Shown here piece after piece: positions 1 through 64,000 of a stretch of DNA of 64,000 bases. Made by a program: the position numbers and the translations under genes. How positions within the stretch are numbered: the stretch's first letter is position 1; each line of letters starts with the position of its first letter. The notes beneath the pieces are model-generated. The model saw only the letters and a list, made by a program, of their open reading frames with translations, had not been told where the DNA came from and ran no database searches. The stretch comes from Meiothermus sp. (GTDB taxonomy: Bacteria; Deinococcota; Deinococci; Deinococcales; Thermaceae), in the NCBI RefSeq assembly GCF_026004115.1, contig NZ_BPIM01000001.1, forward strand, positions 1,302,001 to 1,366,000. Reading direction: 5' to 3'.

Positions 1-89
1 TCATCCAGGGTCTGGGGCTAACCCGGGCAGAACAGCGCCTGTTGCGCAGGGCGGCGAATGTGCTCAAAGAGCGCCGGTCTGCCAGGTAA
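1..89 (+). CDS. C-terminal fragment of an unknown gene (cut by window edge)
   Basis: Reading from base 3 there is an uninterrupted frame of 28 codons ending in TAA at 87-89. Its composition, rich in Leu, Arg, Ala and Glu with G/C in third positions, resembles the real genes of the window, and the predicted peptide looks like a helical C-terminus. No family can be recognised from so short a piece. The stop codon TAA coincides with the left target-site copy of the adjacent mobile element, so the element sits directly against the end of this gene. It may be a chance open frame; the confidence reflects that. Confidence 0.4.
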   Translation, partial: IQGLGLTRAEQRLLRRAANVLKERRSAR

Positions 90-395
90 TACCAGATTCG
101 GTTGATTCGCTACCGAACAGTAACGAACCAACCCGACCGAAGTTATCCGCGTAGCGGAGGGCGATACCGCCCCTTGGAAGTTATCCGCGTAGCGGAGGGC
201 GATACCGCCCCTTGGAAGTTATCCGCGTAGCGGAGGGCGATACCGCCCCTTGGAAGTTATCCGCGTAGCGGAGGGCGATACCGCCCCTTGGAAGTTATCC
301 GCGTAGCGGAGGGCGATACCGCCCCTTGGAAGGGTGAGGCTTTTTTCGCCGACCATTCGGGAGGGGTGTGCACTAGGATTCAAAAAGACAACCTA
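90..395 (+). mobile_element. MITE copy 1, five 38-bp units, right end lost
   Basis: The left end TACCAGATTC starts immediately after TAA. It is followed by an imperfect palindrome (TTCGGTTGATTCG opposite CGAACCAACCCGACCGAA), five tandem 38-bp units, a short version of the tail seen in the other copies, and the start of the right hairpin (GGATTCAAAAAGACA at about 376-390). Similarity to copies 2 and 3 then stops and no right inverted terminal repeat follows. The copy is therefore truncated or decayed. It has no coding capacity. Confidence 0.8.
141..332 (+). repeat. Five tandem copies of a 38-bp unit
   Basis: The sequence GTTATCCGCG recurs at 142, 180, 218, 256 and 294, an exact 38-bp period. 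Each unit holds two small inverted repeats, CCGC-GTA-GCGG and GGGCG-ATAC-CGCCC. There are no spacers between units, so this is a tandem array inside the MITE and not a CRISPR. The same unit is present three times at 54.2 kb and once at 59.0 kb. Confidence 0.9.
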
Positions 396-542
396 TAGAG
401 TGCTTTCACAAAGATCGAGCCTCCCAGGGTAAGGAGTCCTTTGTCCCAGACAGAGCAGGTGCCGCTCATCTGGGCGGCAACGTCTGTGAAGGACGCTCTA
501 AACCAGCCACTGGGGACGATGCGCTTTGGGTACAAAGCTCCT
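396..542. other. Intergenic remainder after MITE copy 1
   Basis: No gene is visible between the truncated MITE and the stop of the hydrolase. A 21-bp stretch at 472-492 (core GGCAACGTCTGTGAAGG) is repeated exactly at 54531-54551, in each case downstream of a MITE copy, so part of this spacer belongs to a second shared sequence. Confidence 0.5.
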
Positions 543-1691
543 TCAGCGCGTTTCAAGCTTGATCCCTACCGTGGTGCGCGGTTTGAATCCGGGTAGGCTG
601 GGGTTGAGGAAATTCCCGGCCTCGAGGTTCTTTTGCAAGAAGCGCAGGAAGAATGCGGCGGCAAAATGGCGGGCCAGATCGTGGGCGCGTTCCTGATCCC
701 ACACCGGCTCCCAGCAACGCCAGTAGTCCTCTTCCCTGCTGCGCACCTCGGGTGTGCACTCCACAAAGGGGTTGTGCTGGGCGGCGGCCAGGGTCAGGAG
801 GTACTTCTGGCTCGAGCCCGCCTTACGGAAATATTCCAGCCCGTCGCGGCGGTAGGTAGCCACGTCGTCGGCCTCGCCCACCGCCACGAACAATGGCAGC
901 TTGAAGTTGGCCAGCGAGCGGGCTCCAATCCAGGGCTGGCCGTAGGGGGCCATGGCAAACACCGCCTGGATGCGGGGGTCGGGCTTAACCATATTCAAGC
1001 CACGTTGGGCCTCCAGTTGGGCAAAAAAAGGCAGAGCAAAACAGGGCCCCTCGTTGCTGCTGCGGCAGTACTCGCTCAGGGCACTGCCGTCAAGCCCGGC
1101 TCCAGCCGCATTAATGACGGAATAGCCGCCATAGCTGTAGCCCAGCAATCCCACATTGCTGGCATCTGCACTGGGCATTTGCCGGGCCACCTCGCCAATG
1201 GCGAACAGGATGTCCAGTGGACGGTCGGCAATGCTGGTGATGTAGTTTTGCTGCGTGAGGGTCTGGTAGGTCGAGCCGGGGTGCTCGAGGGCGGCTACCA
1301 CAAACCCCCAGCTGGCCAGGTGTTCGTTCAGGTAAGCAAACTGAAACCGGGTGCCGGGCTGTCCGTGCGAGGCCAGAATCAAGGGGAATCGGCCGTTTGC
1401 AGGGGTGGCATCGCGGTTGGCGCGCCCGCTGATTCGAACCGGGGTTTGTCCTACCACGCTTTCGTAAACAAGGTTCTGCTGGGTTCCGCTGGTGGGGTAC
1501 CAAACCTCAGCGGCAATGGTGCGGTTCTGACGGCTCGAGTCGGTCATTTGCAGGGTTTTGACCCCGACCACAAAATTCCCTCGCTGAGCCAGAGGAGGTG
1601 CGTCTGGACGTTTCATACTCACTCCTTGGGCCATAACCCCGGTCAAGGCCTGTAAAATCAAGATCAGCAAGGCTATTCGATAGTTGGGCAT
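543..1691 (-). CDS. Secreted alpha/beta hydrolase (dienelactone-hydrolase / PAF-acetylhydrolase-like)
   Basis: A 382-aa protein with an N-terminal hydrophobic signal peptide (MPNYRIALLILIL...). The serine-hydrolase nucleophile elbow is GYSYGG at about residue 184, and the segment SHGQPGTRFQFAYLNEH followed by GFVVAALEHPG matches the oxyanion-hole and strand region of the predicted dienelactone hydrolase family (COG4188). A histidine near the C-terminus (AAQHNP) is a candidate for the triad. The start at 1691 was preferred to the more distant 1754 because AGAGGTGAT precedes it and the signal peptide then begins at the N-terminus. The substrate is unknown, probably an ester. It is the last gene in the minus-strand series and ends convergently to the fragment at the left edge. 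Confidence 0.8.
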   Translation of the reverse strand: MPNYRIALLILILQALTGVMAQGVSMKRPDAPPLAQRGNFVVGVKTLQMTDSSRQNRTIAAEVWYPTSGTQQNLVYESVVGQTPVRISGRANRDATPANGRFPLILASHGQPGTRFQFAYLNEHLASWGFVVAALEHPGSTYQTLTQQNYITSIADRPLDILFAIGEVARQMPSADASNVGLLGYSYGGYSVINAAGAGLDGSALSEYCRSSNEGPCFALPFFAQLEAQRGLNMVKPDPRIQAVFAMAPYGQPWIGARSLANFKLPLFVAVGEADDVATYRRDGLEYFRKAGSSQKYLLTLAAAQHNPFVECTPEVRSREEDYWRCWEPVWDQERAHDLARHFAAAFFLRFLQKNLEAGNFLNPSLPGFKPRTTVGIKLETR

Positions 1692-1750
1692 ATCACCTCT
1701 GGAGCCCAGATTGCTGGGTGCAAGCCAGGCCCTATTGAGCAGGGTTTTCT

Positions 1751-3175
1751 TCAACTCACCCGCTCCACCCGGATCATATTGGTGGTGCCACGAACCCCAA
1801 AGGGCACGCCGGCAGCAATCACCACGTACTCACCTACCTCGGCCAGCCCGGTCTCCTTGGCCTTGGCCACGGCAATTTCCACCATGTCGTCGGTGTCTTT
1901 GGGGTCGGGAGCCAGAAGGGGCAATACGTCGGAAACTAAGGCCAGCTGGTTGCGCACGTGGGGGTTGGGGGTCAGGGCCAGAATGGGTACCGGTGGTCGG
2001 GTGCGGGCCACCCGGCGGGCCGCCCCGCCGGTAGCCGTAAACACCACAACCGCTTTGGCTCCAGTGGACTCCACCACGTCGTCCACTGCCCGGGCGATGG
2101 CGTCCTGCACAGTGCGGTTGGCCGGGGGCCGCAGGGCATTCAGGCGGTCTTTGTACTCCTGGGTGGCCTCAATGGTTCTGGCGACCCGGCTCATAAACGA
2201 GACCGCTTCCACCGGGTACTGCCCGGCGGCGGTCTCCGCCGAAAGCATGATGGCGTCGGTGCCATCAAAGATGGCGTTGGCCACGTCCGAGGCCTCAGCC
2301 CGGGTGGGGCTGGGGTTTTTAATCATGGACTCGAGCATCTGGGTAGCGGTAATGACCGCCTTGCCGGCCTGCACGGCCTTGAGGATAATCCGCTTCTGTA
2401 CCGCCGGCACCTCCTCCAAGGGCATCTCCACCCCCAGGTCGCCGCGGGCTACCATAATGCCATCGGCCTCTTCCAGAATCTCGTCGAAGCGGGCCACCGC
2501 ACTGGGTTTTTCGATTTTGGCCATCAGCCGCGCGCGGGAGTTATGGCGGGTCAGGTAGTGGCGGGCTAAAAGCAGGTCGTCGCGGCTGCGCACAAAGCTG
2601 ATGGCCACCCAGTCTACGTCCAGCTCGGCCCCCAGGGCGATGTCGTCGATGTCTTTATCGGTCAGGGCCGGAATGGAGAGGTCGGCCCCGGGAATGTTGA
2701 TGCCTTTGTTGTTGGACAACCGCCCCCCGATGATGACGGTAGTGTGGATATCGTTGAGGCGAACCTCCTCCACCCGCAGGCGGATATTTCCGTCGTCCAG
2801 GAGCAGTATCTGCCCCGGAGCTACGTCGTTGGGCAGGCCCCGGTAGGTGGTCGAAACCCGGGTCTCATCGCCCTCGATGGGTTCAGAAGTGATGATGAAC
2901 TTCTGCCCGGCCTGCAGCTCCACCGCGCCCTCGCGGAAACGCCCGCAGCGAATCTTGGGGCCCTGCAGGTCTTGCAGGATGGCCACCGTGCGGCCCAGGG
3001 CGCTCGAGGCTTCCCGGATCATGTGCACCGATTCGCGGTGGTCGTCGGACATTCCGTGGGAGAAGTTGAGGCGGAAGACGTCCACCCCGGCTTCGATCAG
3101 GGCGCGCACCATCTCGGGCGAGCGCGAAGCGGGCCCCAGGGTGGCCACAATTTTGGTTCGTTTTGGAAGTCCCAT
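1751..3175 (-). CDS. pyk: Pyruvate kinase
   Basis: A 474-aa protein of normal bacterial pyruvate kinase length. It starts with the family N-terminus (RTKIVATLGPAS, then FRLNFSHG), has the active-site lysine region LMAKIEKPSAV and the Mg-binding segment ARGDLGVEMP, and ends with the regulatory alpha/beta domain. It transfers phosphate from phosphoenolpyruvate to ADP in the last step of glycolysis. It lies directly downstream of eno, so the last two enzymes of glycolysis are probably co-transcribed. The 68-bp gap holds a strong hairpin (3190-3242). The ribosome site before the start (GAGAG) is weak. Confidence 0.97.
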   Translation of the reverse strand: MGLPKRTKIVATLGPASRSPEMVRALIEAGVDVFRLNFSHGMSDDHRESVHMIREASSALGRTVAILQDLQGPKIRCGRFREGAVELQAGQKFIITSEPIEGDETRVSTTYRGLPNDVAPGQILLLDDGNIRLRVEEVRLNDIHTTVIIGGRLSNNKGINIPGADLSIPALTDKDIDDIALGAELDVDWVAISFVRSRDDLLLARHYLTRHNSRARLMAKIEKPSAVARFDEILEEADGIMVARGDLGVEMPLEEVPAVQKRIILKAVQAGKAVITATQMLESMIKNPSPTRAEASDVANAIFDGTDAIMLSAETAAGQYPVEAVSFMSRVARTIEATQEYKDRLNALRPPANRTVQDAIARAVDDVVESTGAKAVVVFTATGGAARRVARTRPPVPILALTPNPHVRNQLALVSDVLPLLAPDPKDTDDMVEIAVAKAKETGLAEVGEYVVIAAGVPFGVRGTTNMIRVERVS

Positions 3176-3189
3176 AGTTCTGCTCTCGG

Positions 3190-3242
3190 GTTGCAGGTCT
3201 CAGGTCTCAGGCCAATGGCTGTCCCGACCTGTGACCTGCAAC
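3190..3242 (-). promoter_or_regulatory. Hairpin between eno and pyk
   Basis: The arms GTTGCAGGTCTCAGGTC (3190-3206) and GACCTGTGACCTGCAAC (3226-3242) pair at 16 of 17 positions around a 19-nt loop. It lies between the eno stop and the pyk start in the transcribed strand. It has no U-tract, so it is more likely an intercistronic processing, stability or attenuation element than a full terminator. The role is inferred. Confidence 0.5.
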
Positions 3243-3243
3243 A

Positions 3244-4601
<1,358 letters not shown>

Positions 4602-4680
4602 ACTGCGTTCAGGAGAAAGCCCAACAATGCAGATCTGAAGACCCTTTGCAGCAGGCATTTCATCGGGTACACACGCCGCC

Positions 4681-5778
4681 CTAGACCCGCAGGGGAACCA
4701 CCACAGCCAGATAACCCGCATCCTCCACAGCCTGTAGCACACTGGGGCTGGTGGGGCCGGACAGTTTGATCCGCACGGCACCCTCGATGGGGGCCAGCGC
4801 ATCAATCAGGTACTGGGCGTTGTAGGCCACCATAAGCTGGGGTTCGCCCGAAGAATCGATGGCAAGCTCTTCCCTGCCCCGCCCGTAATCTCCCTCGGCA
4901 TCGATGTCGAGCTTGCCATTGTTGAACAATAGATTAACGCGGTGGTTGTTGCGATCCGACAGCACCGCTACCCGCTTGAGGCCCTCGCGCAGGGCCTCGG
5001 CAGCCAGGATGGCTTCCAGGACAAAGCTTTGTGGAATCACCCGTGCATAGTCGGGGAATTCGCCTTCCATCAGCTTGACCGACATGCGAACGGCCTCCCC
5101 CACCAGGGTCAGGGTGCCCTCTCCCACTGCAAAGGCCACCTCCCCCTGGGCATCCTTGAAGACCCGCACAATCTCGTCGGCGCTCCTGGCCGGGATCACC
5201 AGCTTGCGGGTTTGGAGTTGCATGGGCAGGTCGTAGCGGGCCAAGCGGAAACCGTCGGAGGCGACCGCCCGCAGGCTGGAGGGGGACATCTCCAGCTGTA
5301 CCCCCCGGAAAATGGCCCGATACTCCTCGGTGCTGGCTGCGTAGCGCACCCGGGTGATGGCCTGGGCCAGGCGCGAGGCGGCAATCTTTTCAGAGCCAGG
5401 GGCCTTAAAGGCCAGTTCGGGGTAGCCATCGGGGCTGGTGGTGGAAAGCTGGGTGTTGAAGGCGCCCGAGTGAAGCTCGAGGCGCTCCCCCGACCGCTCA
5501 CCCGTGCCAAAGACCAGCTCTATCAGCTCCCCCGGGGCGCTTCGGACAATCTGTGCAAAGGTCTGGGCCGGCACCAGGACCTGGCCGGAGCCCTGGATCT
5601 CGGCGGGTAGCTTGACCTCGAGGTCTACCTCGCCGTTGGTACCGCGTAGAATCAGACCCTGCTCGGACAGTTCGATGGGTAAATAGGTCAGGATGGGGTT
5701 TGAACTGCGGCTGGGAATGATCCGCTCGAGGATGGAAAGTCCTTCGGCAAGGGTACGTTTGGGGATGCGAACTTCCAC
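4681..5778 (-). CDS. dnaN: DNA polymerase III beta subunit (sliding clamp)
   Basis: A 365-aa protein of the beta-clamp family, a dimeric ring that tethers the replicative polymerase to DNA. It begins with MEVRIPKRTLAEGLSILERI, contains clamp features such as RGVQLEMSPSSLRAVASDGFRLA and DYARVIPQ, and ends with the family-like Val-Val-Pro-Leu-Arg-Val tail. The start codon is GTG at 5778 with GGAGG upstream. It stands on the other side of the origin from dnaA, both transcribed leftward, and is followed by eno and pyk. A -10-like TAGAAT is present at 5834-5839. Confidence 0.97.
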   Translation of the reverse strand: MEVRIPKRTLAEGLSILERIIPSRSSNPILTYLPIELSEQGLILRGTNGEVDLEVKLPAEIQGSGQVLVPAQTFAQIVRSAPGELIELVFGTGERSGERLELHSGAFNTQLSTTSPDGYPELAFKAPGSEKIAASRLAQAITRVRYAASTEEYRAIFRGVQLEMSPSSLRAVASDGFRLARYDLPMQLQTRKLVIPARSADEIVRVFKDAQGEVAFAVGEGTLTLVGEAVRMSVKLMEGEFPDYARVIPQSFVLEAILAAEALREGLKRVAVLSDRNNHRVNLLFNNGKLDIDAEGDYGRGREELAIDSSGEPQLMVAYNAQYLIDALAPIEGAVRIKLSGPTSPSVLQAVEDAGYLAVVVPLRV

Positions 5779-6372
5779 ACTGGCCTCCGTGTTGGGCTAT
5801 TAGCCGGGTTTGCGGCCCCCGGTGAGCCCAAATATTCTAACAGTCAACCCAGTTTCCATAAATGCGCCTAAGACCTACCACAGGGTTGGTGCATAAAGTA
5901 AAACCACGCCTTCCTCCCCCAACGGGGGAGGCTAGGTGGGGGCATAACACCCAGAGAGGTCACCTACCTGCGGGCATTTTTTCAGCAACAAACGTCTTAA
6001 GTGCCCCTGGCTGAGGTTTGCGAGGTTTCACGCACCGACCCTGAGGCCTACCATACCCTGGTTGCTTGTGGGTGGGTTTTAGAAAATCCTGGATATTACT
6101 CCCGAGTGGCTAAAATATCCACTGTTCACCACCCACCACCGGCGTGAATCGTAATGGGCCTGGTTCAGAGCGCCACGTAAAGCACCAATGATTGTTTTTG
6201 AGCTGAAGGGGGTTGAAGCTGAGTTGTGGAATTACTTTTTCCTAAAAATTTGCCCTAAGTGGTGTATAAGACTTCAGGGGTCTGGGCCTTTGAAGTTTTT
6301 GAGGGAGCTTTAGTTCGACTGAAACAGGCTGCAGAATTTAAATACCTACTTCTTTTTAAAAATTTTAAGAAT
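5779..6372. other. dnaN-proximal part of the origin spacer, no gene seen
   Basis: These 594 bp contain no credible gene. They hold the probable dnaN promoter (TAGAAT, minus strand, 5834-5839) and a GC-rich small hairpin repeat near 5909-5945 (CCTCCCCC opposite GGGGGAGG) like those at 25.16 and 53.97 kb. Towards the right end the sequence becomes AT-rich (6325-6372), including TTTTTAAAAATTTTAAG, which is the presumed DNA unwinding element. Confidence 0.6.
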
Positions 6373-6390
6373 TAGTAATAGTAGTAATAG
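6373..6390 (-). other. DnaA-trio element
   Basis: On the minus strand the six triplets read CTA/TTA. The complementary single strand therefore presents 3'-GAT or AAT-5' six times, the motif bound by DnaA in the single strand. It sits 4 bp from the first DnaA box and directly borders the AT-rich element. Confidence 0.7.
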
Positions 6391-6613
6391 GGCCTGTGGA
6401 TATGTGGATAAGGGCTCTTTAATCCGCATTGGTATCGAATTTGACCTGTGGATAAAGGGACTGGGTAATTGTGTATAAGCTGTGGATAAACTGTGGACGA
6501 ATTGGGTACTTATCCACAGGCCTGTTATGAACGTACTTATCCACAAGTCTATCCACAGGGTTGTCCACATCTTATCCACAGGGTTATCCACAGGTTGAAT
6601 TAATTTATCCACA
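6373..6613. other. oriC: Chromosomal replication origin (oriC) core
   Basis: Exact DnaA boxes of the form TGTGGATAA lie at 6403, 6447 and 6481, and in the opposite orientation (TTATCCACA) at 6510, 6537, 6572, 6584 and 6605. Near-matches are at 6395, 6470, 6549 and 6561. To their left, GGCC (6391-6394) and six consecutive triplets TAG-TAA-TAG-TAG-TAA-TAG (6373-6390) adjoin an AT-rich stretch. This order (boxes, GC cluster, DnaA-trios, AT-rich) is that of the basal origin unwinding module described in Bacillus. The position between dnaA and dnaN agrees with the known Thermus origin. Confidence 0.93.
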
Positions 6614-6707
6614 GTTTTAAGGCTCGCAATTATGTTATTCAATTACAAGGAAACGCGACTTGGGCCAAGTTCTTGAGATCGGAGGGTGGTTATTTGTCAA
6701 AACCTGA

Positions 6708-8027
6708 TTAGCGCAGCCGTTCCTTGATGCCTTTGAGGGCTTGTTGCAAGGCGGTGTCACTATCTATATTCTCCTGGATCTTCTGGATGGCATAAAGCAC
6801 GGTGGTGTGGTCGCGTCCATCGAAGAACTGACCGATCTCTGGCAAGGAGGCGTGGGTCATCTCCCGAATCAGGTACATAGCCATCTGGCGGGGAATAACG
6901 ACCTCCTTGCGGCGACCTGCCCCGCGAATCTCTTCCAGCTTGAGGTTGTAATAATCGGCCACAGCCTTGAGGATTTCCTCGGGGGTCAGGTTGGCATCGG
7001 TAGCGGCAAACACGTCGGAAAGAGCCTTGACCGCTACTGCTTTACTCAGTTGCACACCGTTAAGCGAAGCATAGGCAATCACCCGCATCAGGGCCCCCTC
7101 GAGTTCGCGGATGTTGGAGGTGATCTGTTTGGCAATGTACTCGAGGACCTCCTCGGGGATGCGCATATTGCGGTACTCGGAGTTCATCTTGAGGATGGCC
7201 ACCCGGGTCTCGAGGTCGGGCGACTGGATGTCGGTGATTAGACCCCACTCGAAGCGGCTGCGTAAGCGGGCTTCTAAGGTGAGGATGTCCTTGGGAGGCC
7301 GGTCGGAGGACAGGATGATCTGTTTGCGGGCCTCGTAGAGGGCATTGAAGGTGTGGAAGAACTCCTCCTGGGTACGTTCCTTGCCGGCGATGAACTGGAT
7401 GTCGTCTACCAGCAGCAAATCCACCGAGCGGTAGCGGTCGCGAAACTCGGTCATGCGGTCTTCACGGATGGCGTTGATGAGCTCGTTGGTGAAGGTCTCG
7501 GTGGAGACGTACTCAATTTTCTTGTCCGGGAAGCGCTGAGCTACCGAGTGACCTACTGCGTGCATCAGGTGGGTCTTGCCCAGTCCCACCCCTCCGTAGA
7601 TAAATAGAGGGTTGTACGCGTTACCGGGGGATTCGGCCACGGCCACGGCTGCAGCGTGGGCCAGGTTGTTGTTCTGTCCCACCACAAAGTTTTCGAAGAT
7701 GTATTTGGGGTTGAGCCGAGCACGCGATTCCTGCGGCTTGCTTTGAGTGGAAGCCGAGAAAATATCGTCTTGAACAGGCTTCCCGGGTACAACCTTGAGT
7801 TCAAAGCGCGGGGTTTGGGCCCCCAGGCGGGTCAGGGCCTCGGTGAGCAGTTCGGCGTAGTGATCCTCGATCCAGCCCTTGAAAAAGCTGGTGGGAACGC
7901 CCAGCTCGAGCGAGCCGTTGACGACCCCGAGCGGCTGAATCTTTTCAAACCAGGTGTGGTACTCCACCTCGGTGATGCTTTGGCGCACGTACTCGAGCAC
8001 GTTTTGCCAGACAGTGTTTTGGGTCAA
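6708..8027 (-). CDS. dnaA: Chromosomal replication initiator DnaA
   Basis: A 439-aa AAA+ initiator. Domain I is at the N-terminus ([22 protein letters not shown]), then a short linker, the AAA+ core with Walker [11 protein letters not shown], Walker [10 protein letters not shown] and [10 protein letters not shown], and the C-terminal DNA-binding helix-turn-helix with the signature [12 protein letters not shown]. The start is taken as TTG at 8027 because AGGAGG stands 7 nt upstream and the protein then begins like Thermus DnaA; the ATG at 8063 lacks a ribosome site. DnaA boxes lie in its promoter and throughout the origin behind the gene, which suggests autoregulation. Confidence 0.96.
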
Positions 8028-8061
8028 GGCCAATCCTCCTGAAATCCTAACAAGTTTGTAC

Positions 8062-8104
8062 ATTCTACCGAGTTATCCACAGGTGGGGAATGCCCTGTGG
8101 ATAA
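8062..8104 (-). promoter_or_regulatory. dnaA: dnaA promoter with two DnaA boxes
   Basis: A -10-like TAGAAT is at 8062-8067 (minus strand). An exact DnaA box (8073-8081) lies 5 bp upstream of it and a second, inverted box (8096-8104) covers the -35 region. DnaA binding there should block RNA polymerase, the usual autoregulatory arrangement. The rest of the dnaA-mnmG spacer (8105-8272) shows only the mnmG promoter. Confidence 0.65.
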
Positions 8105-8245
8105 TCCTGTTCAGGCGAATAAAAACACCCCTCTAGGGCTTAAGACCCTGTACTAGACAGCTAAATTTCGAAATATTGAGCCGCAAATCGGTCTTGGGGC
8201 GTCAAAGTTAAGGCACAAGCGATTTTAGATGCGGGAATGCTCTGC

Positions 8246-8251
8246 TAGAAT
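8246..8251 (+). promoter_or_regulatory. mnmG: -10 element of mnmG
   Basis: TAGAAT lies 21 nt before the mnmG ATG and is followed by a ribosome site (AGGAG at 8260-8264). It points away from dnaA. Confidence 0.4.
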
Positions 8252-8272
8252 GCGAGGTTAGGAGTTGGGTGG

Positions 8273-10081
8273 ATGAAGGTCTATGACGTAATTGTGGTAG
8301 GGGGTGGACACGCCGGCATCGAAGCCGCCTGGGCCGCAGCTAGGCTTGGGGCCAAGGTGGGGCTGGTTACGTCCAACCCCGAGCGCATCGGCTTGATGCC
8401 CTGTAACCCGGCGGTGGGCGGGCCCGGCAAGAGCCAACTGGTGGCGGAAATAGAGGCTCTTGGCGGCCTGATGGGTAAACTGGCCGACGCCACCGCCATT
8501 CATACCCGTGTACTTAACCGTTCCAAGGGCCCTGCTGTGCAGAGCCTACGGGTGCAGGTAGACCGTGATGCGTATGCCCTTGAAGCCCAGCGTGTATTGC
8601 TGGCCCATCCCCACATCGAGAGCGTGCGGGCCGAGGTGGCAGCGTTGTGGTTGGAGCGGGATAGCCTGCGCGGAGTTCAGACCGTGGATGGTCGAAAAAT
8701 AGCTGCCCAAGCCGTGGTTGTAGCCAGCGGCACCTTCTTGCAGGGAGTGGTTTGGTACGGGCGGCAGTCCAGGGCCGCGGGACGTCAAGGCGAGCCCCCG
8801 GCCCGCTTTCTCTCCGAAAGCCTGAAGGCCGTAGGGCACCGCTTGCTTCGCTTTAAAACCGGTACGCCGCCCCGCATCCAGGCCGACTCTGTGGATTACC
8901 AAAAGCTGGAGGTGGTGCCTGCCGACGACCCCCCCGAGACCTTTTCGGGTACGGTGGGTATGCATGCCACAGCCCGCCCTACCTGGCAGACCCGCACCAC
9001 CGAGGCCACTCACCTGCTCATCCGGGAAAACCTGCATCTGTCCCCTCTGTATGGTGGGGACATTGAAGGGGTGGGGCCGCGATACTGCCCCTCCATAGAG
9101 GACAAAGTGGTGCGTTTTGCCGATAAGGACACCCATTTGCTCTTTGTTGAGCCTGATGGCCTTCACACCACGGAGTTGTACTTACAGGGTTTCAGCTCTT
9201 CCCTACCCCCGGAATTGCAGGTGCGCATGGTGCAAACTCTGCCGGGGTTTGAAAAGGCCGTCATCCAGCGCTATGCCTATGCGGTGGAATACGATGCGGT
9301 AGACCCCCTGGAACTGACTCCAGGACTCCAATCCCGTAAGCAGCCAGGGTTGTTTACGGCGGGCCAACTCAACGGCACTTCGGGTTACGAAGAAGCTGCA
9401 GCCCAGGGGTTACTGGCCGGGTTGAATGCAGCCCGCTATGCAATGGGCCTGGCGGAAGTCTGCTTGCCCCGTGAATCTGGCTATATCGGGGTCATGGTGG
9501 ACGATCTGGTGCATCGGGGTGTGGACGAACCCTACCGAATGATGACCTCGAGGGTGGAGTTGCGCCTGCTGTGCCGCTCCGACAATGCCGATGAGCGTTT
9601 GCTGCCTCTGGCGGCAGCCTGGGGTTTGCGCTCGCCGAAGGATTTGCAGACGGTGCAAGCCAAGTACGCTCGAGTCCAGGGCGAACTGCTTCGCCTACAA
9701 AAAAGCCGGGTGGACGGCGTCTCGGCGTTGCAGTACCTGCGCCGTCCCGAGGTCAGCTATGAACAGGTGCTGCAGATAATTGGCCAGCCCGAGGAGCCTT
9801 TGAATAAAGCCGAAGCTTACCAGGTAGAGGTGCGGGCCAAGTACGCGGGCTACATGGAGCGGCAGGCCAAGCTGCGGGAAAAGCTGAAGGAGCTCGAGGT
9901 CTACCTCCTCCCCGCGACCCTGGACTATGGCAAAGTCCCCAGCCTTTCCAAAGAGGCGGTGGAAAAACTAAGCCGGGTTCGACCCCGTTCGGTGGCGGAA
10001 GCCTCGAGGGTTCCGGGCATTCGCGACTCGGATATTACCGCGCTTTTGGTCTATCTGAGCAAGGTTCCAGCCTCTGTCTAG
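8273..10081 (+). CDS. mnmG: tRNA uridine-5-carboxymethylaminomethyl modification enzyme MnmG (GidA)
   Basis: A 602-aa FAD-dependent tRNA modification enzyme that works with MnmE on the wobble uridine of certain tRNAs. The FAD-binding glycine motif is at the N-terminus ([19 protein letters not shown]). The GidA signatures [11 protein letters not shown]-like ([15 protein letters not shown]) and [17 protein letters not shown] are both present. The C-terminal helical domain that binds MnmE follows. Length is slightly below the usual 620-630 aa. It is the first gene of the divergent mnmG-rsmG-parA-parB cluster beside dnaA, an order kept in many bacteria. Confidence 0.96.
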
Positions 10082-10109
10082 GTTTCAGACCGAGCCAAAC
10101 CGCACACCA

Positions 10110-10125
10110 TGTTTCACGTTTTACA
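10110..10125 (+). other. parS: parS-like site 1 (mnmG-rsmG gap)
   Basis: TGTTTCACGTTTTACA matches the widely conserved ParB-binding palindrome TGTTTCACGTGAAACA at 13 of 16 positions. It lies 30 bp after mnmG, close to parA and parB. An exact inverted copy is at 10627. Confidence 0.7.
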
Positions 10126-10171
10126 TTAGGGGAAATCTCGTTGTGGAGGAAAGGTTCTCAGTGCTCCAGAT

Positions 10172-10939
10172 GTGGAAAAATCAATGGGTGGGCACTTAGC
10201 CAACACCATGATGCAAATGACTCTAGAGGGTAGACGGTTGTTTTTACAGGGCGGTCAGGAACTTGGGCTGGATCTAGAGCCATACCTCCCTCGGTTTGCC
10301 CGATTCTATGAACTGCTCAACCTCGTCAACCAAAGCACCAATCTAACTGCTATACGGGATGAACAAGGCATCGTCCTAAAACATTTTTTGGATTCACTAA
10401 CCTGTTTGTCCTACTCTGGTTTTATAGACGGCCTCTCGGTAATTGACGTCGGCACCGGGGCGGGTTTCCCCGGTTTGCCCCTGGCCATTGTGCGGCCCAA
10501 CATCCACTTTGATCTTCTGGATGCCACCCAAAAAAAAGTGGGGTTTGTTGCCCAGGTGATTCAGGATCTGGGGCTGAGCAACGCCCAGGCGCTTTGGGGG
10601 CGCGCAGAGACACTCGCTCGGCAAAATGTAAAACGTGAAACATACGACGCGGCCTTAACCCGGGCAGTGGCTTCGCTGGCAACGGTGGCCGAGCTAACCC
10701 TCCCGTTGGTACGAATGGGTGGATTTGTGATTGCGCAAAAAGGGGCTGGGGCGGAAGCGGAAGCTGAGCAGGCCCAGGGTGCATTGCGGAGATTGGGAGG
10801 GGTGGTTGAGCACATCCTTCGGTTAACACTGCCCCGCACCGGGGATGAGCGCGCCCTGGTTATCATTCAGAAAATCTCCCCTAGCCCGCTTGAGTATCCG
10901 CGCAAACCCGGGGTTCCCGCTAAAAATCCGTTATCCTAG
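10172..10939 (+). CDS. rsmG: 16S rRNA (guanine-N7) methyltransferase RsmG (GidB)
   Basis: Up to 255 aa. The SAM-binding segment VIDVGTGAGFPGLPLAI and the preceding NLTAIRDEQGIVLKHFLDSLT identify the RsmG family, which methylates a guanine near the decoding site of 16S rRNA. The start is uncertain: GTG at 10172, ATG at 10184 and ATG at 10208 are in frame, while the best ribosome site (GGAGGAAAGG at 10145-10154) fits the first best. The stop TAG shares one base with the GTG of parA, indicating translational coupling. A parS-like site is embedded in the coding sequence at 10627-10642. Confidence 0.94.
   Translation: MEKSMGGHLANTMMQMTLEGRRLFLQGGQELGLDLEPYLPRFARFYELLNLVNQSTNLTAIRDEQGIVLKHFLDSLTCLSYSGFIDGLSVIDVGTGAGFPGLPLAIVRPNIHFDLLDATQKKVGFVAQVIQDLGLSNAQALWGRAETLARQNVKRETYDAALTRAVASLATVAELTLPLVRMGGFVIAQKGAGAEAEAEQAQGALRRLGGVVEHILRLTLPRTGDERALVIIQKISPSPLEYPRKPGVPAKNPLS
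10627..10642 (-). other. parS: parS-like site 2 (inside rsmG)
   Basis: TGTAAAACGTGAAACA is the exact reverse complement of the site at 10110. Two identical 16-mers 517 bp apart, both next to parAB, make a chance match unlikely. Confidence 0.7.
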
Positions 10940-11697
10940 TGGACAAGGTGAAGCGCATCGGGATCGTAAATCAAAAAGGTGGGGTCGGGAAGACCACCAC
11001 AGCGGTCAATCTTTCGGCCTACCTGGCTAAAGCGGGTCAGAAAGTTTTGCTGGTGGATCTCGACCCACAAGTCAACGCGACCTCCGGTGTAGGGCAGGCT
11101 GTGCAGGAAGAGAATATCTATACCGTGCTGGTCGGCTCTGGTGAAGCCCAGAGGGCTGTGGTCAACATTACCAAAGGCCTGGATTTATTGCCCTCGAGCC
11201 CCAATCTGGTGGGGGCTTCCGCCGAACTCATTGAAAACCCTACCCGGCTTGCCGAAGTACTGCGCCCGCTCGAGCCTGCCTACGACCTGATCCTGCTGGA
11301 TGCGCCCCCCAGCCTGGGGCCCATCACCCTCAATGTGCTTGCGGCTTCGGAGGGGCTAATTGTGCCGGTGCAGGCCGAATACTACGCGTTAGAGGGTATC
11401 GCGGGTTTGATGGAGACCATTGATCAGGTACGTGCCAGTCTCAACCCGGCCCTGCGGCTTCTGGGTGTGCTGATTACCATGTATGACCCCCGCACCTTGC
11501 TATCGCAGCAAGTCGAAAGCAACATCCGTGTGAATTTGGGCGAGAAGGTCTTCTGGACAGTGATTCCACGCAACGTCCGGCTGGCCGAAGCCCCCAGCCA
11601 CGGTCAGGACATAGGCCAGTATGCCCCTACCAGCAGTGGAGCCCATGCCTACCGACGGCTGGCCGAGGAGGTGATGCGCCGTGTCCAAGAAGCCTAG
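10939..11697 (+). CDS. parA: Chromosome partitioning ATPase ParA (Soj)
   Basis: A 252-aa Walker-type ATPase. The deviant Walker A motif KGGVGKTTTAVNL is at the N-terminus, DLDPQVNATSG follows, and Walker B is DLILLDAPP. With ParB and parS it moves and separates newly replicated origins and can also influence DnaA. The start is a GTG overlapping the rsmG stop. The next gene, parB, begins 17 bp before its end, so the two are translated together. Confidence 0.96.
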   Translation: MDKVKRIGIVNQKGGVGKTTTAVNLSAYLAKAGQKVLLVDLDPQVNATSGVGQAVQEENIYTVLVGSGEAQRAVVNITKGLDLLPSSPNLVGASAELIENPTRLAEVLRPLEPAYDLILLDAPPSLGPITLNVLAASEGLIVPVQAEYYALEGIAGLMETIDQVRASLNPALRLLGVLITMYDPRTLLSQQVESNIRVNLGEKVFWTVIPRNVRLAEAPSHGQDIGQYAPTSSGAHAYRRLAEEVMRRVQEA

Positions 11698-12499
11698 CGG
11701 TCTGGGCAAGGGGTTGGAGGCCTTGTTGCCCAAAACCCCGGCCTCCCTGACCAAACTGCCCCTGGCCTTGATCAAACCCAACCCTGGGCAGCCCCGCCGC
11801 CTTTTTGATCCGGTTGCGCTGGACGAACTGGCGGCTTCCATCAAGGAAAAAGGTCTGTTGCAACCCCTGTTGGTGCGCCCCAAGGGGGATATGTACGAGC
11901 TGGTCGCAGGCGAGCGACGCTTCAAAGCCGCTCAGATGGCGGGGTTGCGCGAGGTGCCGGTGGTCATCAAAGACATTGGTGAGCGCGAGGCCCTCGAGAT
12001 TGCCCTGATAGAAAACCTCCAGCGTGAGGACCTCAACCCCCTGGAAGAAGCTGAAGGGTACAAAAAACTGGTGGATATGGGGATGACCCAGGAAGAGGTG
12101 GCCAGGGCGGTGGGGAAGGCCCGGGTAACCGTGACCAACGCCTTGCGCCTGCTGCAGTTGAGCCCTGAAATCATGCAAGCCCTTGAAGAGAACAAAATAA
12201 GTGCAGGACATGCCAGGGCCCTCCTGATGCTGCCCGAAGCCCGGCGCAATTGGGGGCTTTCGGAGGTGCTTTCCAGGCAACTCAGTGTGCGTGAGACCGA
12301 AAAACTCAAAGACAAACCGGCGGCACAGGGCGCACGTTCCAGAGGTGAAGAGGCCTATGCCGACATTGCCCGCAACCTTTCGCGTCGGCTTGGCACCAAG
12401 GTTCGCTTTACCCATTACAAGCGAGGTAAGATCGAAATTAGCTACCACTCCGAGGAAGAACTGAGCGCCATCTTGCAGGCTTTGGGCTACGAAGCCTGA
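11681..12499 (+). CDS. parB: Chromosome partitioning protein ParB (Spo0J)
   Basis: A 272-aa CTP-dependent DNA clamp that loads at parS. The N-terminus (KKPSGLGKGLEALLPK) is typical, then the ParB/Srx domain with LRPK-like VRPKGDMYELVAGERRFKAA, the ENLQREDLNPLEEAEGYK motif, the helix-turn-helix region around QEEVARAVGKARVTVTNALR, and a C-terminal dimerisation segment. The start is GTG at 11681 inside the end of parA. It ends convergently to comEC with a small inverted repeat in the gap. Confidence 0.96.
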   Translation: MSKKPSGLGKGLEALLPKTPASLTKLPLALIKPNPGQPRRLFDPVALDELAASIKEKGLLQPLLVRPKGDMYELVAGERRFKAAQMAGLREVPVVIKDIGEREALEIALIENLQREDLNPLEEAEGYKKLVDMGMTQEEVARAVGKARVTVTNALRLLQLSPEIMQALEENKISAGHARALLMLPEARRNWGLSEVLSRQLSVRETEKLKDKPAAQGARSRGEEAYADIARNLSRRLGTKVRFTHYKRGKIEISYHSEEELSAILQALGYEA

Positions 12500-12508
12500 C
12501 CCGGGATA

Positions 12509-12526
12509 CCCCAGCCTGTCCTGGGG
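12509..12526. terminator. Possible bidirectional terminator between parB and comEC
   Basis: CCCCAG (12509-12514) and CTGGGG (12521-12526) form a short stem in the 32-bp gap between two convergent genes. There is no clear T-run on either side, so the call is weak. Confidence 0.3.
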
Positions 12527-12531
12527 GAAAT

Positions 12532-14571
12532 TCAGGGTAATGGTATCCGGATTGCGCCCTCGAGATCGGTGCGGCGGATCTCCACACCGTGTAAGCTCAA
12601 TCGCTCCAGCACGGATCGGGTGGGGTGCCCGTAGGGGTTGCTGCCCACCCCGATCAGGGCTACCCTGGGCTGAAAACTTTGTAGCAATCGTCCGCCAGTG
12701 CTGGTATCGGAGCCGTGGTGTCCTACTTTGAGAAAGTCCACTTTTTCGGCCTCCCAAAGGGCCTCGGCCGAAACCGGAGCGTCTCCAGTGAACAGGGCTT
12801 TACGCCCTTTGTACTCCAGCACAAACACCAGGCTACGGTCGTTGTCCAGCGCTTCGCGGCCCTGCGGCCCCAGAAAGCGCAGGCTGGCCCCAGCAATTTT
12901 GAGCTGTGTGCCGGCTCGAGCCGATACTATCTGCACCCGCTGACGGTGGGCGGCTTGGTGCAAGGCATCGTCTAATTCATCCCCCCGCACCCGCGGTCCA
13001 GTGACCAGTGTGCCTAACGGAAAGTTTTGCATCACCAGCGGCAGGGCCTGTATATGGTCCCCGTCGGGGTGGGTAGCGATTACCAGATCCAGATCATCTA
13101 CCCCCAGGGCCCGCAGCGCACTTTCCAGTCGGGGATAGGCCCAGTCCCGGCCCCCGTCCACCAGAATCTCCACCCTGCCCGGCAGGCGTACCAGCGTGGC
13201 ATCGCCCTGCCCCACGTCGAGCTGCCAGATTTCGGCCCGTTGGAGTGTTTGCGGCAACAGCGAAACCAGGATCGTGGTCGCGGCCAGTACGCCGGCCCGC
13301 GACCAACGAATGCGACCATAAAGTGCAGCCAGCAAGGGCAAAATCCCCAGAAAATACAGCGCAAAACCTGTGGGGCCAATCTCGCCCCAGCGCAGTTGCG
13401 GCCCGCTGGATAGCCACCCCACCAGTCCCAGCGTAAGTTGGCTGAGCCACTCCACTGGCCAGGCCAGAACCCCGCCCAGCAGCAGCTTGACAAAGCCCAG
13501 CGGAACCAACAGGTTCAAAATCGGAAGCACCAGCAAATTGGCGATGGGGGAGACCAGTGGCAGTTGGTGAAAGTGGTGGAGCAGTAGTGGAAGGATAAAG
13601 AGCTGGGCTGCAAAAGTCACACTGACCGAGGCCCAGAGCCAGTTTTGCCAGCCCTGAAGCTTTGGCAAGCGGGGAAGCAGCAGGGCCATTCCCAGCACGG
13701 CCAGGTAGGAAAGCTGGGCCGAGAGGCTGAAGATGGCATGAGGCCAGATCAACAGGTGAATAAAAAGCGCGAGCGAGAGGGCGGGCAACACCGCCACCTT
13801 GCCCTTGCCCAAAAACAAGCCCAGCAACACCAGACCCCCCATGATCACCGCCCGTACCAGCGAGGGTTGCGGCCCGACCAACAGCAAATACATCAGCAGG
13901 AGGCCCAGGGTCACCAGATAACGCCAGTGTCCTAGCCGGTACAAAAGCAGTACCAGAAATCCAGCCAGAATGGCCACGTGGAGCCCGGAAAGAGCCAACG
14001 CGTGGGCCAGTCCGGCCCGCTGGAACTCGCCATAGGTCTCCCCCAGCTCCCGCCGCTCACCGAGGGTTAAGGCTTCTGCCAGCGCTGCTGCCGAGGGGGA
14101 GAGCCCGGCCACCAATTGCTGTCGGAGCCGCTGCCGGGTGTCCGGGGCCGGGGGTTCAAACCGCACCACCTGCCGGGCCTGCAAGACCGCCTGGACGCCC
14201 AGACCGCGTAGCCAGATTGCTTGATCAAATCCGCCGGGATTGCGCCGGCTTTGTGGGCGGAGCAGATGGCCCTCCAGGATGTAGTTACCATCCTGCAAGC
14301 GGGGAAAATACCGCACGTAAACCCGCCCCTGGGGGGTGTGCAGGAACCCTTCTTGGAGGGTGCCCTGAAGCCGCACCCACTGTCCTATCTGCGAAGCCCA
14401 GGGGTCTTTGGACAGACCCAGATGAAGAACCACCAGGGTGTACGCCAGTAAGCCCAACCACCGCGCCGTCTGCGGCAACCAAAGCCCAGCCAGCAAGCCC
14501 AAGAACGCCCAGGGGGTAAGCTGGGTTAGAGCACCGAGCAGTGCCCCCAGGCCCAAGGCATAAGGAATCAT
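12532..14571 (-). CDS. comEC: Competence protein ComEC/Rec2 (DNA uptake channel)
   Basis: A 679-aa membrane protein. It has N-terminal membrane segments, a short soluble OB-like part (about residues 60-140), the central multi-helix Competence domain with ALSGLHVAILAG, and a C-terminal metallo-beta-lactamase-like domain carrying ATHPDGDHIQALP and KVGHHGSDTSTG. It forms the channel through which one strand of transforming DNA enters the cytoplasm; the C-terminal domain may degrade the other strand. The start overlaps the comEA stop by 4 bp (ATGA), so the two competence genes are coupled. Natural transformation is well known in Thermus, which supports the role. Confidence 0.93.
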   Translation of the reverse strand: MIPYALGLGALLGALTQLTPWAFLGLLAGLWLPQTARWLGLLAYTLVVLHLGLSKDPWASQIGQWVRLQGTLQEGFLHTPQGRVYVRYFPRLQDGNYILEGHLLRPQSRRNPGGFDQAIWLRGLGVQAVLQARQVVRFEPPAPDTRQRLRQQLVAGLSPSAAALAEALTLGERRELGETYGEFQRAGLAHALALSGLHVAILAGFLVLLLYRLGHWRYLVTLGLLLMYLLLVGPQPSLVRAVIMGGLVLLGLFLGKGKVAVLPALSLALFIHLLIWPHAIFSLSAQLSYLAVLGMALLLPRLPKLQGWQNWLWASVSVTFAAQLFILPLLLHHFHQLPLVSPIANLLVLPILNLLVPLGFVKLLLGGVLAWPVEWLSQLTLGLVGWLSSGPQLRWGEIGPTGFALYFLGILPLLAALYGRIRWSRAGVLAATTILVSLLPQTLQRAEIWQLDVGQGDATLVRLPGRVEILVDGGRDWAYPRLESALRALGVDDLDLVIATHPDGDHIQALPLVMQNFPLGTLVTGPRVRGDELDDALHQAAHRQRVQIVSARAGTQLKIAGASLRFLGPQGREALDNDRSLVFVLEYKGRKALFTGDAPVSAEALWEAEKVDFLKVGHHGSDTSTGGRLLQSFQPRVALIGVGSNPYGHPTRSVLERLSLHGVEIRRTDLEGAIRIPLP

Positions 14572-14933
14572 AGGGCGACCAGCGGCCGCAAGCGCTCCAA
14601 TAGCTTGGGGCCAATTCCCTTGACCCGATCCAGATCCTCGAGCGAACGGTAGGGGCGGCCTTCAATAATGCGCTGGGCGAGCGCGGGGCCAACACCGGGC
14701 AGGCTTTCAATCTCGGCCTGGCTAGCGCTGTTGAGGTTGACCTTGGCAACCTCCGGGGCAACAGGGCCGGGTTGTAGGGCAGACGAGGTCACCTCTGGCC
14801 GGGCCAGCAAGCCCTGTGTAGCCGGGGTTTTGACCTCAGCCTGGGCGAACCGAACGGTTAGTTGGGGCCAAATACTTGCGAATCCAAGCGCAAGGACAAC
14901 AGCAATATAGGCTACGCTCAGCCAACGTTCCAC
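14568..14933 (-). CDS. comEA: ComEA-type helix-hairpin-helix DNA-binding protein
   Basis: A 121-aa protein with one N-terminal membrane helix (VAYIAVVLALGFASIW) and a C-terminal double helix-hairpin-helix domain (LNSASQAEIESLPGVGPALA, then VKGIGPKLLERL). It binds incoming double-stranded DNA outside the membrane and delivers it to ComEC, encoded next. The start is GTG at 14933; a TAAATT hexamer 8 nt before it and the absence of a ribosome site suggest leaderless translation. Confidence 0.9.
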   Translation of the reverse strand: MERWLSVAYIAVVLALGFASIWPQLTVRFAQAEVKTPATQGLLARPEVTSSALQPGPVAPEVAKVNLNSASQAEIESLPGVGPALAQRIIEGRPYRSLEDLDRVKGIGPKLLERLRPLVAL

Positions 14934-15043
14934 AAAGCCCCAATTTAGCTACCCTTGGGGTGAGAGCGGGGTTATTTGACAAGAGACAGGCTGTTGCGAA
15001 AATGTCAGGGCCTGGTATGTGGAGGGTCTATTTTTTCGTCCAA

Positions 15044-15898
15044 TCAGTAGGGCTCGGATAAGCGCCACTGAATCAGTGAGAGCGACAGCCCGATGGCAAT
15101 CACGCCCAGCGGAATCCAAATATCGCTGGTGGTGCCCATATTCACCACCAGATACCCCACCGTGACCACCGCCGTAATGAGCGCAGATACTTTGAGCAGC
15201 GTCGAGATAATCCGCTGGGTAGAACGGAGGGTTCTGACAGGGGCTACCGGCGGAACGGTTAAATCGCCTTGCGAGGCCGGAGCCGAGGGCACCGGAGTAG
15301 GTAAGGGCTCGGCCACAGCGGGCGCAGCGCTGGATTTGGGGGAGCCTTCATACGCCCAGATGGAGTCGCTGGGTTCATCGGGCAGGGTTTTGGGGGGTTC
15401 TGCGATGTTAATTTGCCCCGAGGGAGCGGGTTCAATCTCTGCCGGGGCGGGCATTTCCAAGGGGGTAGGGTGGGGTGGATGGGCAATCGGTTTGCTGGGA
15501 GCGGCAGCCGGTTCTTCTAACTTGGGGAACAGGGGAGAGGCTGGCGCTGCCGGGGCTTGCTCGAGAGTTTTAGGGCGTTCGATGATCTGGGTGGGTTCGG
15601 ATTTGGCTTTGAGTACGTGGCCCTTGAGCGACTCCAGAAAGAGTTTCAACTCGTCTTTCTGGAAGGCAATCGGGGCAATTTCCATTAGGGTGCCCTGTTC
15701 GCCTACTACATCCACATTGCCTGTCTGTTTGTTGACACCAATACGCTTAATTTGAGAGAGCCGCGCACTTTGCTGGGTGTGGTCATCCAGGTAAAACAAT
15801 TCTCGGCTGGTCAGTGCGAGAAGACCTCCAGGGCCTTCTAGCCGAGCAATAATATCGGCCTGGGTTAGGTCTGAAAGGCGAGCTTCATATTTGCCCAT
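15044..15898 (-). CDS. Membrane protein with PH-like N-terminal domain and Pro/Ala-rich linker
   Basis: A 284-aa protein of unknown function. Residues 1-100 (MGKYEARLSDLTQADIIARL... LLALTSRELFYLDD) resemble the small bacterial PH-like fold seen in short membrane-associated proteins; this is inferred from the pattern. A long Pro/Ala/Ser/Glu-rich, probably unstructured stretch follows, and two hydrophobic helices close the protein (VSALITAVVTVGYLVVNMG and IWIPLGVIAIGLSLSLIQW). The start at 15898 is favoured because TAAACT stands 7 nt upstream, a leaderless arrangement. A longer ATG start at 15976 is possible. It is divergent from the GDPD gene. Confidence 0.65.
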   Translation of the reverse strand: MGKYEARLSDLTQADIIARLEGPGGLLALTSRELFYLDDHTQQSARLSQIKRIGVNKQTGNVDVVGEQGTLMEIAPIAFQKDELKLFLESLKGHVLKAKSEPTQIIERPKTLEQAPAAPASPLFPKLEEPAAAPSKPIAHPPHPTPLEMPAPAEIEPAPSGQINIAEPPKTLPDEPSDSIWAYEGSPKSSAAPAVAEPLPTPVPSAPASQGDLTVPPVAPVRTLRSTQRIISTLLKVSALITAVVTVGYLVVNMGTTSDIWIPLGVIAIGLSLSLIQWRLSEPY

Positions 15899-16039
15899 GA
15901 TTATCAGTTTACAACATACGCAGGATAGTCTGCTTGCATCCGTCACGTAAAATCGAACAGATGGCGGTATAACCATGGCTCCCAGACATGAAAGTTGTCC
16001 GAAAAAGAAGAAAAACCCTGCACAGCAAAGGAGAACCAG

Positions 16040-16720
16040 ATGACATTCTCTATGCCTGTTCTACTTGGTCACCGCGGTTCTCCCCACGGGGCCAGGGAAA
16101 ACACCCTCGAGTCCTTCCAGCTGGCCCTGGAAGCGGGCCTGGATGGCCTCGAGCTTGACCTGCACCGCACCCGCGATGGGGTTCTGGCGGTTTATCACGA
16201 CTTCGAGTTTGAGGGACGGCCCATCAACGAACTGGACTGGCCTGCTTTGCAACACCTGGCGCCCTGGATGCCCCGCCTCGAGCAGGTTTTTGAACTGGCC
16301 GAGCAATTTCCCAAAACCTGGCTCAACTTGGAGCTCAAAAGCCAGCCGGGCCCCTCAGACGGCCGCGAAGCCGCGCTGGTCCAAGCCCTCCTGGTCTGGC
16401 CAGAGCGAGAACGGGTCTGGATCAGCAGCTTCGATCCCCTGGCCCTGATTCGCTTGCACCGGCTAAAGGTAGATGTTCCGCTGGCCTTGCTGTATGCCGA
16501 GCCCGAGATGGAAGAACTGGTGCCCTGCTTGCCGGTGCAGGGGGTACATCCTCATTTTGCCCTGCTGAACCAGGCCAAGGTGAGCGAACATAAGGCCAGG
16601 GGCCTTTTTGTAGCCACCTGGACGGTCAACCAGGCCGCCGTTGTGCGCGAACTCCTGGCGTGGGGTGTGGACGGTATCATTGGCGACCTGCCCACAGAGC
16701 TTCTGGCAGGCAGACGCTAA
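16040..16720 (+). CDS. Glycerophosphodiester phosphodiesterase
   Basis: A 226-aa protein with the GDPD TIM-barrel motifs: LLGHRGSPHGARENTLESF at the N-terminus, ELDLHRTRDGVLAVYHD for the metal-binding Glu and Asp and catalytic His, and LNLELKSQ further on. It hydrolyses glycerophosphodiesters from phospholipid turnover to glycerol-3-phosphate and an alcohol. There is no signal peptide, so it acts in the cytoplasm. The start at 16040 is preceded by AAGGAG at 6 nt spacing; an upstream in-frame start at 15995 lacks such a site. Confidence 0.9.
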   Translation: MTFSMPVLLGHRGSPHGARENTLESFQLALEAGLDGLELDLHRTRDGVLAVYHDFEFEGRPINELDWPALQHLAPWMPRLEQVFELAEQFPKTWLNLELKSQPGPSDGREAALVQALLVWPERERVWISSFDPLALIRLHRLKVDVPLALLYAEPEMEELVPCLPVQGVHPHFALLNQAKVSEHKARGLFVATWTVNQAAVVRELLAWGVDGIIGDLPTELLAGRR

Positions 16721-16761
16721 ATTGCACACCCCCTTGCGGCACTCTGCGCTACGCTTGAGCC

Positions 16762-16956
16762 ATGCAAGGGATGCGTTTCAAACTCATTGCCGCTGCCGAC
16801 CCGGATATGTTCCAAGATCGGCTCAACCGTTTTGTGGAGAGCCTGCCTCCGGATGCGCTGATTGTAGATATTAAGTTTTCCACCTCGACCAGCGGCGCAC
16901 AGACCATGTACGCCGCTTTGGTGCATTACAAGTCGGTGGAAGAGTGGAAAGACTAG
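16762..16956 (+). CDS. Small Cse60-family (DUF2758) protein
   Basis: A 64-aa protein. The pattern (charged helix, IVDIKFST, MYAALVHYKSVEEW) resembles the short Cse60/DUF2758 family, whose function is unknown outside Bacillus sporulation; the assignment is by pattern only. TACGCT stands 6 nt before the ATG and there is no ribosome site, so the transcript is probably leaderless. Confidence 0.65.
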   Translation: MQGMRFKLIAAADPDMFQDRLNRFVESLPPDALIVDIKFSTSTSGAQTMYAALVHYKSVEEWKD

Positions 16957-17073
16957 TGGTCAGGTAATCAGGAAATCGGTGCGCAAATCAGTGCCTTCCA
17001 ATGAGCCGCAGATCGCAATTTGGGGCAATCAACGTGCTTCAAAACGCGCCGAAAATAAGTTGTTGGTGCACCG
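16955..17073 (+). repeat. Intergenic repeat family B, copy 1
   Basis: The segment containing CAGTGCCTTCCAATGAGCCG, GGGGCAATCAACGTGCTTC and AAAATAAGTTG..GGTGCACCGG recurs with about 80% identity by eye at 25.1-25.3 and 34.5-34.65 kb. It has no coding capacity and lies between a plus-strand gene and the end of a minus-strand gene. Confidence 0.7.
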
Positions 17074-17095
17074 GAAAAGTCCGCCATTGCAGCGA

Positions 17096-18115
17096 TCAGG
17101 CGATTTGTAAGGCTTGTTCAATACGTTCCAGCGCCAGCGGTATATCTTCGTCGCGCAGGTCGCGGTGGGTGACAAAGCGCACCCGGTTGGCAGCCATCGG
17201 ATTAATCAGTACCCCCAGCTCACGCAGCCGCTCGGCAAAAGCGGGGGCCTGGGGAACCTGGGCATACACCATATTGGTCTGCACCGCTTGCATGTCTACC
17301 TCGAGGTGCAGGCGCAGCATCCCTTCCGCCAGGGCCCGGGCCATCTGGTGGTCTTTGGCCAGGTGCTGGGGGCCTTCGGTCAGGGCCACGATGCCGGCCG
17401 CCGCCAGCACCCCGGCCTGCCGCATTCCACCCCCCAGCAGCTTGCGGTAGCGCCAGGCCTCGGCCCTGTAGTCGCGGGGCATCAGCAAAAGGGAGCCGAC
17501 CGGCGCCCCCAGCCCTTTGGACAAACAGATCGAGACCGTGCGGAAACCCCGGGCCAGCTCGGTAGGGGTGGTTTGCAGGGCCACTACCGCATTGAAGAAG
17601 CGCGCCCCGTCCAGGTGGGTGGGGAGACCAGCCTGGTGGGCGACTTGCTGAATGGCACGCTGAACCGCCAGGGGCACGACCGTACCGCCGGCGGTGTTGT
17701 GGGTGTTTTCCAGTGCGATCAGGCCGGTGGGGGCCTGGTGTACCGAGGTGTGGATTGCGGCCCGCACGGCCTCGGGGTCGGGTACGCCGTAAGGGGCTTC
17801 CACAATCCGGATGGTTCCGCCCGAGAGCACCGCCAGCGAGCCTGGCTCGTATTCATAAATGTGCGCCCCTTTGGGAGCAATCACCTCCTGGCCGCGTTTC
17901 AGGTGCAGCATCAGGGCGACCTGGTTGGTCATGGTGCCGCTGGGCATGAAGAGGGCGGCCTCGAGGCCCAGCATCTCGGCGGCCAGGGCCTCCAGGCGGT
18001 TTACGGTGGGGTCTTCGCCGTACACATCGTCTCCTACCTCGGCCTCGGCCATGGCCTTGCGCATAGCAGGGGTGGGCCGGGTTACGGTGTCGGAGCGGAG
18101 GTCAATAACCTGCAT
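17096..18115 (-). CDS. ltaE: Low-specificity L-threonine aldolase
   Basis: A 339-aa PLP enzyme of the threonine aldolase/beta-eliminating lyase family. It begins with [19 protein letters not shown] and [15 protein letters not shown], shows the PLP-proximal [10 protein letters not shown], and the Schiff-base lysine in [14 protein letters not shown]. It cleaves threonine or allo-threonine to glycine and acetaldehyde. A TAGTAT hexamer 7 nt before the ATG with no ribosome site suggests leaderless expression. It is divergent from the acyl-CoA dehydrogenase gene. Confidence 0.93.
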
Positions 18116-18147
18116 GGGCCTTATACTACTGCTGAAAGCAGGGTTGT

Positions 18148-19744
18148 ATGGAACATCAGTCCTACGCCTACGCTAAGAACCACTGGATGCTGGAGTCGGA
18201 TCTGCCGGCCCTCCTGAACCGTTACTGGAAAGGTTGGGAGGCCCATCGGGACGAATTCGAAAGCTTTGGTGCCCTAGCCGGAGGCGAGGCCTACCGCGTG
18301 GCCGACCATGTGGACAAAGAAGCTCGCTCGGTGCTCGTGATGCACGACCTGGAAGGCCAGCGCATAGACCGGGTACGGCTTTCGCCAGCTCAGGAAAGCC
18401 TCAACCGCCAACTGGCCGCCATCAACCGTGCCCCCTACCAGGGGGGAAGCTGGCACCTGCACTTTGCCCAGGGCTTCCTACTGGCCGACCCCGGTCTGTA
18501 CTGCATCCAGACCATCACCAACGCCACCGTCTACGCCATCCACAAGTACGCCCCGCAGTTTGCCCCTTGGAAAGAAGAACTTTTGCAGGGAAAAGCTTTT
18601 GGAGCTACCTGGATGACCGAGGTGCAAGGCGGCTCCGATCTGGGGGCCAACAAAGTGCGGGCCGTGCCCGACGGGGCGGTCTGGCGTCTCTATGGTGACA
18701 AATACTTCTCCAGCGGGGCGGGCCTGACCGACTATGCGATTGTTTCGGCCCGCCCGGAAGGCGCCCCGCCCGGCCCCAAGGGGGTGGCTTTGTTCCTGGT
18801 GCCCCGCCTGGATAGCAACGGGGCGCTCAACTACCGGGTACGCCGCCTCAAGGACAAGCTGGCCACCCGCGCGGTGCCTTCGGGCGAGGTGGACTTCGAC
18901 CACACCGAGGCCTACCTCATCGGCAAGCCCGAGGAAGGCATTTATTACATCCTGGAAACCCTGACCCTCTCGCGCCTGGCCAATGCAGTGGGGGCGCTGG
19001 GTCTGGCTCGCAAAGCCCAGCTCGAGGCCCTCTTCCGCGCCCGCTCCCGGGTGGCCTTCGGCCAGAAGCTGGAAGAGCACCCCCTCATCCGGCGCGACCT
19101 GACCGACCTAGCAGTGCGCATTGCGGGTGGGCTGGCCCTCACCTTCCGCGCGGTGGCGGCCTGGGAGGAGGCCTGGCTCGAGACCCCCCCCCTACAGCCC
19201 TCGCTACCACTACGCCCGCCTGCTGGCGCACCTGGCCAAGGCCCGCACCGCCGAGCATGGCACCTACTGCACCCAGCTCGGGATGGAACTATTCGGCGGG
19301 GTAGGCTTCGTGGAGGACTTTGCCATCGCCCGTCTGGCGAGAGAGGCCCTGATTACCCCCATCTGGGAAGGGCCGGCCAACGTGCAGGCCCTGGACACCC
19401 TGGAGGTGCTCTTCCGCAAGGGGGCCGCCGAGCCTTTTGTGGAGGAGTTTGCGTCCAGGCTCGAGGCTGTTGGCACCGAGGAGGCCCATCGGGCCCGCTC
19501 CGTGTTGCAAGACACCCTGGCCGGCCTGCGGGCCCTTTCCCCCCAGGAGGCCCAGTGGCAGGCCAAGGACGCCCTGCGCACCCTGGCCGATGCCGCTACC
19601 GTAGCTCTCCTGTACGACCTCGGCGGCGAGCGCTACGCCAAGCTGGCGGCCCTGTACGCCCGGCACTTCCTGCAAAAGGAGGAGTACCCGGCCTGGGCGA
19701 TGCGGGCAAAGGAGGTTTGGAGTTTGGCCGGTGTTGCCGTTTAG
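18148..19744 (+). CDS. Acyl-CoA dehydrogenase (AidB-like), frameshifted at a poly-C tract
   Basis: The first 350 codons encode an FAD-dependent acyl-CoA dehydrogenase of the large AidB-like kind ([45 protein letters not shown]). At 19184-19192 there is a run of nine C. The original frame then reads nonsense to 19785, while the next frame continues the family ([48 protein letters not shown]) to a stop at 19742-19744. Eight C would restore a 531-aa protein of normal size. The gene is therefore either a pseudogene, slippage-prone or misread at the homopolymer. The substrate is unknown. Its stop overlaps that of the next gene by 3-4 bp, convergent. Confidence 0.85.
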
Positions 19745-21756
19745 TCCAGTGCTTCCAGGCGCACCGGGTTGCTGTGAAAGGTTGAACCCTCGCCCATGTC
19801 GGTAAGGTGTTCACCGGTGAGCCAGTTGATGCCCTTGCCATCGGGGGCCGACTGTTCCCACCAGGTGCCTTCCAGCACCACCGTACCCCGGACGGGGGCC
19901 TCGCTCACCCGTACCCGACGCACCACGGCGCCGTGCTGGGAGCGTATCCGCACCAGCGCCCCATCGGCTGCTGCGTAGGCCCGCGCATCCTCGGGGTGCA
20001 CCAACAATATTGGCTCGCCACCTTCGCCTTGCACCAGGCGCCCGATGTGTCCGTAGGTGGTATTCAGGAAGTGCTTGGCTGGGGGGGTCATCAGGATCAG
20101 GGGGAAGTCCCTTGTGGGCTCGGTCAGGATCACCTGGGGTGGGGGGTCGAACTGTACTTTGCCCGAAGGGGTGGCTGCCTGCTCGGTGAAGGGGCGGAAG
20201 TCCGGGGGAAGGTTGAGCCGCACGAAGCCTTCGGCCTTGAGCCGCTCGAGGGTGATACCCCCCAACCAGGGGTGGTCGGTGTCCAGCAGCGAGCGGGCCA
20301 GGGTCTCGGCGTCCCAGTAGAGGGTGGGTTCCTCCAGGCCCAGCCTTTTGCCCAGCTCGGCGAAGACCCAGGTGTTGGGCCGGGCCTCGCCCTGGGGGGG
20401 CATCAGCGCCTCGTTCCAGGAGAGGTAGTAGTGGCCATAGGCAGTGTAAAGATCGGGGTGCTCCAGGAAAGTGGTGGCGGGCAGCACGTAGTCGGCGTAG
20501 CGGGTGGTCTCGGTGAGGGCCTGCTCGAGCACCACCGTAAAAAGGTCTTCGCGCAGCAGGCCTTTTTGCACCAGGTCGGAGCGGGGGGCCACTACCGCGG
20601 GGTTGGAGTTGAAGACAAACAGGATCCGGATGGGGGGCTCCAGGGCCGTGAGGGCTGTGCCGATCTGGGTCATGTTGACCCGTCGGGGCGAGGGGGTGCG
20701 CTGGGCCAGCAGGTGCTGCCCCCCCAGGTAGCGGCGGTCAAGGGCAAAGGCCCCCCCAGTGCTCAGGAGGGCCCCGCCCCCCCGGTGCTGCCAGGCCCCA
20801 GTGAGGGCCGGCAACAGAACGACCGCTCGCAGGGCCGAGGCCCCGCCGGGGTGGCGGGTCAGGCCGTAGCTGGTACGAATGAAACTGGCCCTGGCCTGGG
20901 CGAACTCGAGCCCCAGCCGCTCGACCGTGGCCGCCGGTACGCCGGTGACCGCCTCTACCCGCTCCGGTGTCCAGGCTTCGGCAGCTTGCATGAAAGCCTC
21001 GAAGCCGGTGGTCATGCGGGCTATGTAGGCCGTGTCGTGAAGGCCAGCTTTTACAATGGCCCGCGCCATCCCGTAGGCCAGCGCCGCGTCGGTACCGGGC
21101 CGAATTTTGACGTGCTCGTCGGCAAAGCGGCTGGTGAGGTTTTCGTAGGGGTCGATGTGCACAATGCGGGCCCCGTTCTGGCGGGCTTTCTTTAGGAAAG
21201 GAGTCAGGTGGGTGTGGGTGTGCAGGCTGTTGATGCCCCACAGCAGGATGAAACGGGCCTGGGGGACGTCCTCGGGGTCGGTGCCTAGACGGTCGCCGTA
21301 GGTGGCTACCCAGGCCGCCCGGCCCGCGGTGGCGCAGATGGTGGTCTCGAGTTCGCTCGCACCAATCGCCCGGAAAAAGGTGAGGGGGTGCTCGTACTGC
21401 ATCAGGCCCATGGTGCCCGCATAGTAATAGGGCAGTATGGCCTCTGCCCCATACTGCTTTAAGGTGTCTTTCAGCCGAGCGGCAATATCGTCTAAGGCTG
21501 CCTCCCAGCTCACCCGCTCGAACCGGCCTTCGCCCTTCTGGCCCACCCGCTTCAAAGGGTACAGAGGCCGCAAAGGGTGGTGCTGGCGCTCGGGGTAGCG
21601 GTAGGTCTTGACACAGGCAAAGCCCTGGGTCATGGGGTGGCGGGGGTCGCCCTCGATTTTGAGCAGCGTATAGCGGGTATCGTCGATGGTAGCAATTAAC
21701 GAACAGGCATCGGGACAGTCCAGGGGGCAGGTGACGCGGGCCTGGCGAACATTCAT
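19741..21756 (-). CDS. Molybdopterin-dependent oxidoreductase (Mo/W-bis-MGD family)
   Basis: A 671-aa protein of the DMSO-reductase superfamily. The N-terminal [4Fe-4S] cysteines are in VTCPLDCPDACSL and GFACVK, next come the MGD-binding domains (ILLWGINSLHTHTHLTPF, RIVHIDPYENLTSRFADEH, FIRTSYGLTRHPGG), and the C-terminal MopB-type domain includes FLNTTYGHIG. There is no twin-arginine leader, so it is probably cytoplasmic. No electron-transfer partner is encoded next to it, and the physiological substrate cannot be told. The start at 21756 is chosen because TAGTAT lies 7 nt upstream, giving a leaderless message. Confidence 0.88.
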   Translation of the reverse strand: MNVRQARVTCPLDCPDACSLIATIDDTRYTLLKIEGDPRHPMTQGFACVKTYRYPERQHHPLRPLYPLKRVGQKGEGRFERVSWEAALDDIAARLKDTLKQYGAEAILPYYYAGTMGLMQYEHPLTFFRAIGASELETTICATAGRAAWVATYGDRLGTDPEDVPQARFILLWGINSLHTHTHLTPFLKKARQNGARIVHIDPYENLTSRFADEHVKIRPGTDAALAYGMARAIVKAGLHDTAYIARMTTGFEAFMQAAEAWTPERVEAVTGVPAATVERLGLEFAQARASFIRTSYGLTRHPGGASALRAVVLLPALTGAWQHRGGGALLSTGGAFALDRRYLGGQHLLAQRTPSPRRVNMTQIGTALTALEPPIRILFVFNSNPAVVAPRSDLVQKGLLREDLFTVVLEQALTETTRYADYVLPATTFLEHPDLYTAYGHYYLSWNEALMPPQGEARPNTWVFAELGKRLGLEEPTLYWDAETLARSLLDTDHPWLGGITLERLKAEGFVRLNLPPDFRPFTEQAATPSGKVQFDPPPQVILTEPTRDFPLILMTPPAKHFLNTTYGHIGRLVQGEGGEPILLVHPEDARAYAAADGALVRIRSQHGAVVRRVRVSEAPVRGTVVLEGTWWEQSAPDGKGINWLTGEHLTDMGEGSTFHSNPVRLEALD

Positions 21757-21829
21757 ATTCACCATACTAAAAAACCTACCCTAAGCTGTCCATGCGGGGC
21801 TTACATTGGCCCCTGTAGACTGGTGCTCG

Positions 21830-22105
21830 ATGCAGGGCCGCCGCTGGCTGATCTATGCCACTGGACTTCTCTGGCTTCCGCTGGTCATGGCCGGGGGTTC
21901 GCTGCTTCTTACCCGGGCGGTGGCGGCCCCGCTGTTCGTGGCCTACCTGAGCCTGTTTTGTCTGGTGGTTTCGCTGGTGTTGTTCTGGATGGGTATTGCC
22001 GGGCTGCTGCGCCGGCGGCTGCGGGTAGCCGACCTGCTCTGGTTGGGGTTGTATGGGGTGGGGGCCTTGCTCTACACCCAGCTCACCGGCGTGCTCAGGC
22101 CGTGA
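21830..22105 (+). CDS. Small membrane protein, three predicted helices
   Basis: A 91-aa hydrophobic protein (WLIYATGLLWLPLVMAGG, LFVAYLSLFCLVVSLVLFW, LLWLGLYGVGALLYTQL) with Arg residues between the helices. No family is recognised. TAGACT stands 8 nt before the ATG at 21830 and no ribosome site is present. Its end faces the end of the kinase gene at 22124, 18 bp away. Confidence 0.6.
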   Translation: MQGRRWLIYATGLLWLPLVMAGGSLLLTRAVAAPLFVAYLSLFCLVVSLVLFWMGIAGLLRRRLRVADLLWLGLYGVGALLYTQLTGVLRP

Positions 22106-22123
22106 AGCGGGCGCGTTTTGGGC

Positions 22124-22663
22124 TTACAGTAGGGGCTCCAACCCAAAGTGCTGCACGATACCCCGGGCGGCCTCTGCGGGTGACATTTCGCCGGTGTCTA
22201 TGCGTAGGCTTTCCACAAAGGGAATAGCCTCTAAGGCGCCCTGTTCCAGCATCTGCAAGAGCCGTTCGGGGCGGGAGAGCTTCTTGAGGGGTTTGCGCTC
22301 GGGGCTTTGGATTCGCTGCAAAAGCACTTCGCGGGGAGCTTCCAGCTTGACGAACCGGGGCTCGATGCCGGACGCTTCGCAGACTTCCAGCACTTGCCGG
22401 ATAAACGCATCGCTGCTGGGCGGGGTGTACACAAAGGTGAAGATGAGCCCCTTCTGCCCCATCTGGGCCATCTGCTTGAAGGTAAAAAGCCGCACCGCTC
22501 GCAGGAGCTGTACGTACTCCGGGCTGCCCCACTCGAAGAGCTTGGCGGCGTAGTCAATGGAGAGGTGATTGTCGAAGACGGGGTAGCCGGTGAGCCGGGT
22601 GAGTTCATTGGCTACGGTTAGCTTACCTACCGCAGCTGGGCCGTAGAGAAAGACCAGCTTCAT
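22124..22663 (-). CDS. P-loop NTPase / kinase-like protein
   Basis: A 179-aa protein with Walker A VFLYGPAAVGKLTVA at the very N-terminus and a layout like the small AAA/shikimate-kinase-type kinases (YPVFDNHLSIDYA, LEAPREVLLQRIQSPER). The substrate is unknown. ATG at 22663 overlaps the TGA of the upstream 79-aa gene (ATGA), so the two are translationally coupled. Confidence 0.75.
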   Translation of the reverse strand: MKLVFLYGPAAVGKLTVANELTRLTGYPVFDNHLSIDYAAKLFEWGSPEYVQLLRAVRLFTFKQMAQMGQKGLIFTFVYTPPSSDAFIRQVLEVCEASGIEPRFVKLEAPREVLLQRIQSPERKPLKKLSRPERLLQMLEQGALEAIPFVESLRIDTGEMSPAEAARGIVQHFGLEPLL

Positions 22664-22899
22664 AGGTCGGATTTCTCCCGTAACTGCTCGGCCAGCACGG
22701 CCCCGTAATGAAGCCGCATCCACTCGATCCGAACCAGACGTGCACTACCCAGTTTTTGCGTCAGAATCTGGCGCGAGAACCCAATGGCGGTAGCCGATAA
22801 AGAGGCCATAATCGGCAACCGCCTTGCCGGGCTGCTTTGCCGCAACAACTCAATTTGCAGCCGTACCACTTTGGGGTTGGTGTCGGAAGGCCCCGCCAT
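22660..22899 (-). CDS. Conserved-looking small basic protein, coupled to the kinase gene
   Basis: A 79-aa protein of unknown function with an Arg/Leu-rich, probably helical sequence (VRLQIELLRQSSPARRLP, LVRIEWMRLHYGAVLAEQLR). It looks real because TAAACT stands 6 nt before its ATG in the leaderless arrangement and its stop overlaps the start of the kinase gene. No domain is recognised. Confidence 0.6.
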   Translation of the reverse strand: MAGPSDTNPKVVRLQIELLRQSSPARRLPIMASLSATAIGFSRQILTQKLGSARLVRIEWMRLHYGAVLAEQLREKSDL

Positions 22900-22908
22900 G
22901 AGGCCAGT

Positions 22909-24069
22909 TTAGCGCAGCGCCCGTCCGGCCAGCAGCACGGCCAGGAGCGAGACCCCCAGAGCCGTCCCCTGGCCCCACAGTGCGCTTTCCCCAATAAAGG
23001 GCGGGTACACCAGCCCCGCCACCGTGCCCCCCAGGTAAAAAGCGGCCACATAAGTGCCGCTCACCCCGCTACCGCCCTGCCCCGAAACCCCGCCCGCAAT
23101 AGCCTGGGCAGTAAAAATGCCCGCCATCATGAGCACAAACCCCACCAGAATCCAAAAGGGTTGGTCGGGAAGCTGAACCAACAGGCCCAGCGCCGCCACC
23201 CCCAAGGCCAGCCGAAAAGCCCGCACCACACCCAGTCTCTTTACCCAAACACCGGCCAGGGCGCTGCCGGGAATGCCCGCCAGGTAGGCGAAAAAAACTC
23301 CCCCAATCTGGCCTTGCGACAAACCCAGGGCCTCGAGGCGGTAGGGCAGCAGGTTAGCCACAAAAAAGTTGACAAAGAGGAGGGCAAAGCCCAGGGCATA
23401 CAAGGGCCAGGCCGAGAGGGTATAGCGGGGAGCGGGCAGGGCCAGATGGTCGCGCTCTCGCAGGACGAAAAGGGCAGTGATCGCTATCGGCAGCGCCAGC
23501 AACACGATGGCCCAGCGCTCGCCCAAACCCTCGGCTAAAAGCCCCCCCAGCCCGCGCCCCAGGCCCCCACCCAGCACATTCCCGGCCACCCATAAACCGG
23601 CCATCTGGGCGTGCTTGCGGGGGTACAACTTGGGCAGGAGGGCCAGCGAGAGCCCGGGAACTGCCGCCGCAAAGGCCCCCTGGAGCGTGCGGCACAGCGT
23701 CCAGATTTCCAGGCTGGGCGCGAGGCCGGCCAGCACCCCAAACAAGCCCACCCCAAATAGCCCACCGCCGATCACGCTGCCCACCGGCAGGCGGATGCGC
23801 GGCACCACCGGCGAGAGCAGCACCAGCACCAGAAAGGGCAGGCTGATGCCCAGATGGGTGCTGCCGGGGGCGGTGCCGAAGAGGCGCTCCAATCCGGGCA
23901 GCATGGGCACTACCGAGTACAGCGCCACATAGATCAAAATGCCCGATGGAATTAAGGCCCAGGCCACACTCAAAGCATACCGGTGGGTTGTGGCTTTGGC
24001 CCCCAGGAGCTGGCCTCGAGCCCGGCCCATTATGTAACGCTGTGAGGCGGGGTTATGGGTATTTTTCAC
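22909..24069 (-). CDS. MFS transporter
   Basis: A 386-aa protein with about twelve hydrophobic helices and the loop-2/3 motif region typical of the major facilitator superfamily (GSVIGGGLFGVGLFGVLAG, LYPRKHAQMAGLWVAGN). It resembles drug or metabolite exporters of the YnfM/AraJ kind; the substrate is unknown. The start is uncertain: GTG at 24069 or ATG at 24030. It is divergent from the GGDEF-like gene at 24104. Confidence 0.85.
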   Translation of the reverse strand: MKNTHNPASQRYIMGRARGQLLGAKATTHRYALSVAWALIPSGILIYVALYSVVPMLPGLERLFGTAPGSTHLGISLPFLVLVLLSPVVPRIRLPVGSVIGGGLFGVGLFGVLAGLAPSLEIWTLCRTLQGAFAAAVPGLSLALLPKLYPRKHAQMAGLWVAGNVLGGGLGRGLGGLLAEGLGERWAIVLLALPIAITALFVLRERDHLALPAPRYTLSAWPLYALGFALLFVNFFVANLLPYRLEALGLSQGQIGGVFFAYLAGIPGSALAGVWVKRLGVVRAFRLALGVAALGLLVQLPDQPFWILVGFVLMMAGIFTAQAIAGGVSGQGGSGVSGTYVAAFYLGGTVAGLVYPPFIGESALWGQGTALGVSLLAVLLAGRALR

Positions 24070-24103
24070 GTGCCAGACTTAAGGGTCTACCTAAAATGAG
24101 CCC

Positions 24104-25039
24104 ATGTTGCATTCGTCCGAGTCGATCTGGCCCTGGTTTTACCGATTGTATTGGAATACCGCTTTTGTGGGGGCGGCCCTGGCCCTGCTGCAACTGTGGC
24201 GAGGGCAATGGGCCCTCGAGGTTGTTTCGCTGGTCTATTTGTTGGTTACCCTGGCGGCCTTTCTGCTGGCCCGCCGCTACCCCAAAACCGCGCCGGTCTT
24301 GCACCTGGTGGCGGCCCTGGGGATGCTGGTATGGGTGTGCCAACAGCCCTGGGACGCCATTCTCCCGGGGTGGAACCAGCAGATGACGCTTTATATCAGT
24401 GCAACCCTGGCCACCCTGGGCCTGACAGTGCTGGCCATATTCGGCGGGCTGTGGATGATGGTAGGAGGGCTGATCCTCCTGGCGGCGCTGCTGCCCTACC
24501 CTGAGTCGGGACTGTACTGGGCGGTATGGCCGCTGTGGGCAGCGGGCGGGCTGGTGGGACTTTCGGTTTTCAAGGCGATACACAAGCTCGAGGTCGCCCA
24601 GCAAGATTTATCCAGGGTGATCTTACGAGACCGCCAGACCGGACTGAGCAACCGCCTGGCCCTCGAGGCCGACTACGAGCGTTACCAGGCCCTGGCCAGC
24701 CGCAGTGACCAGCCCCTGCTTTTCTCCTGCTGGCTTTTGGGGATCTCGGGGCAAAACCCTCGGCTGTTGCAGGAGCTGGCCCAGGTGATGCGGGAGGCCA
24801 TGCGCCAGGGGGATGGCTTGTACCGGGTGGACGACGACCAATTCTGCGGCCTGCACATTGGCTTGGTCAGTGGGCACGAGCTGACCGAGCGGCTCAGCAA
24901 AAGGCTGCCCCAGGCCCGGGTGGTCTGGGTGGTGTGCAACGGCCTGACCCTGGAAGAAGCGCTGGCCCAGGCCCAGGACTTGCTCTACCGCAGCCCCCGG
25001 CAGCCAGCCCGGCACATATCGGCCATGCCCAAAGCGTAA
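24104..25039 (+). CDS. Membrane protein with degenerate GGDEF domain
   Basis: A 311-aa protein with five to six N-terminal hydrophobic helices (to about residue 155) and a C-terminal domain that begins with the diguanylate cyclase entry motif DRQTGLSNRLALEADY. At the place of the catalytic GGDEF loop it has YRVDDDQFCGLH, so the signature is reduced to VDDDQF and cyclase activity is unlikely. It may sense a signal or bind nucleotide without catalysis. TAAAAT stands 6 nt before the ATG, with no ribosome site. Confidence 0.8.
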   Translation: MLHSSESIWPWFYRLYWNTAFVGAALALLQLWRGQWALEVVSLVYLLVTLAAFLLARRYPKTAPVLHLVAALGMLVWVCQQPWDAILPGWNQQMTLYISATLATLGLTVLAIFGGLWMMVGGLILLAALLPYPESGLYWAVWPLWAAGGLVGLSVFKAIHKLEVAQQDLSRVILRDRQTGLSNRLALEADYERYQALASRSDQPLLFSCWLLGISGQNPRLLQELAQVMREAMRQGDGLYRVDDDQFCGLHIGLVSGHELTERLSKRLPQARVVWVVCNGLTLEEALAQAQDLLYRSPRQPARHISAMPKA

Positions 25040-25094
25040 GAGCCAAGTCCAATCGGCTATAGCCGTTGGTCTGTGGTCTGAAGTCCATAAACGA

Positions 25095-25332
25095 GTTGTC
25101 TGGCAACCAAGAATTCAGCATGCACTTCAGTGCAGCGTTGCATAGATCCCCATACACTGCCTACCCTCCCCGAGCAGGGGAGGGCAGGGGTGGGGTTGCT
25201 ATGGAAGGACAAACCCCCTGGTATAGCCATCTCTTCGACGCTGTATTCAGTGCCTCCCAATGGGCCGCACATCGCAATTATGGGCAATCAACCTGCTTCA
25301 AAATGTACCGCAAAATAAGTTACCGGTGCACT
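25095..25332 (+). repeat. Intergenic repeat family B, copy 2 (interrupted)
   Basis: The left part (TCTGGCAACCAAGAATTCAG...) matches the copy at 34.5 kb up to TTCAGTGC at 25133. The match resumes at a second TTCAGTGC (25246-25253) with CTCCCAATGGGCCGCACATC and continues to the GGTGCACTGG end. The middle is an insertion. Confidence 0.75.
25134..25245. mobile_element. 112-bp insertion inside family B repeat
   Basis: It is bounded by two copies of TTCAGTGC (25126-25133 and 25246-25253), as expected for an 8-bp target duplication. Its ends carry the short inverted repeats AGCGTTG (25134) and CGACGCT (25236-25242). It contains a GC-rich hairpin (CTCCCC opposite GGGGAG) and no gene. It is interpreted as a small non-autonomous element. 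Confidence 0.55.
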
Positions 25333-25426
25333 GGCTATGAACCCCAGGCGCTAGTCAACAAGCGCCCAGATTGAAGAGGCCCCCTTCGGTGCAACCTGTT
25401 CCGCCGCTTCAGGTAATCTGGACGGG

Positions 25427-27595
25427 ATGTGGCTTTTGAAGGTGGCCCTGCCCCTGCCCTTGGAGCCGATGTCGTACCTGCCCCCCCATACCGACGGACG
25501 CGCTGAGGTGCTGGGCTGCCGGGTGGTGGTGCCCTGGCGCGGTGAACTGCGGGTGGGGGTGGTGGTGGAGCTCGAGGAAGGGCAGCACAAGAGCTTTGCG
25601 CTGCGCGAAGCCATTGCCTACCTGGACGAGCGACCCTGGCTACGACCTGCCGAAATCGAATACCTGGCCCAGGCAGCCCGCGACAGCTTTTGTATGGTGG
25701 GCACGCTGCTAAATGACCTATTGCCATTCCTCGAGCCCCCCCTTCTGCACCGCGTGCGGCTGTTGCCGCAAGCCGACCCGGCGGTGCTGCCCAGGGGCCT
25801 GGAGGCCCTGGCCGAGGGCTGGCAGGAGGCCCAGGGTTTCGATCCCAAGCTGCTGGATTTTTTGCGGGAGGCCGGGGTGTTGCAGGAAGAAGTGGCCGAG
25901 CGGCGCACCCTTGCCCGGGCCCTGGTAACCCTGCGCGAGCCCTCGGAAAAACTGAGCGAGAAGGCCAAAGCGGCCTGGTATGCCCTGCGCGACCTGCAGC
26001 AGGTGGAGAGCATGGCAGCCCTGGCCCGGGCCGCAGGGGTGGGGGTGGGGGTGGTGAAGGGCCTGGTGGACAAGGGCTACATCGGCTTTGTGGGGGTAGA
26101 ACCGACCACCGAAACGGTGGTGGCGCGCAGCCTCGAGCCCCTCGAGCTGCCTGCCATTCCGGTGCGGCTGGAGGGCGGGCGGCTCCTGGAGCGCATCCGT
26201 GCGCTGCTTGCCTGGGTGCAGTCCGGCCCGGTTTTGTTGCTTTTTCCCGAGGTGGCCCTGCTCAGAAGATTCCAGCCCTACTTCCCCGAGGCGCTGGTTT
26301 TGCACGGCGAGATGAAAGCCGAGGAGCGCCGTAGGGTCTGGGGGCAGGCCAGCCAGGGGGCAAGATGGGTGCTGGCAACCTACCAGGGCTTGCTGCTGCC
26401 GCTTTCCTGGGAGCGCATGGTGGTTATCGAGGAGGCCGCCGAAGCCTACAAACTACCGGGGGGCTCGAGGGCTTTTGTACCCCGCCTGGCCCGGCTGCGG
26501 GCCCAGGGGCTGGGGGTGCCCATCCACTACTGCTCCAGTGTCAACAGCGCCGAAGTCTGGGATGAACCGGCCCATCTGTTGCCCCCGCCCCAGCCGCGGC
26601 TTTACCTGCTGGATTTGCGTCGGGAGCGGGGCTGGCCCCTCTCGGGGGCGGCCATTGCCCTCTTGCAGCAGGTGCAGGAGAAAAACCGCCAGGCTGTTGT
26701 GCTCTCGGCCCGGCGAGGCTACAGTGCGGTGCTGCGTTGCAAGCAGTGCGACTGGAAGGCCATGTGCCCCAATTGCGCGCTGCCGCTGCGCTACCACAAA
26801 AGCGGGCGGCTGGGCCTGTTGCAGTGCCACCAGTGCGGCCACGAGGAAAAAGCGCCCGACCTGTGCCCAAGCTGCCAGTCGGATATCTTCGACCCCAAGG
26901 GGCCGGGGGTGGAGTGGCTTCTGGAGGCCCTGGCCCAGCACCTTCCGGCCCTGCCCCGCTACAGCTACACCGCCGAGGCCAAAGACGATCTGCGCAAGCT
27001 GCTGGCGGGTGAACCTGGCGTGCTGGTGGGTACGACCGCCATTCTGCGGGGGCCGGTGCTGCCTGAGCTGGCCCTGGTGCTCTTACCCTATGCCGACGGG
27101 TTCATCCTCGAGTCCGACTTCCGGGCTGCCGAGCGCTACCACCGCCTCTTGTGGCAGCTCGCCGACCTGCACCCGAAGCGCCGCCCCTTGTTGGCCTTGC
27201 AGACCTTCGAGCCCGCGCACCCCGCCCACCGGGCCCTCGAGCACACCGACCCCCAGGGCTTTATGAACCTGGAGCTGGCCCTGCGTCATACCCTGGGCTA
27301 CCCCCCGGCCAGCCGGATGGTGAAGCTCGAGGTCGCCCACCCCAAGGAGCCGGTAGCCCGCGACGCCATCCTCCAGCTTGCCGCAGCGCTCAAGCCCAAA
27401 GCCGAGCCGGGCGAACTCCTGGGCCCGGCCCCGGCCCCCGTAGCCCGCCTGCGGGGCCAGTACGTGTTTCACTTGCTCCTCAAAAGCTCCGAAGCCCGCA
27501 TCCAGGCCCTGATGGAAAACCTGCCCCCCGTGCGCGGGGCGCGGCTACGCATAGACCCCGACCCCCAGCGTTTTGTGGGGTTGCTCGAGGATTAG
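25427..27595 (+). CDS. priA: Primosomal protein N' PriA with inactivated helicase motifs
   Basis: A 722-aa protein matching PriA over its whole length: an N-terminal DNA-binding domain (KVALPLPLEPMSYLPP), a winged-helix part, and the zinc-binding region CKQCDWKAMCPNC with CHQCGHEEKAPDLCPSC. The Walker A motif is missing (QSGPVLLLFPE stands there), DEEH is replaced by VVIEEAAEAYK, and the usual GSATP is CSSVN. PriA restarts stalled forks by loading the replicative helicase; here only the structural and loading role can remain. The same loss is known from Deinococcus PriA. TAATCT lies 7 nt before the ATG. Confidence 0.92.
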   Translation: MWLLKVALPLPLEPMSYLPPHTDGRAEVLGCRVVVPWRGELRVGVVVELEEGQHKSFALREAIAYLDERPWLRPAEIEYLAQAARDSFCMVGTLLNDLLPFLEPPLLHRVRLLPQADPAVLPRGLEALAEGWQEAQGFDPKLLDFLREAGVLQEEVAERRTLARALVTLREPSEKLSEKAKAAWYALRDLQQVESMAALARAAGVGVGVVKGLVDKGYIGFVGVEPTTETVVARSLEPLELPAIPVRLEGGRLLERIRALLAWVQSGPVLLLFPEVALLRRFQPYFPEALVLHGEMKAEERRRVWGQASQGARWVLATYQGLLLPLSWERMVVIEEAAEAYKLPGGSRAFVPRLARLRAQGLGVPIHYCSSVNSAEVWDEPAHLLPPPQPRLYLLDLRRERGWPLSGAAIALLQQVQEKNRQAVVLSARRGYSAVLRCKQCDWKAMCPNCALPLRYHKSGRLGLLQCHQCGHEEKAPDLCPSCQSDIFDPKGPGVEWLLEALAQHLPALPRYSYTAEAKDDLRKLLAGEPGVLVGTTAILRGPVLPELALVLLPYADGFILESDFRAAERYHRLLWQLADLHPKRRPLLALQTFEPAHPAHRALEHTDPQGFMNLELALRHTLGYPPASRMVKLEVAHPKEPVARDAILQLAAALKPKAEPGELLGPAPAPVARLRGQYVFHLLLKSSEARIQALMENLPPVRGARLRIDPDPQRFVGLLED

Positions 27596-27789
27596 TTTTA
27601 TCTGATCCTCTGCAAACGCTCGGCTGCATGCAAAATTCCAGCGCCGGAGGACTGGGATTTCCGAAATGTATTAAGAAAGTAATGTGCTCTGGACTACAAA
27701 AAGTGGGGGGGGGCTACCCCTAAACTCGTTCCAACTACATAAAAACGCTTGCTTTTTGCATCATGCGTTCCCTTCCAAGGAGGTGTGTG

Positions 27790-28503
27790 ATGACAAGAAT
27801 TGCTCGTACTGCATCGGTTTGCCTGATGGTTTTGTTGCTGATTCTGGCCGCCTGCTCGAGTACACCCAGGGTTGTTGAAACAGGTCAGGCGCCAGAGCCC
27901 ATTCCCGCCGCCTACCGCGCCATGATCGAGGCCCACCCGGATTTTCAAATGGTGGCGACGCTGGCCGCTAAGGAGGGCAAGAGGGTGGACTGGTCGAAGG
28001 CTACCCAGAGCACCAACCCAAGCGGCAGATGGGTGGCGCAAATCCCTTTGTGGTGGGATGAAAACATGCTCGAGTTACTGATTGTGACAATTGAACACGA
28101 GAAGGTCGTGGATGTGTTGCTATCTCGCATCACATTCGAGAGAGAGATGCAGACGGCACAAATTGCTTTCACAGACCTTTCCACGAGAGTAGTTGCCATA
28201 GCGAAATTAAGTACTGTAGAAGGTAAGGCGGTTTTGCAGCAAGTGATTTGGGGGATTGGTAAAGGGGCTTCTTCTATTTCTCAAATGCTACAACCTAATC
28301 CAACAGAAATATCGAGGCTATGCAATTGGCAGCACCCTGACATTGTTCTTGCAATCACAGGACTCACACTGGCCACGCAGGCAATGTATGCCACGTGCTC
28401 CTGGGGTTGGTGGATGCCAGCTTGTTGGGGTGCGGTAGCCGCATATGGAGTGGCGCTTGTGTCGTATTACTCTGCTTTGAGGGCACATGGTTGCATACGC
28501 TAG
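27790..28503 (+). CDS. Lipoprotein of unknown function with Cys/Trp-rich C-terminus
   Basis: A 237-aa protein with a lipoprotein signal (VLLLILAAC, lipid-modified Cys at about residue 23). The middle is not recognised. The C-terminal 60 residues contain four cysteines and many tryptophans (CNWQHPDIV, CSWGWWMPACWG) and a hydrophobic stretch. AAGGAGG stands before the ATG at 27790. Base composition is poorer in GC than that of its neighbours, hinting at acquisition. A run of nine G (27705-27713) lies about 80 bp upstream. The next gene, a small membrane protein, may belong with it. Confidence 0.65.
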   Translation: MTRIARTASVCLMVLLLILAACSSTPRVVETGQAPEPIPAAYRAMIEAHPDFQMVATLAAKEGKRVDWSKATQSTNPSGRWVAQIPLWWDENMLELLIVTIEHEKVVDVLLSRITFEREMQTAQIAFTDLSTRVVAIAKLSTVEGKAVLQQVIWGIGKGASSISQMLQPNPTEISRLCNWQHPDIVLAITGLTLATQAMYATCSWGWWMPACWGAVAAYGVALVSYYSALRAHGCIR

Positions 28504-28595
28504 TGCCAACACGCTACTGCACTGCTGCATAGTTCTATTCGCCCTCCAATGATGGCGGCTGGTTTAGAAAACAGACTTTTTTCTCGGAGGAGCCT

Positions 28596-28922
28596 ATGAA
28601 CCAAGAAGCTCAAAAAGTGATTCCACCACACTTCCAGGTGCTGCTCACAATTGCCCGAGGGCTATACTTCACTGCGGGCAACCTGATGTTTGTTGCTGAG
28701 TTTCTCCAATGGAGAGCAAAAGGCTATACCTGGCCAGAACCTTCGGCTTGGCTTGCCGTGCTGGGCTTAGTTCTCATGTTCCAGGCGTTTTTTGGCTTGA
28801 CCTATAAATGGCTTCATACCCTCATGCGGGTGCGGCCCGTGCTGGTCGCTTACACTTTGTGGAGCATGGTTGTGACAGGAGCGGGATTTTTGGTGGTTGC
28901 CTTTTTCTTGGCAATTACCTAG
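28596..28922 (+). CDS. Small membrane protein, three predicted helices
   Basis: A 108-aa protein with hydrophobic segments VLLTIARGLYFTAGNLMFVA, WLAVLGLVLMFQAFFGL and VAYTLWSMVVTGAGFLVVAFF. GGAGGAG precedes the ATG. No family is recognised. It follows the Cys-rich lipoprotein gene by 92 bp on the same strand and shares its lower GC content. Confidence 0.65.
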   Translation: MNQEAQKVIPPHFQVLLTIARGLYFTAGNLMFVAEFLQWRAKGYTWPEPSAWLAVLGLVLMFQAFFGLTYKWLHTLMRVRPVLVAYTLWSMVVTGAGFLVVAFFLAIT

Positions 28923-28939
28923 CCGGGTAGGATGGGCGC

Positions 28940-29536
28940 ATGGCGTTTGTCATCCGCCCCTATACGCCCCCCGACCTTCCCCACCTGTACCGCGTCTGCC
29001 TGCTAACTGGCGATAGCGGGGCCGATGCCAGCGGGCTATACCGCGACCCCGACCTGCTGGGCCATTTTTACGCCGCGCCCTATGCGGTGCACGAGCCCGA
29101 CCTGACCTTTGTGCTCACCGACGAGGAAGGGGTGTGCGGCTATGTGCTGGGCTGCCGCGATTCAATGGAGTTCGCCGCCTGGATGGAAGCCGTGTGGCTG
29201 CCGCCGCTGCGGCGCAGATACCCCCTGCCGCCCGTAGGGGATGCCTCCAAAGATGCTGCCATGATCCGACTGATTCACAAAGGCTACACTCCCTCGAGCC
29301 TCACGCCCGAATACCCGGCGCACCTGCACATCGACCTGTTGCCCAGGGCCCAGGGCCTGGGCCAGGGCCGCAGGCTGATGGAGGTGTTCCTCAACCGCCT
29401 GCGCGAGCTGGGCGTGCCGGGCGTGCACCTGGGGGTGGGACAGCGCAATGTGGGCGCGGTGGCTTTTTACGAGCGGATGGGGTTTGTGCGCTTGCAAACC
29501 TTTCCCTGGGGCTACGAGTACGGCCTGAAGCTGTAA
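28940..29536 (+). CDS. GNAT-family N-acetyltransferase
   Basis: A 198-aa protein of the GNAT fold. The acetyl-CoA-binding loop is in [18 protein letters not shown], followed by the family C-terminal pattern [22 protein letters not shown]. It transfers an acetyl group to an unknown amine substrate. TAGGAT lies 6 nt before the ATG, without a ribosome site. Confidence 0.88.
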
Positions 29537-29573
29537 AGGGGGGCCAGGGGCTATGCGGGGAGACGGCCTGTAA

Positions 29574-29697
29574 TATCGGATTCAAGCTGACAGTTTACAA
29601 AACCAAAAAACCCATAGATTGTCTTTTTGAATCCTAGAGCACTTCCTTCGGTCGGGTTGATTCGCTACCGAACGGTAAAAATCAACCAAATCTGGTA
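29574..29697 (-). mobile_element. MITE copy 4, short form without 38-bp units
   Basis: A 124-bp element in reverse orientation. Its ends are TATCGGATTC and AATCTGGTA, and TAA flanks both sides (29571-29573 and 29698-29700) as a target duplication. Read on the minus strand it has the left palindrome (GAATCAACCCGACCGAA), goes straight to the TGCTCTAGGATTCAAAAAGA tail with no 38-bp unit, and ends in the right hairpin. It lies between two convergent genes. Confidence 0.85.
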
Positions 29698-29712
29698 TAA
29701 AGACCCCCGTCT

Positions 29713-30552
29713 TCAGCCCGAGGCAATCAGGGTAATGGCCACCAGCGAAAGCAACACGCCCACGGTCTGGCCCCGGCTCAGGTGTTCGCGCAGCAAGCCC
29801 CAGGCCAGCAGGGCGGTAAAGGCGGGGTAAAGTGAGGAAATGACGGCGGCCACGTCCAGCCGGCCCGTCTGGGCCGCCACCAGAAAGAGCACGTTGCCCC
29901 CAGCGTCCAGCAGCCCGGCCAGGCCCACCAGGCCCAGACTGGCGGAAAGCCGGGCTTCTCGGCGCAGCAGGCCCAGCCACGCCACCAGACCCAGCATCAG
30001 GAGGGTGGCGGTGAGCTTGGCCAGGGCCGAGGGCCAGAACAGCCCCTCCACCTGGTGAATCAGGGCGAAATAGCCCCCAAAGCCCAGCCCGGCCAGAAAC
30101 GCATAAACCAGGCCCTGCGCAGGGCCCGCGCCACCTTCCGGGCGGGCGGCCAGCCAGACGCCCAGAAGGCCCACCCCAAAGCCCAGCAGTTGCAACGGGG
30201 TGGGGAGGCCCTCGAGCCCAAACCCCACCAGGGCGGCCAGCCCCGCCCCCACCACCCCGGCCATAGGGGCGGCCAGCCCCATCTGCCCGGCCTCGAAGGA
30301 CCGGTACAAAAACACCAGCCCCACACAGCCCGCCAACCCGGCGGCCAGGCTCCAGGGGAGATCCTGGGGCTGAAAGGCTTCACCGCGCAAGAGGGCCAGC
30401 AGAGCGAACAGCAAGAGCCCGGTGGTGTGTACCAGCAGGGCAATCAGGTAGGGGTTGAGTCTGCGGGAGGCCACCCCGCCGCTAAAATCGCCCGCGCCCC
30501 AGGAGATGGCCGAGAGTAGGGCAAAGAAAACCGCCGTCAGTTCTACGCTCAT
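29713..30552 (-). CDS. EamA/DMT-family transporter
   Basis: A 279-aa membrane protein with about ten hydrophobic helices arranged as two EamA repeats (FFALLSAISWGAGDFSGG at the start of the first and VYAFLAGLGFGGYFALIH at the start of the second). Members export amino acids or other metabolites; the substrate here is unknown. It starts 18 bp after the stop of the TPR protein gene, so both probably share a message. Confidence 0.85.
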   Translation of the reverse strand: MSVELTAVFFALLSAISWGAGDFSGGVASRRLNPYLIALLVHTTGLLLFALLALLRGEAFQPQDLPWSLAAGLAGCVGLVFLYRSFEAGQMGLAAPMAGVVGAGLAALVGFGLEGLPTPLQLLGFGVGLLGVWLAARPEGGAGPAQGLVYAFLAGLGFGGYFALIHQVEGLFWPSALAKLTATLLMLGLVAWLGLLRREARLSASLGLVGLAGLLDAGGNVLFLVAAQTGRLDVAAVISSLYPAFTALLAWGLLREHLSRGQTVGVLLSLVAITLIASG

Positions 30553-30569
30553 ATCCGCTGGATGGATTT

Positions 30570-32561
30570 CTAACGCTCGGTGCCTTGGAGCCAGCCAACA
30601 AAGCTGTTCACCACGTCGTTATCGCCGATCAGCTCGGGCTGGCGCACCACCGCCTCCAGGAAAGCCCGCACCAGGGCTTCGTCGGCTTTTTCCAGAAGTT
30701 CGGCAATGCTCTGGCCGCTGTAGGGGCCGCCGGTCAGTTTGCGGCTCAGGCTGGGGATTTGCCGGGCCCGGGGGGCCGCCGCCTGCAAGGCTGCCTGCAC
30801 CTGCCGAATGGCCAGGGCCTCGCCCTGGGGGGAGAGCATCTGGGCGCTACTTAGCAAAGGGGCGTTGCCCAGGTTGCGCAGCTCCACCCCTGCCCTGTAG
30901 AGCTGGCGGGCCAGGCTGGGCTTATGGGCGGTGAGCGAAAGGCGGGTGCTGGCCGCACCGTAGAGCACCTCGAGGGTGTAGGTGCCCTCGTCAGGCAGCC
31001 GCACTGCCGCCCCGGTCAAAACCAGGCCGGTGGTCAGGGGTCGCACCGCAACGGCCTTACTGGCGCTTTGCAGCACCTGGCCCTGGGCATCCAGTAAGCG
31101 GGTGACCAGGGTGCCCGAGGCCAGGTAGGGAACCCCCTCGATCTTGACCTGAGGAAAGACGGCCTCGCCCGCCGTGAAGGGACGGGCCTCGAGGTCATCC
31201 GCCCGCAGCATCAGGTGTTGCAGCGATACGCTGGTTTTTGCCCCGGCCATCTGCCGGATGGCGCGCTGGGCCCAGGCAGCCAGGGGGCTTCTGGGGTGAT
31301 TTTGCAAGAAGCTCTGGTAGTGCCCCAGGGCCTGCTCCCAGAGGCCGGCCCGCTCGGCCAGGTAGCCCTGCCAGAAGGCCAGCCGGGGCGCGCTGGCCTC
31401 CTGCAAATCCTTCAAGGCAGCCTTGAACTCCTCCCCTTCATCTACCCGCAGGGCTAGGTTGTAGGCCTCGCGGGCGCCCAGGAAGTCGCTATACAAAGCC
31501 CGCACCAGCCCCAGGTTGTAGGCCGGCACGGCGTACTCCTGGCGGGACTGGGCCTCGAGCTTCAGCGAGCGTTGCGAAGCTCGGATGGAGCGGGCATAGT
31601 CGCCCAGCAGGTAGTAGGCCCAGCCCAGGTTGGTCCAGTAGAGGTTTTTCTCCGGCAGGAGCGCGGCGGCGCGCTCGAGGGCCTCTTGAGCCAGCGCGGG
31701 ATTATTTTGGTCGAAAGCCACAAAACTCAGCTCTTCCCAGGCCAGGGGCATCTCGGGGGCCAGCTCGGTCAGTTGGCGGGCCACCGCGCCCCACTGCCTA
31801 TCTTCCAGGCCCCGAAACAGCAGCAGGGCTGCAAGCCGCTCATACACTTTTCCTCCGGCCAGCTTGCGGGCCGCATTCAGCGCCTCGGTGCGGCGACGCT
31901 CGGAGAAATCCACCAGAGCCTGGTAGGCCAGCGGTAGCTTGTTCTGCCGCACCTGGCTCCAAAAATCTTGCAGCTCCCTGGGCAGTTGTTCGGTGATCAA
32001 AAGCGAGGCCACCCCGTTGTCGCGCAGGGCCACAGCAGCCCGGTAGTAGGGGAGGGGGAGGGGGGTGTTCTGTACCGTCAGGTCGCCCTGGGCCAGCCGG
32101 GCCAGTTCGTCGTTGCGGGCGGTCTCGAGCCGCCAGGCTCCCGGACTGACCCCGGTCTGGCGCGCTGCCCAGTACAGCACCAGCTCGGGCCGGCTGAAGC
32201 GGGCGCTGCGAATACCCCGTGTATCGGCCAGGAAGACCCGTAGCCAGCCCTGCGGGTCTACCTGCCCTACCAGAACCCAGCTTGCCCCGCTAATCTCCCA
32301 GGCCAGCCGCGCCCCGCCAGCGGTGAAAAGCGAACCCGCCGCCAGGTTGTAGCTGCCCTGCCAGGGCATGTCCGGTAGCAGGATGGCAGCCAGCGAAGGC
32401 GGGGCCACCCCCAGCCCTCCGGCCACCGCCTGCGCCAGGGCATGGCCGCCTGGCCCCGCAAAGGGCAGCACCAAGCCCGGTTGTACCGGCACGGCCTGAC
32501 CTGATGCCTGGCCCCAGGCCAGGGCCGACCAAAGCAGCAACACCCAGAACCCGCGTGTCAT
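30570..32561 (-). CDS. Secreted TPR-repeat protein
   Basis: A 663-aa protein with a signal peptide (GFWVLLLWSALAWGQASG). The centre contains tetratricopeptide-type helical repeats (ALEQEALERAAALLPEKNLY-like segments, YWTNLGWAYYLLGDYARSI, LGHYQSFLQNHPRSPLA), and the C-terminal third looks beta-rich. No catalytic motif is seen; it is probably a periplasmic scaffold. The upstream gene on the other strand starts 48 bp away, so the promoters are divergent. Confidence 0.75.
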   Translation of the reverse strand: MTRGFWVLLLWSALAWGQASGQAVPVQPGLVLPFAGPGGHALAQAVAGGLGVAPPSLAAILLPDMPWQGSYNLAAGSLFTAGGARLAWEISGASWVLVGQVDPQGWLRVFLADTRGIRSARFSRPELVLYWAARQTGVSPGAWRLETARNDELARLAQGDLTVQNTPLPLPYYRAAVALRDNGVASLLITEQLPRELQDFWSQVRQNKLPLAYQALVDFSERRRTEALNAARKLAGGKVYERLAALLLFRGLEDRQWGAVARQLTELAPEMPLAWEELSFVAFDQNNPALAQEALERAAALLPEKNLYWTNLGWAYYLLGDYARSIRASQRSLKLEAQSRQEYAVPAYNLGLVRALYSDFLGAREAYNLALRVDEGEEFKAALKDLQEASAPRLAFWQGYLAERAGLWEQALGHYQSFLQNHPRSPLAAWAQRAIRQMAGAKTSVSLQHLMLRADDLEARPFTAGEAVFPQVKIEGVPYLASGTLVTRLLDAQGQVLQSASKAVAVRPLTTGLVLTGAAVRLPDEGTYTLEVLYGAASTRLSLTAHKPSLARQLYRAGVELRNLGNAPLLSSAQMLSPQGEALAIRQVQAALQAAAPRARQIPSLSRKLTGGPYSGQSIAELLEKADEALVRAFLEAVVRQPELIGDNDVVNSFVGWLQGTER

Positions 32562-32609
32562 GCCGTCATCTTACCGGGATGGAGTACCGGCTCGAGCTAC
32601 ACTGGGGCA

Positions 32610-32903
32610 ATGAAGCCGTGGCTGCGACATGGACTGGTGTTGTTTATCATTGCCCTCCTGAGCCTCAGCCCCCTGCTGCTGGCGCTGCTGGCCGGAGCCT
32701 TTGCAAATGCCAATAGCTGCACCCTGCATGAAGGAAACATCAACCCCTGCGTGGTAGGGGGGCGGGATTACGGCCCTACCCTCTACACCTTGTTTGTACT
32801 GGGCTGGCTATCCCTTGCCACGATTCCCCTGGGAATGGGGGCAGGGGGGGTGTATCTGCTGGCGGTATGGATTCGCAAAGCCTCCAACAGGGCCCGCAAA
32901 TGA
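32610..32903 (+). CDS. Small membrane protein, two predicted helices
   Basis: A 97-aa protein with helices LVLFIIALLSLSPLLLALLAG and LYTLFVLGWLSLATIPLGMG, and two cysteines in the outer loop between them (NSCTLHEGNINPCVVGG). No family is recognised. TACACT stands 6 nt before the ATG in the leaderless pattern. Confidence 0.65.
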   Translation: MKPWLRHGLVLFIIALLSLSPLLLALLAGAFANANSCTLHEGNINPCVVGGRDYGPTLYTLFVLGWLSLATIPLGMGAGGVYLLAVWIRKASNRARK

Positions 32904-32951
32904 GCTGGTAGGCCTTGAGCCTTGAGCCTTCTGCCTTTAGCCTTGTGCTTG

Positions 32952-34022
32952 GTGCGTCTGTTGCGCTTGCGGCAAAAAAACTTCAGGAACCTCGCCAGCC
33001 CGCTTTTTGCGCCGGGATTGGGCCTGACCACCATTGTGGGTGGCAACGCCCAGGGCAAGACCAACCTGCTCGAGGCCATCGAGCTGGTGCTGGGCGGGGA
33101 ACTGCGCAACGGCACAACCGAGCGCATCGCCTTTGGCCAAAGCGAAGCCTGGCTTTTTGCCGAGGTCGAGACCCAGTTTGGCAACAGCCGCCTGGAAGTA
33201 AAGCTCAGCCGCGAGGGCCGCGAACACAAGCTCAACGAAGCCCCGGCCTCGCTGCGTGAGCTTTCGCAACTGCCGGGCGCGGTGCTCCTGGGCCCCGACG
33301 ACCTCGAGCTGGTGCTGGGGCCTCCAGAAGAACGCCGCCGGTTTCTGGATGTGCTGCTCTCGCGTTTCTCGGCCCGCTACCGCGCCATGCTGGGTCAGTA
33401 CAGCCGGGCTTTGCAGCAGCGCAACGCGGTTCTGAAAAGCAGCTTTCGCCCTGCTTCCAGGGGGGGCGAGAGGGAGAGGCCTGGCTCCATCCAATCTTCC
33501 ATTGGCATCTGGAACCAGGAGCTGGTCAAGTACGGCAGCGAAATCCTGAGCCTGCGCCGCCGGATGCTCGCCAAGCTGACCCCCCTGGCCCGCGAAGCCT
33601 ACCGCGAGCTGGCCCCGGGCGAACTGAGCCTGGAGCTATGCGAGACCACCGAGCCCGAACGCTTCCTTCAGGCCCTGGAAGACAACCTGCCCGACGACCT
33701 GCAGCGCGGCGCCACCAGTGTGGGGCCCCACCGCGACGACCTGACCCTGCTGCTCTCGGGCCGCGAGGCCGCCCGGTTTGGCAGCCGGGGGGAGTGCCGC
33801 AGCATTGCCCTGGCCCTGCGCCTGGCCGAACACCGCCTGCTCTGGTCTCACTACGAAGAGGCCCCGCTTTTGCTGGTAGACGAGTGGAACACCGAGCTCG
33901 ACGCCCGCCGCCGGGGGGCCTTGCTGGCCTATGCACAGAGCCTGCCCCAGGCCATTCTGGCAGGCCTGGAAACCCCGGGCGAGGGGGCCGTGATGGAGAT
34001 TGAAGCGGGGGTGTGGCGCTGA
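32952..34022 (+). CDS. recF: DNA replication and repair protein RecF
   Basis: A 356-aa SMC-like ATPase that helps load RecA on gapped DNA. Walker A is VGGNAQGKTNLLEAIE near the N-terminus, the RecF segment LLGPDDLELVLGPPEERRRFLD is conserved, the signature region is GSRGECRSIALALRLAEHR, and the D-box region reads LLLVDEWNTELDARRR. The GTG at 32952 is preferred to 32922 because TAGCCT lies 8 nt upstream and the protein then begins as RecF usually does (RLLRLRQKNFRN). Unlike in many bacteria it is not next to dnaN but 27 kb away. Confidence 0.93.
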   Translation: MRLLRLRQKNFRNLASPLFAPGLGLTTIVGGNAQGKTNLLEAIELVLGGELRNGTTERIAFGQSEAWLFAEVETQFGNSRLEVKLSREGREHKLNEAPASLRELSQLPGAVLLGPDDLELVLGPPEERRRFLDVLLSRFSARYRAMLGQYSRALQQRNAVLKSSFRPASRGGERERPGSIQSSIGIWNQELVKYGSEILSLRRRMLAKLTPLAREAYRELAPGELSLELCETTEPERFLQALEDNLPDDLQRGATSVGPHRDDLTLLLSGREAARFGSRGECRSIALALRLAEHRLLWSHYEEAPLLLVDEWNTELDARRRGALLAYAQSLPQAILAGLETPGEGAVMEIEAGVWR

Positions 34023-34024
34023 AA

Positions 34025-34402
34025 ATGTCCAGGGAGAAGCCGGTGAACCCCGACGCCATCCGCGAGGCCCAGCGCGGACTGGCCTGGGCGTTCTTGCTCT
34101 CGCTGGTCATTCTGGCCGGGATTGTGGCCCTGCTGGCGGGCTTTACCCTGGCGCGTTTGCTGCCCTACGCGGGCCTGCTGGCGACCTCGAGCGAACTCGC
34201 CACCCTGCCCTCAGGGGAGCGAATACACCCCTCCTGGTTTCGGATAAACATCATAGCTTTTGCTGTTTCGCTCGGGCTTTTTGTGGCCTCGCTGTGGGGT
34301 TTGCTCTGGCTGCGGCGGTGGGCCAGGGTTCCGGTGGCCGAAGCCCAGCCCCATCCGAAGCAGGCGCAAAGAAAACCGTCCAAGAAAAAGCGCAAACGTT
34401 GA
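34025..34402 (+). CDS. Small membrane protein downstream of recF
   Basis: A 125-aa protein with two hydrophobic helices (WAFLLSLVILAGIVALLAG and IIAFAVSLGLFVASLWGLLW) and a strongly basic C-terminal tail (KPSKKKRKR). It begins 2 bp after the recF stop and is probably co-transcribed. No family is recognised. Confidence 0.6.
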   Translation: MSREKPVNPDAIREAQRGLAWAFLLSLVILAGIVALLAGFTLARLLPYAGLLATSSELATLPSGERIHPSWFRINIIAFAVSLGLFVASLWGLLWLRRWARVPVAEAQPHPKQAQRKPSKKKRKR

Positions 34403-34527
34403 AGGTGGTGCGGGTTGCTTGCGCAAGGATGGCCGAGAGCCCAAAGCCCAGGGTCGAACGACAAAAGCAAGCAGCCTCGAGGGGCTTTGCCGGGCACAGA
34501 TTTCCCTTGCGAATTCCGAAGCACCCT

Positions 34528-34650
34528 TAGTGGTCTGGCAACCTAGAATTCAGTATGCACCTCAGTGCCTCCCAATAAGCCGTACATCGCAAGTATAGGC
34601 AATCAACGTGCTTCAAAACATGCCGCAAAATAAGTTACCGATGCACTTAG
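34528..34650 (+). repeat. Intergenic repeat family B, copy 3 (intact)
   Basis: This copy runs from TAGTGGTCTGGCAACC to GTTACCGATGCACTTAGACC without interruption and serves as the reference for the copies at 17.0 and 25.1 kb. It lies between convergent genes. Confidence 0.75.
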
Positions 34651-35387
34651 ACCAGCAGCAATCGAAGCCCGCCCAGCAAGGCCAGCGTGAGGGCCATCCA
34701 CTCGAAAGTGCTCTGCGGGAGGTAGTCCAGGAGGCGTCGGCCTGCCCAGGCCCCCAGCCCCACGGCGGGCACCAGCCACAGGTTGAACGCCAGCGACCCC
34801 CAGGTGATGAGGCCCAGCCCCACCGCAAAGGGCACCTTGAATAGATTGACCACCAGAAAGTACCAGGCGATGCTGCCCACCACCTCGAGCTTCCCCATCC
34901 GCATGGCCAGCATATAAATAAGCACAAAAGGGCCTGCCGCATTGGCCACCATAGTAGTAAAACCGGCGGCCATGCCCATGCTGGGGGCAAAAGCCGGATG
35001 CCTGGAGATGTTCACGTCACTCAGATGCCGGGCCTTGCGGTAAAGCTGATACAGGGTCATGCCCACGATAATCGCGCCGATCACCCGCTGCACCTGTGCG
35101 TCGTTGCTGAAGTAGAGCATGAGCGTGCCCAGGCCAATCCCCACGGCAGTCCAGGGAAAAATGCGCAGAAGCTCTTGCCAGCGCACGCTTTGGCGGAGCA
35201 TACGCACCGCAATGAAGTCGGCGCAAATCAGCACCGGCAACAAAGCACCCGTGGCCTCGCGGGCCGGGATGATGCTGGCGAATAAGACCACCGCAATCGT
35301 TACAGCGCCCGACAGCCCGGTTTTGGAAGCGCCCACCAGCCAGGCTGCCAAAAAGGCCACGGCCCAGGAGGGGGGGCTTAGCTCCAT
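34647..35387 (-). CDS. TSUP (TauE/SafE) family transporter
   Basis: A 246-aa membrane protein with about eight helices and the TauE/SafE pattern (FLAAWLVGASKTGLSGAVTI at the N-terminus, GFTTMVANAAGPFVLIYML in the second half). The family moves sulfite, sulfoacetate or other organosulfur anions; the substrate here is unknown. The start at 35387 is suggested by TATGGT 7 nt upstream; an in-frame ATG at 35399 is an alternative. Confidence 0.85.
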   Translation of the reverse strand: MELSPPSWAVAFLAAWLVGASKTGLSGAVTIAVVLFASIIPAREATGALLPVLICADFIAVRMLRQSVRWQELLRIFPWTAVGIGLGTLMLYFSNDAQVQRVIGAIIVGMTLYQLYRKARHLSDVNISRHPAFAPSMGMAAGFTTMVANAAGPFVLIYMLAMRMGKLEVVGSIAWYFLVVNLFKVPFAVGLGLITWGSLAFNLWLVPAVGLGAWAGRRLLDYLPQSTFEWMALTLALLGGLRLLLV

Positions 35388-35467
35388 GGCCGCTACCATA
35401 CCCTAACCCAGCCCAAGGGTGCGCCAGGCTGTAGCCAAGCCCGGGTTTTTTGTCTAGCCTGTAGGGG

Positions 35468-36268
35468 ATGTCCAGGGCCAGACCCTCTGCCGAGATTGTG
35501 GCCAAAATTCTGCGCCAAAAAGGGCTGAGCGCAGGGGTTCAGCGGGGCCAGGTGCTGGCGCTCTGGCCCGAGATTGCCGGGCCTGCCCTGAGCGAGCTAA
35601 CCGAGGCCGACCGCCTGGAAGACGGGGTGCTGTTTGTGCGGGTGGCCGACTCGGTGGTGGCGCACCAGCTCACCTACTTGCGTGAGGAGTTCCTCAAGCG
35701 CTACCAGGAACAGCTTCCCGGATTGGTGCAGGAGCTGCGGTTCTTGGTAGGTGCAGAGAAAAAGAGCATACCCAAGAGCAAACCGATGACCCGGCCAAAA
35801 CTGAGCCCCGAGGAAGAAGCGCGCCTGAGAGAGCTAACCGAGCACTCCCCCCAAGACCTCCAGGGGGTGATCCTCCGGGCGGGAAGGGCGGTCTTGCAGA
35901 AGCAAAAAGAGAACCCCCACCCGCCCTGCCCCATCTGCGGCGCGCCCAGCCCTGAGCGCCCCTGCAAGCCCTGTCAGAAGCTTCTGACCGAACCTGTTGT
36001 TCTGCGTGAATCGGGTCGCTTGACCCGCTTTCCACTCAAGACGCGCCTCGAGGGCGATCCGCTCGAGGCCGCCCGCTACCTGGCCCGGCAGAAGCTCGAG
36101 GCCCAGCTCCGAGAGCTTTTGCCCCAGGTCATCCAGCAGCCCGAGCTGATGCCCATCCTGCAAGACACCGCAAGGCGCTACTTGCAGCTTTGTACCGGCG
36201 AAAAAGAGGTTCGGGGCCACCGCCATCTGCTGCCCGAGACCCTGCGCTCCCTGCTCAAAGAGGTATGA
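35468..36268 (+). CDS. DUF721/DciA-type protein with zinc-knuckle insertion
   Basis: A 266-aa protein. Residues 1-100 form a DUF721 domain (GQVLALWPEIAGPALSELTE, VRVADSVVAHQLTYLREEFL), the core of DciA, the predicted ancestral loader of the replicative helicase in bacteria without DnaC or DnaI. A four-cysteine knuckle follows (CPICGAPSPERPCKPC, about residues 157-172), then a helical C-terminus. The position 1.4 kb after recF and near the origin agrees with a replication role, which is inferred. TAGCCT stands 7 nt before the ATG. Confidence 0.8.
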   Translation: MSRARPSAEIVAKILRQKGLSAGVQRGQVLALWPEIAGPALSELTEADRLEDGVLFVRVADSVVAHQLTYLREEFLKRYQEQLPGLVQELRFLVGAEKKSIPKSKPMTRPKLSPEEEARLRELTEHSPQDLQGVILRAGRAVLQKQKENPHPPCPICGAPSPERPCKPCQKLLTEPVVLRESGRLTRFPLKTRLEGDPLEAARYLARQKLEAQLRELLPQVIQQPELMPILQDTARRYLQLCTGEKEVRGHRHLLPETLRSLLKEV

Positions 36269-36355
36269 TTGTAACACCCGCGGCCCCTTTCTGCTGTAGC
36301 ATCCGGGCCCCTATAAGCGTGTAGACCCAGACGCGGTACCCACTCTGGAGGATTT

Positions 36356-37315
36356 ATGTCAACCGAAACCAAACCCAAAAGCGTTGGCGGCGATAGCAAA
36401 ATGAAGGCGGGCCTGATCTGGTTCAACGGGCATCTGGTGCCCCAGGAAGAGGCCAGGGTTTCGGTACTCACCCACGCGCTGCACTACGGCACCAGCATTT
36501 TCGAGGGCATCCGGGCCTACGAGACCCCCAAAGGCCCCGCCATCTTCCGCCTGCACGAACACACCGAGCGCTTCTTCCATAGCGCCAAGGTCATGATGTT
36601 CGAGATGCCCTACACCCCCGAGCAGATTAACCAGGCCATTCAGGAGGTCATCCGGGCCAACGGCTACAAAAGCTGCTACATCCGCCCCCTGGCCTGGATG
36701 GGAGCCAACACCCTGGGTGTGAATCCCCTGCCCAACAACCCCGCCGAGGTGATGATTGCCGCCTGGGAATGGGGCACCTACCTGGGTGACGAGGCCGTGC
36801 GCAAGGGGGCCCGGCTCATCACCTCGTCCTGGGCCCGTTTCCCCGCCAACGTGATGCCGGGTAAGGCCAAGGTGGGGGGCAACTACGTCAACAGCGCCCT
36901 GGCCCGCGTGGAAGCCCAGCAGGCCGGGGCCGACGAAGCCCTGCTGCTCGACAAGGAAGGCTTCGTGGCCGAGGGTTCGGGCGAGAACATTTTCTTCCTG
37001 CGGGGAAATACCCTCTACGTGATCGAGCACTCGGTCAACCTGATGGGCATTACCCGCGACTCCGTCATCACCATTGCCCGCGACCTGGGCTACGAGGTAC
37101 GCGAGGTGCGGGCTACCCGCGACCAACTCTACATGGCCGACGAGATGTTCATGGTCGGCACCGCCGCTGAAGTTACGCCCATCTCCTACCTTGACCACCG
37201 GGCCATTGGCACCGGCAAGGCCGGCGAGCACACCATGAAGCTCCGGGCCGCCTACATGGACGTGGTGCAGGGCAAAAACCCCAAATACGAGGCCTGGCTG
37301 ACCTACGTCAAGTAG
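36356..37315 (+). CDS. ilvE: Branched-chain amino acid aminotransferase
   Basis: A 319-aa fold-type IV PLP enzyme. LIWFNGHLVPQEEARVSVL and HYGTSIFEGIRAYET are at the N-terminus, the Schiff-base lysine is in GKAKVGGNYVNS, and GFVAEGSGENIFFL with MFMVGTAAEVTPI complete the signature. It transfers amino groups between glutamate and the branched-chain keto acids. GGAGG stands before the ATG at 36356. It is separate from other ilv or leu genes. Confidence 0.95.
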   Translation: MSTETKPKSVGGDSKMKAGLIWFNGHLVPQEEARVSVLTHALHYGTSIFEGIRAYETPKGPAIFRLHEHTERFFHSAKVMMFEMPYTPEQINQAIQEVIRANGYKSCYIRPLAWMGANTLGVNPLPNNPAEVMIAAWEWGTYLGDEAVRKGARLITSSWARFPANVMPGKAKVGGNYVNSALARVEAQQAGADEALLLDKEGFVAEGSGENIFFLRGNTLYVIEHSVNLMGITRDSVITIARDLGYEVREVRATRDQLYMADEMFMVGTAAEVTPISYLDHRAIGTGKAGEHTMKLRAAYMDVVQGKNPKYEAWLTYVK

Positions 37316-37391
37316 CAGGCGGGTTGAGGCGCGTTTCCTACGGGAAAGCGGGCTTTGGGGTAGTTGTCCTTATTACACCGTAAACTGAAAC

Positions 37392-37889
37392 ATGCACCTC
37401 AAGGTGGAGTTCCACAATCTGGTCACCAAGACCCACACGGTTATGGCGGGCACTTTTCCGGTGGCGCTGTACCATGAACACGAACATGGCTTTTACGTGG
37501 AGCGGGCCTTTGTAGGACACCCCAGCTACCGTTACTGGAAGGCCCACATTCTGCCTGCCCAGCACCTGCAAGTGTGCCAGTACTTTACCCACCAAGGACG
37601 CTATCCTTTTGAGTTTTACATAGACATCGTGCAGGTCGAGCGGGAGGGGCATGTCCTGATGGTCAAGGACTTGTACCTGGATCTGGGTATTGCCCATGGC
37701 GGTACCCTTACCCTGATGGACAACCACGAACTGTTCGAGGCGCTAGGTGCGGGCCTGATGGGCCTGGAGGAAGCCTTCCTGGCCACCCGAACCCTGCACG
37801 ACCTGATCAACCGCCTGGGGCAGCACGAAAACAACCTGGAGCGCACCTTGCAAGCCCAGGGCATTGGGCTGCAATGGGACTGGAAATAG
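37392..37889 (+). CDS. DUF402 domain protein
   Basis: A 165-aa protein with the DUF402 pattern of aromatic and acidic residues (FEFYIDIVQVEREGHVLMV, KDLYLDLGIAHGG). DUF402 members include nucleoside and organophosphate phosphatases such as the FomD type, so a phosphohydrolase role is possible. TAAACT lies 5 nt before the ATG, without a ribosome site. Confidence 0.8.
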   Translation: MHLKVEFHNLVTKTHTVMAGTFPVALYHEHEHGFYVERAFVGHPSYRYWKAHILPAQHLQVCQYFTHQGRYPFEFYIDIVQVEREGHVLMVKDLYLDLGIAHGGTLTLMDNHELFEALGAGLMGLEEAFLATRTLHDLINRLGQHENNLERTLQAQGIGLQWDWK

Positions 37890-37951
37890 TCCTCCACATG
37901 AGAAGGCGTTGGTGCCCCTAGGCGGGTTCCCGATCCCCTACAATTCAGGCC

Positions 37952-38170
37952 ATGACCCCTTTTCGTAAGTGGCAGATCTTTGCACCCCTGGGCCTTACCC
38001 TGATTGGAGCCGGCATCTCCCTGACCGATCACGCCAGCTACCTGAAAGCGCAGGGAGAGCCCTGGTTCTGGCTGGGCACCCTGGGGCTGGTGGTGTTGAA
38101 CTCAGGCGTGGCCCTGATGGCCGATGCGGTGAAGAACCGGGTGCTGTTTGAAATAAGTCGGCGCAAGTAG
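37952..38170 (+). CDS. Small two-helix membrane protein
   Basis: A 72-aa protein with two hydrophobic segments (FAPLGLTLIGAGISL and FWLGTLGLVVLNSGVALMA) and basic ends. No family is recognised. TACAAT stands 7 nt before the ATG. Confidence 0.65.
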   Translation: MTPFRKWQIFAPLGLTLIGAGISLTDHASYLKAQGEPWFWLGTLGLVVLNSGVALMADAVKNRVLFEISRRK

Positions 38171-38377
38171 AGCATCAGGGGGTAAGCTTGAATGCCGATA
38201 GCCGAAAGCTTGAACAGAGCGGATAGTCAAGAGCCGATGGGCGAAAGGGTCGAAAGCCGATTGAGAAAAAACCTGTTGTGCGCAGGCCAAAGCTCGACAA
38301 AGTAGATTAGATGAGGCATCGTTTCGGCGTAGGGTCTTTTCGGGGATAATGCCCGGGCCGCAGGGTAGGCTGTGTAT

Positions 38378-38923
38378 ATGCGACTCGTAACCGTGTTTGG
38401 TTCGTCCAGGGTGCAGCCCGGCACCCCGGCTTTTGCCGAGGCCCGCGCCTGGGGGCGCACAATTGCCGAGGCTGGGTTTGGCGTGGCTACGGGCGGGTAC
38501 AACGGGGCGATGGAGGCTGTTTCGCAGGGGGCCAAAGAGGCCGGTGGGCTGGTGGTGGGCATCACTGCGCCTGTGCTGTTTCCGCAGCGCAACGGGCCCA
38601 ACGTGCACGTGGATCTGGAGCTGCCGTCCTCCTCGCTACTCACCCGCATCGAGCGGCTGATTGATGTGGGTGTGGCCTGCCTGGCCCTGCCGGGCGGGGT
38701 AGGCACCCTGGCCGAAATCCTGGCGGCCTGGAACCTGAACCATATCGCCGAGATGCAGGGCAAACCCCAGAAGCCCCTGGGGGTGCACGTGGGATGGTTG
38801 GGGGTCATCCGGGCAGGCCTCGAGGTCACCCCCGAAGCCCTGCGGATGCTCACCCCCATAGACTCGCTGCAAAGCCTGCAAGGGTTTCTTGGCCGGCTTC
38901 GCGCTGCAGCACCCGGAAGGTAA
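38378..38923 (+). CDS. LOG-family protein (possible nucleotide phosphoribohydrolase)
   Basis: A 181-aa Rossmann-fold protein with the family motifs GGYNGAMEAVSQGAKEAGG and LPGGVGTLAEILAAW. Proteins of this group, once called lysine decarboxylase-like, release cytokinin-type bases from nucleotide monophosphates; here only the fold and motifs are sure. TAGGCT stands 6 nt before the ATG at 38378. Its end overlaps a small gene on the other strand. Confidence 0.85.
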   Translation: MRLVTVFGSSRVQPGTPAFAEARAWGRTIAEAGFGVATGGYNGAMEAVSQGAKEAGGLVVGITAPVLFPQRNGPNVHVDLELPSSSLLTRIERLIDVGVACLALPGGVGTLAEILAAWNLNHIAEMQGKPQKPLGVHVGWLGVIRAGLEVTPEALRMLTPIDSLQSLQGFLGRLRAAAPGR

Positions 38924-38993
38924 AGCGCACCTCGAGGCGGCTTTGCGCCAGGGCCGCTCCCAAAAAGAGCAGGACAAACAGCAGTCTGGCCAT
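38850..38993 (-). CDS. Small secreted peptide or truncated gene
   Basis: A 47-aa frame that begins MARLLFVLLFLGAALAQS, a textbook signal peptide, followed by only 30 residues. GGAGGG overlaps the TAG of the upstream gene and stands 4 nt before the ATG, so translation is probably coupled. It overlaps the end of the LOG-family gene on the other strand. It may be a genuine small secreted protein or the 5' remnant of a longer one. Confidence 0.5.
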   Translation of the reverse strand: MARLLFVLLFLGAALAQSRLEVRFTFRVLQREAGQETLAGFAASLWG

Positions 38994-39001
38994 ACGCCCT
39001 C

Positions 39002-39541
39002 CTACTTCTTGGAAAGCAGGGCAATCAGGTTCTTGAGGTTGTCGGCGGTGCGGGGCTGCTCTTTAAAGGGGTTGTAGGGCTTGCCCTGGGCGATGGCCTG
39101 GAAGAGCCCGCCCCGGCCTCCGGGCGGCCCCTGGAAATTGCCCTGCCCCGCCTGGGGGTTCTGCCCGCTGGCCTGCTCGCGGCGCTGGCGGGCCTCCTCG
39201 CGTTGCTTCAGGATGGTCTGGTCGATCCATTTGAGCTGGGCCGGGGTCAGGATGTTGTCCTCGATATTTGTGAGGATTTTGCTGGCATCGGCGGGCTTCA
39301 GGTCGGCGCGGTTTTGCAGGTCGCGCAGAAGGGGCAAAAGCTTCTGGGCCTGGGCTTTGGTGAAAGCCAGGCCCCGCTCTTTGTCCAGCTCGTCCATCAG
39401 CCCAAGGGTGGCCACCAGGTCGAAGACCGGGCGGTAGGCCTCAAAACGTTGGCGCATCTCGGGGCTAATGTTGGGCGGCCCCCCTTGCGCCAAAGCAAAC
39501 CCCAACGCCAGTGTGGTCAGCAGGCTCAGCAGTCTCTTCAT
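39002..39541 (-). CDS. Secreted helical protein at the end of the efflux operon
   Basis: A 179-aa protein with a signal peptide (LLSLLTTLALGFALAQG). The rest is helical and charged (LAFTKAQAQKLLPLLRDLQN, LTPAQLKWIDQTILKQREE), like small periplasmic proteins of the CpxP/Spy kind, and ends with a Gln/Gly/Pro-rich part. AAGGAGG stands before the ATG. It lies 81 bp after the MacB-type permease gene and may be a periplasmic partner or sensor. No catalytic motif is seen. Confidence 0.7.
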   Translation of the reverse strand: MKRLLSLLTTLALGFALAQGGPPNISPEMRQRFEAYRPVFDLVATLGLMDELDKERGLAFTKAQAQKLLPLLRDLQNRADLKPADASKILTNIEDNILTPAQLKWIDQTILKQREEARQRREQASGQNPQAGQGNFQGPPGGRGGLFQAIAQGKPYNPFKEQPRTADNLKNLIALLSKK

Positions 39542-39621
39542 GCACCCTCCTTTAGCGACTGTAGTGTGCCAGGGCATTGTGTAGAAGCGGTAAAGAAAGG
39601 CGGGCGGCTATGGGTTTTCTG

Positions 39622-40914
39622 CTACTCGTACCTGAGCGACTCCACCGGGTCGAGCCGGGCGGCCCTCGAGGCGGGGTAAAAGCCAAAGAAAACCCCCACC
39701 GCCACCGAGAATACGAAAGCCAGCACCATGCTGAAGGGGTCGAAGACCGGGGTCACCCGCAGCAGTTGCCCCACGCTGCCCGCCATGGCCAGCCCCAGAA
39801 AAATGCCCAGAATGCCGCCCCCCACCGAGAGCACCACCGACTCCACCAAAAACTGGGTCAGGATGTCGCGGGGCTTGGCCCCCAGGGCCTTGCGGATGCC
39901 GATCTCGCGGGTGCGCTCGGTCACCGAGACCAGCATGATGTTCATGATGCCAATGCCCCCCACCAGGAGGCTAATCCCGGCCACCCCGCCCAGAAAGAGG
40001 GTCATGGTCTGGGTGACCTGGTTGACCGAGGCCAGCGCGTCGGCCTGGTTCTGCACGCTAAAGTCGTACTCGCTGGGGTCGCTCACTTTGCGGCGCTGGG
40101 CCATGAAGTCGGTCAGTTCTTGCTGGAGGCGGGAGAGCGAGTCCTTGTCGGGGGCCTGGACGTAGATAGCGTTCACCCGGGGCTCGCCGGTGCTGCTGCG
40201 GGCGAGGCGCTGAAGGTAGGTCGAAAGCGGCACCATCACCTGGTAGTTGGGGCTGGCAAAGCCCGAGTCGCCTTTGTCGGGCAGCACCCCCACCACCGTG
40301 AAGGAGATACCCGCGATGCGCAGGCGCTGGCCGATGGGGTCTTGCCCACCGAACAAGTCCTGGGCGATGCCGTAGCCGATCACCGCCACCCGCCTTCGGC
40401 TTTGCACGTCGGCCTCGCCGAAGAAGCTGCCTTCGGCGGGCTGGGCGTTGCGCACGCTGGCATAGTCGGGCCAGGTGCCAATCACGGTGGCGTTCAGGTT
40501 GCTGGCCCCCACCTTCACCTGCTGGTTGCTTTGCAGGGCGGGCGCTACCCCGGCCAGGCGACCGGCAAAGGCCGCCTTGACCGCCTCGGCATCGGCCAGG
40601 GTGATGGTCTGGGGGCCGCCAAAGCGCACCAGACCAAAGCCCCCCCCGCGCCCCCCGGTGGCACTCCCGATGGTGAGCAGGTTGGTGCCCAGGCTTTGCA
40701 GGGTGCGGGTGATGTTGGCCGTTGAGCCCTGGCCCACCATGGTCAGGGCCACCACCGCCGCCACCCCGATAATCACCCCCAGGGTAGTCAGAATAGAGCG
40801 CAGGGGGTTTCCCAGAATGGCCCGCCAGGCGATGCGAAACACCTGCCAGGGGTTCATTCCGGCCACGCGCGAGCGCACTTTTTTGGGGGTCGGGGTCACC
40901 ATGGATGCGCTCAT
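39622..40914 (-). CDS. MacB-type ABC transporter permease (FtsX family)
   Basis: A 430-aa protein with the MacB permease plan: first helix at about residues 37-58 (SILTTLGVIIGVAAVVAL), a large periplasmic domain, and three C-terminal helices (LFLGGVAGISLLVGGIGIMN, SVVLSVGGGILGIFLGLAMA, MVLAFVFSVAVGVFFGFYPA). The motif RTREIGIRKALGA is typical. Its start overlaps the stop of the ATPase gene (ATGA) and GGAGG precedes it. The ATPase is a separate protein here, unlike in E. coli MacB. With the adaptor and TolC-like genes it forms a tripartite-type efflux system. Confidence 0.92.
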   Translation of the reverse strand: MSASMVTPTPKKVRSRVAGMNPWQVFRIAWRAILGNPLRSILTTLGVIIGVAAVVALTMVGQGSTANITRTLQSLGTNLLTIGSATGGRGGGFGLVRFGGPQTITLADAEAVKAAFAGRLAGVAPALQSNQQVKVGASNLNATVIGTWPDYASVRNAQPAEGSFFGEADVQSRRRVAVIGYGIAQDLFGGQDPIGQRLRIAGISFTVVGVLPDKGDSGFASPNYQVMVPLSTYLQRLARSSTGEPRVNAIYVQAPDKDSLSRLQQELTDFMAQRRKVSDPSEYDFSVQNQADALASVNQVTQTMTLFLGGVAGISLLVGGIGIMNIMLVSVTERTREIGIRKALGAKPRDILTQFLVESVVLSVGGGILGIFLGLAMAGSVGQLLRVTPVFDPFSMVLAFVFSVAVGVFFGFYPASRAARLDPVESLRYE

Positions 40915-41624
40915 GCCACACCTCCTACAGCCCGCTTGCGGTGAAGGTTGGGGCCATCGGACTCGATCTGCCCGTCGCGGATGCGCACGATGCGCCCGGT
41001 GTACTCGGCAATATCGGCCTCGTGGGTCACCACAATCACGCAGGTGCCCTCGTCGTTAAGCTCCTGAAAAAGCCGCATCACCTCGGCGGCGGTCTTGGAG
41101 TCGAGGTTGCCGGTCGGTTCGTCGGCCAGCAGGATGGAGGGGCGCATGGTCAGGGCCCGGGCCACCGCCACCCGCTGCTTCTGGCCCCCCGAAAGCTGCG
41201 AGGGCAGGTTTTTTAGCTTGTCCCCCAGCCCCACCTTTTGCAGCACCTCGAGGGCCCGTTCGCGCCGTTCTTCGGGGCCGTAACCCGCATAGATGAGCGG
41301 CACCTCCACGTTTTCCAGCACGTTCAGGCGCGGCAGCAGGTGAAAAGCCTGGAACACAAAGCCAATCTCCTGGTTGCGCATCTCGGCCCGCTGGTTTTCG
41401 CTCAGGGTGGTCACGTCCTGCCCGGCCAGGTGGTACTGCCCGCTGGTGGGCCGGTCGAGCAGGCCGATAATCTGCATCAGGGTGGTTTTGCCCGAGCCCG
41501 AAGGCCCCATCAGGGCCACCATCTCGCCCGAGCGAATCTCCAGCGAAACCCCCTTGAGCGCCTCGAACTCGAGCGCCCCACTCTTGTACACCTTGCGCAC
41601 CTGGTCTAGCGCGACCACCGTCAC
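40911..41624 (-). CDS. MacB-type ABC transporter ATPase (LolD/MacB family)
   Basis: A 237-aa ATP-binding subunit. Walker A is [20 protein letters not shown], the Q-loop FVFQAFHLL, the signature [15 protein letters not shown], Walker [14 protein letters not shown], and the H-loop [13 protein letters not shown]. It powers the permease encoded directly downstream. Its start overlaps the stop of the adaptor gene by 4 bp. Confidence 0.94.
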
Positions 41625-42970
41625 CGGCCACCTCCTGGCGGGGCGCCCAGGGGCAGGCGCAGGCCGCCCTGCCCGCCCTGGTTGTTCGAGGCCGGCTGCA
41701 CCCGGCTGGGCAGCACCACGGTCTGGCGGGGCTGCAAGCCTTCCAGCACCACCTGGTTGACCCCGTCGTCCGGCCCCAGCACCACCCGCACGGTCTCCTT
41801 GTTGCCGTCGGGCATGAGCACATCCACATAGGCCCGGTTGCGCACGGTCTGCACGGCCCGCTTGGGGATGGTCAGGGCGTCCTGGATTTCCTCGATGATA
41901 ATCTCGCCCTCGGCGCTCATGCCGGGCCGCAGCTTGCGCTGGGGGTTGGGGATGTTCACGGTTACGTAGAAAAAGGCGATGTTCTGCTGAATCTGGGCCT
42001 TGGGAGCAATGGCGGTAACTTTGCCTTCAAAGGTTTCCCCACTGAAGGCGTCCAGCGTTACCTCGACCCGCTGGCCCACCCGCACCTTGGCAATCTCGCT
42101 CTCGTCAATCTGCACTGGCAGGTTCACGCTGGAATCGTCGATCAGGGTGAGCAGGGCAGTGCTGTTGCTGACCGTGGCCCCCACCCCGATGCTGCCCACC
42201 TGGGCGTTGACTTCGGCCACCACGCCATCGAAGGGGGCGTAGATTTTGGTGTTGGCCAGATTTTCTTCGGCGTTTTTGACCTCGAGCCGGGCCTGCTCTA
42301 CGGCAATCTGGGCGTTGCGCAGGTCCTGGGTGTTGGCGCTATTCCGCAGCGAGAGGGCCTGGCGGGCGGTGTTCAGGTTGACCTGGGCCACCTCGAGGGC
42401 TGCCTGGGCCTTGGCGTAGGCGTCGCGGGCGCTTTGCAGGCTCTGGGCGCTGGCGCCCCCCAGATCGAAGAGCTTCTGGGTGGCCTGCAGGTTGGTGCGG
42501 GCGGCCTCGAGGTCGCGCCGGGCGTTGGCATAGGCCACCTCGGCGCTGGCGATGTTTTGCCGGTTGGCGGCCTGGGTGCTGGCCTGGTCGGCCCGCAGCT
42601 TGTCCAGGTTGGCCTGGGCCTTTTGCAGGGTCAGCCGGGCGTTTTCCAGGGCGCGGGTGTAGTTGGTGGGGTCGAGCTGCACAATAAGCTGCCCCCGCTG
42701 CACCCGGTCGCCCACGGTGGGCAGCCTGAGCACGGTGCCGTTGACTGCCGGTTTGACCGCCAGGGTCTGGACGGCCTCGAGGGTGCCCGGCCCCGAGACC
42801 GAGACCCGAAACACCCCTTGCTGCACAGGCGCAGTCTCCACCGCGGGGGTGTTGCTGGCGGTGGGCTTGGGTCGCAGGAACCAGTAGGCCGCGCCCCCCA
42901 GCCCGGCCAAGACCAGGGCCACAACCAGCCAAAGCCAGGGTACGCGGGTACGAGTACGGGAGCCAGTCAT
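41621..42970 (-). CDS. MacA-type periplasmic adaptor (HlyD family)
   Basis: A 449-aa membrane-fusion protein. A single N-terminal membrane helix (WLWLVVALVLAGLGGAAYWF) is followed by a biotinyl-lipoyl-like half (GTVLRLPTVGDRVQRGQLIV), a long coiled coil (about residues 110-250), the second lipoyl half (IYAPFDGVVAEVNAQVGS), and the beta-barrel and C-terminal domains. It links the inner-membrane ABC transporter to the outer-membrane TolC-like channel. The start at 42970 is chosen because GAGGGGTGA stands upstream and the membrane helix then lies near the N-terminus. The region before it carries the integron-like cassette that parts it from the TolC-like genes. Confidence 0.92.
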   Translation of the reverse strand: MTGSRTRTRVPWLWLVVALVLAGLGGAAYWFLRPKPTASNTPAVETAPVQQGVFRVSVSGPGTLEAVQTLAVKPAVNGTVLRLPTVGDRVQRGQLIVQLDPTNYTRALENARLTLQKAQANLDKLRADQASTQAANRQNIASAEVAYANARRDLEAARTNLQATQKLFDLGGASAQSLQSARDAYAKAQAALEVAQVNLNTARQALSLRNSANTQDLRNAQIAVEQARLEVKNAEENLANTKIYAPFDGVVAEVNAQVGSIGVGATVSNSTALLTLIDDSSVNLPVQIDESEIAKVRVGQRVEVTLDAFSGETFEGKVTAIAPKAQIQQNIAFFYVTVNIPNPQRKLRPGMSAEGEIIIEEIQDALTIPKRAVQTVRNRAYVDVLMPDGNKETVRVVLGPDDGVNQVVLEGLQPRQTVVLPSRVQPASNNQGGQGGLRLPLGAPPGGGR

Positions 42971-43259
42971 GTTCACCCCTCGATGTTCCTCTAGCATAGC
43001 CAATGTTCGGTGTATGGAATGCGAAGGTTTGATGAAGACGAACCCTGGGGCTTCACTGGCAGGGAATTGATGGCTAGTATTGAGAAAATAAAACATGTTC
43101 TGTGCAACAATCCAGGAATGTTTAGATGAAAGGCAACAGACATAGCTCCAGAAAGGAGGCGGTTTTGGGTGGTGATGGTTGGCTATTTGTTGAGGTAGGC
43201 GGGTTATATAAAAATCCTGGTATAGGGTGTTAGACAGCAGGGTGTTATTTAATCGCTAG
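42971..43259. other. Spacer between macA-type gene and cassette
   Basis: No gene is visible. There is a short AT-rich stretch (TTATATAAAAATCC at about 43204-43217). The segment ends at the GTT where the cassette begins. Confidence 0.5.
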
Positions 43260-44037
43260 TTGGGCGCTGAAATACCTATCATCACAGAGAACAGGAGATG
43301 AATAAGAAACAAAAGATTGCAACTTTCGTGGGGTTGTTCGTTGCATTGGGATTGCCGTTTGTTCTGGATTTGCTTTTGGGTATACGCCCTGAAGATATGG
43401 CTATTCCTTCGCGAGTCATTCTCTTTGTTACAGAAGAATGGACTCTCGCTTTTGTCCTGTTGGGGATTGTTCTTCTTTGGGAAAGGCAATCGCTGGCATC
43501 AATTGGCATCAAGAAGGTATCCTGGCGTGATTTGCTTTGGGGAGTGCTGGGGTTCATCGTTGGCGCATTTTCTTTTATCCTGACCATGCCCCTTGTCAAT
43601 GCACTGGGCTTGGGCACGACGTCGAGTGGCATTTCACAATTAGCGCAAATTCCGATTGTGCTGCGAATAGGGATTGTCCTCACGGCAGGTATTACGGAAG
43701 AAATATTGTTTCGTGGTTATCCCATTGAGCGTATAAACGCTCTAACAGGCAGACTTGGCTTAAGCGCATTCATCGCTTATGTGGTATTCGTCTTGCTTCA
43801 CATACCCTTCTGGGGGCTCGGCGGCACAATCCAGATTGGGGTGTGGAGCATTGTGATCACGATTCTCTACGTCAAACGGAGAAACCTCCTTGCTTGTATG
43901 CTGATGCACATCTTGAACGATGCCTACGCTTTTATTCTCTTGCCGTTGTTCGCTCAATATCTACCTTAATCAGGAACATAGCCGCCCAACCCGCCGCTTC
44001 AGCCGACACGCTCCGCGTGCGGCTGAGCGGCAGGCCG
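43260..44037 (+). mobile_element. Integron-type gene cassette carrying a CPBP protease gene
   Basis: A 778-bp AT-richer segment interrupts the efflux locus. It begins within GTTGGGC (43259-43265), the core-site form GTTRRRY, has a single gene read from the left, and ends in a 60-bp attC-like site up to the G of GTTAGGG (44037). Joining its own ends would recreate a complete attC whose outer arms GCCCAAC and GTTGGGC are perfect complements. Removing it leaves GTTAGGGCGC. No integrase gene is in the window. Confidence 0.75.
43298..43969 (+). CDS. CPBP-family intramembrane metalloprotease
   Basis: A 223-aa membrane protein with about seven helices and the CPBP (Abi/CAAX-prenyl-protease-like) motifs: ITEEILFRGYPIERI, then VLLHIPFW and MLMHILNDAYAFI for the metal-binding histidines. 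Members act as peptide-processing or self-immunity proteins for bacteriocins. CAGGAG lies directly before the ATG. GC content is visibly lower than that of the flanking genes and its strand is opposite to them, as expected for an inserted cassette. Confidence 0.88.
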   Translation: MNKKQKIATFVGLFVALGLPFVLDLLLGIRPEDMAIPSRVILFVTEEWTLAFVLLGIVLLWERQSLASIGIKKVSWRDLLWGVLGFIVGAFSFILTMPLVNALGLGTTSSGISQLAQIPIVLRIGIVLTAGITEEILFRGYPIERINALTGRLGLSAFIAYVVFVLLHIPFWGLGGTIQIGVWSIVITILYVKRRNLLACMLMHILNDAYAFILLPLFAQYLP

Positions 44038-44043
44038 TTAGGG
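43984..44043 (+). other. attC site (59-base-element-like)
   Basis: The 60 bp begin with GCCCAAC (RYYYAAC), end with GTTAGGG (one mismatch to GTTRRRY), and between them have a long imperfect stem: CTTCAGCCGACACGC against GCGTGCGGCTGAG, with single unpaired bases on the left arm. Extrahelical bases, length and the inner CAGCCGAC motif are hallmarks of integron attC sites. Confidence 0.75.
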
Positions 44044-44317
44044 CGCTACCCCACTCGCTTCAAGCATGGCCCGTGCGGGCGCCGGGCGGCATCGCTCGAA
44101 AAAGTAGAAGGTAGTGGAGGTCGGGCTGGCCGAGGGAGGGTGCAGTCGAGTTGCTCCGCAAAAACTAGCCAGCCGAACCCCAGCCAGTACCAGCACAATC
44201 ATCCGTGCCCACAGAAAAGCTCCCTCCCTGCCAGTGCCGCGGGTTCTACCCTCACTTTAGCCCCGGCCCCGAAATGGATGGCGCCAGGGGTAAATACAGC
44301 CCAAATCGCATGGATGA
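44044..44317. other. Spacer between cassette and TolC-like genes
   Basis: No supported gene. A 54-codon frame exists on the minus strand but lacks a ribosome site and has unusual codon use. With 42971-43259 it would form one continuous spacer if the cassette were absent. Confidence 0.5.
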
Positions 44318-45391
44318 CTATGGCCCACTGGCCGCCCGCACCAGGCCGGTAAAGTCCTGGCCTGCTGCCACCGAGAAAGCCGCCAGGGCTTTCCAGTAGG
44401 TGTTTTGCGCCTGAATCAGGGCATACTCGGCGCTGCGCAGCGAGACCTGGTCGGTTTGTAGTTGTAAAGCCGAGATGGTGCCGGCCCGCAGGGCGGCCTG
44501 GCTCTGCTCCACCACCCGCTGGGCGTTGGCGACGTTGGCCTGGGCTAAAGCGATGCTGCGGTAGGCGTTCTGGGCGGCCTGGTGGGTGTTGGTTAGGTTG
44601 GTCTGAGCATTCTGTTGGGCGGTTTGCAGGGTGCGCTGGTTGTTCTCCAGGCTGGTTTTGGCTGTGTTGAGCTGGACGGCGGGGGTGTAGTCGTTATCGG
44701 CCAGCTTGACGTTCAGTTCGGCAAGTTCTACGGCCTGCTGGGCTTGCAGCACGCTGGGCAGCCGACTAAAGAGGTCGCGGCTCAGGGCCTGGAGGTCGGC
44801 TTGCAGCACCGGAGGGGCCGGAGGAGCGGCCACCATGACGTTGCCCAGGTCGCTCAGGCCCAGCAGCGCGGCAAGCTGGGCGGCCAGCACCGGGAGCTGG
44901 GACTGGGCGTTGGTGAGGGACTGCCTCGAGCTATCCAGGGTGGTCTGGGCCCGGGCTACGTCCAGGGCGGTGGCGTTGCCGGCGGCCTGGCGGGCCTTGG
45001 CCACCTCCAGATTGCGCTGGTTCAGGGCTACCTGGGCCTGGAACAAGGCCACGTTTTGCTGGGCTTCGTAGAGGCTTACGTAGGCGTTCACCACGCTCTG
45101 CATGACCGAAAGCCGGGTGGCCTCGAGGTTCACCTCGGCCAGCTTTGCGCTCTGCTCGGCCTGGGTGCGGGCCACCACCAGGGTGCTGGGGTCGGCCTTG
45201 AGCGCATTGAGCTGCAGGGTGGCGTTTTGCAGGGTGGCCTGGGCGCTTTGCAGCGAGGGGCCCCGGCTGTAGGCCTGCGATAGGGCCTGGGGCAGGGTGA
45301 GGGTGTTCTGGGCTAACCCCAGGGAGCAAACCGGCAGCAGCGCCAGCAAAAGCAAGGGCTTCGACAGAAGGTTCGAGACACGGTGCGTCAT
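44318..45391 (-). CDS. TolC-like outer-membrane efflux protein 2
   Basis: A 357-aa protein with a signal peptide (LLLLALLPVCSLGLAQ) and two OEP-type helical repeats (TLPQALSQAYSRGPSLQSAQ; LEVAKARQAAGNATALDVARA; AALRAGTISALQLQTDQVSL). It is shorter than typical TolC proteins (430-490 aa). The start overlaps the stop of the other TolC-like gene, so the pair is translated together. Two unequal TolC-type subunits in one operon are unusual. Confidence 0.88.
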   Translation of the reverse strand: MTHRVSNLLSKPLLLLALLPVCSLGLAQNTLTLPQALSQAYSRGPSLQSAQATLQNATLQLNALKADPSTLVVARTQAEQSAKLAEVNLEATRLSVMQSVVNAYVSLYEAQQNVALFQAQVALNQRNLEVAKARQAAGNATALDVARAQTTLDSSRQSLTNAQSQLPVLAAQLAALLGLSDLGNVMVAAPPAPPVLQADLQALSRDLFSRLPSVLQAQQAVELAELNVKLADNDYTPAVQLNTAKTSLENNQRTLQTAQQNAQTNLTNTHQAAQNAYRSIALAQANVANAQRVVEQSQAALRAGTISALQLQTDQVSLRSAEYALIQAQNTYWKALAAFSVAAGQDFTGLVRAASGP

Positions 45392-46716
45392 TTACTCCCT
45401 CCGAGAGTGGTGGTAAGGTCCTGTCCAAGGGCGTTTTGCAGGGCCAGGGCGGCCAGTTGGGCCTGGGTTAGGGCGGCCTCGAGGTTGCGCTGGGCTTGCA
45501 GCCGGTTGAGTTCTGCTGCCTGAACCTCCACGCTGGTACCGGTGCCGGCCTGCAGCCGGGCCTGGGCGGTGCGCAGGTTCTGGTTGGCCGCATTCAGGCC
45601 GGCCCGGGCGGCGGAAATGGCGGCCCGGGCAGTCTGGAGGTTCTGGTACTTTTGCCGCACGTCCAGCTCGGCGGCCTTGCGGGTGCTTTCCAGGGCTTGC
45701 TGCGCCACTTGCAGCGCGGTCTGGGCCGTGCGGATGCGGCTGTCGGCCACGGGGTCGAAAATGGGCATGCTAAGGGAGAGCCCCACACTCCAACCCTGCT
45801 GCAAGGCCCCGCCGCTCCCCTGCATTAGCGGCACCGCTCCAGAAAGTGAGGCAGTGCCGCTCTTGAAGTTCAGCCCGCTCGAGAGCGAAATGCCGCTATC
45901 GCTGTAAACCGCGCTCACCGAAGCATTGGGAATCAGCCGGTCGCGCTCGGCGCTGGCCAGGTTTTCTTCGGCATCCTGCAATTGGGACTGGCTTCGCAAC
46001 ACGTCGGAGCGGCGGCTCAGGGCCCTTTGCAGCAAGGCCTCCAGGCCCTCGCCGGGCAGGCTGGGTTCCTCGGGGGGGGTGACGGGGTTGCCGAGCTGTT
46101 GGGGGCTCAGGCCCAGGGTGCTGGCCAGGGTCAGGCGGGCCAGCTCGAGGGCCCCCTGGGCGCTCACCAGCCCCGATCGGGCGGTGTCCAGGTTCTGCTG
46201 GGCGGTGAGCAGGTCGCTCAGGGTGGCGGTGCCGGCCTGGTTCTGCGCGGTGACAATCTGCAACTGGCGTTCGCGCAGGGCCAGGGTGGCCTGGGCGATG
46301 CTCAGGTCGGTCTGGGCCTGGCGCAGGTTGAAGTACTGCGTATGCAGGGCCAGGTAAAGGGTGTTGCGAGCATCGCGGCGGGTCAGGGCGGCCCGCTCCA
46401 GGGCCCGCTCGGCGCTGCGCGCGGCGTCGGCGCTCGTAGACCAGGGCAGCACCCCCAGGCTGGCCGTGCCGGAAAGGCTCAGGCTGCTGCCGCTCTGGCG
46501 CAGGGTGTAGTCGGCCCCACCCGACAGCTTGAAGCCCAGGGCGGCCTGGGCGGCTTCCAGCTGCCGCACCGCGCTCTCGTAGTTCAGGTCGGCGCTTCTC
46601 CAGTCCAGGGTACCCGGCAGGGCTTGCAGGGCCTGGGGAAGCTCGAGGGCGCCCTGGGCCAGGACAGGAGGTGCTAAGGCGAGCAGGGTGGCGATGGTGG
46701 GTACAGGGTTCTTCAC
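45388..46716 (-). CDS. TolC-like outer-membrane efflux protein 1
   Basis: A 442-aa OEP-family protein with a signal peptide (PTIATLLALAPPVLAQG) and the helical repeat motifs (LQIVTAQNQAGTATLSDLLT, AQARLQAGTGTSVEVQAAEL). It forms the outer-membrane channel for export. The start is GTG at 46716 with GCGGAGGG upstream; an apparent longer frame to 46875 has no ribosome site and no signal peptide at its N-terminus. It is the first gene of the efflux operon. Confidence 0.88.
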   Translation of the reverse strand: MKNPVPTIATLLALAPPVLAQGALELPQALQALPGTLDWRSADLNYESAVRQLEAAQAALGFKLSGGADYTLRQSGSSLSLSGTASLGVLPWSTSADAARSAERALERAALTRRDARNTLYLALHTQYFNLRQAQTDLSIAQATLALRERQLQIVTAQNQAGTATLSDLLTAQQNLDTARSGLVSAQGALELARLTLASTLGLSPQQLGNPVTPPEEPSLPGEGLEALLQRALSRRSDVLRSQSQLQDAEENLASAERDRLIPNASVSAVYSDSGISLSSGLNFKSGTASLSGAVPLMQGSGGALQQGWSVGLSLSMPIFDPVADSRIRTAQTALQVAQQALESTRKAAELDVRQKYQNLQTARAAISAARAGLNAANQNLRTAQARLQAGTGTSVEVQAAELNRLQAQRNLEAALTQAQLAALALQNALGQDLTTTLGGSK

Positions 46717-46847
46717 GTTCCCTCCGCGGCAGTCATGTTCTGGCAAGCTTGTGTAAAGGTGCAGTACGAGATATGTAGGTTTGGTGAAGGTAGGCGCCGG
46801 GCTTCCCCAGTTTATCGCTGTGATCGTGCTTTTTGTCTGTAAAAACA

Positions 46848-46883
46848 AAGCAGGCATGCCGCCCATGGGCGGCATGCCTGCTT
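46848..46883 (-). terminator. 36-bp perfect palindrome, terminator of the C1 protease operon
   Basis: AAGCAGGCATGCCGCCC is followed directly by its exact complement, 18 bp per arm, centred on CCATGG. On the minus strand TTTGTTTTTAC follows, so it ends transcripts from 46936. In the plus direction the tail is not T-rich. Confidence 0.75.
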
Positions 46884-46935
46884 AACTGGCGACTTGGTTC
46901 GAACCTTGGCTACGACCCGGGCGTGGGCCAGGGCC

Positions 46936-49566
46936 CTATCTGAGCGTGAAGGAGTAGTAGGTGCACCTGCCTGCCCACACCGTGATGGGCCCCTTGCTGC
47001 GGCTGGGGTCGGGGGCGTTGACCTTGACAGTTACGCGGCAGTTGTCGGTGCCGAGCCCTTCGTTGTGGACGTTGTAGAGATCAAAGACGTTGCGGGTGGA
47101 GCCGGTATCGGCGAGAAGGACGTTATCAAACCCCGGGCCGCTTACGTAGAGCTTCCAGTCGTAGGTGAGGGCTTCGTTGCTGGGGTTCTCTACGCTGATC
47201 CCCCCGTAGTAGCGGGTGGGGGTAGGCCCGATGACAAGGGTGCAACCCTTTTCGCTCAGGACGATGGTGCTGCCGCCGGCTACCTTTACGCTCCCGCAGA
47301 AGCGGAACTGCCCACCGGTGAACTCCCTCGAGTACACCCCATAATCGGTGATCTTGGGGTAGGGGTTGGGGGGTGGGGGCAGCACGTTCAGGTTGAGGGT
47401 CTGGGTAGCGGTGGCCCCGTCGCTATCTTGGGTGGTCACGCGCACCTGGCGGAGTCCGGTAGCCCCAAAGGTGACCGAGACCGAGCAGCCCGTACCTGCC
47501 GAAAGCGTATCGGGCGCATCCACTGACCAGGTGGTGGTACCGCATAGCTTGTTGGTGTCGGGTTCGTTGGGGTCGGTAATGAGCGCGGTGATGGGGTAGG
47601 CCTCGCCCTGGTGGGGGTCTCCCCCGTATTGCAGGTTCAGGGTGGGCGGGGTGTTGATTACGTTGACCACGAAGCTGCTGCTGGCCTGGCTGCTGCCATA
47701 TTTGGCCAGCAAGGTTATAGTCCGGGAACCCACCGAGTTCAGAGTGCGCTTGAGTTCGGGGCCGAACAGGCTGTTGGAATCGGTGCTCCAGCCGCCATTG
47801 TAGAGGGTGCCGTCCAGATTTGAGGTCACGCTCAGGTTGACGCTCTTGGCCACAGGGTGGGTGATCTGGAAGAACTGGGCCAGGTTGGTCTCGACCCGGA
47901 GCTGTACGGTAGCGGGGTTGGTTTTGATGGTGATCTTGGGCGCTTCCGAGCCGCCCGGCGCGGCCTGCTCCTGCTTCCAGGCCTCGCTGCGGCGGCCATC
48001 GAAGTTCAGCACGCTCAGGGAATTGAAGATGCCGCTGACATAGTCGGCGGGGACGTAGTAAAAGCCGCGGTCGCCCGCGCCGCAGCCCCAGGAGTTCTTG
48101 ACGATGAAATACCCACCCCCGCCGATGCTGGGGGTCTGGCCGAACTGGCTCATGTCTTCATTGGAGAGAAACCCCACGATCTGCACGGCGTGGCCGCCGT
48201 AGGAGCCGGCTACCTCTTTGCCCTTATCGTCGAGCCTGGTCTTGGCGTAGTTGCTCACCACGCCGTCGTTTTTCACATCGTCCATGAAACCTTTGTAGAC
48301 CGGGAACGAAGCCAGGAGCACATAGCCTTGCGAGAGGTACTGGCGCAGGAGGTTGAGCTTGAAGGTCTCGCCGTTTTTCCAGACCTGGGTGGTCTTCGAG
48401 GAGGCCACGCCGGGCCCGCCAAAGGTTACCTTGGCGTAGCTACAAAAAGTGAAGATAAAGGTGGTGCAGACCCGGCGGCTCTGGTGGGCGGTATCCGAGC
48501 AGGTGCCACTGTAGCCGTTGCAGCTGTTGGCATACGAACTGCTGTCGCCATCTTTGACGCTGGGGCGTGAGGTGGCCCTGTTGTAGGTCCAGCCCCCCTC
48601 GCTGGGGAAGCTCTGGCCTTTATTGACCGCGGTCTCGAGGGCCTTCTCCGACCAGTAACCGTCGGTGTAGTCGCTGGAGTCCCAGTCCTGCTTGACCTTG
48701 TTGACCAGGAACTGCTCGGAGAGGTCTACGGGGTTGTTGTTTTGCACCCGCTCGCGGCTTTCCACCGCCCCGATCGCGGTGAAGGCCCAGCAGGTGCCGC
48801 GTTTGGCTTGGTTTTTGACCGGGCTGATGAAGTTTTTGAGGGGGAACCAGAAGCGCTTGGCCAGGTTGGTAGGGGTGCAGGGTCCGTTGTTGTCGGTGCC
48901 GTTGCCAGGGTTGATGGCTTGGGGTTGCACCCCGCCGCCGGGCTCGAGCCGGGCCGTGCGCAGGCTGGCAGGCTTGCTTCCCAACAGGCCATCGAGCTGC
49001 TCGAGGGCGGCTTTGACCTCGGCCAGCGGCTTTCCCTTGAGGCTATCGGGGCTGGGGGCCTGGGGTTTGAGGTCCTCGGGCAAGAGCGAGTAGCTCAGGG
49101 CATAATCGTCCAGGGCGTTGTCCACGCTTTGCGCGCGCTGGTAGGTCTCGACGGCGTTGCGCAGCTGGGTGCCCAGGCCAAACAGCACCACCGGCTCCCC
49201 CCCCGGCCCGCTCACCGGGCGGTCGCCCTCGAAGCTGGGGCTACCCGCAGCCTCGGCGAGCAGGGCTTGGGTGTTGGGGTCTTTGTCCGGGATGCCGTTT
49301 AGAAAGCTCTTATCGCTTTGGTATTGGGCTTCTCGAGCCTGTTTGGCTGCGGCGACTGCGGCGGTGCTGGAAAGCACCAGCTCGCCCGAGGCAATACCTT
49401 TCTGGAACTCCTCGGGGCTGACCATCTGGGCGTCAGCCGGGATACCCTCTTTCCAGGCGTTGGCCTCGGTGAACAGATCGGGATCGGTTTTGCTCCCGCC
49501 GACCGAGCACGCTGCCAATGCGACGAGCAAAAAGCCGGTGATGCCTAACCACTGCAATATTTTCAT
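46936..49566 (-). CDS. Papain-like (C1 family) cysteine protease lipoprotein
   Basis: An 876-aa protein with a lipoprotein signal (GFLLVALAACS, Cys at residue 20). A pro-region of about 220 residues precedes the peptidase domain, which has catalytic Cys in GTCWAFTAIG (about residue 258), His in YGGHAVQIVGF (about 460) and Asn in VKNSWGCGAGDRGF (about 490). Ig-like or PKD-like beta domains follow (INTPPTLNLQYGGDPHQGE) and a beta-rich end. It probably works on the cell surface. GGAGGAACTAAG precedes the ATG, 1 bp after the zinc-ribbon gene. It is the last gene of the first protease operon. Confidence 0.9.
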   Translation of the reverse strand: MKILQWLGITGFLLVALAACSVGGSKTDPDLFTEANAWKEGIPADAQMVSPEEFQKGIASGELVLSSTAAVAAAKQAREAQYQSDKSFLNGIPDKDPNTQALLAEAAGSPSFEGDRPVSGPGGEPVVLFGLGTQLRNAVETYQRAQSVDNALDDYALSYSLLPEDLKPQAPSPDSLKGKPLAEVKAALEQLDGLLGSKPASLRTARLEPGGGVQPQAINPGNGTDNNGPCTPTNLAKRFWFPLKNFISPVKNQAKRGTCWAFTAIGAVESRERVQNNNPVDLSEQFLVNKVKQDWDSSDYTDGYWSEKALETAVNKGQSFPSEGGWTYNRATSRPSVKDGDSSSYANSCNGYSGTCSDTAHQSRRVCTTFIFTFCSYAKVTFGGPGVASSKTTQVWKNGETFKLNLLRQYLSQGYVLLASFPVYKGFMDDVKNDGVVSNYAKTRLDDKGKEVAGSYGGHAVQIVGFLSNEDMSQFGQTPSIGGGGYFIVKNSWGCGAGDRGFYYVPADYVSGIFNSLSVLNFDGRRSEAWKQEQAAPGGSEAPKITIKTNPATVQLRVETNLAQFFQITHPVAKSVNLSVTSNLDGTLYNGGWSTDSNSLFGPELKRTLNSVGSRTITLLAKYGSSQASSSFVVNVINTPPTLNLQYGGDPHQGEAYPITALITDPNEPDTNKLCGTTTWSVDAPDTLSAGTGCSVSVTFGATGLRQVRVTTQDSDGATATQTLNLNVLPPPPNPYPKITDYGVYSREFTGGQFRFCGSVKVAGGSTIVLSEKGCTLVIGPTPTRYYGGISVENPSNEALTYDWKLYVSGPGFDNVLLADTGSTRNVFDLYNVHNEGLGTDNCRVTVKVNAPDPSRSKGPITVWAGRCTYYSFTLR

Positions 49567-49567
49567 C

Positions 49568-49774
49568 TTAGTTCCTCCTTACTGGCACGGCGAGCTCGAG
49601 CCCGCACACTCCACAAAACTGCGCATAGGGCGAGGTAAACCTGGCCTGACAGCGGGGGCAGGCCTCGAGCAGCCGCTCGCCGTCGTTGGTGCAATAGCGC
49701 TCGTCTGTGCTGGTCGGTACAGCCCGGGCACAGCGCGGACAGATGCGGTAAAAAATCCCTGTCTCTTCTTCCAC
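49568..49774 (-). CDS. Small double zinc-ribbon protein
   Basis: A 68-aa protein with two zinc-ribbon halves (YRICPRCARAVPTS...YCTNDGERL and ACPRCQARF...FCGVCGLEL). The start is taken as GTG at 49774 with AAGGGGG 5 nt before it; ATG at 49807 would add 11 residues. It stands between the stalk-domain gene and the C1 protease gene in one operon. The role is unknown; a chaperone-like or regulatory part is possible. Confidence 0.7.
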   Translation of the reverse strand: MEEETGIFYRICPRCARAVPTSTDERYCTNDGERLLEACPRCQARFTSPYAQFCGVCGLELAVPVRRN

Positions 49775-49818
49775 ACGCTTACCCCCTTGCAAATCGAGCC
49801 CAGCCATCCATGTGTGGC

Positions 49819-50535
49819 TTATTTCTGGCAGTCGAGCCGCACCCGCAGGCTGGGGGTGGGGGTGGTGTAACTGGCGCCGCTGGCCCGGATGGTGTTCTCG
49901 AAGCCGTTGGGATTGATCTCCAGGAGCAGCTTGGTGGGGGTTTTGATCTGGTCTTTGGGGGTGTCGTAGCGGTACCAGAACTTGAGTTGATGGGTTACCA
50001 CCCCGCCCGGCGGGAGGTTGGCATAGGTGAGCTTCTGCACGTCCAGAGCGTCGGCGGTAAGGGTTTGTGCGTCGGCGAAGGCGACCTGGATGCCCTGGTC
50101 ACGCATCCCGGTAAAAACCGGCTGCACCATGGCCCTGGCCCCGCTGCGCAGCTCCACCGTCGCGCCCCAGCCGGGGGTCTCGAGGGGGGTTCCAGCGTCT
50201 TTCACGATGGGCTCGAGCTTGATGACCTTGAAGCGCCAGACGCCGTTGAACAGGGTCTCGCCCAGGCAGCCCTCCAGCGAGGCCCGCTGGTTGGCCCCGC
50301 CGGGGGTCTGGTTGGCGGGGGTCGAGCCGCCCAGGGTCAAGGTGGCTCCCCTAAGGCTGTAATTGATTCCCAGCTCCTTAAGCACCGAGAGGGGCAGATA
50401 GGTCTTGCCGTTCACCACAATGGCCTTATCGGCGGCCACCTGTCCATTTACCACGATGCTGTAGGTGGTGCCCGCGGCCCACGCTATACCGGCGGCTAGG
50501 AGTACGGCCAGGGTGCGCAATCTGGGGTCGAACAT
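49819..50535 (-). CDS. Secreted stalk-domain protein A (copper-amine-oxidase-N-like)
   Basis: A 238-aa protein with a signal peptide (LRTLAVLLAAGIAWAAG), a stalk-like domain (YSIVVNGQVAADKAIVVNGK, TYLPLSVLKELGINYSLRG) and a beta-rich C-terminal half (FKVIKLEPIVKDAG). It is clearly related to the protein at 54607 (shared NGQVA, GGANQ and LFNGVWRFKVIK-type positions), so each protease operon has its own version. AAAGGAG precedes the ATG at 50535. It is the first gene after the 11-bp direct repeats. Confidence 0.75.
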   Translation of the reverse strand: MFDPRLRTLAVLLAAGIAWAAGTTYSIVVNGQVAADKAIVVNGKTYLPLSVLKELGINYSLRGATLTLGGSTPANQTPGGANQRASLEGCLGETLFNGVWRFKVIKLEPIVKDAGTPLETPGWGATVELRSGARAMVQPVFTGMRDQGIQVAFADAQTLTADALDVQKLTYANLPPGGVVTHQLKFWYRYDTPKDQIKTPTKLLLEINPNGFENTIRASGASYTTPTPSLRVRLDCQK

Positions 50536-50554
50536 GGTTGCTCCTTTCGACCCC

Positions 50555-50590
50555 CAGGGTGCTGCAGGGCCGGTCAGAAGCGGGTCAGAA
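50555..50590 (-). promoter_or_regulatory. 11-bp direct repeats before the C1 protease operon
   Basis: On the minus strand TTCTGACCCGC (50580-50590) is followed directly by TTCTGACCGGC (50569-50579), 10 of 11 identical. The pair ends 34 bp before the stalk-protein start. Eight bases further on is ACCCTG, a poor -10. The spacing matches the S8 operon repeats, but the motif differs. Confidence 0.5.
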
Positions 50591-50688
50591 TTGCAGGGGG
50601 TTTTGCCGAACCACAAGCGAGCCCCCCACCCTTCGCGGGGGGCCTGTGCGCTTCGTAAGCGTGAGCCATTCGAGACTCAAAATTCTTA

Positions 50689-50704
50689 AGCCCCGAACGG
50701 GGCT
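50689..50704 (-). terminator. Terminator after regulator 1
   Basis: AGCCCCG and CGGGGCT form a 7-bp stem with a 2-nt loop, about 45 bp after the regulator stop. On the minus strand TAAGAATTTTG follows. A second GC stem (GCCCCCC/GGGGGGC) is at 50621-50643. Confidence 0.5.
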
Positions 50705-50749
50705 GTTGCCGTCTGGGCCGACAGCCGCATCAGGGGGGCGCTGGGTGGT

Positions 50750-53700
50750 TCAGGCCGTGAGGAAGCCCTGCCAGTTCTCCGGCAAGGTCTCGCCCACCTC
50801 GAGCATCCTAGCCCTGGCTTCTTCGTACAGTCGGCCCAGGCTTTTGTGGTTCCCCGCGCGGCGCAGGGCCCCCAGGGTCAGGCGCAAAGCCTCGAGGTCG
50901 TAGGGGTCAGCCTCCAGCAGGATTCTTCCCAGCCGGGCGGCCTCCTTGGGGTCGGCCTCGAGCAAGGCCTCGGCCCTCGAGCGCAGGGCCAGGTGCGCCG
51001 ACTCGCGTGCGGTCTCGTAAAAGGAGGGAAGACCCCCCAGATACGCCCCCCGCCACAAGCGGGCCTCGCCGGCGCGCAAAAACTCTTCCAGGTCGGAACC
51101 GACCGCCGCGCCCAGGGCATATCCGGAGGGGGTGGTGGCCACGGCGGAAGCGCCCAGGCTTGTTCTCACCGTGTGGATCAGCTCCTTGAGCGAAGAAGCG
51201 GCTTTTTCCTCGTCCTCGCCGGGGTAGAGGCGGTCTAAAAGCTCGAGCTTGCCCACCTCACCCCGCCCGGCTACCCGGGCCTCGAGCAGGAGGGCCAGCA
51301 GCTCCTGGCGTTTGTGGCCCCGCACCGCCCGACCTCCCAGTTGCATAGGGCCCAGCACTTCTAGGCAAAGTAGAGCCGGGGAATTGCTCGAAACCGGGGA
51401 TTGATTTAGCGAGGGGAAGTAGCGGCGGGCCAGGTGAGCTCCGTTAAGCAGGCCGCGCTCCTCGAACCAACACAAACGCGCGCGGGCGCTGTCTATGTTC
51501 CCGGTGATGCGATCAAGCTCGAGGCCGATGCATTCGGCATACACCTGCCAGTCGGAACCCGAGGCCAGTTGATAGGCTTTCTCTAAGCACGTGCAGGCTG
51601 CCTCGGCCTGGCCCAGCTCGGCCAGCGCCAGCCCCTGAGCGGTAAGAGCCTGATATTGCGGTTGTTTGAGGCCAAATCCCTGGGCCATGGTCAGGCACGC
51701 CTGGGCTATTTCCAGGCCCCGTGCGGCCCGTCCCGCACTGGTTTCTACTTTAGATAACTGGTAGAGGGCCATGAACAGCTTGCTGCCGCCAAAAGGCTTT
51801 GCCAGCTCCAAGGCGCTTTCGGCATGCTTGCGGGCCAGGGTGTGGCCATAGGGGGGCTGCCAGTCCAGGTAGAGGTTGCTGAGCTGGGCTTCACAGGTGA
51901 TCAGGAAACTCGAGGCATCGCTTTGCTGCAAAATCTCCCGGCTTTCGCAGAAGGCTTCCTCGGCTTGCTCGTACTGGCCCATCTCGTGCAGAATGCGGGC
52001 TTTCTTGGTCAGGGTGCTGGCGTAGTGGCGGCTGATGCCGGCCTCGGCGTACAGGCGCAAAGCTTCTTCGGTGTCGGCCAGCATCTCGGCTTCCCGGCTG
52101 AGTTCCTCCAGCACCATGGCCCGGTTATGCAGGGTGGAGGCAGTGTAGGCCGGCTGGCCTGCATCGCGAGCAGCCTCCACGGCCTGGTTGAAAAGGGAAA
52201 GGGCGGCCTCGAGGTCATCCTGATAAAAACGCGCCAGCCCACAAACCGTCAGCAACCGCGCCCGATCCAGCAGTGAGCAAGGTTGATTCAAGGCGGCTTT
52301 GGCAATAGCTTCGGCACCCACGTGGTCGCCCTGCAGGGTGCGGGCAAAGCCGATGTTATAGGCCAGCGCCGGGGTGGGTTCATGGTGCAGCGCCGGGTGA
52401 GCTTCCCAGTGCTGCAATACCCCCTTGTAGTCCCCCATAGCAAATTGCAGGGCAATCCGGCGCTTGATCCAGTCGGGCTGGGCTTTCTCGCGCTCAGAAA
52501 AGCGCCCCATTAGCCGCTCGACCTCGCGCGAATCGCCCAGGTCGGCGTAGCAGCCCGCCAGCAGGTAAAGCGCCTCGGGGTGGTCGGGCCGGTCTTCCAG
52601 TACCAGCCGCAGCAGCCGCATGGCCTCGGGGCGGTCTGCTTTTTCCAGAACCTGGGCTGCGGCAAAGGCCAGCTTGCCGCGCAGGGGTGCGGGCGCATGG
52701 GTCGCGGCCCTGGCCCACAGCCGTGCGGCTTGCACCTCATCCCCCTGCTGCTGGGCGGCCTCAGCAGCGCCTTGCAGGTGGGCCAGAATTTGTTCGCTTT
52801 GCAACCCGGCTTCCTCGAGATATTGTGCGGCGTCCAGCGGTTGATCGGCTAGGGCCTCGAGGGCCCTTTGGGCATAGCCACGGCGCAGTTGCGCCGGCAG
52901 GCTGCGCAGGGTGACTTCCTGATAGAGTGGGTGGGCAAACTCCCCAGCCCAAAAAAGGCCTTTTCGCTGCAAAGCTAGCTGGGCTGTGTTCAATTCCTGA
53001 GATGAAAGCCCGGCTACTTTGGCCCACACCACAGGGCTGGCCCCCAGCCCCAGCAGGGCTTTGCTTTCCAGGGCCTGGCGCAGGGTGGGGGAGTCGGTTG
53101 CCTCGCGCAGCCAGTGTTCCAGGAGTGCCTCTACCGTCAGGGGCAAGGTGCCTACCTGCGGAGGCCGCCAGTACCACCGCCGCCCATCGCTCCACAAAAA
53201 GCCTTGTCGGGCCAGGTGGCGCAGATACTCCAGGCTGAACAGCGGGTTGCCCTGGGCGCGGCCATAAATCCAGGCCAGGGCGCCTTCGGGCAGGGGGCTT
53301 CCCATCTCGGCCTCGAGCATGGCTTGCGAGGCTTCGGGGGAGAGGGGCGTTACACGATAGGCCTCGAAAGGTTCGGGGGGAATGCTGCGGCTGGTGACCA
53401 GCAGGGCCACGCCCCTGGTTCGCAAAGCAAGGGCGGCCAGGGCCTGGATCCACTCGAGGCCCTCCGGGCTCACCTCGTGGATGTCTTCCAGGTGCAGCAC
53501 CACCGGGGCCAGCGCGGAGAGCAGCGCTCCCAATGCCTCCGCCGTTCGTTTGCTACCCAGGGCTTCGCCTTTTTGCAGCTTGAGCAGCAGGGGTTCGGCC
53601 CAGGCCGGGAGCCGGTCGGGCCGAGGAATGCCCCGTACCAAAGCACCCGGCGGCACCATAGCAGGAAAGCTAAAACTGCGACAGGAGGTCTCGCGCAGGA

Positions 53701-53860
53701 GCTGCCGGGCAGTGTGGCTCTTGCCAACCCCCGGCTCGCCCCACAGGGCCAGGGCCAGCCCAACTCGTTTGAGCACCACCCCTTTGAGGCGTGGCCGCAG
53801 TAAGGCAGTTGGCTCCACTCTGGTTTCCGTACCTTCCAGTCTAACCATGATGCGAACCAC
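50750..53860 (-). CDS. Large P-loop/TPR regulator with C-terminal SARP-type DNA-binding and BTAD domains
   Basis: A 1036-aa protein. An AAA/NACHT-like ATPase is at the N-terminus (Walker A WGEPGVGKSHTARQL at about residue 40, Walker B-like VVLHLEDIHE), then many TPR-type repeats (LAYNIGFARTLQGDHVGAEA, QALTAQGLALAELGQAEAAC), and at the C-terminus a winged helix (LEVLGPMQLGGRAVRGHKRQ, about 820-915) with a BTAD domain (about 915-1036). This is the reverse of the usual SARP order. It probably senses a signal through the TPR and ATPase parts and activates the adjacent protease operon. The start is GTG 53860 or ATG 53848. Confidence 0.82.
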   Translation of the reverse strand: MVRIMVRLEGTETRVEPTALLRPRLKGVVLKRVGLALALWGEPGVGKSHTARQLLRETSCRSFSFPAMVPPGALVRGIPRPDRLPAWAEPLLLKLQKGEALGSKRTAEALGALLSALAPVVLHLEDIHEVSPEGLEWIQALAALALRTRGVALLVTSRSIPPEPFEAYRVTPLSPEASQAMLEAEMGSPLPEGALAWIYGRAQGNPLFSLEYLRHLARQGFLWSDGRRWYWRPPQVGTLPLTVEALLEHWLREATDSPTLRQALESKALLGLGASPVVWAKVAGLSSQELNTAQLALQRKGLFWAGEFAHPLYQEVTLRSLPAQLRRGYAQRALEALADQPLDAAQYLEEAGLQSEQILAHLQGAAEAAQQQGDEVQAARLWARAATHAPAPLRGKLAFAAAQVLEKADRPEAMRLLRLVLEDRPDHPEALYLLAGCYADLGDSREVERLMGRFSEREKAQPDWIKRRIALQFAMGDYKGVLQHWEAHPALHHEPTPALAYNIGFARTLQGDHVGAEAIAKAALNQPCSLLDRARLLTVCGLARFYQDDLEAALSLFNQAVEAARDAGQPAYTASTLHNRAMVLEELSREAEMLADTEEALRLYAEAGISRHYASTLTKKARILHEMGQYEQAEEAFCESREILQQSDASSFLITCEAQLSNLYLDWQPPYGHTLARKHAESALELAKPFGGSKLFMALYQLSKVETSAGRAARGLEIAQACLTMAQGFGLKQPQYQALTAQGLALAELGQAEAACTCLEKAYQLASGSDWQVYAECIGLELDRITGNIDSARARLCWFEERGLLNGAHLARRYFPSLNQSPVSSNSPALLCLEVLGPMQLGGRAVRGHKRQELLALLLEARVAGRGEVGKLELLDRLYPGEDEEKAASSLKELIHTVRTSLGASAVATTPSGYALGAAVGSDLEEFLRAGEARLWRGAYLGGLPSFYETARESAHLALRSRAEALLEADPKEAARLGRILLEADPYDLEALRLTLGALRRAGNHKSLGRLYEEARARMLEVGETLPENWQGFLTA

Positions 53861-54173
53861 AGCCTAGTTGAGCCCACGTTATATCGGCGTTACGCGCAGG
53901 TCTGGGAGTGCTGCACGCCACTCCTACGGTAAGCTGGTCAAATATTCGCAGCAGACACCAGCTCCCTCCCTACAGCGTAGGGAGGGTGGGGGAGGGTATT
54001 GAGCAAGGCCCTGAATCAGTAAGGGGAGTGTATTTCAGCAACTTAGAGCGCTCTTCACATATTTCGAGCCATCCGACTTCAAGAAAGCTTTGTACTGGAC
54101 AGAATAGTTGCTGCCCGGAAACTCGAGACCCCAGCACTCGTGGGCCGAGCCCGGCCCACGCTTGGGTGCGTAA
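53861..54173. other. Spacer upstream of regulator 1
   Basis: No gene is seen. The minus-strand TAGGCT at 53863-53868 is a candidate -10 for the regulator. A GC-rich hairpin repeat (CTCCCTCCCTACAGCGTAGG region, 53960-53995) resembles those at 5.9 and 25.16 kb. Confidence 0.45.
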
Positions 54174-54492
54174 TACCAGATTCGGTTAGTTCGTCTAGTT
54201 CGTCACCGTTTGGTGACGAACTAACCCGACCGAAGTTATCCGCGTAGCGGAGGGCGATACCGCCCCTTGGAAGTTATCCGCGTAGCGGAGGGCGATACCG
54301 CCCCTTGGAAGTTATCCGCGTAGCGGAGGGCGATACCGCCCCTTGGAAGGGAGACGCTTTCTTCGCCGACCGACAGTGAAGGGCCATCGGCCCCCGGCTA
54401 GCGCCGGTACTCAAGGGAGGGGTGTGCTCTAGGATTCAAAAAGACAGCCTCTGGTGTTTTTGGTTTTGTGAACTGTCTTTTTGAATCCGGTA
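54174..54492 (+). mobile_element. MITE copy 2, three 38-bp units, complete
   Basis: A 319-bp element with ends TACCAGATTC and GAATCCGGTA, flanked by TAA on both sides (54171-54173, 54493-54495). Order: left palindrome (TTCGGTTAGTTCG opposite CGAACTAACCCGACCGAA), three 38-bp units (54233-54346), a tail including GGCCATCGGCCCCCGGCTAG, and a right hairpin (GATTCAAAAAGACAG opposite CTGTCTTTTTGAATC). No gene. Confidence 0.9.
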
Positions 54493-54606
54493 TAACATGC
54501 GTCTGGGCGCAGACGCATTCTCGTTTTCGCGGGCGGCAACGTCTGTGAAGGGCGCGATAAGAAGCCCTTTGCAAGCGCAAAGGGCCGGTTGGATTGAAGG
54601 TGTCGG
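54493..54606. other. Spacer after MITE copy 2
   Basis: A perfect 9-bp hairpin (ATGCGTCTG, loop GGCG, CAGACGCAT; 54497-54518) and the 21-bp sequence shared with 472-492 (at 54531-54551) lie here. The hairpin may end transcripts of the second protease operon on the minus strand. Confidence 0.45.
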
Positions 54607-55290
54607 CTACAGGCTTACCCGCACGTCCTTGCTGCCTGTATCGCCATACTCGCCCACCCGCAGCACCAACGCCTTGACCTCGGTGCCCTTGGGCACAGAA
54701 AACACCACCGCAAAGTTCAGGGCCGCCCCTGGCAGCAGGCTAAAGCCCCCACCCGTGTTAGTCCCAGCGGGGCTATCGTAGGCGATGGGCGGAAACGAGC
54801 GCCCATCAACACCGGCCAGGGCGGTGTTGCCGGGGTTGTTCACGCTCAGCGAGGGGGCCACCGTGCCCGACTGCTTGGCGTTCTTGAGCAGTCCGGTGAC
54901 CACCACCAGTTCTTCCTCGGCGCTGCGGGGCTGAATGGTCAGGTTGTTCTTGTCGAAGCGGGTGGTGTAGCTCTCCATCCGCTCCACCTTTTGAATTTGC
55001 ACCCGGAAGAGCCCGGTCAGGATCTGGTCCCCCACCTTGCCCTGGAACTGCCCGGCCAGTTGGTTGGCCCCGCCCGCAGCGCGAATCTCGTAGCCGCCCT
55101 GCACCTTGACCACCGTCTGGCCCAGGGCCTTGGCCACGTCGGCCAGCGGCACGTAGGCGGTGCCCTGCACCACGATCACCCGCGTAGAGGCCACCTGCCC
55201 GTTCAGGATGAGCCGTTGGGCGCTCTGGGCCAGCGCCAAGAGCGAGAGGCCCAGCGCCAGTACCAGGACTATTTTCCAAAGCTGATGCAT
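54607..55290 (-). CDS. Secreted stalk-domain protein B (copper-amine-oxidase-N-like)
   Basis: A 227-aa protein with a signal peptide (IVLVLALGLSLLALAQS), a stalk domain (RLILNGQVASTRVIVVQGTA, YVPLADVAKALGQTVVKV) and a beta-rich second half. It is a paralogue of the protein at 49819. GGAGGAAAAC precedes the ATG at 55290, 9 bp after the upstream gene. It is the last gene of the subtilisin operon. Confidence 0.75.
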   Translation of the reverse strand: MHQLWKIVLVLALGLSLLALAQSAQRLILNGQVASTRVIVVQGTAYVPLADVAKALGQTVVKVQGGYEIRAAGGANQLAGQFQGKVGDQILTGLFRVQIQKVERMESYTTRFDKNNLTIQPRSAEEELVVVTGLLKNAKQSGTVAPSLSVNNPGNTALAGVDGRSFPPIAYDSPAGTNTGGGFSLLPGAALNFAVVFSVPKGTEVKALVLRVGEYGDTGSKDVRVSL

Positions 55291-55299
55291 GTTTTCCTC

Positions 55300-55833
55300 C
55301 TACTTGAACTTCTTTACCCGTTCAATGACGGCCAGGGCCCACTTGCGGTAGCTCTCGGGATCCATGCTGCTATGGGTGAGCAAAAAAGCATACTCGCGGT
55401 AACGGAAGGCCAGGCTGAAGACTGGCTGGCTCTGGTCGCTGCGAAACAGCCCGGCTTCGTCCCCCACGTTCAGGCCCACCCAGCTGGGGGCCCCCTTGCG
55501 GATTCCCCCCAGCCAGTGCTGGGCCCCCTGAGGGCTGCTGCGGAAGTATTGCAGTTGGATGACCCCACCGGAGGACAGGTTCTGAATGCAGTAGGACATG
55601 GGCTGTACCGAGCCGATGGCCTGCGCCATGGCCTGGGCCTCGGCCTGGCCGCCGCTGCCGCTCAGGGGCTTGCCATCCTGCAAAATGCCTTCGTTGCTCA
55701 TCACAAAGCCCAACGAGCCCAGGGCGTTGGGGGTGTTATTGGCATTGAAAATGCCCATCAGGTAGCAGGGGTGGGGGTCTTTCTGGGCCAGGGCAAAGCC
55801 AAGCAACAAAGCTATAAACCAGAATCTGCGCAT
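55300..55833 (-). CDS. Secreted protein of unknown function
   Basis: A 177-aa protein with a signal peptide (FWFIALLLGFALAQ). The mature part has two cysteines (HPCYLMGIF and MSYCIQNL) that may pair and a mixed alpha/beta pattern (YREYAFLLTHSSMDPESYRK). No family is recognised. It sits between the subtilisin-like protease and stalk protein B in one operon, 16 bp after the protease gene. Confidence 0.65.
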   Translation of the reverse strand: MRRFWFIALLLGFALAQKDPHPCYLMGIFNANNTPNALGSLGFVMSNEGILQDGKPLSGSGGQAEAQAMAQAIGSVQPMSYCIQNLSSGGVIQLQYFRSSPQGAQHWLGGIRKGAPSWVGLNVGDEAGLFRSDQSQPVFSLAFRYREYAFLLTHSSMDPESYRKWALAVIERVKKFK

Positions 55834-55849
55834 GATGATCCTCCCTTAT

Positions 55850-58447
55850 CTACGGCCCGCCCACGCCCAGTTGCAGGTTGTAGGGCACCAGTGGCAGGCG
55901 CACCGAGCCATCGGCAAACTCACCTGTGCGTACCACCTCCACCACGTACTGGACAGCGGGCAGGCTGCTCAGGTCTATACGCTCGCCTTCGGGCCCACCC
56001 CCTGGGGTGCTGAAAGGCTGGCCCTCGGCCACCTTGTTGCCGCTCAGGTTGTAGAGGTTGAGATGGAGGCCCTCGCCACCGAGCTGAATGTTGCGGATGT
56101 CCACGTTGCGCTCGAAGATGAAGCCCTCTCGCACCCCTTTGAGATAGCGCAGACCGGGGTCGCCAGGGTTAATCCACCATAGGTTAAGCGAGCCAAAGAT
56201 GGTGATCAGGGGGGGTATGGGAGGGCTGAAGGCGCCCAAGCCAAAGGCATATTTGCCCACCTCGCCCGCGCTGGCCGAAACCTTAACAGTATAGGTCGCG
56301 GTGCCGTTGGGGAAGGTGTAGACCGGCAGGCTACTGCAATCCGGGCCGGTGTAGCCCACAAACACCTCGTTGTTGCCCCCGTCGAAGATACGCACCGTGA
56401 GGGGGATATCGGTGGAGAGGATGTTGAAGATAAAAGGCTTGGAGCTGCTGGCGGTGGCGGTGAAGCTGTAGTAGTCCACGTCGTTGCTCACGTGCAGGGT
56501 AGCGCTGTAGCTGCCCTGGCCCACGTTGCGGGCAGTGTTGCCGGTCTCGTTGGGCTCCAAGGCATCGGGGTCAAGCGAAATGGACTGTCGCGTGAAGGAG
56601 AAGTTGTAGGGCAATCGGGCCAGCGCCGAGAGGGTCAGCAGCGCATTTCCCGGTGGGATGTCCATAATCAAAGTACGCCCGTTTGCCCCGGTCTTGTCGC
56701 TGATGAGCTGGGTATCGCCGCAGCCCGACTCCTTCACCAGTCCATTGCCCAGCCCAAGCTTGCCCAGCCCATTGGGGTAGTCGAAGATGAATTTGACCCG
56801 GCTGTAGCCCGGGGCGTTCACCCGGTAGACGTCCTTATCGGCCCCGTTGTGCAGGCTAAGGTCGTAGGTGGTGCCGGGGGTGGGGGTAGTGGCCTGGGCC
56901 GGGGTGTTGTTGGGCTCGAGCCGATCCGGATTCAAAAAATTCCCCGCCGCCTGGAGCACCGCCGCAAAGGCGTTCACGTAATAGTTCACCTTGGGGTCGG
57001 GCGAGTTGTTGTAGCCGGCCTGTTGCAGGATGTCCCTGACCTGGTCGGAGGTGAGGGCGGGGTTGTAGGCCCGCATCATGGCGGCGATCCCGGCGATGAA
57101 GGGTGTGGAAGCGCTGGTGCCGCCGAAGGTGGCGAGGCCCAGGGGGAGATTTTCTCCATAGATGGCACGAATGTTGGTAGGAGCCCAGATGTCTATGTGG
57201 GGCCCGTAGTTGGAATAGCCGATGGCGGTGTTGCTGTTGTTTGCCAGCGCCCCCACGCAGATTACCCCGTTCAGTTTGCAGGGTACCGCATTGGCATTCT
57301 TTCCCTCGTTTCCTGCCGAGGCTACCAGCACCCGGCCCGCTGCCAGAGCATCTTCAAAGGCGTTGTAGAACCCAGTGACCTCGTACGCCAGATTAGCAAA
57401 GTCACACCACGGGTCTACGCTACAAATTCCAAAGCTCATCGAGATTACGTCGGCTCCCCAGCCGATAGCTGAGCGCACCGCATGTTTGACTTGATAGAGG
57501 TCGGCGCTGGTCTTGAACAAAATGGGGTCGGCCACCTGCCCCCCCGTTCCCGCAGCGCCGGTACCGTTGTTCAACACCGAGAGGGCCACACTCGCTGCAC
57601 CCGTGCCGTGCCAGGGGCATGCACCTCCACCACAACTCCAGGGGTTGGTTCCACCAGCGTTGTAGTCGCTGTCCACAAAGTCGTACTGCAGGGGGGTGGT
57701 GGGGAAGTCGGCAATTAGGTTGTTGTTCGCGCCGTCAAGCCAGAAGCCGCCGTCAATGATGGCGATGCGGGGTCTGCGTGGCACGCCCCTGGCGGCTACG
57801 AACTGCCAGGCCCGCACCACGTTGGCCCGGCTGCCGGTGTCGCCGAACTCGGCCCAGGCAAAGGCGTTGTTGTTGCTCCCCTCGTTGGTTTGCAGGAGCA
57901 CGGTATCGCCCGGTGCGTCGCCCTGCCCCACGAAGTTCGCGCTCGCACCCTGTCCGTTCGCTAAAGCGCGGGCTACCAGGGCCAGCAGCTTGGCCCCGCC
58001 GTCGCTGGAAATTTTGAAGGTGCCGCCCAATCCGGCCTTTTCGGCATCGGCCTTAAAGGTGGCAACATCCAGCTTGCTGGGGTCTATCTTGACCAGGTAC
58101 TCGGTGGGCGTGGCGTACTTGGGCTCGAGGGTGATGCCGGAGCCGGGTGGAGGCGTGGGCACCGCGTTGTTGGCCAGCACCACCCCACCGTAGCGGTTCA
58201 AAAAGTCTTGCAGTTCGCCCTGGTTTTTGGGCGAGAGGATTACCTCGTTGAGAACGAAGGTAGCTTTGTTGCCCTGCTCATCCGCCACCGCAGCCAGCGG
58301 GCGCGGCCCCTGAGGGCCGTCGGGGAGGCTGGCGGGCTCGGGCTGCACGGTGGGGTCTACGGTGTAGTTGAAGGTTACGTTGGGGGGGCCGTTGCGTCCG
58401 CAAGCGGCCAGCCATACCAGTAACAGAATCCAGACCAGATGCTTCAT
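55850..58447 (-). CDS. Subtilisin-like (S8 family) serine protease lipoprotein
   Basis: An 865-aa protein with a lipoprotein signal (WILLLVWLAACG). After a pro-region (about residues 50-200) comes the peptidase domain with the triad Asp in RIAIIDGGFW, His in CPWHGTGAASV and Ser in FGGTSASTPFIAG. Beyond it are two PPC-type beta domains (DRLEPNNTPAQATT, DALEPNETGNTARNVGQG) and a beta-rich C-terminus. It likely acts on the cell surface. The gene starts 15 bp after the 58-aa gene and heads a series of secreted proteins. Confidence 0.92.
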   Translation of the reverse strand: MKHLVWILLLVWLAACGRNGPPNVTFNYTVDPTVQPEPASLPDGPQGPRPLAAVADEQGNKATFVLNEVILSPKNQGELQDFLNRYGGVVLANNAVPTPPPGSGITLEPKYATPTEYLVKIDPSKLDVATFKADAEKAGLGGTFKISSDGGAKLLALVARALANGQGASANFVGQGDAPGDTVLLQTNEGSNNNAFAWAEFGDTGSRANVVRAWQFVAARGVPRRPRIAIIDGGFWLDGANNNLIADFPTTPLQYDFVDSDYNAGGTNPWSCGGGACPWHGTGAASVALSVLNNGTGAAGTGGQVADPILFKTSADLYQVKHAVRSAIGWGADVISMSFGICSVDPWCDFANLAYEVTGFYNAFEDALAAGRVLVASAGNEGKNANAVPCKLNGVICVGALANNSNTAIGYSNYGPHIDIWAPTNIRAIYGENLPLGLATFGGTSASTPFIAGIAAMMRAYNPALTSDQVRDILQQAGYNNSPDPKVNYYVNAFAAVLQAAGNFLNPDRLEPNNTPAQATTPTPGTTYDLSLHNGADKDVYRVNAPGYSRVKFIFDYPNGLGKLGLGNGLVKESGCGDTQLISDKTGANGRTLIMDIPPGNALLTLSALARLPYNFSFTRQSISLDPDALEPNETGNTARNVGQGSYSATLHVSNDVDYYSFTATASSSKPFIFNILSTDIPLTVRIFDGGNNEVFVGYTGPDCSSLPVYTFPNGTATYTVKVSASAGEVGKYAFGLGAFSPPIPPLITIFGSLNLWWINPGDPGLRYLKGVREGFIFERNVDIRNIQLGGEGLHLNLYNLSGNKVAEGQPFSTPGGGPEGERIDLSSLPAVQYVVEVVRTGEFADGSVRLPLVPYNLQLGVGGP

Positions 58448-58462
58448 GCGTTCTCCTTTCGG

Positions 58463-58639
58463 TTAGCGCAGGCCCTCCAAAGGCGGTTTGAGCTGGGCCT
58501 CGAGCCAGGCCACCAGTTCCAGGGGACTCTCGAACTCGAGCACCTCCCCCGCCCGCTCGAGACGGGCCTGCCAGGGGTGGGTTTCGTCCGGCGGCTGCAC
58601 GATGAGCCGGTACTCGCGTTTGCTTTCGTCTTCATCCAC
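58463..58639 (-). CDS. Small acidic protein at the head of the S8 protease operon
   Basis: A 58-aa frame with GTG start at 58639 and an excellent ribosome site (AAGGAGGTG, 5 nt spacing). The product is acidic with a repeating pattern (REYRLIVQPPDETHPWQARL, EFESPLELVAWLEAQ). It ends 15 bp before the protease gene. The function is unknown; the position suggests a cytoplasmic partner or a leader cistron. Confidence 0.7.
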   Translation of the reverse strand: MDEDESKREYRLIVQPPDETHPWQARLERAGEVLEFESPLELVAWLEAQLKPPLEGLR

Positions 58640-58661
58640 GCCTCACCTCCTTGTGTGGGCC

Positions 58662-58697
58662 ACCTTAGCAGGGGGGGCGTGGCAAGGGCGTGGCAAG
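58662..58697 (-). promoter_or_regulatory. SARP-type 11-bp direct repeats and -10 of the S8 protease operon
   Basis: On the minus strand CTTGCCACGCC occurs twice in exact tandem (58687-58697 and 58676-58686). Eight bases later is TAAGGT (58662-58667), a usable -10, then the ribosome site and GTG. Direct repeats with 11-bp period ending 8 bp before the -10 are the known layout of SARP activator sites. An inverted half site (GTGGCAAG, minus strand) is at 58705-58712. Confidence 0.65.
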
Positions 58698-58952
58698 ACT
58701 CAACCTTGCCACAAAAGCGCACAAGCGCTTATCAGGGTTCAAGCACTAAACAAAAGCCTTCCGGGTCTTCTGGAGCGGTTCCCACGAATAGTCGGTACGG
58801 CGGTTTTTGCCGCACCGACTACAATACGACGCACCGTGTGCGTCGTATTGGTGGGAAACGTGATGGAGAACTGCTTCAGGAGGCCTCACCTATTCAGGGC
58901 ACGCTCGAACATCTTGGATAGCACATCTTTCAGGTTCGCGTTGGAAGTGTTA
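58698..58952. other. Spacer with paired hairpins upstream of the S8 operon
   Basis: No gene is seen. The main content is two adjacent hairpins (58789-58850) enclosed by a pairing GGTTCCCAC (58777-58785) with GTGGGAAAC (58851-58859). Confidence 0.5.
58777..58859 (-). other. Three-way-junction structure: two hairpins within an outer stem
   Basis: Hairpin 1: TAGTCGGTACGGC with GCCGCACCGACTA, 12 of 13 paired (58789-58821). Hairpin 2: CAATACGACGCAC with GTGCGTCGTATTG, 13 of 13 paired, 3-nt loop (58822-58850). The outer arms pair at 8 of 9 positions. It could be a structured RNA or a small palindromic repeat element. Confidence 0.5.
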
Positions 58953-59186
58953 TACCAGATTCGGTTAGTTCATCACCCTTTGGTGACGAACTAACCCGAC
59001 CGAAGTTATCCGCGTAGCGGAGGGCGATACCGCCCCTTGGAAGGGAGACGCTTCCTTCGCCGACCGTCAGTGAAGGGCCATCGGCCCCCGGCTAGCGCCG
59101 GTACTCAAGGGAGGGGTGTGCTCTAGGATTCAAAAAGACAGCCTCTAGTGTTTTTGGTTTTGTAAACTGTCTTTTTGAATCTGGTA
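58953..59186 (+). mobile_element. MITE copy 3, one 38-bp unit, complete
   Basis: A 234-bp element with perfectly matching ends TACCAGATTC and GAATCTGGTA, flanked by TTA on both sides (58950-58952, 59187-59189). It has the same tail and right hairpin as copy 2, nearly identical in sequence, but a single 38-bp unit. It lies between regulator 2 and the S8 operon. Confidence 0.92.
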
Positions 59187-59250
59187 TTACGTAACTAAAA
59201 ATGCTCTGGAGCGCTTTTATTTTCGCTCTGAAGTTATAGGGCGGCTTGAT

Positions 59251-62200
59251 TCAGGGAGTAACGTTTGGATGAAATGCGTACCATTGCCAGAATCCATCTT
59301 TCAGCTCCGGATACTCCTTCAGGCTCCCGGATAGGGCCTGCAAGCCCTGCTCTGCCAGGCGTTGCTGGTCCAGGGCCTGGCTCAAATCCCCCCGGGCACG
59401 CATGGCCACCATCACTGCCTGGCGCAGCGAGAGCTTTTCCAGCGGGGGTATCCCTTGGACCTCCAGCAGCTCGAGGCCTTTTTGCAGGTCTTCGGGGGAA
59501 ACCCGCCCCAGCCGGGCCTGGGCCCAAAGCCGAACGCTCCAGAGTTGCGAGGTGGTGGTGGGGTCGTCGGAGTGTGCATCCTGCACGGCCTGCAAAGCCA
59601 ATGCCGGTTGGTTCAGCTTCAGCCGGGCCAGCCCTTCCACCCAGGACATGCGCGGGGGGTTCAGAAAGTCGGATAGGCGGGGCTCCTGGGAGAGCCGCTC
59701 GAGCCGCTTTAGGGCCTGTTCGGGCTGCCCCAGCGAGACCTCGCAGCGGGCCAGGTGGGTCTCGACCCAGGGCACTCGGCCCCACAGCCCCAGTTCCCGT
59801 GTGGACTCGGCCGCGGAGGCCAGCATGGCCGCCGCCTCGGCGGGCCGGCCCAGCCAGTGCAGGTCGTCGGCCAGCACCACCTGGTAGAACAGGGCGTCGG
59901 CCTGGTGCCCGCTTTGCTGGCTGAGTTCCAGGGCCTGGGATACCGCCCGGTAAGCGGCCCCCAGCGCCCCTCGGTACCAGTGCACCAGGCTCAGGTTGTT
60001 GAGAAACTTGGCCTCCATCTCGGGGTTTTGCGGCTCGCGGGCGCTTTGCAGGCCCTCCTCGAGGGGGCCCAGGGCGGCCTCGAAGTTGCTGCGCTGGTAG
60101 TGGATGGCAAACAGGTTCAAAAGGGCATAGCGCAGCAGGGTCACGTCCCCTATCTCCCTGGCCTCGGCAATGGCCTGTTCGGCCAGCTGCACCGCCTGCT
60201 CGTAGTGTCCCTGGGCCGCGGTGAAGGTGGCGGCGTTTTGCAGGGCGTTGTTCTGCCCGGTGCGGCTGCCCAGGGCCTGGGCCAGGCTTCGCTCGGCTTC
60301 GGTGTAGCGCAGGGCGGTTTCCAGGTGGCCCTGGCGGTAGGCGAAAATGCTCAGCCAGTCGTAAATGTCCAGAGTAAGAAGATCCTGCGGCAGGTGGGTA
60401 AGGGCCTGTTGTAAACGGGATTCGGCGGCCCTGAGATCGCCCATCGCCGCCAGGGCCCGGCCCCCCAGATAATGCGCCTGGCCCGATAGCGCAGGAGGCA
60501 GAGGCTGGTCTTGCAGCGCCAAGTTCGCCTGCTGCAAGGCTTCGGCGTACCGTGCGGAAAGCAGGTGGAGCTCGGCCCAGCCCAGCCGGGTTTCGGCTTG
60601 CAAGGCGGTATCTCCCAGTTGTGAGGCCAGTTGTTGCATGTGGCTTAGCGCCTCGGCCCAGGGGACGCGTTCGTCCAGGGTTTTCCAGAGCCGGGCCTGT
60701 TCGCGCCGAATTTCGAAGGCCACCCGGCCCTCTGCGCCGTCTGCCAGGGCTTTCTGGTACTGCTCGAGGGCCTCCCGGTGGGCATAGATCCGCACCGCGG
60801 CCTCGGCGGCCCGGATGCGCCAGGGGATGGCCGCTTGAGGTTTTCCACCTTCCTCCCAGTGCTCGGCAATGCGGGCGGGGTTGCCGCTTTGCCTTTCTAA
60901 GCCCTGGGCCAGCTTGCGATGCAACAACTGCCTGCGCTGGGCACCCAAACCCTCCCGGATCGAGCGCCGCACCAGATCGTGGCTAAAGGCGTAGCCGGGC
61001 CCCTGCGGCTGGAGCAGATTCGCAGCCAGGGCTTGCTCCAGGGCCTCCAGGCTCTCCCACTCCGAAAGGGCGGTGGCCCCTTCCAACTCTTCCAGGCCAA
61101 AACCATCGCCCGTCAGGCTGGCCGCCTCCAGAAGCCGCTGGGGTGCAGCCCCCAGCCCCTGCAGGCGGCGGGCCACCGCTTCCTGCACCGAGGCGGGCAA
61201 AGGCAGCTCGCGATAGTCCCTGGTCTCCTGGTCGTAGGGGGTGCGCCAGCCCTCGGGGCCCACCTGCAGCGCCCCCGACTCGAACAAAGCTTTGAGGGTT
61301 TCCAGTACGAACAGCGGGTTGCCCCCGGTGGCCTGGTGCAGGCGCTGGGTGAAGCGAATCGCGCCGCTCGAGCCCGATAAGGCCCGCACCAGCCGCAGGA
61401 GGTCGGTCTCAGAGAGCGGCTTCAGCTCAATCAGGATGGCCTGACCCTGAAGGACCTGTTGCTGGATGGTCTGCAGGATGAGGGGGTTCAGCTCTTCCCG
61501 CCGGAAGGCCACCAGAGGGTGCAGCACCCCCTCGGGCAGCAGCCGCCCCAGGGCGTAGGCGGCCACCTCGTTGCTGGCGGCATCCTGCACGAACTGCAAG
61601 TCGTCGGTCACGATGCTCCGCACGCCTCGCCGCCCCAGGGCCCGGATCACCTCGGTGATGGCCTCCAACAGACGCAGCTTGCCCTCCGGGGTGGTGATGG
61701 GAGGTGGCGCATCTTCCAGCTCGGGCACAAGCCGGGCAAGCTCCCGCCGTGCCCAGGGGGGAAGCTCCAGGCCGGGAAACTGGGCCAAGGACTGGCGAAT
61801 GGCCCGGGTGTAGAAGGCGTAGGGGATGCCGCTATCGCCGGGCTGGGCTTGCAGGAGAAACAAGGGGCCCTTGTGCCTGGCAAACTCCTGCATCAGCCGG
61901 GTCTTGCCCACCCCCGCTGGCCCGCAGAGGTAGATGGCTTGCCCGGCCGCCCAGGCGGCTTCCATACGGGCCCACTCGGCCTCGCGCCCGATCAGGGGAG
62001 GGTCAAGCGCGAGGCCTATACCGGTCGGTGCAGGCGGGGGTGGGGGAGCGGCAAGGGTTCCCTGCTCGATCTGGCGGGCCAGTTCCAGGGTCTCGGGCAG
62101 CGGTTCTAGGTGTAATTCGTACCGGAGCAGATCTTTCAGCCGGGCAAAGCGGGCCAGCGCAGCCTCCCGCTCGCCCAGCAGGGCGTGCAGCCGCATGGCC

Positions 62201-62754
62201 TCGCGGTGGTGCAGTTCTTGCAGTTCGTCTTCGCGCAGGAGCCCCAGCCGCGCCGAGAGGGCCCCCCGCAGGTCGTGGGCGGCCTCGAGGCGTTCAGCTT
62301 GCCTTTGCAGGGCCTCGCGCCACAGGTGGGCCAGTTCTTCGCGCCGGGCCTCGATCCATTCGGCAAAGCCCTCCGCGCCCGAAAGCTCCAGCCCATCCAG
62401 CAACGGCCCCCGGTAGAGGGCCAGGGCGGGCTCGAGTTCCCCTTCCTTCAGATGCGCCCGGAACGCGGCCACATCGGTCTGGATAGGCCCCAGTTGCAGC
62501 ATGTCGCGGTCTGTTTGCAGCAGGGTTGCAATAGGCGTATGCCGCAGCCGGTTGAGCTCGCGCCGCAGGTTGCTCCGGGCGGTGGCCTCATCTTGCTCGC
62601 TCCAGAACAGCCCGGCCAGCTTGCTCCGGGGGGTGGGGCCTTCCAGGGCCAGATAGGCCAGCAGCCCCAACAGCTTACGCGTGGGCAGCGCCAGCGGCCT
62701 TCCCGCCTGCTCCACCACAGGCGCTCCCAGCAAACGCAGACGAACCCCGGACAT
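59251..62754 (-). CDS. SARP/LAL-type regulator: N-terminal DNA-binding and BTAD domains, P-loop ATPase, TPR
   Basis: A 1167-aa regulator with the usual order: winged helix (VRLRLLGAPVVEQAGRPLAL, LLAYLALEGPTPRSKLAGLF; residues 1-95), BTAD domain (about 95-240), a Pro-rich linker, an AAA ATPase (Walker A YLCGPAGVGKTRLMQEF at about 275; Walker B-like SIVTDDLQFV), and TPR repeats to the end. It probably binds the 11-bp repeats before the S8 operon, which lies just downstream beyond MITE copy 3. An inverted repeat GTCAT-N9-ATGAC (62783-62801) is in front of the gene and may be an operator. Confidence 0.88.
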   Translation of the reverse strand: MSGVRLRLLGAPVVEQAGRPLALPTRKLLGLLAYLALEGPTPRSKLAGLFWSEQDEATARSNLRRELNRLRHTPIATLLQTDRDMLQLGPIQTDVAAFRAHLKEGELEPALALYRGPLLDGLELSGAEGFAEWIEARREELAHLWREALQRQAERLEAAHDLRGALSARLGLLREDELQELHHREAMRLHALLGEREAALARFARLKDLLRYELHLEPLPETLELARQIEQGTLAAPPPPPAPTGIGLALDPPLIGREAEWARMEAAWAAGQAIYLCGPAGVGKTRLMQEFARHKGPLFLLQAQPGDSGIPYAFYTRAIRQSLAQFPGLELPPWARRELARLVPELEDAPPPITTPEGKLRLLEAITEVIRALGRRGVRSIVTDDLQFVQDAASNEVAAYALGRLLPEGVLHPLVAFRREELNPLILQTIQQQVLQGQAILIELKPLSETDLLRLVRALSGSSGAIRFTQRLHQATGGNPLFVLETLKALFESGALQVGPEGWRTPYDQETRDYRELPLPASVQEAVARRLQGLGAAPQRLLEAASLTGDGFGLEELEGATALSEWESLEALEQALAANLLQPQGPGYAFSHDLVRRSIREGLGAQRRQLLHRKLAQGLERQSGNPARIAEHWEEGGKPQAAIPWRIRAAEAAVRIYAHREALEQYQKALADGAEGRVAFEIRREQARLWKTLDERVPWAEALSHMQQLASQLGDTALQAETRLGWAELHLLSARYAEALQQANLALQDQPLPPALSGQAHYLGGRALAAMGDLRAAESRLQQALTHLPQDLLTLDIYDWLSIFAYRQGHLETALRYTEAERSLAQALGSRTGQNNALQNAATFTAAQGHYEQAVQLAEQAIAEAREIGDVTLLRYALLNLFAIHYQRSNFEAALGPLEEGLQSAREPQNPEMEAKFLNNLSLVHWYRGALGAAYRAVSQALELSQQSGHQADALFYQVVLADDLHWLGRPAEAAAMLASAAESTRELGLWGRVPWVETHLARCEVSLGQPEQALKRLERLSQEPRLSDFLNPPRMSWVEGLARLKLNQPALALQAVQDAHSDDPTTTSQLWSVRLWAQARLGRVSPEDLQKGLELLEVQGIPPLEKLSLRQAVMVAMRARGDLSQALDQQRLAEQGLQALSGSLKEYPELKDGFWQWYAFHPNVTP

Positions 62755-62782
62755 AGTTTGTTTTCAGGATAACCCACACGAC

Positions 62783-62801
62783 GTCATGAAGCTGTTATGA
62801 C
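62783..62801 (-). promoter_or_regulatory. Possible operator before regulator 2
   Basis: GTCAT and ATGAC are separated by 9 bp, about 30 bp before the regulator start and within the 71-bp gap to the ABC-2 permease gene. No protein can be assigned. Confidence 0.3.
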
Positions 62802-62825
62802 CTGTCTCCACCATATCTGGGCTAC

Positions 62826-63611
62826 TCAAGCCCCCATGCCAGAGAACTGCCTGAGCCCCTTGCGCCACAGCCAGCGATTGATTATCCAGAACACCGCGAA
62901 CCAGACCCCCAGCACCAAAAACCCCTGGGCCACACTGCCCGTTACCGGCAGCCCCGCAAACAGCGCCGCCGGGAAGTAGACCAGGTAGGGAAACGGTGTG
63001 AGGAGTGCAATACTGCGGACGGCTTCGGGGAAAACCGACAGGGGCGCAATCAGACCCGAAAGAAAGAGATAGGCCATAAACCACAGCTCCTCCACGGCGG
63101 CCCCGCGCTCGGTCCAGAAGCAAAGCATGGCGAATGTGTACTGCATCAGGAAGCGCAACAGAAAAGCGGCCACCGAGGCCACCAGCCCCAACACCACACC
63201 TTCCAGCTCGGGCACGAAGCGAGCCTGCGGATAGACCAGCAGAAAAACCGCCACAATGACGAGCCCAAAGGGCAGCCGGGTCAGGCGCTCGGCCACGTGC
63301 TGCATCAGGTGATCCCAGCCGGGGTCAATGGGCTTCAGCAGCTTGAACGAGAGCCGCCCCTGCACCACGTCGTCCTGGAACTCCCAGATCACCCACACGA
63401 TGGTGAGCTGGCGCACCAGAAACACGCATAGAAAATAGCGGGCGAACTCCTCTGCCGAAAGGGCAAAGCTGCCCCTTTCGGCAGCCTGCGTCCAGACCCC
63501 CATCAGAATCAGGGGGAGCATAGCCGAGAGGGCCCAGAGCAGCACCTCGGCGCGGTATTCCAGGAAGTAGGCGTACCAGACGGTCAAGAGGGCACGCAGC
63601 TTGCGCAGCAC
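62826..63611 (-). CDS. ABC-2-type transporter permease
   Basis: A 261-aa membrane protein with six hydrophobic helices (YRAEVLLWALSAMLPLILMG, FCVFL-like segment in ARYFLCVFLVRQLTIVWVIW, LWFMAYLFLSGLIAPLSVF) of the ABC-2 type (DUF990-like, COG3694). Such permeases usually work with a second permease and an ATPase, which are not encoded next to it here. The start is GTG at 63611 with TAAACT 6 nt upstream (leaderless). The substrate is unknown. Confidence 0.82.
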   Translation of the reverse strand: MLRKLRALLTVWYAYFLEYRAEVLLWALSAMLPLILMGVWTQAAERGSFALSAEEFARYFLCVFLVRQLTIVWVIWEFQDDVVQGRLSFKLLKPIDPGWDHLMQHVAERLTRLPFGLVIVAVFLLVYPQARFVPELEGVVLGLVASVAAFLLRFLMQYTFAMLCFWTERGAAVEELWFMAYLFLSGLIAPLSVFPEAVRSIALLTPFPYLVYFPAALFAGLPVTGSVAQGFLVLGVWFAVFWIINRWLWRKGLRQFSGMGA

Positions 63612-63639
63612 CCCTCTAGTTTACGACGGTATTTCTGGG

Positions 63640-64000
63640 TCACTTGCTCCGCAGCACCAGCACCGGCTTGTCCGAGCGGTGCAACACCGCTTCGGTCACC
63701 GAGCCCAGCATGAAGCGATCCAGCCCACTGCGCCCGTGGGTGCCCATCACGATCAGGTCGTGGTTCTTGGCTTCGGCCAGGATGGCGTCTACCGGCTTGG
63801 CCTCCACCAGCTTGGTCTCGGCCTCGACCCCGGCGGTCTGGGCCAGCTCGGCGGCCTTGCTGAGGGCTTCGCTCCCTACCCGCTTGAGGTCTTCGATCAG
63901 CTCGAGGCCATAGGGCACACTTTCAGGGCTGATCCACAGGCTCGAGCTGATGTTCTCCACCGCATACAAGAACGTCACGCTGGCCCCCATGCTTTTGGCG
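63640..64000 (-). CDS. Universal stress protein (UspA family), 5' end beyond the window
   Basis: At least 120 aa, with the ATP-binding motif of the family at the C-terminus (DLIVMGTHGRSGLDRFMLGSVTEAVLHRSDKPVLVLR). In-frame codons for Ala-Lys-Ser continue upstream of the Met at 63990 to the window edge, and the usual N-terminal beta strand is missing, so roughly 25-30 residues lie outside. UspA proteins bind ATP or act as stress-linked regulators. The stop is 28 bp before the ABC-2 permease start, with that gene's own -10-like TAAACT in the gap. Confidence 0.9.
   Translation of the reverse strand, partial: AKSMGASVTFLYAVENISSSLWISPESVPYGLELIEDLKRVGSEALSKAAELAQTAGVEAETKLVEAKPVDAILAEAKNHDLIVMGTHGRSGLDRFMLGSVTEAVLHRSDKPVLVLRSK

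Follow-up and report, generated by a model that had tools for sequence, protein, structure and literature searches.

A one-cassette integron-like locus with a decayed integrase gene trace in a Meiothermus genome

Integrons are among the main natural means by which bacteria capture genes. Sedentary chromosomal integrons, as they occur in Vibrio, Xanthomonas and Anaerolineales, are built from the same parts as the Meiothermus locus described here, namely an attI site, cassettes, attC sites, a G^TT crossover and a TIGR02249 IntI encoded in the genome; in our case, however, the local intI gene is decayed, one cassette takes the place of an array and several loci are found per genome. Similarity also exists to class 1 integrons (IntI1), with a Meiothermus IntI that is about 55% identical and an attC site of the short type like that of aadA, whereas the attI site, the host phylum and the cargo are different. 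CALIN or lone attC sites in the terms of IntegronFinder, as laid out in the text of PMC9024848, likewise consist of an attC cassette without neighbouring integrase, but our locus has kept an attI site and a trace of intI. According to the same text, the current default for a CALIN is at least two attC sites and therefore a locus of this kind would be missed by the program. Insertion at secondary attG sites (Loot et al. 2024, as cited in PMC11023631) also places a single cassette at a G^TT outside an active integron, but the target analyzed here is an attI site by profile match.

The cassette, its attC site and its cargo

The stretch of DNA under study, called the window, comprises 64,000 nucleotides of a Meiothermus sp. 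contig (NZ_BPIM01000001.1, positions 1,302,001 to 1,366,000). The locus contains the following features in window coordinates:

41621..42976, minus strand, macA-like gene, left neighbour; start set at MTGSRT, near 42976; conserved in nearly all members of the genus
43040..43211, minus strand, decayed trace of the 5' end of intI with a PKT-x-x-FL segment (43150-43171); breaks off before macA
43212..43265, minus strand, attI site (profile R3); GTT at 43259-43261 shared with the cassette edge
43260..44037, plus strand, gene cassette from crossover to crossover; 778 bp; G^TT at both ends; 7/7 closure
43298..43969, plus strand, CPBP (Rce1-like) intramembrane protease gene; 223 aa; AGGAGAT ribosome-binding site; catalytic motifs intact
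43984..44043, plus strand, attC site; R'' GCCCAAC at 43984-43990, hairpin, R' GTTAGGG at 44037-44043
44038..44317, no strand, right flank between the last attC and the end of tolC; 96% to the sister species G003 by blastn, absent in G017
44318..45391, minus strand, tolC-like gene, right neighbour; conserved across the genus

A first-pass annotation made from the sequence of the window had described a CPBP protease gene on an AT-richer segment of 778 bp, recombination between G and TT and perfect outer arms on joining the ends, and all of these points held up. The left edge of the cassette is G43259^T43260, with the crossover G at 43259 (CGCTAG^TTGGGCGC), and the right edge is G44037^T44038, with the crossover G at 44037 (GGCCG^TTAGGGCGC). 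Joining both ends gives GCCCAAC/GTTGGGC with 7/7 matches, and the left edge thus complements R'' of the cassette's own attC. The GC content of the cassette is 0.49 in comparison to 0.62 for the window. The encoded protein belongs to the CAAX/CPBP proteases (Pfam PF02517, E=1.1e-16) and the motifs EEILFR, FVLLH and HILND at residues 134, 164 and 204 follow the pattern EExxxR, FxxxH and HxxxN/D. The usual role of the family is intramembrane proteolysis of a membrane or exported protein. PADLOC did not match the CPBP protein to any defence system, and a search of the cassette for a sigma-70 promoter found none, a result that counts against the explanation favoured below.

To score attC sites we used covariance models, as a simple Python scanner overlooked long attCs. 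Model R1 was built from eight attCs of class 1 integrons and three from Thermaceae (G007, G018, G003), with the window site held out. It matched 43984-44043 over the full length with 40.6 bits (E=1.2e-7 for 163 kb and 2.5e-6 for the whole genome), and in this way the 60-bp attC-like site of the first-pass annotation passed the model check proposed there. Folded as single-stranded DNA, the bottom strand of the site reaches -24.3 kcal/mol (z=-4.7), a value that was equalled by none of 200 shuffles. An Rfam scan of the locus gave no match.

Proteins of Anaerolineae share 62-73% identity with the CPBP protein. Closer relatives of the gene lie near attC-like sites in two cases (L003, L007), while the search for attC sites near the Anaerolineae relatives L002, L004-L006, L008 and L009 found nothing. 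More distant relatives with 34-36% identity (L011, L012, L013) are cassettes in attC arrays of Anaerolineales, and the genome of L012 encodes IntI. From these similarities it seems plausible that the gene came from a cassette pool of hot-spring Chloroflexota.

The cassette splits an efflux operon as annotated before: tolC is separated from macAB, and in G017 the genes are adjacent without any insert. Next to the efflux genes, an 876-aa secreted papain-like protease with repeat domains was noticed by eye (46936-49566, minus strand). In two other genomes (G005 and G014; L050 and L052) two genes lie in the spacer between macA and tolC, an unrelated one of the CPBP type and one for a small peptide with a GG motif, and neither attI nor attC matches were found in these spacers.

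The attI site, the intI trace and the same locus in related genomes

A conserved attI site lies upstream of intI, both at the intact gene of this genome and in further Meiothermus genomes. Profile R3, a sequence-only profile of eight intI-linked attI sites with the sites of the window and of G003 left out, matched window positions 43212-43265 in a genome-wide search with E=1.3e-9, ranked second after the attI beside the intact intI, and matched the orthologous site in G003 with E=3.5e-12. Smith-Waterman scores of the window site against four Meiothermus attI sites were 42-45, which was reached by none of 1000 dinucleotide shuffles, and the comparison with the attI of G018 gave a score of 27 (1/1000 dinucleotide shuffles).

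Next to this site, the first-pass annotation had seen no integrase nearby. This is correct for an intact gene, as no intact intI adjoins the cassette, but the cassette is bordered by attI and by a short 5' trace of intI at 43040-43211. The trace is collinear with the beginning of intI in those intI loci that were aligned; beyond attI, 20-22 bp match the intI start at the expected distance (about 92 nt versus 94 nt), and the conserved region upstream of macA stops near 43040. At the DNA level 1-17 of 1000 shuffles reached the match for four of five intI loci, and the match to G012 was not significant (177/1000). As the protein-level match of the same region was not significant, only DNA collinearity was used. 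The trace would be a weak signal by itself and becomes convincing only through its position. Taken together, the profile match of attI and the collinear trace argue for an integron from which the integrase gene has been lost, and we are highly confident that the window contains such an element between tolC and macA, consisting of attI, one CPBP cassette with its attC and the decayed 5' trace of intI.

The sister species G003 has both flanks in common with the window at 96% (blastn), including the intI trace and with just two single-base gaps. At the same GTT it carries a different cassette of 4.2 kb with a different attC, the same crossover points and 7/7 closure. This cassette (L046 918-5101, G003:C130) encodes a D12-class methyltransferase, a HerA-like ATPase and a protein of 446 aa that matches no Pfam family, and is possibly a candidate for a defence system. 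As the intI trace is common to both species, the local intI had been lost before the two species diverged, and the different cassettes at the same GTT therefore suggest that cassettes were exchanged after loss of the integrase in cis. As to the uninterrupted spacer proposed as a check in the first-pass annotation, tolC and macA are adjacent in G017, but there the integron is wholly absent, and a naturally empty attI at the macA-tolC locus was not found among the relatives. G013 contains a related decayed trace. Together with the lack of the integron in G017, this implies an early arrival of the element at the locus in part of the genus.

The integrase and rival explanations

An intact intI gene is located 1.2 Mb from the window in the same genome (G000:C1:141790-142794). 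The 335-aa protein scores 465 bits with TIGR02249, which is above the cut-off, shows the identity of about 55% to IntI1 given above, and its locus contains an attI site and two attCs, with 7/7 closure of the first cassette. An integrase encoded elsewhere, which had been suggested as the likely agent, is therefore present, and a genome search for intI and more attC sites, also suggested, yielded this locus and a further attC at C1:1024150-1024700. We assume that the cassette entered as a circle, through recombination of its bottom-strand attC hairpin with the G^TT in attI. After loss of the local intI the cassette may have been swapped by an integrase in trans, probably the IntI at C1:141790, and this distant IntI would then act on the attI of the window. 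IntI in trans would most simply account for the exchange after the loss, but homologous recombination with strains that have other cassettes at this position could also lead to the difference between the window and G003.

It is also conceivable that the locus is a dead relic, in which both cassettes stood in tandem in an ancestor with intact intI, each species lost one of them and nothing has been gained since. The equally decayed intI trace in both species and the single cassette left in each of them are in line with such a history. A precise loss at GTT, however, likewise needs an integrase, and closure is perfect and the attCs are intact in both species, so that we regard this scenario as unlikely.

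The first-pass annotation had favoured insertion at a secondary site of the attG type, that is a non-attI site, by an integrase encoded elsewhere. Such insertions are known (Loot et al. 2024, as cited in PMC11023631) and would agree with the lack of an intact integrase next to the cassette, but the target fits the profile of intI-linked attI sites, as does the orthologous G003 site at the E-values given above, and the intI trace lies at the expected distance from it. Hence this interpretation was given up as very improbable. The idea that a foreign, AT-rich gene stands beside an unrelated attC-like hairpin by chance can practically be dismissed: hairpins are common in intergenic DNA, but here attC and attI matches with genome-wide E-values of 2.5e-6 and 1.3e-9 occur together in correct geometry with 7/7 closure, and another cassette takes the same place in G003.

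Integrons across Meiothermus and Deinococcota

The integron between tolC and macA is not the only one in its genome (G000). Besides this locus and the intact one, at least two more decayed loci are present (C1:1024166 and C1:1256765). The former (L098 5150-5700, G000:C1:1024150-1024700) combines an intI pseudogene, a partial attI, a strong attC with 55.5 bits and a lipoprotein-like gene. The latter (L138 4766-4839, G000:C1:1256765-1256838) shows a decayed attI and an intI-like start, and the attC search at this locus found none. An intI gene with an internal deletion was further observed on a small replicon or contig (L048 6429-6794, G000:C3; L109, G003:C107), where it adjoins the end of an agmatinase gene as at the intact chromosomal intI locus. 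The product of the first cassette of the intact integron (L047 7139-9709, G000:C1:139138-141708) is a type I-like methyltransferase of 856 aa that includes a specificity-like domain, and a near-palindrome, ATCCGATATGTCGGAT, which is possibly a regulator site, lies between attI and intI of this integron (L047 9793-9815) and is lost in the window.

Among the 111 Deinococcota genomes searched, eight from three genera had an IntI match with E<=1e-50. We found at least 18 attI-attC pairs, 17 of which belong to Meiothermus and the remaining one to a sister genus (G018), and attC counts across genomes are lower bounds, as the search scored 150 candidates in each genome, from a total of about 3,000. 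The expected divergent orientation of attI and attC was present in 18/18 pairs. In 15 of them the attI edge and R'' agree at 7/7 positions, including rare sequences like GCATAAC and ATCTAAC, and over the four free positions of all 18 pairs 71/72 match in comparison to 46.7 on shuffling (0/20,000). At most of the 18 loci only fragments of intI are left. The view that cassettes are not usual in this lineage thus had to be abandoned, as Meiothermus genomes carry many loci with attI, cassette and attC.

A literature search gave no report of integrons in Meiothermus. Deinococcota is not included in the list of integron-bearing phyla in the text of PMC8618304, and the text of PMC9024848 (IntegronFinder 2.0) and of PMC9668308 does not name this phylum. 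While IntI, attI, attC and cassettes are already known as parts of integrons, the scattered arrangement of one-cassette loci and their occurrence in this phylum appear to be new, as judged from the text of these articles. The unusual feature is the combination of scattered one-cassette loci bearing attI with dead local integrases. It is tempting to regard Meiothermus as the host of a dispersed integron, in which one intact IntI acts in trans on all of the scattered attI platforms, each with a dead local integrase and mostly with one cassette, but we put this forward tentatively, at slightly less than an even chance.

A thermophilic genus with many one-cassette integrons raises the question whether one IntI serves several orphan attI sites, and Meiothermus is also a source of IntI proteins from thermophiles. 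Loci like that of the window are overlooked by the usual two-attC rule. If the dispersed organization holds true, cassettes would move among several chromosomal loci, and Deinococcota would possess an integron system with an architecture that is absent from the text of the surveys.
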